IMG/VR virus record: IMGVR_UViG_3300034060_001141
Span: 1-24,030 of that record
From: a virus
Reading direction: 5' to 3' (one strand)
DNA: 24,030 nt
A model generated the notes under the pieces. The model was given only the letters and a program-made list of their open reading frames with translations, searched no databases and had not been told where the DNA came from. The stretch's first letter is position 1; every line of letters starts with the position of its first letter. Shown here in pieces: positions 1 to 24,030 of this stretch. Made by a program: the position numbers and the translations under genes.

Positions 1-23
1 GTTGATTATTCTTGGTTGTTCCA

Positions 24-716
24 TCATATAAATTTAATTTCATTAGTTATAGGGTCCCAATCAATATTCCACGGAGTGTGAGAATAAAGATATTGCTCGT
101 TCAATACAGATGCATTGAAGTAGTGTGTGTGTCCGTCAAAGTAGTGACCATGACCACTGTGGATATGACCACAGATGTGGATCTTAGGTTTGATTTGTTT
201 GATTTTCTCTGCAAGTAATTCACAACCCAAGTGAACATTGCGGTTACCTTCAACATCATCCAATATTCCCCAAGCAGGTCCGTGAGTAATCAAGATATCA
301 ATACCTTCAGGTATCATATCCCATTTTGCTTTCAACTCTTCACCATTTTTTGGTAAGTTAAATGCCCAATTGTAGAACTCAGGTTGCCAAGGAGAACCCC
401 AAATTTTAATCTCAGGTCCATCACCATCTTGAATGGTCATTAACTCATCTTGGATGTAGTCAATAGTTTTGTATCCTGTTAAGATACCTTTAACTTTCTC
501 AACGTTGTTTTGAAAACCCCAATCGTGATTACCCGCAATAAATACTTTGTGATCGTAGGTTACGATTTTGTCATACCAACCCGCAAACTGAGTGATCTCG
601 TGTTCGTAACCCATAGAGCTTATGTCACCTGCGTGTAACAACAAATCACCACCAGGTAAATCGTGGTGTACGTGTTTGTGTTTTCCGTGTGTGTCTGATA
701 TAATAGTTAATTTCAT
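24..716 (-). CDS. Calcineurin-like metallophosphoesterase (intact)
   Basis: This 230-residue protein has the ordered metal-binding motifs of the calcineurin-like phosphoesterase superfamily: SDTHG at residues 7-11, GD at 30-31, GNHD at 62-65, THGP at 144-147 and GHIH at 183-186. It is therefore likely a two-metal phosphoesterase acting on a phosphomonoester or phosphodiester; the substrate cannot be read from the sequence. It is short and single-domain, without a signal peptide. It is led by its own TAnnTTTG box 4 nt before the ATG. A second, broken member of the same superfamily lies at 22046-22688. Enzymes of this fold can open 2',3'-cyclic phosphates, which would fit the RNA-repair genes elsewhere in the window, but that is inference. 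Confidence 0.93.
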   Translation of the reverse strand: MKLTIISDTHGKHKHVHHDLPGGDLLLHAGDISSMGYEHEITQFAGWYDKIVTYDHKVFIAGNHDWGFQNNVEKVKGILTGYKTIDYIQDELMTIQDGDGPEIKIWGSPWQPEFYNWAFNLPKNGEELKAKWDMIPEGIDILITHGPAWGILDDVEGNRNVHLGCELLAEKIKQIKPKIHICGHIHSGHGHYFDGHTHYFNASVLNEQYLYSHTPWNIDWDPITNEIKFI

Positions 717-720
717 AATA

Positions 721-728
721 CAAATATA
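721..728 (-). promoter_or_regulatory. Bacteroidota -7 promoter box TATATTTG
   Basis: On the minus strand the sequence is TATATTTG followed by TATT and the ATG of the metallophosphoesterase gene. It matches the Bacteroidota -7 consensus TAnnTTTG exactly and directly follows the TAG stop of the preceding 48-residue gene. A 4-nt gap to the ATG places the expected transcription start at or next to the start codon. Confidence 0.75.
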
Positions 729-875
729 CTACTTTTTTTTCAAATTAACTTCAATATTAAAACTAAAACATAAAAATGTTCCCATAATAATTATTATATT
801 ATCATAATAACCAAAATTAAGACCTAAACCAATCCCCTTAAATATATCTCCCCAAAATTCAACTCTTTTATTCAT
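729..875 (-). CDS. Small membrane-associated protein, 48 aa
   Basis: A 48-codon frame runs from an ATG that overlaps the DUF2452 gene stop by 4 nt (ATGA) to a TAG touching the next promoter box. It begins MNKRVEFWGD, continues with a Gly-rich segment (GIGLGLNFGYY), then a hydrophobic stretch IIIIMGTFLCFSF at about residues 27-39, and ends with three lysines. This suggests one membrane segment with a basic tail. It has no known function that I recognise. The tight coupling and exact use of the gap make a real gene likely. Confidence 0.65.
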   Translation of the reverse strand: MNKRVEFWGDIFKGIGLGLNFGYYDNIIIIMGTFLCFSFNIEVNLKKK

Positions 876-1249
876 AACTTAATCCATTTATTATCAAAGT
901 TTAATGTAAACGTTCCGATGTGTTCTTTATTCCACCTATTCGGTTCTATTAAAGATAAAAATGTTTTACCGTTTTGTCCATAGTATAAATGATATGTTTC
1001 ACCAATTACTGGTTCAAAACTAAATTTGGACCTATATACAATGTCATTCCATTTAAAGTCGTCAACCAATTTCTCATATTCCTTAACTAAAGTTTCGTAT
1101 CTGTTGGAGAACTCTTTATTAACTTTTATAATCTTAGAGTTCTTCCAACTTTCAACGTCGTCAGGTTTAATAACAGGAGCTCCCAAGTCAGTACCATACG
1201 GCATTATCCCAGGATTTTCTACATAGTTATCAGGTTTTTTATCTCCCAT
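872..1249 (-). CDS. DUF2452 family protein
   Basis: The 125-residue product matches my recollection of the DUF2452 family over its full length: KPDNYVENPG near the start, PYGTDLGAPVIKPDD at about 17-31, a central helical segment, then SFEPVIGETYHLYY and FLSLIEPNRWN, ending in WIKL. Family members are found in Bacteroidota and other bacteria and in phages, and their function is unknown. The gene starts 1 nt inside the previous stop (TAATG) and its own stop overlaps the next ATG by 4 nt, so it is part of the long operon read from the promoter near 6424. No signal peptide or membrane segment is visible. Confidence 0.85.
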   Translation of the reverse strand: MGDKKPDNYVENPGIMPYGTDLGAPVIKPDDVESWKNSKIIKVNKEFSNRYETLVKEYEKLVDDFKWNDIVYRSKFSFEPVIGETYHLYYGQNGKTFLSLIEPNRWNKEHIGTFTLNFDNKWIKL

Positions 1250-1572
1250 TAATAAGTATCAATTTGTTTTTTTATTCTTTCAAGAATATCCTCATTGGCA
1301 ATATTCTCATTAATTATGATTTGTTCCAAAAGATCCTTAATATCCCTTTTACTTCTATCTTTGGATCTTTGCCTTGTACTTAATTCCACACTATATAAAT
1401 GATACGAAATTTCATCTACCTCTTTCAACTTTTTGAAATACTTGGACATTCTTTGATCCAACTTTCTACTTCTTTCCATGTTAGTTACCGTTGGGAAAGC
1501 CTTATGTAATTCATCCAATCTACCTTTTAGGTACTGGATCTCTCCGTATTTAATAATGTCTTGTTCTGTCAT
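1249..1572 (-). CDS. Hypothetical helical protein, 107 aa
   Basis: I do not recognise this protein. It is highly charged and probably all-helical, with a basic centre rich in Arg, Lys and Ser (RQRSKDRSKRD, about residues 67-77) and no hydrophobic segment. It begins MTEQDIIKYGE and lies 5 nt after the stop of a 27-codon frame. Its stop overlaps the DUF2452 start by one base. The basic patch could bind nucleic acid, but nothing proves it. Confidence 0.75.
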   Translation of the reverse strand: MTEQDIIKYGEIQYLKGRLDELHKAFPTVTNMERSRKLDQRMSKYFKKLKEVDEISYHLYSVELSTRQRSKDRSKRDIKDLLEQIIINENIANEDILERIKKQIDTY

Positions 1573-1577
1573 AATTT

Positions 1578-1661
1578 TTAATAATTGCCTCTACCTGTGT
1601 AGATCATTGAGTTTATTCTTTCTTGTTCTAAAAATTTAAGTAGTCTCCAAAGTTTTTTCAT
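1578..1661 (-). CDS. Microprotein, 27 aa
   Basis: A 27-codon frame starts with an ATG overlapping the previous stop by 4 nt (ATGA) and ends 5 nt before the next ATG, filling the gap between two genes precisely. The product begins MKKLWRLLKFLEQER: basic and amphipathic, with two aromatic residues. The coupled start is the only support beyond the open frame, so it may instead be a spacer. Confidence 0.42.
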   Translation of the reverse strand: MKKLWRLLKFLEQERINSMIYTGRGNY

Positions 1662-1906
1662 TCTTCTTTAGTTTTAGTTATTAATAATGTAATACCCGCT
1701 TGACCAACAGATAACTCACGACTACTATACCTATTGTCATTTATAAAACCATAACCTTTAAATCTAAAAATTATTACATCCTTATTTTCAAACCATCCGT
1801 GTATTGCATTTGTCGCATAATCAATATTTGGTGATTTTATTAACCCTTGTTTCCAAGGTGTTTGGAACTCAGGTTCAAATTCATCTGGTGTAATATGAAT
1901 TATCAT
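1658..1906 (-). CDS. Hypothetical protein, 82 aa
   Basis: A small soluble-looking protein beginning MIIHITPDEFEPEF. A central stretch has alternating hydrophobic residues (DVIIFRFKGYGF, about 43-54) that suggest beta strands. It contains no cysteines or motif I recognise. It sits 6 nt after the preceding gene and overlaps the following 27-codon frame by 4 nt, so it belongs to the same operon. Confidence 0.72.
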   Translation of the reverse strand: MIIHITPDEFEPEFQTPWKQGLIKSPNIDYATNAIHGWFENKDVIIFRFKGYGFINDNRYSSRELSVGQAGITLLITKTKEE

Positions 1907-1912
1907 TTTCTT

Positions 1913-2197
1913 TTAATTTTTATAATCACTCCAATCCCAACCTAAAAATAGTTTCATACATTTTCTATGTAACCAATTTGGTTTTTTTATAAAGTGAATA
2001 CAAAACCCATCACCGGCACCAATACAATATTTACCTACTCTTTTGGGTAATTTAATACCATCATTTTGTTTATAAACATGATTTGGATCAAAGTCTTTAA
2101 TGTCCACTTCAATTATTTCTCTTTTCTTTCTAGGTTTGTAGTATTTCTTTTTAGGTTTCCCATCTACATTTTCTTTTGTTATTGCTTTTTCTGTCAT
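1913..2197 (-). CDS. Lysine-rich hypothetical protein with conserved C-terminal segment
   Basis: The 94-residue product has a very basic N-terminal third (KPKKKYYKPRKKRE, about 14-27) and a compact C-terminus with KYCIGAGDGFC, then KPNWLHRKCMKLFLGW. The last segment (a WxHRxxMKLxLGW pattern) resembles the ends of many small tailed-phage proteins of unknown function, as far as I recall. Two cysteines five residues apart and a third nearby might bind metal. The ATG directly follows the stop of the upstream gene. Confidence 0.75.
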   Translation of the reverse strand: MTEKAITKENVDGKPKKKYYKPRKKREIIEVDIKDFDPNHVYKQNDGIKLPKRVGKYCIGAGDGFCIHFIKKPNWLHRKCMKLFLGWDWSDYKN

Positions 2198-2548
2198 TTA
2201 ATTTTTTATATGTTCTAATTGATCCTCGTTGAAAATATGAAGGAGTCCGTACTCATCCATCTCACCAACAATTCTTACGTTCCCATCTACGGTTTTGAAT
2301 ACCGATACAATGGTACAAGGAAATTTATATCCTTTTAATTTAACTGCTTTATCCCCTACTTGGAATTTTGTTTTATTTGTTTGTGGTAAATCCCCATCTG
2401 ATATTAAAGGGTCATCCCATGATGTGTCTCTTTCCATAAATTTTTTAATTTTAGGTTCAAATACCTGTTTCTCCCATTCCTCAAAAGTCATCTTTGACTC
2501 TTGGTTTTCAAATAAATAATTTTCGTATTGTGATTTTAGTGTTGACAT
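2198..2548 (-). CDS. Phage protein with SH3-like C-terminal region
   Basis: This 116-residue protein has two parts. The N-terminus (about 1-40) is helical and contains SKMTFEEWEKQVFEP. The C-terminal part (about 60-113) contains VGDKAVKLKGYKFPCTIVSV, then a DGN turn and GLLHIFNEDQL. The C-terminal pattern is one I associate with small phage proteins that are likely SH3-barrel folds, often annotated only as hypothetical. A role in binding a partner protein or nucleic acid is possible but not shown. Confidence 0.8.
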   Translation of the reverse strand: MSTLKSQYENYLFENQESKMTFEEWEKQVFEPKIKKFMERDTSWDDPLISDGDLPQTNKTKFQVGDKAVKLKGYKFPCTIVSVFKTVDGNVRIVGEMDEYGLLHIFNEDQLEHIKN

Positions 2549-2552
2549 AATT

Positions 2553-2990
2553 TTAATCTATAACATCTGTTAAGTACTGACCTGGACCTAATTTCACTTT
2601 ATATAAAGTTTGTCCTTTTGGAGCTTCCATTCCATCCATCTCGTCCATCCAATTATCCCAATTTTTTTCCAATAAGTCAACAAACGAATCATTGTTTCCT
2701 CTGTCTTTATAACGTTGGATGTACTCATCTTTAATGTCTCTGTTTGGATACACCAATACAAATGGAATTCCTTTTTTCAACATGGCATCTCTAACATCTT
2801 TATGTGACGATACTAAAATTTTATCAACTTTAGGATCCTGAACGTTTCTTTCAATATGTTCAATGTAATTGTCAGGGAAATGTTTCTTATCAAACTTTGA
2901 ACTATCGCTATCCAATACGTTTTTTTCTGTGGTGTTAAAATAAGTTGTCTTCCCTACACCAGGGAATGCTGAATATACTTTTGTTCTCAT
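2553..2990 (-). CDS. P-loop nucleoside/nucleotide kinase-like protein
   Basis: The 145-residue protein has a Walker A motif near its start (SAFPGVGKTT, residues 7-16), a DSDSSKFDK motif at about 28-36, a central VSSHKDVRD segment and a hydrophobic strand ending in VLVYPNRDIKDEY, followed by YKDRGNND and a helical C-terminus. This order is typical of a phage family of adenylate/deoxynucleotide-kinase-like P-loop proteins common in tailed phages. It probably phosphorylates a nucleotide or related small substrate. It lies one gene away from thymidylate synthase, which supports a place in nucleotide metabolism; the exact substrate is unknown. Confidence 0.82.
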   Translation of the reverse strand: MRTKVYSAFPGVGKTTYFNTTEKNVLDSDSSKFDKKHFPDNYIEHIERNVQDPKVDKILVSSHKDVRDAMLKKGIPFVLVYPNRDIKDEYIQRYKDRGNNDSFVDLLEKNWDNWMDEMDGMEAPKGQTLYKVKLGPGQYLTDVID

Positions 2991-3220
2991 AATTCGTTTT
3001 TAAAATATTCTTTTATTTTATCGTCATGGGGTTTATTAATATCGTCCAATAGATCCGCAATCATTCTTAATGAATGTGATGTCCAAAATCCATTTTCCTG
3101 TGTGGTATGATCAAAATAATAATATCCATCAACATCCATTATTAAATAACCAATAAGTCTATTACCAAATAAAACTCTTTGGTTAGCTTCATTTATTATT
3201 TCAGTTCTTAATTCAATCAT
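2987..3220 (-). CDS. Hypothetical protein, 77 aa
   Basis: I do not recognise this protein. It has a likely beta-rich N-terminal half with GYLIMDVDGYYYFDH (about 24-38), followed by a helical half (SLRMIADLLDDIN). It sits between thymidylate synthase and the P-loop kinase-like gene and overlaps the latter by 4 nt, so its translation is probably coupled to both. Confidence 0.72.
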   Translation of the reverse strand: MIELRTEIINEANQRVLFGNRLIGYLIMDVDGYYYFDHTTQENGFWTSHSLRMIADLLDDINKPHDDKIKEYFKNEL

Positions 3221-3223
3221 AAT

Positions 3224-4465
3224 TTAATTACTTAGTGGTGCTTTAATAGTTGGGTGTGATTGATAGTTTTCAATAACAAAATCAGTATTATCTAAATGAG
3301 TTAACAATGATAAATCCTCACCTAATGATTTATAAAACTCATCAGTTTTTAGATGTTTTAATGTTGGTAGTGGGTATGGTTCTCTTGTTCGTCTTTCAAC
3401 AGGATACATTTCATCTATATCCTCATGAGTACAAGTGAACGGAATACCAAAATCCATAATGTCAAAATTATTGTATTTCTTACTTGCTAAATCAATACGT
3501 TCTTCAATTGTTAACTCTCTACCAATCTGTTCCTTTGCCTGTTCAATATGATTCAAATACAAATGTGTATCACCTAAATTACCAATCAATTCATCAGGAA
3601 CCATATTAACTTCTTTTGCAATGATTTCAAGTAGTAAACCTAAGAATGTATCTACTGAACGTTGATTCCACATTAAAGAGATTGCTCGGGTTGGGATTCC
3701 TGCTTTATTGTATTGTTCTTCTTTAGACCAATTATTCATCATAAATTCATAACCCCTTTCATCGAATATTCGATATCTTTCTTTCTCACTCAACTCTCTT
3801 GTATAAACTTGAAATCCATAATGACAAGGTGGTAAAGTCATTTGGTCCAATTCACCAACATTCCACGCATTAACCATTAATCGTCTTGAATCTGGGTTTG
3901 TTTTAAGGTCGTTGATTAGGTTTGCGATTTGGTCAAATGTTCTATAATGTCTAATGCCATCCCACATATCAGCTCCACATATTTCTTCATCTATTCCATC
4001 AACATCTTGTTTTTGTTCTTTAGTTAAGTAAGTCCATTCTCTCCATTGTTTACCATATACCGGACCTAAATCACCCCACTTATTAGCAAACTCATTATCT
4101 GTTTTGATTAGTCTAATAAATTCTTCCTTAGTTGGAACGTAGTAACCTGTATAATCTTCTTTACCTGAATGTTCGTTATACCATTTTTCAAACGCTTTAT
4201 AAGCATCACCATCCCAAATATGACAATTATTATCCACAAGGAATTTAATGTTTGTATCACCACGTAAGAACCATAATAATTCTGTTGTGATTGTTTTGAA
4301 TGGCATCTTCTTTGTTGTAAGTAATGGGAAACCATCTGACATCTTATGTCTTATCTGTCTTCCGAATATTGAAAGTGTGCCTGTTCCCGTACGATCTGAT
4401 TTTGTAACTCCGTTATCTATAATATCTTGGAGTAGGTCTGTATATTGTTTGTCTAAATTATTCAT
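3224..4465 (-). CDS. thyA: Thymidylate synthase with phage-type insertions
   Basis: The protein converts dUMP to dTMP using methylenetetrahydrofolate. Visible signatures are DRTGTGT (24-30), FPLLTTKK (46-53), GDLGPVYGKQWR (131-142), DSRRLMVNAWN (192-202) and the active-site LPPCHYGFQV (211-220, catalytic Cys214), then GDTHLYLNH (298-306). I start it at the ATG at 4465, because MNNLDKQYTDLLQ aligns with the usual TS N-terminus; the frame stays open 11 codons further upstream. At 413 residues it is much longer than the usual ~264, because of inserts at about 91-130, 146-172 and 225-257. Its start overlaps the upstream microgene by 8 nt. Phages with DNA-rich bursts commonly carry TS. Confidence 0.97.
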   Translation of the reverse strand: MNNLDKQYTDLLQDIIDNGVTKSDRTGTGTLSIFGRQIRHKMSDGFPLLTTKKMPFKTITTELLWFLRGDTNIKFLVDNNCHIWDGDAYKAFEKWYNEHSGKEDYTGYYVPTKEEFIRLIKTDNEFANKWGDLGPVYGKQWREWTYLTKEQKQDVDGIDEEICGADMWDGIRHYRTFDQIANLINDLKTNPDSRRLMVNAWNVGELDQMTLPPCHYGFQVYTRELSEKERYRIFDERGYEFMMNNWSKEEQYNKAGIPTRAISLMWNQRSVDTFLGLLLEIIAKEVNMVPDELIGNLGDTHLYLNHIEQAKEQIGRELTIEERIDLASKKYNNFDIMDFGIPFTCTHEDIDEMYPVERRTREPYPLPTLKHLKTDEFYKSLGEDLSLLTHLDNTDFVIENYQSHPTIKAPLSN

Positions 4466-4598
4466 TAATGATTGTTTTAAGTCGTTTAATTTCCTCAATT
4501 ACATCATCACCCAATTCAATCTTGGACATCATTGATAGGTCTACCACTTGAGAGTATAATACTTTAATTAACTCGTCTTTTGCTTCTTCTTTATTCAT
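4458..4598 (-). CDS. Acidic microprotein, 46 aa
   Basis: A 46-codon frame starts MNKEEAKDEL and ends in a Glu codon. Both ends use an 8-nt overlap with its neighbours (sequence ATGAATAA), which is the same junction found repeatedly in this region. The middle contains LGDDVIEEI, close to LGDDIEEEI in the 56-residue gene at 4964, which suggests a paralogous pair. Function unknown; probably helical. Confidence 0.68.
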   Translation of the reverse strand: MNKEEAKDELIKVLYSQVVDLSMMSKIELGDDVIEEIKRLKTIINE

Positions 4599-4971
4599 AA
4601 CTTTCAATTGTTTTATCGTTGTATGTTATTGTGATTAGTTTGGTTGGGGTATTCCATTCATTATTCATTCTCCATTCTATGTCTTCAAGGTTGATAGTAC
4701 GATTCCATGAATAATCCCATTTTTCTTTACATAAACCCATTCTCTCTTCCAAACTCAGTTCTCGTTCCTCAATCTTTAGTCCCCACTTTTCAGAGAATGT
4801 TTTATCGGAAGTACATAAACCAACAAACATTTCTTTGTTGGGTTTACGATAGGTTTTTTTACCATCCATTCGTGCAACTAAAAGACACATCCCAATAGAA
4901 TTATCCTTTTCATATTCCTTTGAATAATTCTCATATGCCTTATCCAATAAATCTTGTTGTTCTTTATTCAT
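4591..4971 (-). CDS. Hypothetical protein with KWG/RELSLEER motifs
   Basis: The 126-residue product begins MNKEQQDLLDKAYENY. At 44-63 it has PNKEMFVGLCTSDKTFSEKW and directly afterwards RELSLEER (70-77), then a Trp-rich C-terminal part. Both motifs recur in the insertions of the neighbouring thymidylate synthase (PTKEEF...FANKWG and RELTIEER). I recall the FSEKWGLKI segment from other phage hypothetical proteins, but know no function. Both ends overlap adjacent microgenes by 8 nt. Confidence 0.78.
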   Translation of the reverse strand: MNKEQQDLLDKAYENYSKEYEKDNSIGMCLLVARMDGKKTYRKPNKEMFVGLCTSDKTFSEKWGLKIEERELSLEERMGLCKEKWDYSWNRTINLEDIEWRMNNEWNTPTKLITITYNDKTIESYE

Positions 4972-5134
4972 CTTTCTTTTTATTTAATCTCCTTTCAATT
5001 ATAGATTCAAGCTCTGTTATTATTTCTTCCTCAATATCATCACCCAAGTTATACCACCAATCATCAAAACCACTTCTATCACATAATGAATCTATGATCT
5101 CTAAAACACATTTTTTGATTTCTCGTTTACTCAT
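4964..5134 (-). CDS. Acidic microprotein, 56 aa
   Basis: A 56-codon frame starting MSKREIKKCVLEI overlaps the upstream gene by 4 nt and the downstream one by 8 nt. It has a FDDWWYNLGDDIEEEI core and an amphipathic, charged C-terminal helix ending KKKDE. It resembles the 46-residue protein at 4458 in the LGDD-EEI motif and overall order. No function is known to me. Confidence 0.72.
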   Translation of the reverse strand: MSKREIKKCVLEIIDSLCDRSGFDDWWYNLGDDIEEEIITELESIIERRLNKKKDE

Positions 5135-5361
5135 TTGTATATTGATGGTCTTGAACCATTAAGTTTCTGACTTAATAATGTTTCCTTGAAACACTTAACA
5201 AATTCTTCTTTTATGTCTTCAACAACGATATCGTTACCGTACACCATTACATCTTTCTTAATTCTATCTTTCCAATGATAATTTATTGGGTAGTTGTATA
5301 AAAGGAAGTTCTCCATTTCCTCCATAGTAAAGGAAAGTTCTATTTTAATTCGTTTACTCAT
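5131..5361 (-). CDS. Hypothetical protein, 76 aa
   Basis: A small protein beginning MSKRIKIELSFTMEEM, with a probable strand-helix-strand layout: a hydrophobic NFLLYNYPI segment at about 18-26, a Trp-Lys-Asp turn, then a helix containing DIKEEFVKCFKETLL. I do not recognise it. Its start overlaps the previous gene by 8 nt (ATGAGTAA) and its stop overlaps the next by 4 nt. Confidence 0.72.
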   Translation of the reverse strand: MSKRIKIELSFTMEEMENFLLYNYPINYHWKDRIKKDVMVYGNDIVVEDIKEEFVKCFKETLLSQKLNGSRPSIYK

Positions 5362-5518
5362 CTTTATTTTCTTTTGTTATTTCTAATGATTTTACACCTA
5401 TAACATCATCTTCTTTTAAACCATGTAATTGTAGTGGAATTTTAAGAGATTTAAATAAATTTTTTTGTAGATATTCGATATCCTCAATTTCTTCTATTGA
5501 TAATTTTTTATCATTCAT
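5354..5518 (-). CDS. Microprotein resembling a portal-protein segment, 54 aa
   Basis: The 54-residue product contains IEEIEDIEYLQKNLFKSLKI at residues 8-27, then GVKSLEITKEN near the C-terminus. This reads like a piece of a T4-type portal protein (gp20 family), where a DVEYFQKKLYKSLNVP-like helix is followed by a GRASEITRDE-like segment. At 54 residues it cannot be a portal itself, so it may be a decayed fragment, a domestic mimic or a chance match. Both ends use the 8-nt overlaps seen nearby, which supports it as a translated gene. Confidence 0.6.
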   Translation of the reverse strand: MNDKKLSIEEIEDIEYLQKNLFKSLKIPLQLHGLKEDDVIGVKSLEITKENKDE

Positions 5519-5648
5519 CTTCATCTTTGTTTAGTAATTTACGACCTTCTTCCCATATTGACGATCCACACATATAAGGGTGTTCAATAACATCTTCAAG
5601 AAATTCCTCAAGTTCTTTTATTCTAATATCCTTTTCTTCTTCTGTCAT
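5511..5648 (-). CDS. Acidic microprotein, 45 aa
   Basis: A 45-codon frame beginning MTEEEKDIRIKELEEFLEDV, so mostly an acidic helix, followed by HPYMCGSSIWEEGRKLL and an acidic tail (KDEDE). It overlaps its upstream neighbour by 4 nt and its downstream neighbour by 8 nt (ATGAATGA). I know no family. Confidence 0.65.
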   Translation of the reverse strand: MTEEEKDIRIKELEEFLEDVIEHPYMCGSSIWEEGRKLLNKDEDE

Positions 5649-5731
5649 CTTTTAAAATATGATTTAAATTTCATCCAAACTATTTCAGGATAATTCCATA
5701 ACCACCAAAAGAATATATAAATTTTTCTCAT
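5645..5731 (-). CDS. Aromatic-rich microprotein, 28 aa
   Basis: A 28-codon frame with start overlapping the previous stop by one base (TGATG) and stop overlapping the next start by 4 nt. The product starts MRKIYIFFWWLWNYPEIVW and ends in a basic tail, giving a short, very aromatic membrane-inserting segment. It may be a membrane microprotein or simply a coupling element. Confidence 0.5.
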   Translation of the reverse strand: MRKIYIFFWWLWNYPEIVWMKFKSYFKR

Positions 5732-6006
5732 CAGTCAATTGTTTTAAATGTTGTTGATTTCACTTTATAACCCTCCTCTTCTAAAATACTTTTTTTAAAC
5801 CCTTCAATTACATTAAGAGCTCCTTCTTCGGTATTATGCGATTCTGTCATACCATTTGTTAGTATATAACGGTTGTACTGTGTAATTATATTCTCCCAAT
5901 TGGTACCCAACCAAACAACCCTACCTGTTCTCAACTTAGGTGTCCCAACTTGTGGTATGTAACGTTTTTCTCCGTTGTTACGTTCTTCTATTTTAATTCT
6001 ATACAT
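5731..6006 (-). CDS. Hypothetical protein, 91 aa
   Basis: I choose the ATG at 6006 (MYRIKIEERNNGEKRY), two bases after the stop of the receiver-domain gene; a longer frame reaches 6042 but would overlap that gene by 34 nt. The product has a basic strand-rich N-terminal half (TGRVVWLGTNWENI, about 28-41) and a helical C-terminal half. Its pattern of a conserved Trp-Asn turn followed by a helix is reminiscent of small DNA-binding-like phage proteins, but I cannot name the family. Confidence 0.7.
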   Translation of the reverse strand: MYRIKIEERNNGEKRYIPQVGTPKLRTGRVVWLGTNWENIITQYNRYILTNGMTESHNTEEGALNVIEGFKKSILEEEGYKVKSTTFKTID

Positions 6007-6008
6007 AT

Positions 6009-6419
6009 CTATACTGTGTGTTCTATTTGTACTCTTACACAATTCTGAGGTAATCTACTTAAGTGTCTGTAATTGTTGATGTAACCCATCATATTACCAC
6101 TACCAATAGCATTTGCAGAATGAACCACAACTTCCACAACAGGTTTACCATCCATCCATTGATTAACCAACCATTTGGTACAATCCATTCCTGTTTTCTC
6201 AGTGATGTTATCATAATTGATTGCGTAGTTTTTTACAACACCATACAACCATTCATTCATCGCACTATCACCTAAGTCGTGATCCAACGATATCAAATCA
6301 ATGTTCTCCAACCCAATTGAGTTTATCTTTTGAACGAACTCATCATAAGAACGAACAACGATCCAACTTGGATCTACTGGTGTGCGAACATCATCCAAAT
6401 ATATTTTTACTTTATCCAT
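6009..6419 (-). CDS. Cyclic-phosphate-processing receiver-domain (cPPR) protein
   Basis: The 136-residue product fits the stand-alone receiver-like family named cyclic-phosphate processing receiver domain. It has KIYLDDVRTP at 5-14, SYDEF, ISLDHDLGD at 43-51 and, in place of the usual receiver lysine region, VVHSANAIGSGNM at 98-110. The paired aspartates at 9-10 and Asp46/Asp48 would form the acidic pocket. The family was defined in the context of RNA-repair systems and is predicted to act on 2',3'-cyclic phosphate ends, not in two-component signalling. It leads a long operon from its own promoter 4 nt upstream. Other RNA-repair-type genes occur elsewhere in the window. Confidence 0.8.
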   Translation of the reverse strand: MDKVKIYLDDVRTPVDPSWIVVRSYDEFVQKINSIGLENIDLISLDHDLGDSAMNEWLYGVVKNYAINYDNITEKTGMDCTKWLVNQWMDGKPVVEVVVHSANAIGSGNMMGYINNYRHLSRLPQNCVRVQIEHTV

Positions 6420-6423
6420 ATTA

Positions 6424-6431
6424 CAAATGTA
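6424..6431 (-). promoter_or_regulatory. Bacteroidota -7 promoter box TACATTTG
   Basis: The minus strand reads TACATTTG, TAAT, then the ATG of the receiver-domain gene. The box abuts the TAG stop of the upstream gene. The arrangement (stop codon, box, 4 nt, ATG) is the same as at 721-728. No TTTG is seen at the -33 position. Confidence 0.72.
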
Positions 6432-6740
6432 CTATTTTTTTATTAAACCTAAATCTATTCTATATTGTTTTATCTTAGATCTCATTTCCTGAAATTCATC
6501 ACCATCACTAGCCTGATGACCTTTCATGACCGCAGAAGTAATTATCATTTCATTATCAAGTATATAAGATAACTTCTCCTGATCCGTTAGTTCACAAGGT
6601 GTAACCTCAGTTCTAATGTAAGTTCGGATCATTTCTTTAATATTATTGATCTGTTTGGTGGGATTGGTTTTCCCATTATAACTCATAACAGAAGAATCAT
6701 AGATATACTTACATAGTTGTTGTAATTTATCTATTCCCAT
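6432..6740 (-). CDS. Hypothetical protein, 102 aa
   Basis: A probably helical protein starting MGIDKLQQLCKYIY, with a central segment EQEKLSYILDNE-like in character and a C-terminal ASDGDEFQEMRSKI. No motif is recognised. It starts one base inside the previous stop (TAATG) and is the last gene of the operon read from the promoter at 8890. Confidence 0.72.
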   Translation of the reverse strand: MGIDKLQQLCKYIYDSSVMSYNGKTNPTKQINNIKEMIRTYIRTEVTPCELTDQEKLSYILDNEMIITSAVMKGHQASDGDEFQEMRSKIKQYRIDLGLIKK

Positions 6741-7000
6741 TACATTAATTCAAATTCTTTTTTGACTAACTCTATTTCTTCTTTTAACCTATCAAGTTCT
6801 TTGGTTATCATTTCTTTAATAAGTTCTTTGTTATAAACACTTACCTCTTGTTTACTTGGAAAAGATCCTCCCCTTGTATATCCGATTGTTACCCCTACCC
6901 CACAAGATTTAAGTGCAGATTCTAACTTATACTTCTGTGTTTCTAACCTATCAATATTTTCCTTGATTTTTTTTGCCTGTTCAAATTTCTCTATTTCCAT
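6740..7000 (-). CDS. Coiled-coil hypothetical protein, 86 aa
   Basis: I choose the ATG at 7000 (MEIEKFEQAKKIKE) over a frame extension to 7051, because the extension lies inside the upstream 45-residue gene. The protein has two charged helices flanking a Gly-rich turn (SCGVGVTIGYTRGGSF, about 32-47). The helices have heptad-like spacing and probably form an antiparallel coiled coil. Function unknown. Confidence 0.7.
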   Translation of the reverse strand: MEIEKFEQAKKIKENIDRLETQKYKLESALKSCGVGVTIGYTRGGSFPSKQEVSVYNKELIKEMITKELDRLKEEIELVKKEFELM

Positions 7001-7118
7001 TTTTATATTTTTTACGTAAGTATTCCGCCCACACTTCTTGTTTTCTACCATTAATAAAAAACCATCCGAATTTTATTTCAAACCATTTGCCAAACCGATA
7101 AAACATTTTATTATTCAT
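6981..7118 (-). CDS. Basic aromatic microprotein, 45 aa
   Basis: A 45-codon frame begins MNNKMFYRFGKWFEIKFGWF and ends with a basic part (RKKYKNGNREI). It follows the repeat-protein gene by 21 nt and overlaps the next start by 20 nt. The composition, rich in Phe, Trp and Lys, suggests a surface- or membrane-binding peptide. No family is known to me. Confidence 0.62.
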   Translation of the reverse strand: MNNKMFYRFGKWFEIKFGWFFINGRKQEVWAEYLRKKYKNGNREI

Positions 7119-7139
7119 TGTTATAAATTTTTTAAAAAC

Positions 7140-8216
7140 TTAAGTAAAAAATACTTGATTACCAAACCTTATCGCATCTTTAAGATACTCATTAAAAGGT
7201 TTTGTTCTATCTTCTTTGTCGTGATAATAGTTACCCCAATCCATATTACCATCCTGAGCCGGTAATGGTTGGACTTTTTTTACTCCATTTCTAATAATAT
7301 CATCAACCCCAAGAAGAGTACGTCGTCGTGTACCAATAGTCTCCTTTACTCCACCTTGAATAATATCTTTAATTCTTTCATCACCATCTAACCAATCACC
7401 ATCTTCAGTATGTTTAACACCATTTTCAATGGTATCTTCAACTTGTCCACTTAACGGTAACCTTAATGATATGGTCTCTTTCACCCCATTTTGAATGGTA
7501 TCTTTAACTTCAATTAGTTGTAAATCATTAAGTTCTGAGGTATACTTAACCCCATTTTGGATGGTATCTTCAACGTCAACATGAAATGGTTGTTGATCCC
7601 CTTGGGTATATTTCACCCCATTTTTAATGGTATTATCAATGGTGTACCGTCCGTTCCATCGATCCATATTGGTACGTTTAATTCCATTTTGAATGGTGTC
7701 TTCAACATGATGGATTGAACCGAGTAATTCACATTGGGTGTTTTTCACCCCATTTTGAATGGTGTCTTCAACTGAACACGGAAGACGATATTTAACAACA
7801 AAGGTGTGTTTAACCCCATTTTGAATGGTATCTTCAATAGCGAATGAATCGGCAATTGATTCAGGTACGGTGCGTTTAACCCCATTTTGAATGGTATCTT
7901 CAACTATGGGTTGGAGTTCAAAATGAAGGTTTATGGTATCTTCAACCACCTCAGGTTTAAGAAATCTTGACTCAAACCATTCGGTAATATATACTTGATT
8001 TTCCATAACATCCAAAGACATTGCTTTAAATAAAGATTTAAAAATATTATAGTTATACCACAATGTTTTATCTTTAGTAAATTCAATCATCCATTTTAAT
8101 TCTTTGGTGTTAATTAACCAAAAAGATCCATTATGGTTATATATGTCCATACCATTGGCGAGATCATCAACTATCTCAAACAAACATTCTTTTTTCTTTA
8201 GTTCTTTATTATTCAT
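7140..8216 (-). CDS. Protein of ten 22-residue repeats with variable linkers
   Basis: The 358-residue protein has a globular N-terminal region (about 1-90, with GSFWLINTKELKWMIEFTKD and LWYNYN) followed by ten repeats starting at residues 105, 127, 149, 171, 193, 215, 237, 259, 282 and 304. Each repeat is a conserved 12-residue block, consensus VEDTIQNGVKxT, plus about 10 residues that differ completely from unit to unit. A truncated unit (VEDTI) sits at 91. Repeats 9 and 10 are degenerate, and the C-terminus (YLKDAIRFGN) looks like a further worn copy. The gene overlaps the primase-like gene by 8 nt. The repeats may form a solenoid or a display scaffold; no function is known to me. Confidence 0.9.
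   Translation of the reverse strand: MNNKELKKKECLFEIVDDLANGMDIYNHNGSFWLINTKELKWMIEFTKDKTLWYNYNIFKSLFKAMSLDVMENQVYITEWFESRFLKPEVVEDTINLHFELQPIVEDTIQNGVKRTVPESIADSFAIEDTIQNGVKHTFVVKYRLPCSVEDTIQNGVKNTQCELLGSIHHVEDTIQNGIKRTNMDRWNGRYTIDNTIKNGVKYTQGDQQPFHVDVEDTIQNGVKYTSELNDLQLIEVKDTIQNGVKETISLRLPLSGQVEDTIENGVKHTEDGDWLDGDERIKDIIQGGVKETIGTRRRTLLGVDDIIRNGVKKVQPLPAQDGNMDWGNYYHDKEDRTKPFNEYLKDAIRFGNQVFFT
7272..7904 (-). repeat. Ten-unit 66-bp coding repeat array
   Basis: On the plus strand the core ACCCCATTTTGAATGG recurs exactly four times and with one to a few changes in the other units, at a 66-nt period (one interval is 69 nt). Each unit is about 36 bp conserved plus about 30 bp unrelated sequence. 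The conserved part is kept even at synonymous positions. Copies at the low-coordinate end (3' end of the gene) are the most diverged. Confidence 0.93.
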
Positions 8217-8862
8217 TACCTAAACTGTTTGGGTAATACAATAAAGTTGGATTCTTTTTTTGAATATCAACGTCAGGGTATTTCTCTTTGAACTTCTTAA
8301 CATCAAATTTCTTGGTAATTAAATGGAAACCACTTTTAGTTGGGATGATCGATTCAATCTTTGGTCCTGAAATGTAACCATTTGGAATACCAACCTCATC
8401 AAACTTAACTTCAGTGATTGGGTTACATTCGTATTCAATGAATGCCATCATTAAAGGACTTACCACCTCAACATCATCCAAATCAATAATCCATCTCTTT
8501 TCTTGAGTCTTGATCTGACCAACAACCGAATCAAATAAACCTTTCTGGTTTGATACACCATCTCGTATACGTTCAGCAAGTAATGATAACATATTTAACG
8601 ATACGTCCTTATGATTTTGTTTTTGGACATGGATATAAGCACGAGCCTTAAACATCTCACAAAGTTGTTTAATCTCATCGTATCGTTTATCAAGATACTC
8701 AATAGAATCAACACAGTAAGTCTTAATAGTCCTTACAGATTGGTGATTGTCTCTCTCACCTTCAGGTTGGTCTTTCTTACGTTTGAATACATACAACATA
8801 TAGAAATCACCAACCTCAGTGAAGTTAAGTAATGGTTTTATATTTTTTAAGTTATCAATCAT
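8209..8862 (-). CDS. Possible archaeo-eukaryotic primase-like protein
   Basis: The 217-residue product has RWIIDLDD (about 124-131) and, further on, IPTKSGFHLITKKFD (about 173-187), followed by NPTLLYYPNSL near the end. The pair hhDhD and SGxH is what the catalytic core of archaeo-eukaryotic primase (AEP) superfamily enzymes shows, so a primase or nucleotidyl-transfer role is possible. The length fits a minimal AEP core. I do not see a clear third acidic motif, so this is a tentative call. It leads an operon with a promoter about 27 nt upstream. Confidence 0.85.
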   Translation of the reverse strand: MIDNLKNIKPLLNFTEVGDFYMLYVFKRKKDQPEGERDNHQSVRTIKTYCVDSIEYLDKRYDEIKQLCEMFKARAYIHVQKQNHKDVSLNMLSLLAERIRDGVSNQKGLFDSVVGQIKTQEKRWIIDLDDVEVVSPLMMAFIEYECNPITEVKFDEVGIPNGYISGPKIESIIPTKSGFHLITKKFDVKKFKEKYPDVDIQKKNPTLLYYPNSLGNE

Positions 8863-8889
8863 TTTTGTATTTTTCTAAATAATATTTTA

Positions 8890-8897
8890 CAAATATA
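8890..8897 (-). promoter_or_regulatory. Bacteroidota -7 promoter box TATATTTG
   Basis: The minus strand reads TATATTTG 27 nt before the ATG of the primase-like gene. A second similar box (AATATTTG) lies directly upstream of it. Unlike most promoters in the window, this one leaves room for a short 5' leader of roughly 20 nt. Confidence 0.65.
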
Positions 8898-8903
8898 CAA
8901 ATA

Positions 8904-9074
8904 TTATTGAGGATTTTGTTCCTGATATAACATATCTCTTAACATTTTATTTTCCTCAACCAAAATTTCACATTTTTTATGTTCTTTCAAGATTGAGTAG
9001 GACATCATAGATCCTATAACACACCCAATAATAACTCCAATTATTGCCGCAATTTTATAACTTTTACTTTCCAT
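8904..9074 (-). CDS. Small single-pass membrane protein with coiled coil, 56 aa
   Basis: A 56-codon frame begins MESKSYKIAAIIGVIIGCVI, giving a membrane segment at about residues 8-27, followed by a charged helical tail (KEHKKCEILVEENKMLRDML). It overlaps the preceding gene by 11 nt. The short N-terminal anchor plus coiled coil is the layout of an inner-membrane spanin or a small envelope protein, but no lysis genes are seen nearby. Confidence 0.68.
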   Translation of the reverse strand: MESKSYKIAAIIGVIIGCVIGSMMSYSILKEHKKCEILVEENKMLRDMLYQEQNPQ

Positions 9075-9303
9075 TTTCTATTTGTTTTTTTAATAATTCA
9101 TCTCGTTTAAAACTTAATTCTAAATCTAAAGAAGCCCTAACAGACCAAATTAAACTACGATCAACTTTATTACGACGCATTTGACTCTCAAAATTACGTA
9201 TCAAACTTCTCACACTAATAGTTTGTTGATACGTCTCGCAGGAATTAATTACTTTTCTCACCCATTTATCTACGTCTCCGTAATGTCTACTTCTATTTTC
9301 CAT
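9064..9303 (-). CDS. Hypothetical protein, 79 aa
   Basis: A basic helical protein starting MENRSRHYGDVDKWVRKVIN. It contains SVRSLIRNFESQMRRN and SLIWSVRASLDLELSFKRDE, two likely helices with many Arg residues. I do not recognise it. It lies 6 nt after the nucleotidyltransferase gene and is probably co-translated with it. Confidence 0.72.
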   Translation of the reverse strand: MENRSRHYGDVDKWVRKVINSCETYQQTISVRSLIRNFESQMRRNKVDRSLIWSVRASLDLELSFKRDELLKKQIENGK

Positions 9304-9309
9304 AATTTA

Positions 9310-10044
9310 TTAATTTTCCATTGTGGGCTTCAACCACATTAATTTGTTTTCAAAAATATATCTCTTTAACGTTGGGTAGTCATTTAACATATCTAACGTA
9401 CCCATTGTATCGTGTTTAAAACATTTAAACAACTCTTCTCTAATTCTTTCAGATGATACAACTCCCATCTTATTTTCATAATCGTAGTTGTTGATGTAGT
9501 AATCTAAAAATTTTAAACTGAAACCTTTTGTTATTGCAAATCTTACCGCTCTTAAAACACGAAGCGGATCATCATTAAATGTTTGTTCAGGTGGTAGTGG
9601 AGTTATAAGAACCATTCGTTTTAAATCATTCATTCCATCAAATAAATCAATGATCTTACCATCTTCACCTTTAGCCATGGCGTTAACGGTAAAGTCTCTA
9701 CGTTCTAAATCGTCTTTAAGGGTTCCTGGTACAATGATAGGAGTTCTTGTTCCTTCCACATACCCAATCTCTTTACGAGCCATTACGAAGTCTGCAACCC
9801 CTTGATATTTGTGATCCTTAGGGAACTTAGCTCTTATAGTAAAACAATCAGGTGTTGATAGGAATATCTCAAATTTCTCATTTAAAAGAAATGTTTCCAA
9901 CACCACATACATCTCGTGAGCACTCTTGTACTTTTCCAATAATGTATCACTTGGGACCGCAACATAATCAACGTCTTTAGATTGGAGACCTAAGATCTCG
10001 TCTCTAATTTTTCCCCCTACCTCATAAAATTTAAATAAACTCAT
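9310..10044 (-). CDS. CCA-adding / poly(A) polymerase-type nucleotidyltransferase, short form
   Basis: The protein has the class II nucleotidyltransferase core: YEVGGKIRDEIL at 7-18, the metal-binding DVDYV (24-28), ERRDFTVNAMA and NDDPLRVLRAVRFA. It should add CCA, or nucleotides in general, to the 3' end of tRNA or other RNA. I use the ATG at 10044 (MSLFKFYEVGG), one base after the stop of the PHPT-like gene; the frame continues upstream only inside that gene. At 244 residues it lacks most of the body and tail and any HD domain seen in ~400-residue bacterial enzymes, so it is a minimal version. It fits an RNA-repair role. Confidence 0.93.
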   Translation of the reverse strand: MSLFKFYEVGGKIRDEILGLQSKDVDYVAVPSDTLLEKYKSAHEMYVVLETFLLNEKFEIFLSTPDCFTIRAKFPKDHKYQGVADFVMARKEIGYVEGTRTPIIVPGTLKDDLERRDFTVNAMAKGEDGKIIDLFDGMNDLKRMVLITPLPPEQTFNDDPLRVLRAVRFAITKGFSLKFLDYYINNYDYENKMGVVSSERIREELFKCFKHDTMGTLDMLNDYPTLKRYIFENKLMWLKPTMEN

Positions 10045-10045
10045 A

Positions 10046-10363
10046 TTAATATCCTTCTCCTGTTTCGTTAATAAAATCAACCCCTTTTTCTTTTGCAAAC
10101 TCAGACACCAGTCTCTCAACTAAATCTTTATCCATTCTTCCATAATCAACAGAATAACCATAAACTCTAATTCCAAGATCAGACCAACGAACTCTTCCCC
10201 CACCACGGATTCTCCAACCCTTCAGTTCAGGTTCTTCGTTTCTAAAATGATTTGCAACGTCTTCATGAAACTCACCGTAACCTGAACGAAATACAACTTC
10301 ACCCTCATTTTCAAGGATGACACATTTACGAACCATATCTTTTTCAATGATAACTTTTTCCAT
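10046..10363 (-). CDS. PHPT1/Janus/Ocnus-like phosphohistidine phosphatase
   Basis: The 105-residue product lines up with the 14-kDa phosphohistidine phosphatase family: GYGEFHEDVANHF at 28-40 carries His33 at the position of the catalytic His of human PHPT1 (His53, in AEYHADIYD); GGGRVRW at 54-60 matches the family GGGR; and VYGYSVDYG at 67-75 matches its VYGYSxxYG signature; the end, INETGEGY, also fits. The family removes phosphate from protein histidine or lysine residues. The gene heads an operon with a complete -33/-7 promoter 4 nt before the ATG and is followed 1 nt later by the CCA-type enzyme. The partner substrate in the phage or host is unknown. Confidence 0.85.
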   Translation of the reverse strand: MEKVIIEKDMVRKCVILENEGEVVFRSGYGEFHEDVANHFRNEEPELKGWRIRGGGRVRWSDLGIRVYGYSVDYGRMDKDLVERLVSEFAKEKGVDFINETGEGY

Positions 10364-10367
10364 AAAA

Positions 10368-10399
10368 CAAAAGTAATTAATTTTTAGTTATAAACCAAA
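10368..10399 (-). promoter_or_regulatory. Full Bacteroidota promoter (TTTG-N20-TACTTTTG)
   Basis: The minus strand shows TTTG, 20 nt, TACTTTTG, 4 nt (TTTT), then the ATG of the PHPT-like gene. Both elements match the Bacteroidota consensus (TTTG at -33, TAnnTTTG at -7) with typical spacing. The -33 element lies in the T-tract of the terminator of the upstream operon. Confidence 0.85.
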
Positions 10400-10425
10400 A
10401 AAATCCCCACTTATTGTGAGGATTT
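10397..10425 (-). terminator. Rho-independent terminator after SPFH gene
   Basis: On the minus strand AAATCCTCAC, loop AATAA, GTGGGGATTT form a 10-bp stem (one wobble or mismatch zone in the middle) followed by a run of Ts. It lies 18 nt past the SPFH gene stop and ends the operon from 12865. Confidence 0.88.
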
Positions 10426-10443
10426 AATTTGTTTAACCTTTTA

Positions 10444-11349
10444 TTATTTGTTCAGGTTTAAAAACAATCCTGAACCACCTGCTACCGTTGTTGGTAATTT
10501 ACCGTCCCAAGCGGATGCCTTTAAGTACTCAATATACATAGGTGTTATTTGACTTTGTTTGATCTTAATCGAAAGTGCTGAAGCATTTGCGTTAATTATA
10601 GTTTCAGCAGAATCGGCTCTTGCCACGGCCACCTTACGTCTTCCTTCAGAGATTGCGGCGATTGCCTGTTGTTCTGACGCTTCCGCTTGTTGGATTGCCT
10701 TTGTCTTTGCGATGATCGCCTCCTGTAATGTTTCAGGTGGTGTAATATTTGTTCTCAATTGAGACACATTAAACCATTTAGATAACCTAACATTACATTC
10801 TGCAACAATTGCCGATTCAAACGCTTGTCGGTGATTAAAAATACTATCAACCTCCCAAGTATTCGCAACATCATTAACTGCTCCGATAATTGCGTTTTTC
10901 AACCATCCTTGTTCAACATCTTTAATTGGTCGTCTCAAGTTTACAAACATATCACCAATCGCATCCTCACGTAATGAGTAGTTGAATGTTGGTTTGATAG
11001 TTGCACCAAATCCACCTTTTAAGATTACAGATTGATCATCATACTCAATATGTTGTTGGAAGATTGGGAATTCTAATACTTGTGTTGTCCAAGTGTTATA
11101 TACAACCCAACCCGTTTTGTATTGGTAATTTGATACACCACGTTCAGAACCACTTAAATTAACAACAATTCCTTTGTTTCCAGCATCAATTCTTTCCAAC
11201 GAATACGGTTGTATTCCACTAATTAAAAGACCTACCACAACAACCAAAACTGGTTTTAAAAATGGCATATCCACCTCATTTTTTACGTTTCTTAAAAACA
11301 TAAACACACCTACGATCAAAGAGATCACTAAAATTGCAATACTAATCAT
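10444..11349 (-). CDS. SPFH/band-7 (prohibitin-like) membrane protein
   Basis: The 301-residue protein begins with a membrane segment (about 1-19) and a second hydrophobic stretch (31-46), then an SPFH domain: VDxG-like IDAGNKGIVVNLSG (54-67), a WVVYNTWTTQVLEFPIFQQ segment and a region to about residue 200. It continues with an Ala/Gln/Glu-rich helix containing KAIQQAEASEQQAI and ends with a short tail rich in Gly. Band-7 proteins oligomerise on membranes; phage and host prohibitin-like members are known, with uncertain roles such as protecting or remodelling the membrane or controlling FtsH-type proteases. It ends an operon with lipoproteins and small membrane proteins. Confidence 0.92.
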   Translation of the reverse strand: MISIAILVISLIVGVFMFLRNVKNEVDMPFLKPVLVVVVGLLISGIQPYSLERIDAGNKGIVVNLSGSERGVSNYQYKTGWVVYNTWTTQVLEFPIFQQHIEYDDQSVILKGGFGATIKPTFNYSLREDAIGDMFVNLRRPIKDVEQGWLKNAIIGAVNDVANTWEVDSIFNHRQAFESAIVAECNVRLSKWFNVSQLRTNITPPETLQEAIIAKTKAIQQAEASEQQAIAAISEGRRKVAVARADSAETIINANASALSIKIKQSQITPMYIEYLKASAWDGKLPTTVAGGSGLFLNLNK

Positions 11350-11572
11350 TTTTTTCTTCTTTTTTTAATTTATCAAATAATTTATTTACCATTAGTCTTA
11401 TCATAAAAACAGTGTACATCAAGACTATAACTGATCCACCTGCCTGTAGAATTAAATCCACCTCTCTGTTAATCACATATTCAAAAAATACATTCATAAC
11501 CAATAGGTAGATAATTGTGAGGATTACAACTCCCCAGATACCTAACTTTTCTACTTTAAACATCCACTTCAT
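11342..11572 (-). CDS. Small two-pass membrane protein, 76 aa
   Basis: A 76-residue protein with two hydrophobic segments, about 11-33 (IWGVVILTIIYLLVMNVFF) and 42-60, and a charged tail (KLFDKLKKEEKND). It overlaps the SPFH start by 8 nt (ATGATTAG), so it is probably a partner of that protein, but its role is unknown. Confidence 0.78.
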   Translation of the reverse strand: MKWMFKVEKLGIWGVVILTIIYLLVMNVFFEYVINREVDLILQAGGSVIVLMYTVFMIRLMVNKLFDKLKKEEKND

Positions 11573-11574
11573 TT

Positions 11575-11664
11575 TTATTTTATTACGTAATTTAAAATAT
11601 ACAAAATCATTGTGACACTTCCAAGTAATACAACCATTAATGCCTCTAAATCATTTTTTCTCAT
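11575..11664 (-). CDS. Single-pass membrane microprotein, 29 aa
   Basis: A 29-codon frame starts with MRKNDLEALM and has one membrane-length hydrophobic run, VVLLGSVTMILYIL. Its ATG overlaps the upstream stop by 4 nt and its stop lies just 2 nt before the next ATG. The precise fit in the gap supports it as a gene. Confidence 0.6.
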   Translation of the reverse strand: MRKNDLEALMVVLLGSVTMILYILNYVIK

Positions 11665-11909
11665 TTTACGATTGCGGAAGTTAGGGTATTGATTAAACCT
11701 TGAACCTGTCCGAAACTATCGAATCGAACCAATGGATCCGTATTGAATAACTCAACGTACCATTCACCGTTTTTAATCTCCTCATTTGTTGGTGTGATGA
11801 ATGTTAACCCATCAACAATATCCAACACGTAGTAATAAGAGTCATCCTCATCGTGCTCTTCTATTAGTTCACTTTTAAATCCTAAAAGGATTAGTTCTCT
11901 TTCTGTCAT
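11661..11909 (-). CDS. Hypothetical protein, 82 aa
   Basis: I start at the ATG at 11909 (MTERELILLGFKSE), one base after the upstream stop; an extension would need a TTG start inside the lipoprotein gene. The product is acidic in the middle (EEHDEDDSYYY) and ends with a helical hydrophobic tail. The layout, MTxxEL(I/L)LLGF followed by acidic and aromatic residues, resembles small phage proteins of unknown function. Confidence 0.72.
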   Translation of the reverse strand: MTERELILLGFKSELIEEHDEDDSYYYVLDIVDGLTFITPTNEEIKNGEWYVELFNTDPLVRFDSFGQVQGLINTLTSAIVK

Positions 11910-11910
11910 A

Positions 11911-12174
11911 TTATTTAGATTCAATTATTTTATATGTTCCTTCAATAACTCCGTATGATGACTCTTCGTGAAACTCGTATGTTTCGGCAACATCGTTTGA
12001 ATCCATATCTTTGGTTAGATACCAAACTTGAGTTTCCTTCCATGTTACGTTAACCAATTTTTTACCTTTTGGTAGGTTAATTGTTCCTTCACCACCCCAA
12101 GCCTTAACTCTTTCATTTTCTGTACAAGATGTTACCATAACACCCATTAAAATTGCAAAAAACACTTTTTTCAT
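11911..12174 (-). CDS. Small lipoprotein, 87 aa
   Basis: The N-terminus MKKVFFAILMGVMVTSC is a type II signal peptide with a lipobox cysteine at residue 17, followed by a short polar mature part with probable strands (NVTWKETQVWYL). It should be lipidated and placed in the cell envelope. It follows another small lipoprotein by 3 nt. Function is unknown; small phage lipoproteins often block superinfection, but that is only an idea here. Confidence 0.85.
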   Translation of the reverse strand: MKKVFFAILMGVMVTSCTENERVKAWGGEGTINLPKGKKLVNVTWKETQVWYLTKDMDSNDVAETYEFHEESSYGVIEGTYKIIESK

Positions 12175-12177
12175 ATA

Positions 12178-12420
12178 TTATTTATTTAAAGATTTATCAA
12201 TTAAAACATAAGGAGGATAGATTCTTACCTCAGATCCGTCACTATTAAAGTAATAGGCGGTATCTCCATCAAAACTAATAGTATCTGTATACCATATTGC
12301 GTCGTGCATTGGGTTTAGTCCTGAAGTTGGTACATATACCTTACCATGAATCTCATACTTGAATTCTTTTACATTACAGGAAGTTATTCCCAATAACATA
12401 ATAAACATTAATTTTTTCAT
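12178..12420 (-). CDS. Small lipoprotein, 80 aa
   Basis: MKKLMFIMLLGITSC at residues 1-15 is a lipoprotein signal with Cys15 as the likely lipidated residue. The mature part (about 65 residues) has IHGKVYVPTSG, AIWYTDTISFDGDTAYYF and an NSDGSEVRIYPP segment, so it is probably a small beta protein. It overlaps the upstream gene by 4 nt. Partner genes in the operon are membrane or envelope proteins. Confidence 0.85.
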   Translation of the reverse strand: MKKLMFIMLLGITSCNVKEFKYEIHGKVYVPTSGLNPMHDAIWYTDTISFDGDTAYYFNSDGSEVRIYPPYVLIDKSLNK

Positions 12421-12614
12421 AAATTTATCTCCTTTTGATTTTCCATTAATTCATTTGTAAACATATTGTCGTTAGGATCATGTTTACCTAAATTATAGGT
12501 AGTAAATGTACCGTTTTTAAAATAAACCCTTAACATTAAAAACCCTAATTCGGAGATGTAAATTTTGTCAATTTCACCATTACCTTTAGGTGTATCAATT
12601 AATAAATTTCTCAT
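12417..12614 (-). CDS. Hypothetical protein, 65 aa
   Basis: A 65-residue product with a probable beta-rich core (KIYISELGFLMLRVYFKNGT, about 18-37) and no recognisable motif. It starts with MRNLLIDTPKGNGEI, and overlaps both neighbours by 4 nt. Confidence 0.7.
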   Translation of the reverse strand: MRNLLIDTPKGNGEIDKIYISELGFLMLRVYFKNGTFTTYNLGKHDPNDNMFTNELMENQKEINL

Positions 12615-12844
12615 AAACTTTCTTCTTTGATTTTTTCGTGTTTCTCTTTGAACTTGTTAAATAACTCAACCAATTCATCAACGGAATCAAACGCCCATCT
12701 TTCTGTTTCAATAACAAAGAAGTCACCACCACCACCATTATCAGTTTTGATTGTTAAGAATTGATCTTCAGATGTGCAACAGTCTGCATCTTGTGCAAAC
12801 GTAACCTTAAACTCTTGACTCAATATTTCAGCTTTTTTAACCAT
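12611..12844 (-). CDS. Hypothetical protein with Gly-rich loop, 77 aa
   Basis: The 77-residue product contains AQDADCCTSEDQFLTIKTDN and then GGGGDFFVIETERWAF (about 37-52), followed by a charged helix ending the protein. I do not recognise the family, although this cysteine pair followed by a Gly-rich turn may be a small conserved phage domain. It is the first gene of the envelope operon, with a promoter box 13 nt upstream of its ATG. Confidence 0.72.
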   Translation of the reverse strand: MVKKAEILSQEFKVTFAQDADCCTSEDQFLTIKTDNGGGGDFFVIETERWAFDSVDELVELFNKFKEKHEKIKEESL

Positions 12845-12857
12845 ATCTTATTTTTAT

Positions 12858-12865
12858 CAAAGATA
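12858..12865 (-). promoter_or_regulatory. Bacteroidota -7 promoter box TATCTTTG
   Basis: The minus strand reads TATCTTTG 13 nt before the ATG of the gene at 12844. It lies in the only gap between the operons from 15106 and this one. No TTTG at the usual -33 spacing is visible. Confidence 0.6.
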
Positions 12866-12875
12866 TGTATTTTTT

Positions 12876-13178
12876 TTAAATAAACCTAATTTTACCCTCA
12901 AAATTTTCAACTTCACATAATCCTTCATCGTCAGATAATATTCTATCAATGTCTTCAGGAGTTAAAGTTAATTTTTCAGGTCTTGCATGGATCTTAAAAC
13001 TTCGAGTTAAACTTAATTTAGGGTTCTTTATCAAATTTAATACGATTTCGTTTTCACACTTAACAATCATTGGGTATTGTCCATTTACAGTTACAATAGC
13101 ATCATCACCAATAAATATTTCTTCTGTTGATCCAAGATAAGGCTTCTCATCAATTACAAATAATTTTACTTTAGTCAT
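12876..13178 (-). CDS. Hypothetical protein, 100 aa
   Basis: I use the ATG at 13178 (MTKVKLFVIDEKPYLGS); a longer frame to 13274 lies wholly inside the upstream gene and would add an artificial membrane segment. The start overlaps the previous stop by 8 nt (ATGACTAA). The product seems beta-rich in its first 60 residues, then has KLTLTPEDIDRILSDD and a short C-terminus. I do not recognise it. Confidence 0.72.
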   Translation of the reverse strand: MTKVKLFVIDEKPYLGSTEEIFIGDDAIVTVNGQYPMIVKCENEIVLNLIKNPKLSLTRSFKIHARPEKLTLTPEDIDRILSDDEGLCEVENFEGKIRFI

Positions 13179-13482
13179 TTTTCTTTTTGTTATATATATG
13201 ATTATGATTCCAATTACCACACTGATCACAAGGTTCATAATCCATTGAATTTTCAACATCATATTCAAACTCATCTCCGTGATTAATAATCATTCGAACA
13301 ATCTCTGTCCAATCATTCATACTTAATTTATTTTTTATCAATCTTAGGTTATCAATCAATTTATCCTGCAAATCATTAACCATCTCAGGACTCCTATTAT
13401 CATATTCATGGCTAAATAATGATTCATCATCTATCTCAACATCATTACCAAAACAATTTTCACTTAAGCTAATCTTGTTCAT
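13171..13482 (-). CDS. Hypothetical protein with CxxC tail, 103 aa
   Basis: An acidic, mostly helical protein starting MNKISLSENCFGNDVEIDDE. Near the C-terminus it has CDQCGNWNHNHIY, a CxxC pair followed by two His residues, which could bind zinc. It overlaps its upstream neighbour by 4 nt and its downstream neighbour by 8 nt. Function unknown. Confidence 0.75.
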   Translation of the reverse strand: MNKISLSENCFGNDVEIDDESLFSHEYDNRSPEMVNDLQDKLIDNLRLIKNKLSMNDWTEIVRMIINHGDEFEYDVENSMDYEPCDQCGNWNHNHIYNKKKND

Positions 13483-13793
13483 ATTCTTAAATTATTTTTA
13501 TTGTTCATATCCATAATATAAATCTTTAAATTTTTAACTAAAGATTCGGAATCACATTTCTCATACATATCAGGATATCTTTTTGCCAATTCGTTTGTTT
13601 CTTCCATATCACGACAACTTGTTAATATATCTAATAACATAGTTCTTAACATATGTTCTTTATCGTATGAATCCTCAATTTTTCTTTCAAGTACAATTTC
13701 CTCAAGTTCCATTGTGTAATCAATTAACTCTTCAACTGGACCTAAATCCATTAAATGTTCATTACCTCTGAATATTTGACTTACGCTCTTCAT
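13479..13793 (-). CDS. Helical hypothetical protein, 104 aa
   Basis: I choose the ATG at 13793 (MKSVSQIFRGNEH), which overlaps the zinc-ribbon-like gene upstream by 32 nt; an extension to 13826 would overlap by 65 nt. The product is an acidic, mostly helical protein without obvious motifs, containing ELIDYTMELEEIVLERKIED and SCRDMEETNELAKRYPD. It is part of the operon from 15106. Confidence 0.68.
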   Translation of the reverse strand: MKSVSQIFRGNEHLMDLGPVEELIDYTMELEEIVLERKIEDSYDKEHMLRTMLLDILTSCRDMEETNELAKRYPDMYEKCDSESLVKNLKIYIMDMNNKNNLRI

Positions 13794-14148
13794 AGTGTTT
13801 GTTACATAATGTACTATACCAACCAAGATCTGTTCTCATTTCGCCCTTTTCACCACAGGTTTCACAAATCTCATAACTTTGATTTTCAGCTAAATGTATT
13901 CTTTTAAAAATTTCATCAGATCCGGTATTGATGTAAAATCTTAAACCACCAAACTTTTCTTTAACCTGACATATCTGTTTGTCCCACCCAAGTTTTATTA
14001 GATCCTCAATAAGATCTTTAATTATCGGGTACCAACCACTATCAACATCAAACACCTCACAGTGTTTAATACTTGGTCTATCTGAGTAAAACCCATTCTC
14101 AAGCCCACCTATGGACTCAAGGAAATCATTCATTTCTTCTTTAGTCAT
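13762..14148 (-). CDS. Phage protein with zinc-ribbon-like C-terminus
   Basis: The 128-residue product has a middle motif CQVKEKFGGLRFYI at 60-73 and a likely zinc site made of Cys95, Cys98, Cys115 and His118 (CETCG ... LCNKH). VKEKFGGLRFY followed by a C-terminal zinc ribbon is common in uncharacterised phage proteins, as I recall them. The gene starts with an 8-nt overlap (ATGACTAA) with the HAD gene. Function unknown. Confidence 0.82.
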   Translation of the reverse strand: MTKEEMNDFLESIGGLENGFYSDRPSIKHCEVFDVDSGWYPIIKDLIEDLIKLGWDKQICQVKEKFGGLRFYINTGSDEIFKRIHLAENQSYEICETCGEKGEMRTDLGWYSTLCNKHYEERKSNIQR

Positions 14149-14719
14149 CTTTTAAAAACTTTAATATTTTTTCTTTGATCCCAGATTGTTTAATACCTTC
14201 AGCACCTTTTGGTGTTAACACAAAATTATCTAATCCCCAATCTTTCCAACCCTCACCGTTTTTACCCATATCAAGGTCATCTACCGCAACCCAATGTGTG
14301 ATCTCAGGATGGTCATGTAAGTATTGTTTAATCTCAATAACACGAGTCATCTCTAAGTCCCATTGTGGTGACCATACCCAAACCATATCATTATACCAAG
14401 TACATTGACCTAAGTTTGGTGTTAAGGCAATTGGTTTTTTTGAGATTCCTTGTGATTCATAGTACTCACCCATCTCCTCAAGGTTTGCCCATCGTTTCCA
14501 ATCAGATGAGGTAACAATCTCAGCACCCGTTTCTTCAATAATTTTATTGAGAATCTTAATTGCTTTCTGGTTGAAGTTATCAAATCGATACTCCAAAGGG
14601 AAATCTCCCATAGACATGGATAATTTAATCCCGTCCCATTTCATTTGTTTCTTACGTCGTCCTCCCCACTCTGAAGATAAACAAATAACTCCATCGTGAT
14701 CTAAAAATATTACTTTCAT
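14141..14719 (-). CDS. HAD phosphatase of the RNA-repair (SAK) type
   Basis: The 192-residue protein shows haloacid dehalogenase motifs: FLDHDGVI at 5-12 (Asp7 nucleophile, Asp9), the Ser/Thr motif VTSSDWKRW at 69-77 and the acidic VAVDDLD at 144-150, followed by NFVLTPKGAEG. This form matches the HAD families named for Swiss-army-knife RNA repair proteins, which are thought to remove 3' phosphates at RNA ends as the T4 Pnkp phosphatase domain does. There is no fused kinase; a separate P-loop kinase exists at 22692. It overlaps the next gene by 8 nt. Confidence 0.85.
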   Translation of the reverse strand: MKVIFLDHDGVICLSSEWGGRRKKQMKWDGIKLSMSMGDFPLEYRFDNFNQKAIKILNKIIEETGAEIVTSSDWKRWANLEEMGEYYESQGISKKPIALTPNLGQCTWYNDMVWVWSPQWDLEMTRVIEIKQYLHDHPEITHWVAVDDLDMGKNGEGWKDWGLDNFVLTPKGAEGIKQSGIKEKILKFLKDD

Positions 14720-14721
14720 AA

Positions 14722-14997
14722 TTACATTATTGATCCTTTAATTTTAAAAACATATTCAATCCATTCTTCAATTATCTCATAAAGATCATTTAACATATCT
14801 TCTTTTATATTCAACGCTTTACATATTGGTTGAACAAAAGTTCTGTATTCTAAAAAGATAATTTCATCTTTTAAGTTAAATCTAAAATAAACCTCACCTT
14901 CTTTATGATAACAAAGATTTTTTGGGCTACACACTAAGTCACCGTAATGTGTGTCCAAAAAATTTAAAATAACATATATTTTATTTTTCCCTATCAT
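14722..14997 (-). CDS. Hypothetical protein, 91 aa
   Basis: A 91-residue protein with a strand-rich first part (KIYVILNFLDTHYGDLVC, then GEVYFRFNLKDEIIFLEY) and a helical C-terminal part. Cysteines at about 23, 29 and 59 are not in a recognised pattern. It overlaps the small membrane gene upstream by 17 nt and ends 2 nt before the HAD gene. Confidence 0.72.
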   Translation of the reverse strand: MIGKNKIYVILNFLDTHYGDLVCSPKNLCYHKEGEVYFRFNLKDEIIFLEYRTFVQPICKALNIKEDMLNDLYEIIEEWIEYVFKIKGSIM

Positions 14998-15094
14998 TTA
15001 AGAATTTATTGAATGGATGGTCCTTATCTTTATTGATTTTTCTAGCAAACCTTGATGCTATTAATATTACCAATAAAAGTATAATCCCTACCAT
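14981..15094 (-). CDS. Single-pass membrane microprotein, 37 aa
   Basis: I start at the ATG at 15094, because TATATTTG with a 4-nt gap stands exactly before it; the open frame continues to 15199, but only through a promoter and a terminator. The product is MVGIILLLVILIASRFARKI plus a basic-acidic tail, giving one membrane helix with a cytoplasmic tail. It is the first gene of the HAD-phosphatase operon. Confidence 0.7.
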   Translation of the reverse strand: MVGIILLLVILIASRFARKINKDKDHPFNKFLNDREK

Positions 15095-15098
15095 ATTG

Positions 15099-15106
15099 CA
15101 AATATA
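15099..15106 (-). promoter_or_regulatory. Bacteroidota -7 promoter box TATATTTG
   Basis: The minus strand reads TATATTTG, CAAT, ATG at the 37-residue membrane gene. It follows the terminator at 15125-15153 by about 20 nt, so it starts a new transcription unit. Confidence 0.78.
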
Positions 15107-15124
15107 GTAAATTAATTCCAAATA

Positions 15125-15153
15125 AAAAACCCCACCTGTTGAAGATGGGGTTA
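15125..15153 (-). terminator. Rho-independent terminator after the annexin-like gene
   Basis: On the minus strand AACCCCA and TGGGGTT enclose an 11-nt inner part that can pair further (CT/AG), followed by TTTTATTT. It begins 18 nt after the stop of the gene at 15171. Confidence 0.85.
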
Positions 15154-15170
15154 AAATTTTAGTGGTTATT

Positions 15171-16274
15171 TTATTTTTTCCCACATATTTGTTTAACATC
15201 CTCGTCTTTGAAGGTTTTACTCTGTGTTTTGTCCTCTAACGCCTTTTCTGTTTCTTCCCCGAACATGCCGTCAACATCAATACCTAAACATTTTTGTAAT
15301 TGTACTATTTTTGGTCCCTTACATCCTTTATGGTATTCTCCATTACAATTTGTATATTCACTTTTTCCTGTCTCGTTATTTGTTTCTAAAACTTTACATT
15401 TAGGATCATCAGGTGTTTTCTCACAATATACTTTTAAATTATCAGCACATTCCTTAATGTGATCCTTACAATATTCTTCAGACTCAGTTTGTGCATATTT
15501 TTTAGTCATCTCAACTAATGGGTCTGCAATTCCTTCCCAACCATAATCAAAGTCACCATCTAACGCATCTAATAAAGATTCATTAAATGTTTTTTCATAT
15601 TTTTCACTTACCGCACAAAAATCACCAGGACTCTTAAATGACTTGAAGACTCCATAAACAGCATCCTCATCTGTTCCTAAACCATCCATAGCGTGGTATA
15701 ATATCCCTGAATTCTTTTTAACCTCAACATCACTCATGTATCTTTTCCACTTATCCTTATCTTTACTTGTTTGACAAATACCAAATAGATTTTTAATCAT
15801 GGACATTTTATCATCTTTTGTGAACGCCCAATAACCTAATGCCGCAACACCCGCAACACCAAGTATTGTCCAACCAACAGGTCCTAAACCTAAAAAAGTA
15901 GCCGCCGCTGCCGTTTCACCACCTGCGGCCGCAACCGCTCCCGCACCTACAACTTCAGCCCCTACAACTTCAGCCCCTGTTGCCGCCGCAGTTGTTCCTC
16001 CACCACCAAGAAGTGAAGAAGCGGTTTCTACCCCAGTAACCACATCAACTGCATTTTCAGCATTATCACCATTAAGTAATTTTGAACCCTTAGGTATTTT
16101 TCCTTTTATATCTGTTCCTTTAATAATATCACCTGACGGTAATAACCATCTATAAATTTTGTCAGTAATACCATCAGCTTCATTAATATTCTCATTTAAG
16201 GTTTTAGATCGATCATATCCCATAAGGTTTTTAATCCTATTCAATTCCTCAAGTATAATTTTATTATCTTTCAT
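15171..16274 (-). CDS. Membrane/annexin-like/peptidoglycan-binding protein, probable virion protein
   Basis: The 367-residue protein has four visible parts. Residues 1-32 form an amphipathic leader (LEELNRIKNLMGYD) ending in LNENINE followed by Ala33, which fits the T4 prohead protease rule (L/I)-x-E. Residues 90-150 are a Gly/Ala-rich, hydrophobic stretch with a membrane-length segment (128-150). Residues 196-243 contain MDGLGTDEDAVYGVFKSF, then EKYEKTFNESLLDAL, which reads like an annexin repeat (GxGTDE plus a following helix). Residues 322-346 (KIVQLQKCLGIDVDGMFGEE) match a PG_binding_1 domain. Together this suggests a capsid or tail protein that meets the cell wall and membrane. It stands alone between two terminators. 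Confidence 0.88.
   Translation of the reverse strand: MKDNKIILEELNRIKNLMGYDRSKTLNENINEADGITDKIYRWLLPSGDIIKGTDIKGKIPKGSKLLNGDNAENAVDVVTGVETASSLLGGGGTTAAATGAEVVGAEVVGAGAVAAAGGETAAAATFLGLGPVGWTILGVAGVAALGYWAFTKDDKMSMIKNLFGICQTSKDKDKWKRYMSDVEVKKNSGILYHAMDGLGTDEDAVYGVFKSFKSPGDFCAVSEKYEKTFNESLLDALDGDFDYGWEGIADPLVEMTKKYAQTESEEYCKDHIKECADNLKVYCEKTPDDPKCKVLETNNETGKSEYTNCNGEYHKGCKGPKIVQLQKCLGIDVDGMFGEETEKALEDKTQSKTFKDEDVKQICGKK
15946..15975 (-). repeat. 15-bp perfect tandem duplication in coding sequence
   Basis: The plus strand holds two adjacent copies of CCTACAACTTCAGCC. They encode the repeated AEVVG units in the Gly/Ala-rich part of the protein at 15171-16274. Confidence 0.9.
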
Positions 16275-16305
16275 AAAACTTTTTATTATAAATACTTGTT
16301 AAAAC

Positions 16306-16337
16306 AAAAAACCCCCAACATTTCTGTTGAGGGTTTT
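16306..16337 (-). terminator. Rho-independent terminator
   Basis: On the minus strand AAAACCCTCAACA, a short loop, then TGTTGGGGGTTTT with a T-run makes a long strong hairpin. It lies 175 nt beyond the stop of the DIP1984-like gene at 16513, so it ends that unit's long 3' tail. Confidence 0.92.
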
Positions 16338-16512
16338 ATAACCTGGTTTTAAGTGAGTTCAATATGTTAAAGTATAATGAGTTTTAAGTTTTGACAAAAA
16401 AAGTTGTTGAACACTTGAATTTTGACTAAAGGACCGTTACTTAATCAGTATCATAACATCGACTCCAGAATAGTTTGTAGTTAAAACATAATCCCTACAC
16501 TCTCACAGATTA
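16338..16512 (-). other. Non-coding 175-nt segment before a terminator
   Basis: I find no open frame of more than about ten codons on either strand with a credible start, although the rest of the window is nearly gapless. The segment holds short internal repeats, such as two copies of GTTTTAAGT and two of TTTTGAC on the plus strand, and one copy of TTAAAGTATAA. It could be a long 3' untranslated region or a small RNA sharing the terminator at 16306-16337. No tRNA cloverleaf is visible. Confidence 0.5.
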
Positions 16513-16950
16513 TTAAATTTGGGTTATCGCATTATGAGTATCTAACTCATCTTGGATTACCTCAATCTCGTTTTCCAACCCTTTAACAATACCATCTCTA
16601 TCAACAATTGAGATTTCTGATGTCATTGTAGGAGTATTCTCAGACCGTCTTGAGTATTTATCAGTCGAAGTACCTTCTGTACAATCCATAAATTTGATTT
16701 TCGACACAATCGACTTCAACTCAGACATTCTGAATATCTTACCATACACGGGTGAGTTTGCTTGGTGAATCTTTGTTTTTAATTCAACCAACTCATTGGT
16801 TAAGGCTACCATCTTGTCCAAAGACTCTGTCGGTGAGTATGGTCTATCATTACCTACCTCAACACTATTGTACACAAGTACTTTTTGTGTCTCTTCGGTA
16901 ATTTCTTTTACCAATTTGTTTTTTAATTTTAACGCTTGTTTAATATTCAT
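16513..16950 (-). CDS. DIP1984-like family protein
   Basis: The 145-residue protein has the order I recall for the DIP1984 family: a start like MNIKQALKLKNKLVKEI, a helix with ALTNELVELKTKIHQANSPV, a middle MSELKSIVSKIKF, a variable polar segment with SRRSENTPTMTSEI, and a C-terminal helix ending DTHNAITQI. It is likely a three-helix protein with a polar loop. Family function is unknown. It has no TAnnTTTG box; TTATACTTTAA lies about 20 nt before its ATG. Confidence 0.8.
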   Translation of the reverse strand: MNIKQALKLKNKLVKEITEETQKVLVYNSVEVGNDRPYSPTESLDKMVALTNELVELKTKIHQANSPVYGKIFRMSELKSIVSKIKFMDCTEGTSTDKYSRRSENTPTMTSEISIVDRDGIVKGLENEIEVIQDELDTHNAITQI

Positions 16951-17014
16951 AATAATTTTCTTTTCGTATTAAAGTATAAGTGATCTTTTTAGTTATGTCA
17001 AGTTTATTTTACTA

Positions 17015-17986
17015 TTATGGTAAATCATCACCAAGTGGGTTAGTAGGTCTCAACATACGAATTCTTTGTCTCATATCTTCTATAATATCATCATGAAGAC
17101 CCGTATGTACTCTTATCTCTTCATTTGGTACAGATTCCTCCACAATCATTTCCTCCGTCATCATTTCCTCCATTGGCACTGGCATCGGTTCATCGTGTCG
17201 ATACATTACCATTCTTTTCAATTCACTTTCATCAAATAACTTGTAGTTAAAATTTTTATCTTTAACGTCAGATTTCATTCCACTAAACAACTTATGTAAT
17301 AATTCTAACGGAAGTCCTGTCTCCATTGAATCCACTCTGTCATCTTTTTGATTATATATTTGAATTTGATGATCGTTATGGTAAAACCCAAATTTCACAT
17401 TATTTATTTTATCAATCACATACACAAGTACACCATCTCTTGAGTGATTGTAAAAGTAACTTTGGTCATGAACTGAGGCGGTACACCATTTTGTTTGATA
17501 CCCATAAGAAACAGACGCTTCATATGTTAAGGGTTTAATACAAAAATATTGATCATCCTCGTAAACTACTTTTACTTGTTTTTTTGCCTTTTTAAATAGA
17601 TCACGATTTTTTGCTTGATATACTTCAGTTGCAACCATTTCCCAACTATCGTATTTACTAACATCTTTTTCATTAGTTAACCCTCTTTCCATATAATCAC
17701 AAAACTCAACAAATAAATTCATCTCATCCCAACCATATAAATGACCAATTAATCTTTTTGTCATCCAACTATCAAAAGTATTGTCACCTAAAACCTCATC
17801 AACTTTTCTTTCCCTTGATGATGATTCTTTAACCATATATTTAATATCGTTATCAAAACTTTTTTTAAGTATCTTGACCAAAAATTGGGTGTACTTTTTA
17901 GTTTCACTAGTATCTAGTTTACCCATTAAATCAATTAAACTAATGTCAATTACGTCGTTTTCTTTTTTAATTTTCTTTATTCCCAT
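17015..17986 (-). CDS. Phage protein with WCTA motif
   Basis: The 323-residue protein has an N-terminal helical region, then KVVYEDDQYFCIKPLTYEAS leading to TKWCTAS at 165-171, SYFYNHSRDGVLVYVIDK and KFGFYHNDHQIQIYNQKDD. The WCTA plus GxLYVI-like pattern is frequent in uncharacterised phage proteins; no activity is known to me. Residues from about 258 are acidic and Met-rich (MPVPMEEMMTEEM), which looks like a flexible tail. It overlaps the gene before it by 20 nt. Confidence 0.85.
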   Translation of the reverse strand: MGIKKIKKENDVIDISLIDLMGKLDTSETKKYTQFLVKILKKSFDNDIKYMVKESSSRERKVDEVLGDNTFDSWMTKRLIGHLYGWDEMNLFVEFCDYMERGLTNEKDVSKYDSWEMVATEVYQAKNRDLFKKAKKQVKVVYEDDQYFCIKPLTYEASVSYGYQTKWCTASVHDQSYFYNHSRDGVLVYVIDKINNVKFGFYHNDHQIQIYNQKDDRVDSMETGLPLELLHKLFSGMKSDVKDKNFNYKLFDESELKRMVMYRHDEPMPVPMEEMMTEEMIVEESVPNEEIRVHTGLHDDIIEDMRQRIRMLRPTNPLGDDLP

Positions 17987-18179
17987 TTTCTATATTTTTA
18001 TCTTCTAATGATGTTCCAAGTATATATAATTCAAAGAGTATCGTTATACCGATTTGAAAGAACCCGCTGAATAACCACCAATTAAGTGGATTAAAATCAT
18101 TCTCAATACATAACATTACTGAATACCACAATAAGTTTTTTGAGAAGAATGCAAACGTATTTAATTCCTGTTTCATCAT
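17967..18179 (-). CDS. Small membrane protein, 70 aa
   Basis: A 70-residue product with hydrophobic stretches at about 9-24 (AFFSKNLLWYSVMLCI) and 33-55 (NWWLFSGFFQIGITILFELY), so one or two membrane segments, and a polar C-terminal tail with SLEDKNIENG. It overlaps its upstream neighbour by 4 nt. Function unknown. Confidence 0.72.
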   Translation of the reverse strand: MMKQELNTFAFFSKNLLWYSVMLCIENDFNPLNWWLFSGFFQIGITILFELYILGTSLEDKNIENGNKEN

Positions 18180-18448
18180 AATGGTAATCTATCTGCAATT
18201 TTCTTAATAAACTCTTCCTCTTCGTTTGTTAACTGATGATATGAATTCCATATCTTAGTTAGGTTATCTCTTAATTCACTTTCACCCTGAGATTCTTTAT
18301 CACCTCTAACAACTTTTCTTATATCAGGATTAGTATGCGATTGTAAAATATCGTCTTCATATAACCATTCTGACATCATTTGTTTATCACGTCTATTCAT
18401 TTCACTGTAGACATCTTCCAAGTCAACATTAACACTAACCCAACTCAT
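18176..18448 (-). CDS. Hypothetical acidic protein, 90 aa
   Basis: A 90-residue protein starting MSWVSVNVDLEDVYSEMNRR, a beginning I associate with small phage proteins of unknown function. It has a polar middle with RGDKESQGESELRDNL and a charged C-terminal helix. It is the first gene of the three-gene set down to 17015. I see no consensus promoter before it. Confidence 0.75.
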   Translation of the reverse strand: MSWVSVNVDLEDVYSEMNRRDKQMMSEWLYEDDILQSHTNPDIRKVVRGDKESQGESELRDNLTKIWNSYHQLTNEEEEFIKKIADRLPL

Positions 18449-18472
18449 AATTTCATTTTATTTAATAATAAG

Positions 18473-18508
18473 AAAAAAAAGTGACCCCATCAAGTTAATG
18501 GGAGTCAC
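18473..18508 (-). terminator. Rho-independent terminator holding the RNA ligase stop codon
   Basis: On the minus strand GTGACTCCCAT and ATGGGGTCAC pair with one bulged T and are followed by eight Ts. The TAA stop of the RNA ligase gene (18495-18497) lies in the 7-nt loop, so the last codons form one arm of the hairpin. Confidence 0.9.
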
Positions 18509-19628
18509 CCACGTTATTTTTTTCACCATAGATCAAGTAGTCAGGATTGATTACTTTAGAAACCTTTCTACGGTCACCATTTACGGATTTCACAACTATA
18601 CCTTCGTGAGGAACTTTAGTACCTTCTATGAAGTTACCGAAGACGTATTTGTCTTGTTCTTCTTTATCCCAATTACCTTGGTATAACAACTCAACCTGTG
18701 GTAACTCTAAACAGTCAAAGTGTACAGTTTCATTTATGTATGGTTGGTATTCTCCATCAACTTCAACATCAAACCCTACAAACTTAACATCAGTCAAACC
18801 GTACTCGTAGTTTTTTTGTATTCCGGCACCATATATCTCACCGTATATAACAACACCTTCAGTTAACATAGATGGTTCGTAAGTATCTTTTACGTGATCC
18901 CACAATTTACCTCTTATGTCGTATGTGTTTGCAACAGTTTTCCAAACATCAGTATCGTAGAAACCTTGAGAGTCAGATCCTTTTTCAACGTTGTGAGAAC
19001 CATAGACATATTCAAACGCCGCCCATTGATTACCAAATAGTACTTTAACACGATCCCACAAAGAAAGTTTTTTCTTTCTAACTATTCCGTAACGAGCGTT
19101 AGTTCCGTGAAGTTTACGAGTTATAACAACCTCATCTTCCTCATTGAACATATCAGGTACGTTCTTTTGATTAGGGAACTTGTAGTAAACTTTGAAGTTA
19201 GGGTTTTGGTGGTACTTTATTTTACGTCCACCAACACTTAACTGAACGGTCTTAACAGGTGGCTCATACTTAGTTATCCCAAGTATTGTCATCATATCAT
19301 CACCTTCATTAACGTTGTTCTCCAAAGATTTTGGTGCCAAGTATTTGAATGGTATTAATAAACATTCAGAATAAACTCCACGAAGTTTTACAGTACGAAC
19401 TCTTTGACCTTTACGAAGGTAGTTAGTAACTTCCATCAAGTCAGATAATGCCTGTGGTATTACCGCATCTGTGGTCGCAACAACAACCTTATCTCCAGAT
19501 TGGTATTCACCTTTTTTAGTTATGGCGTTCCATCCACCAACTAACACTTGTTCTATGTTATCCGCCCCTTCTATTGGTTTAACCTCTCCGATTACACCAA
19601 CGTAACATACACTATTTTGATTTTCCAT
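18495..19628 (-). CDS. Rnl5 (DraRnl)-type RNA ligase
   Basis: The 377-residue protein combines an N-terminal OB-like domain (about 1-120, with AxITKKGEYQSGDKVVV-like features and VRTVKLRGVYSECLL) and a covalent nucleotidyltransferase domain. The ligase motifs are KLHGTN at 172-177 (Lys172 is the likely AMP acceptor), VIYGEIYGAG at 260-269, HEGIVVKS at 341-348 and RKVSKVIN at 354-361. This order is that of Deinococcus-type RNA ligase (Rnl5), which seals 5'-phosphate and 3'-OH RNA ends in nicked duplexes. The gene overlaps a small membrane gene by 17 nt and ends in a terminator. It is the sealing enzyme for the putative RNA-repair set. Confidence 0.94.
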   Translation of the reverse strand: MENQNSVCYVGVIGEVKPIEGADNIEQVLVGGWNAITKKGEYQSGDKVVVATTDAVIPQALSDLMEVTNYLRKGQRVRTVKLRGVYSECLLIPFKYLAPKSLENNVNEGDDMMTILGITKYEPPVKTVQLSVGGRKIKYHQNPNFKVYYKFPNQKNVPDMFNEEDEVVITRKLHGTNARYGIVRKKKLSLWDRVKVLFGNQWAAFEYVYGSHNVEKGSDSQGFYDTDVWKTVANTYDIRGKLWDHVKDTYEPSMLTEGVVIYGEIYGAGIQKNYEYGLTDVKFVGFDVEVDGEYQPYINETVHFDCLELPQVELLYQGNWDKEEQDKYVFGNFIEGTKVPHEGIVVKSVNGDRRKVSKVINPDYLIYGEKNNVGDSH

Positions 19629-19758
19629 TTTGTTTTATTTTTAAATTTGGTGTTAATAATAAAGCCCATAAACAATTTGCGTTTTTGGTAAAGTAAATTG
19701 AGATACCTATCAATCCAAAGAAACCTATATAAATTAATCCAATTCCTAAATATTTCAT
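19612..19758 (-). CDS. Small membrane protein, 48 aa
   Basis: A 48-codon frame starts 4 nt after a TATATTTG box and overlaps the RNA ligase start by 17 nt. The product has a membrane helix (YLGIGLIYIGFFGLIGISIY, about 3-22) and a basic tail. The exact promoter spacing supports it as the first gene of the RNA ligase unit. Function unknown. Confidence 0.68.
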   Translation of the reverse strand: MKYLGIGLIYIGFFGLIGISIYFTKNANCLWALLLTPNLKIKQNGKSK

Positions 19759-19762
19759 ACCA

Positions 19763-19770
19763 CAAATATA
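19763..19770 (-). promoter_or_regulatory. Bacteroidota -7 promoter box TATATTTG
   Basis: The minus strand reads TATATTTG, TGGT, ATG of the 48-residue membrane gene, again with a 4-nt gap. It drives the RNA ligase unit, which ends at the terminator at 18473. Confidence 0.75.
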
Positions 19771-19781
19771 CTCATTATTTT

Positions 19782-20147
19782 TTAATCAATATCATACAAT
19801 CCGTCTTTTTGAGAATCGTTCATCATTTTTACTAAAAGAGCTTCTCTACTATACTTTCGTATTAGTTTGAAGATCTCAGTTATATCGGTAAATTCCGATG
19901 GTGGACTATCGTTTCTCCCAGGAAGAAATATGATCGTAAACCCATGATTCCCCGCAAACCTTTCTTTTACTCTGATACCACATATTTCATCAATATAAAC
20001 CCAAGGGTAATTACCCGAAAGTTTAACTTCAATTCCAATTTTTTTCAATCTTTCAACAAACCTTGTGATCTTATCACCTGTTAGTTTTGTACTACTTTCT
20101 GTTTCCATTTCTATATAAGTTCCAAATTTAGTTTCTCTTGTTTTCAT
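19782..20147 (-). CDS. Hypothetical protein, 121 aa
   Basis: The 121-residue product starts MKTRETKFGTYIEMETESST. It has KLSGNYPWVYIDEICGIRVK (about 42-61), then RFAGNHGFTIIFLPGRND, and ends with a helical part. The GNYPWxYxDE and GNHGFTI segments look like a compact conserved fold that I have seen in phage hypothetical proteins, without a known role. It overlaps the previous gene by 4 nt and is last in its operon. Confidence 0.78.
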   Translation of the reverse strand: MKTRETKFGTYIEMETESSTKLTGDKITRFVERLKKIGIEVKLSGNYPWVYIDEICGIRVKERFAGNHGFTIIFLPGRNDSPPSEFTDITEIFKLIRKYSREALLVKMMNDSQKDGLYDID

Positions 20148-20365
20148 CTTAATACGTATCTGTGAATTACCACCACCAATTTACCATTTATCGTTGCACG
20201 ATCTGATTGAATTTCAATATCCATCATACCCAAATCTTCCTTAAGTCTGTTGGCTTGGATTTCAACTTCGTGTTCAGCATCTTTTTCATTTTTGAAAAAT
20301 CCAAAGTAGGAATCACACCCACCTGTTTTATCACATACTCCGTAAATTATCTCTCTTTGATCCAT
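20144..20365 (-). CDS. Hypothetical protein, 73 aa
   Basis: The 73-residue product has two cysteines near the start (VCDKTGGCDSYFGFF), a charged helix and a C-terminal strand (GKLVVVIHRYVLR). It overlaps the upstream DUF6283-like gene by 35 nt, unusually long for this window; a later start is not obvious. No family is recognised. Confidence 0.68.
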   Translation of the reverse strand: MDQREIIYGVCDKTGGCDSYFGFFKNEKDAEHEVEIQANRLKEDLGMMDIEIQSDRATINGKLVVVIHRYVLR

Positions 20366-20522
20366 AACATTCTAATTTTTTATCTTTAACATTCCACAAA
20401 TCTTTTACCCCTTCTGTCATATGACAATTATGTTGTTTCCCTGTTCTGCGACCAAAATCAACAATCATATCATTATGACGGTTTTTTATGATATGCGGAC
20501 ATTCTTTACAAGGTTTTGTCAT
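20331..20522 (-). CDS. DUF6283-like zinc-binding protein, 63 aa
   Basis: The 63-residue product begins MTKPCKECPHIIKN and goes on with HNCHMTEG at 31-38 and LECYGS at 50-55. Cys5, Cys8, Cys33, His34 and Cys52 could hold a metal. The PCxxCP start, central CH and final CxG match my memory of DUF6283, small phage and actinobacterial proteins of unknown function. The start overlaps the previous stop by 4 nt. Confidence 0.75.
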   Translation of the reverse strand: MTKPCKECPHIIKNRHNDMIVDFGRRTGKQHNCHMTEGVKDLWNVKDKKLECYGSKRDNLRSM

Positions 20523-20752
20523 ATTTTATCTAAGATTGAATCAATATACTCTTTTACGTCTCTTAACAACTCTGAGTCGTATTTACCTTCAAAAAGTTCA
20601 ACATGATAAGAATGCCATTTTGTAAACCTCTTATCGTCTTTTTGAAATGTGCGTGGGTCTCCACGTCTGAAGGAGTCTTTAACTTTTGATCCTTCAAACT
20701 TCCATATTGTTACCCCACGATATACCCTTTTAGTTTCTTTAGTTGTCCACAT
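20519..20752 (-). CDS. Hypothetical protein, 77 aa
   Basis: A basic 77-residue protein beginning MWTTKETKRVYRGVTIWKFE, with RRGDPRTFQKDDKRFTKW and a C-terminal helix (SELLRDVKEYIDSIL). It is likely a small alpha/beta protein. It heads an operon with a full promoter whose -7 box is 5 nt from the ATG. Function unknown. Confidence 0.75.
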   Translation of the reverse strand: MWTTKETKRVYRGVTIWKFEGSKVKDSFRRGDPRTFQKDDKRFTKWHSYHVELFEGKYDSELLRDVKEYIDSILDKI

Positions 20753-20757
20753 AGAAA

Positions 20758-20789
20758 CAAAGGTAATAAATTAATTTGGATTTGACAAA
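20758..20789 (-). promoter_or_regulatory. Full Bacteroidota promoter (TTTG-N20-TACCTTTG)
   Basis: The minus strand shows TTTG, 20 nt, TACCTTTG, 5 nt, ATG. The TTTG follows directly after the TAA of the zincin-like gene. Both elements and spacing fit the Bacteroidota consensus. Confidence 0.82.
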
Positions 20790-22019
20790 TTATTTTTTGA
20801 ATTTAAATTCGGTTTCTATTTTTCTTCTACCGTATTTTTTTTCCATCAGTTTCTGATGTAGTTCCCAATTGAGTATGGATTCATTCATTGGTTGATCGTC
20901 TTCTGCCATTGCGTAAAGTTTACCTAGTCTTTTAATAATTTTGTTTGCATCATAAGATAATTGTTCACATCTATCCTTAAAGAACATAATAGGATTTTTT
21001 TCATACTTAGTCAAATAGTTGATGAATTTTTGTCTTACTTTATTTAGATTTTCTTCATCTTCATCCACACCTAACATACCTCCACCAAATGTTTGATTAA
21101 ATAAAGTTTTAAGTGCATCAAAAGGTGTTGATGTCATCTTATCAAAATATTCAATAGTATTATTTACCAAGTTTACATAAAGTAAGTGTAAAACTTTTTC
21201 AATCTTTCTATTTTCAGGTATATTTTCATCGTATTGTCCAATATGGTCAAGTAATGAATCTACTCTATCCATTTGCTCTTTTAAACCATCAACCAACTTT
21301 TCAAAACTATAATCCCTTATATCCATCATTTCTTTAAACGCCTTATCTTCTTTAAGGAAATTTAAAAATTGGGATTTTGTAATTTTCATTTGTCTCATTC
21401 TTGATGAAAGTTCAGTTGGTCTAACCAAACTTTCAGCCGCTTGCATAAAATAATTATACCTCATAAACTTTTGGTCAATCTCAGGTATTCCAAACCTTAA
21501 ATTCCCTTTAGAATAGGTTTGATATTCAGCGTCACGACCCATTAAATCAGTTTGTTTTTTTTGTTTATCGTATTTATGTTTTAATTCATGAGCTAAAGTG
21601 GATTCAGTTTCAACACGATCTCGTATAAATCTTTCATATAAATCTTCAGTTTCCCATTCGTCACCAACAACAAAGGTAATGTGTAATTCTATTTCTTTAT
21701 CTAAAATTTGGACCTTTAATTGTACTTTTTTATCGTATGTAAAGTTTTGTCCCATACCCATACCAGCAATTTCAGGTTTGCCCTCATACTCAGGAATATG
21801 TTCAACATTAACATGAAGATCAAGTGAATCAATATGATAATCAGCAATAGTTAAATCAACACTACGGTTAAATACATACTCCTCTCTTTTATCATAAATC
21901 CCTTTTATAAAATACATAACTATTTCATATAAGTCGGATGCGGCATCTAAAATACCTTCAGGGACACCTAACGCTTCGTTAAGTACTTTATATTGATTTT
22001 CTGTTAATATAATTTTCAT
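20790..22019 (-). CDS. Zincin-like (HELKH) protein, probable virion protein
   Basis: The 409-residue protein has the zinc-protease motif AHELKHKYD (HExxH at 144-148), preceded by a strand-rich part and followed by AESLVRPTELSSRM, where Glu or Asp might be the third ligand. The rest is helical. Its first residues, MKIILTENQYKVLNEALGVP, are a leader ending in VLNE followed by Ala, a good fit to the T4-type prohead protease rule (L/I)-x-E, so the protein may be packaged and trimmed. It could be a capsid- or tail-associated peptidase. It is monocistronic and lacks the TAnnTTTG box. Confidence 0.85.
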   Translation of the reverse strand: MKIILTENQYKVLNEALGVPEGILDAASDLYEIVMYFIKGIYDKREEYVFNRSVDLTIADYHIDSLDLHVNVEHIPEYEGKPEIAGMGMGQNFTYDKKVQLKVQILDKEIELHITFVVGDEWETEDLYERFIRDRVETESTLAHELKHKYDKQKKQTDLMGRDAEYQTYSKGNLRFGIPEIDQKFMRYNYFMQAAESLVRPTELSSRMRQMKITKSQFLNFLKEDKAFKEMMDIRDYSFEKLVDGLKEQMDRVDSLLDHIGQYDENIPENRKIEKVLHLLYVNLVNNTIEYFDKMTSTPFDALKTLFNQTFGGGMLGVDEDEENLNKVRQKFINYLTKYEKNPIMFFKDRCEQLSYDANKIIKRLGKLYAMAEDDQPMNESILNWELHQKLMEKKYGRRKIETEFKFKK

Positions 22020-22032
22020 AGTTATAAATATA

Positions 22033-22062
22033 TTGGAGTTGCAATTTAACCCACAACTCCAA
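22033..22062 (-). other. 9-bp inverted repeat between phosphoesterase and zincin genes
   Basis: TTGGAGTTG and CAACTCCAA are perfect complements 12 nt apart, overlapping the end of the phosphoesterase frame. On the minus strand no T-run follows, so it may be a weak terminator, an RNA-stability hairpin or an operator rather than a standard terminator. Confidence 0.6.
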
Positions 22063-22459
22063 CAATATCATCTAAGTGGTGATCATCATTTATTTCAGAC
22101 ATTACCATTCTTTTATCCATCATATGTACAATCTCAGTTATACTATATGGTTGAAGGTTGTTTCCATCAACTCCGACATCCAATCTTTTTCCTTTACCCC
22201 ATTTTCTACCTGAAGGTAAGTGTACGTGACCATGAAGGTGAACAACACCTTTACTAAGTCCATTCCAACTTGCAAATGGGTAGTGAGTCATTACAAAGTT
22301 CTGACCATCAATATTAACCTGTAAGTAATCACTAACAGATAAAAACATATCTTTGATGTTATCTCTGTTGTTTTTAATGTGGTGATCGTGGTTTCCAAGA
22401 ACCAAGTGAATATTTTTACATATCAATCGGTCCAAGAAACTCAAATCCACCAAATGCAA
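22046..22459 (-). CDS. Metallophosphoesterase, C-terminal part after frameshift
   Basis: This frame carries the second half of a calcineurin-like phosphoesterase: LVLGNHDHHIKN, then VMTHYPFASWNG and VHLHGHVH. The N-terminal half lies in another frame at 22416-22688. Residues before LDRLICKNIH are out-of-frame readings of the first half, so the ATG at 22459 is probably not a real start. Joining the two requires skipping one base near 22432-22442. It is either a broken gene, a programmed shift or an assembly error. Confidence 0.75.
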   Translation of the reverse strand: MHLVDLSFLDRLICKNIHLVLGNHDHHIKNNRDNIKDMFLSVSDYLQVNIDGQNFVMTHYPFASWNGLSKGVVHLHGHVHLPSGRKWGKGKRLDVGVDGNNLQPYSITEIVHMMDKRMVMSEINDDHHLDDIVGVVG

Positions 22460-22688
22460 TATCGCCCAACATAATCAAAGTATCATTCTGACCAACCTTT
22501 GAATTAATGTTGTCAACCAATGCGTTATTCATTAGTTCCAATGTCGGAAAATCTCTTGTATTATGATCTGGTACTTTTCCGTCAGATGTTCTCCAATCAG
22601 TCACACCTCGACAAATGTTTTTATGGTTGTAGTGTGGATCTGATGTGACCCACACTCTACCTGTTGTTAATATTTTATCAAATTTCAT
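22416..22688 (-). CDS. Metallophosphoesterase, N-terminal part before frameshift
   Basis: This 90-residue frame has the first phosphoesterase motifs: WVTSDPHYNHKNI at 13-25 (Asp17, His19) and LIMLGDIAFGGFEF. It then stops 3-4 residues after the likely shift site. The GNHD and GHVH motifs needed for a complete metal site lie in the +1 frame. It follows the P-loop kinase gene by 3 nt, so the two may work together on 5' or 3' ends. Confidence 0.78.
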   Translation of the reverse strand: MKFDKILTTGRVWVTSDPHYNHKNICRGVTDWRTSDGKVPDHNTRDFPTLELMNNALVDNINSKVGQNDTLIMLGDIAFGGFEFLGPIDM

Positions 22689-22691
22689 TTC

Positions 22692-23093
22692 TTATAATTT
22701 TATTTCGAACCTATCTTTCATTATTTGAACCTTGTCTTCAGGAACACCATGTTGATTAATCCCACCATGTCTGTTTTCAACAATAACGGTAAATACTTTA
22801 TAATCAAACGTGTCAGCCATTTTAAAATACGGTTCCATTTCCCAATCTTGCGTAAATGTATTTGAAACAACAATCACATTATTAATATTGGCGGTATGAT
22901 TTAATATCATCGCAGTATGAACACGATCCTGACACCATTTATGTGCTTCCTTCAATTTGGTGAAATCAAATTTATATTCACCATTATCCATAAAGAACAT
23001 ATCGGTCTCAAAATGAGTACCACCTAATGACTTACCAAACGTAGACTTACCTGAGCCAGGTACCCCTCTAACAATATAAAGTATTTTTTCCAT
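22692..23093 (-). CDS. P-loop polynucleotide-kinase-like protein (AAA_33/N4BP2L1 type)
   Basis: The 133-residue protein has Walker A RGVPGSGKST at 9-18, ETDMFF at 29-34 in the place of the substrate Asp of such kinases, VVSNTFTQDWEMEPY and a C-terminal HGVPEDKVQIMKDRF. This matches the small kinases related to T4 Pnkp kinase and NEDD4-binding-protein-2-like proteins, which phosphorylate 5'-OH RNA or DNA ends or small substrates. I start it at 23093 (MEKILYIVRG): the TATATTTG box lies 4 nt upstream, and a longer frame to 23108 would read through that box. It probably provides the 5' phosphate needed by the RNA ligase. Confidence 0.88.
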   Translation of the reverse strand: MEKILYIVRGVPGSGKSTFGKSLGGTHFETDMFFMDNGEYKFDFTKLKEAHKWCQDRVHTAMILNHTANINNVIVVSNTFTQDWEMEPYFKMADTFDYKVFTVIVENRHGGINQHGVPEDKVQIMKDRFEIKL

Positions 23094-23097
23094 ATTG

Positions 23098-23105
23098 CAA
23101 ATATA
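23098..23105 (-). promoter_or_regulatory. Bacteroidota -7 promoter box TATATTTG
   Basis: The minus strand reads TATATTTG, CAAT, ATG of the P-loop kinase gene. It follows the terminator at 23122-23144 by 16 nt, so a new unit starts here. The box overlaps an upstream in-frame ATG, which argues against that ATG being used. Confidence 0.8.
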
Positions 23106-23121
23106 CAAAAAAAAACGGCAT

Positions 23122-23144
23122 AAAAAAAGGGAGATTACTCTCCC
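23122..23144 (-). terminator. Rho-independent terminator
   Basis: On the minus strand GGGAGA, loop GTAA, TCTCCC followed by seven Ts. It lies 20 nt after the stop of the peptidoglycan-binding gene at 23165. Confidence 0.9.
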
Positions 23145-23164
23145 TCATTAAATTTATTTTTTTA

Positions 23165-24030
23165 TTAATAAACCGTTACATTTCCACCAGGTGTAGTAAC
23201 CTTTGGTTCCTCAATAGGAGCAATAGGTGCAACAGGGGTTTCAGGTGAAAGTGCCATCATAATTTGATTAATTGTTTTTTGAGTTCTTTTACAGTTAACT
23301 GTTAAATCAGCCTCTTTAGTGTTATTTAAATATTGTTTTATCTGTCTTAAGGTATCACAATATTCTTTATTACGTATATCTCTTTGTCTTTGTTTTTCAG
23401 GATCTACAGTACCACTACCTGTTCCACTTCTTCTACCTGAACTGTTATCATCACTTCTATTTCTTCTACCCGTACCACTATTATCTTGAGTGTCACCATC
23501 ACTTTTTATAACCTCTTGAGTACCTTGTTTTGCATCTTCACCAAATAAAACTCTTTGTGTTGATCCACCAGGACCATCAGCAACAAAAGTTGCATTAATA
23601 GCCACACTGTATTCATTTACAATCTGAGTAATTTTAAAGTAACCATCATTACCACTTAATTGTGAGTCATCAGTTTTAGGCGACACTTTAATCCAATTAC
23701 CAACTATATAATTATGTTTTTTACCTGAGTAAGTTGACGGAGTACCTGACCCTTTAAATTTTATTAATTTATCATACGTTGTTTTATCAACAATACCCGT
23801 TTCAGGTAATTTGTATTTTTTTTGAAACTCTTTAACCGTCTTTTCAGTTTCAGGCCCATACTTACCTTTACTTATACCTAATTTTGTTTGTATAAATTCA
23901 ACATCAGTTCCAGACATACCCACTTTTAAATCTTGAGTGTACCCTGTACCTGTTTGTTGTATTGGGTCAGGATATTTTTCAATAATTTTATCATAAGTTG
24001 CACTATCAATGTCTCCAGTTACAGGTAGAC
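23165..24030 (-). CDS. Peptidoglycan-binding repeat protein (5' end outside window)
   Basis: The frame is open to the edge of the window, so the true start lies beyond it. The visible part has at least two repeats of the PG_binding_1 type: one containing LPVTGDIDSATYDKIIEKY at the window edge, and one with VEFIQTKLGISKGKYG, TVKEFQKKYKLPETGIVD. After them come a strand-rich middle, a Ser/Gly/Arg/Asp-rich linker (RRNRSDDNSSGRRSG), a helix with two Cys and a Pro-rich C-terminus (PETPVAPIAPIEEP). It is probably a virion or late protein that binds the cell wall. The only internal start would be GTG within the repeat region. Confidence 0.88.
   Translation of the reverse strand, partial: LPVTGDIDSATYDKIIEKYPDPIQQTGTGYTQDLKVGMSGTDVEFIQTKLGISKGKYGPETEKTVKEFQKKYKLPETGIVDKTTYDKLIKFKGSGTPSTYSGKKHNYIVGNWIKVSPKTDDSQLSGNDGYFKITQIVNEYSVAINATFVADGPGGSTQRVLFGEDAKQGTQEVIKSDGDTQDNSGTGRRNRSDDNSSGRRSGTGSGTVDPEKQRQRDIRNKEYCDTLRQIKQYLNNTKEADLTVNCKRTQKTINQIMMALSPETPVAPIAPIEEPKVTTPGGNVTVY

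Follow-up and report, generated by a model that had tools for sequence, protein, structure and literature searches.

A PHPT1-family protein with an intact catalytic set is encoded in phage genomes

The 14-kDa phosphohistidine phosphatase PHPT1 is known from animals, and the bacterial phosphohistidine phosphatase SixA differs from it in both fold and mechanism. SixA is reported to remove phosphate from the phosphocarrier NPr of E. coli (PMC7948535). The catalytic site of human PHPT1 comprises Lys21, His53, the Ala54 NH, Arg78, Ser94, and the Ala96 NH (PMC4817053), and His53, as general base, activates water without a phospho-enzyme being formed (PMC11277029). The human enzyme is active on bacterial CheA and on phospholysine, and mutagenesis identified His102 as important (PMC11277029), a residue that is absent from the catalytic-site list of PMC4817053. 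Here, we analyzed a 24,030-base virus record (the window) that contains a 105-aa ORF on the minus strand at 10363-10046, with its ATG at 10363-10361 and its TAA at 10048-10046.

10046..10363, minus strand: PHPT1/Janus-like protein, 105 aa, putative catalytic set K13, H33, R57, and S71 (PF05005, PDB profile match, AlphaFold2, Foldseek, alignment).
10265..10267, minus strand: codon of His33, the counterpart of the human general base His53 (alignment; role per PMC11277029; position computed from the ORF start).

The ORF protein contains GEFHEDV (residues 30-36), GGGR (54-57), and VYGYSVDYG (67-75), the three motifs, the last as VYGYSxxYG, from which a preliminary description had placed it in the PHPT1/Janus family. 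That placement was borne out by an HMM search, in which Pfam PF05005 (Janus/Ocnus, the family of PHPT1) matched the ORF with 31.2 bits (cut-off 23) and an E-value of 2.5e-7. All seven family members scanned individually, the window protein included, matched PF05005 (best E 8.4e-8), as did 10 of 11 virus records at scores over the cut-off. A profile built from seven phage sequences retrieved the human PHPT1 entries from the PDB at E 3.7e-5 to 5.1e-5 and nothing else below 0.05, and hhalign of the phage-family profile against human PHPT1 alone gave E 2.5e-6. An AlphaFold2 model of the window protein with nine relatives reached a mean pLDDT of 92.0 and a pTM of 0.84. When this model was searched against the PDB with Foldseek, five chains scored E<=1e-3, all of them human PHPT1 (2nmm/2hw4/2ai6), with TM-scores of 0.75-0.79 by query length. 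The preliminary description had named two refuting outcomes, the lack of a significant PF05005 match and a predicted fold with His33 outside the pocket; as far as these analyses reach, neither arose, the PF05005 match being significant and the predicted fold that of PHPT1. Separately, a candidate match to the TENT5/FAM46 nucleotidyltransferases (PF07984) covered residues 12-70 only, stayed below the cut-off (E 0.083), had no fold-search support, and was rejected. Collectively, the window ORF is a genuine PHPT1-family protein, found in phages and with its catalytic set intact.

PHPT1-like genes were present on 24 IMG/VR contigs at 71-100% identity, two of the copies being cut off at contig ends. 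In a tblastn search of the phage collection we found one record, LR756502.1, an uncultured phage of 642,428 bases, whose copy was 47.6% identical over the full length; with this megaphage protein as query, no further viral relatives appeared. PF05005 was found in none of about 1,165 bacterial genomes from five phyla (395 Bacteroidota, 240 Patescibacteria, 246 Actinomycetota, 249 Bacillota-group, and 35 Omnitrophota; phylum names inferred), a scan for which the virus records served as positive control (10/11 matching) and in which no control genome matched. Fixed-spacing DNA patterns run over 84,980 genomes yielded no true relative, and the 13 genome matches to a GGGR...VYG pattern were all chance when translated. 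Plasmids that we searched held no PHPT1-like relative. The view that a phage copy is unexpected therefore held: we found no PHROG family for the protein, no match among predicted viral structures (BFVD) reaching 1e-3 in Foldseek, no bacterial copy in the genomes scanned, and, in a literature search, no paper linking PHPT1 with a phage genome.

Contig G010, which is 83 kb long and almost identical to the window, encodes DNA primase, SbcC/SbcD-like proteins, and a sigma factor (PHROGs), a gene content that, judged from these matches, supports a large phage. Elsewhere in the window, a 424-aa thymidylate synthase (3224-4498, minus strand) was matched by the profiles in two separate parts; compared with them, it carries an internal insert of roughly 75 aa and about 70 extra residues at its C terminus. 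Parts of the protein at 15171-16274 (minus strand) weakly resemble annexin, tape-measure, and endolysin proteins, with scores that are marginal or fall short of the cut-off; the protein is 367 aa long in the window and 466 aa in G010. In the megaphage (LR756502.1, 405784-422098), the PHPT1-like gene lies between peptidase-like and phosphopantetheine-adenylyltransferase-like genes, and nearby are a run of proteins starting MKHLKKxNE and a gene resembling glutamyl-tRNA synthetase; these gene names come from reading the sequence.

We aligned full-length human PHPT1 (identical in sequence to 2ai6) with eight phage proteins. The human catalytic set Lys21/His53/Arg78/Ser94 corresponds to K13/H33/R57/S71 and is invariant across all nine sequences, in agreement with the earlier assignment of H33 as the catalytic histidine. 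Invariant positions among the phages, the megaphage, and human PHPT1 are K13/K21, H33/H53, G54-G56 with R57/R78, I65, V67-G69, S71/S94, G75, N99, and the terminal GY. Taken with the fold match, the alignment predicts that His33 sits in the pocket. The surroundings differ from those of the human enzyme. At the two positions where a human backbone NH binds phosphate, Ala54 is replaced by E34 in the phages (F in the megaphage) and Ala96 by D73, which is invariant among phages. Within the human substrate shell, Glu51 is mostly kept as E31 (G in the megaphage), Tyr52 is F32, Tyr93 is Y or R at position 70 (R in many members), and Met95 is V or I at position 72; human loop L2 (29-39) is deleted. His102 has no counterpart, the aligned position being K or Q in the eight phage proteins. 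Since His102 lies outside the catalytic-site list of PMC4817053, its absence lowers the claim of activity and not the family assignment. On this alignment, the catalytic chemistry has likely been kept, and the substrate is probably different from the human one; because the substrate-contact residues differ, we do not expect the same target as in animals.

These substitutions bear on a possible but rather unlikely alternative, in which the PHPT1 fold and phosphate pocket are kept for something other than protein phosphohistidine, such as a small phosphoramidate, a phospho-arginine-type mark, or a nucleotide, or simply for binding a phosphorylated ligand. Consistent with it, the catalytic residues are invariant while substrate-shell residues have changed (residue roles from PMC4817053), loop L2 is missing, the acidic D73 is fixed, and Tyr93 has become R in many members. 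However, all four catalytic side chains are invariant even in the 48% identical megaphage copy, which favors the same chemistry.

The region upstream of the PHPT1-like gene contains two further features.

10368..10375, minus strand: TACTTTTG, a match to TAnnTTTG, which we take to be the Bacteroidota -7 element, 4 nt before the ATG (sequence; window site count).
10401..10425, minus strand: intrinsic terminator with a 10-bp stem and T tail, separating the upstream SPFH gene from the PHPT1-like gene (terminator analysis).

A TTTG lies at 10396-10399, 20 nt further upstream of TACTTTTG. The arrangement TAnnTTTG-N4-ATG occurs at seven sites in the window (714-728, 6417-6431, 10361-10375, and four more) against 0.8 expected, and none of 100 shuffles reached seven. 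In most relatives, TATATTTG or TATCTTTG followed by TATT-ATG precedes the PHPT1-like gene. The position of TAnnTTTG 4 nt before the ATG, abutting the start codon, suggests that these phages make leaderless mRNAs and that their host is probably a member of the Bacteroidota; we infer both from these sites.

With moderate confidence, we propose that the protein is a phage enzyme of the PHPT1 fold that hydrolyzes a P-N bond in one of the infected cell's proteins, most likely that of phosphohistidine and possibly that of phospholysine. P-N phosphatase activity itself appears somewhat probable from the sequence and the structure model. A TAnnTTTG promoter of its own would drive the gene, which would open a short operon and be leaderless. 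By analogy with human PHPT1, His33 would serve as general base and activate water, the reaction would pass through no phospho-enzyme, and the phosphate would be held by K13, R57, S71 through its hydroxyl, and NH groups of the backbone. The target would be a protein of the host (or of the phage) phosphorylated on histidine, such as a hybrid two-component sensor, a phosphorelay protein, or a metabolic phospho-enzyme, and its dephosphorylation by the phage would reset a host phosphorelay. The missing His102, the acidic E34 and D73 at the phosphate-binding NH positions, and the altered substrate shell speak against the proposal; gene neighbors point to no pathway, and neither a host substrate nor a host phosphorelay could be tied to the protein. 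The suggestion in the preliminary description that the protein acts on sugar-uptake proteins found no evidence, and the likely Bacteroidota hosts are generally not known to have a sugar PTS, which weakens it. Detocs is a two-component-like defense. A bolder and quite doubtful version of the proposal is that the phage uses the enzyme for counter-signaling, dephosphorylating a histidine phosphorelay with which the host detects or combats the phage, as in a Detocs-like defense; if true, no earlier phage effector would have worked through phosphohistidine removal.

A third gene bears on a possible protein partner.

7140..8216, minus strand: cassette-repeat protein with an N-terminal domain followed by 22-aa units (VEDTIQNGVKxT plus 10 variable aa) (contig comparison).

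A homologue of this gene lies directly downstream of the PHPT1-like gene, at a distance of 0-1 nt, in 14 of the 24 IMG/VR contigs (L012, L013, L032-L040, and L042-L044), and this shared order and narrow gap could mean that the two proteins work together, with the PHPT1-like protein as a modifying or demodifying enzyme. We regard such a partnership as improbable. Other genes intervene in the window and its sisters (five records), as does another small gene in four contigs (L028-L031), although in all of these the repeat gene is still within 0.7-1.9 kb; the megaphage copy has no cassette-repeat gene near it, and the two genes may simply share one accessory operon.

The repeat gene has several properties of its own. 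Its conserved N-terminal domain is about 90 aa long, and its units consist of 36 + 30 nt (window, L025, L026, L032, L013, L028, and L033-L044). The units differ in number, order, and identity between contigs that are 95-100% identical around the gene. Codon position 3 is the most variable, indicating that the repeats are coding. AlphaFold2 modeled paired strands in each unit at low confidence, and a comparison with PDB folds gave no match. The reverse complement of the 36-nt unit (window 7140-8216) looks like a type VI-B CRISPR repeat and shares its 36/30 geometry: in register, 20 of 36 positions are identical to an array that lies beside a Cas13b gene (PADLOC E 3.6e-255) in a Bacteroidota genome (G224; L103 2304-7100). 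The shuffle p-value for this likeness was about 6e-4 over registers, and protospacers did not exceed control level. The resemblance is probably a coincidence of a coding repeat; a role as crRNA-like decoys is worth a check. The repeats of the bacterial Cas13b array (G224:C1:443894-444854) are themselves strongly degenerate, with 0 identical pairs among the seven matched, which is unusual for a CRISPR array.

In the window, the PHPT1-like gene is followed by a different neighbor.

9310..10044, minus strand: tRNA nucleotidyltransferase, CCA-type head domain, 244 aa, the next gene (PF01743, E 6.7e-17; phrog_24229, E 7.6e-58).

This enzyme begins 1 nt after the PHPT1-like stop codon, where the preliminary description had seen it, and the window also encodes an RNA ligase at 18495-19628. 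A role for the PHPT1-like protein alongside these two in RNA repair or a tRNA 3'-end pathway is nevertheless very improbable. The adjacency was found only in the window and four contigs (L002 and L025-L027) that are 95-100% identical over most genes. In L032 the CCA enzyme lies about 4 kb upstream of the PHPT1-like gene, and the flanks examined in the remaining contigs did not show it; the repeat protein takes the downstream position in 14 of 24 contigs and other genes do so in the megaphage. We found no tRNA gene in the window. With the adjacency unconserved and other genes downstream in relatives, the RNA-repair link that had been drawn from it is not supported. Finally, that the ORF is not a gene or that its similarity is due to chance can be dismissed: a single-sequence phmmer search of the PDB with the ORF protein found human PHPT1 weakly (E 0.036), but the profile, fold, and conservation evidence, together with purifying selection (pairwise dN/dS 0.04-0.34 for nine sequences, all unsaturated pairs), refutes this reading.

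That several phage lineages, one of them a 642-kb phage, share a conserved PHPT1-like gene is unexpected given that none was found in the sampled bacterial genomes, and it makes a phosphohistidine-removing phage enzyme directly testable. The protein is also a small and diverged PHPT1 that retains the catalytic core but has an altered substrate shell, and it should be useful for separating catalysis from specificity. Among described proteins, bacterial SixA, a member of the histidine phosphatase superfamily with an RHG motif, would target bonds of the same type; the window protein had no Pfam match to that superfamily. The Drosophila proteins Janus A/B and Ocnus, testis proteins of an animal, belong to the same Pfam family, PF05005. 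Human PHPT1 (PDB 2hw4, 2nmm, and 2ai6; PF05005) is a member as well. The phage protein differs from it in being phage-encoded and about 21-28% identical, in lacking loop L2 and H102, and in the changes A54 to E, A96 to D, Y52 to F, Y93 to Y/R, and M95 to V/I, but the two share the same fold (TM 0.75-0.79), the residues K21/H53/R78/S94, the GGGR and VYGYSxxYG motifs, and the C-terminal N-x-GY.
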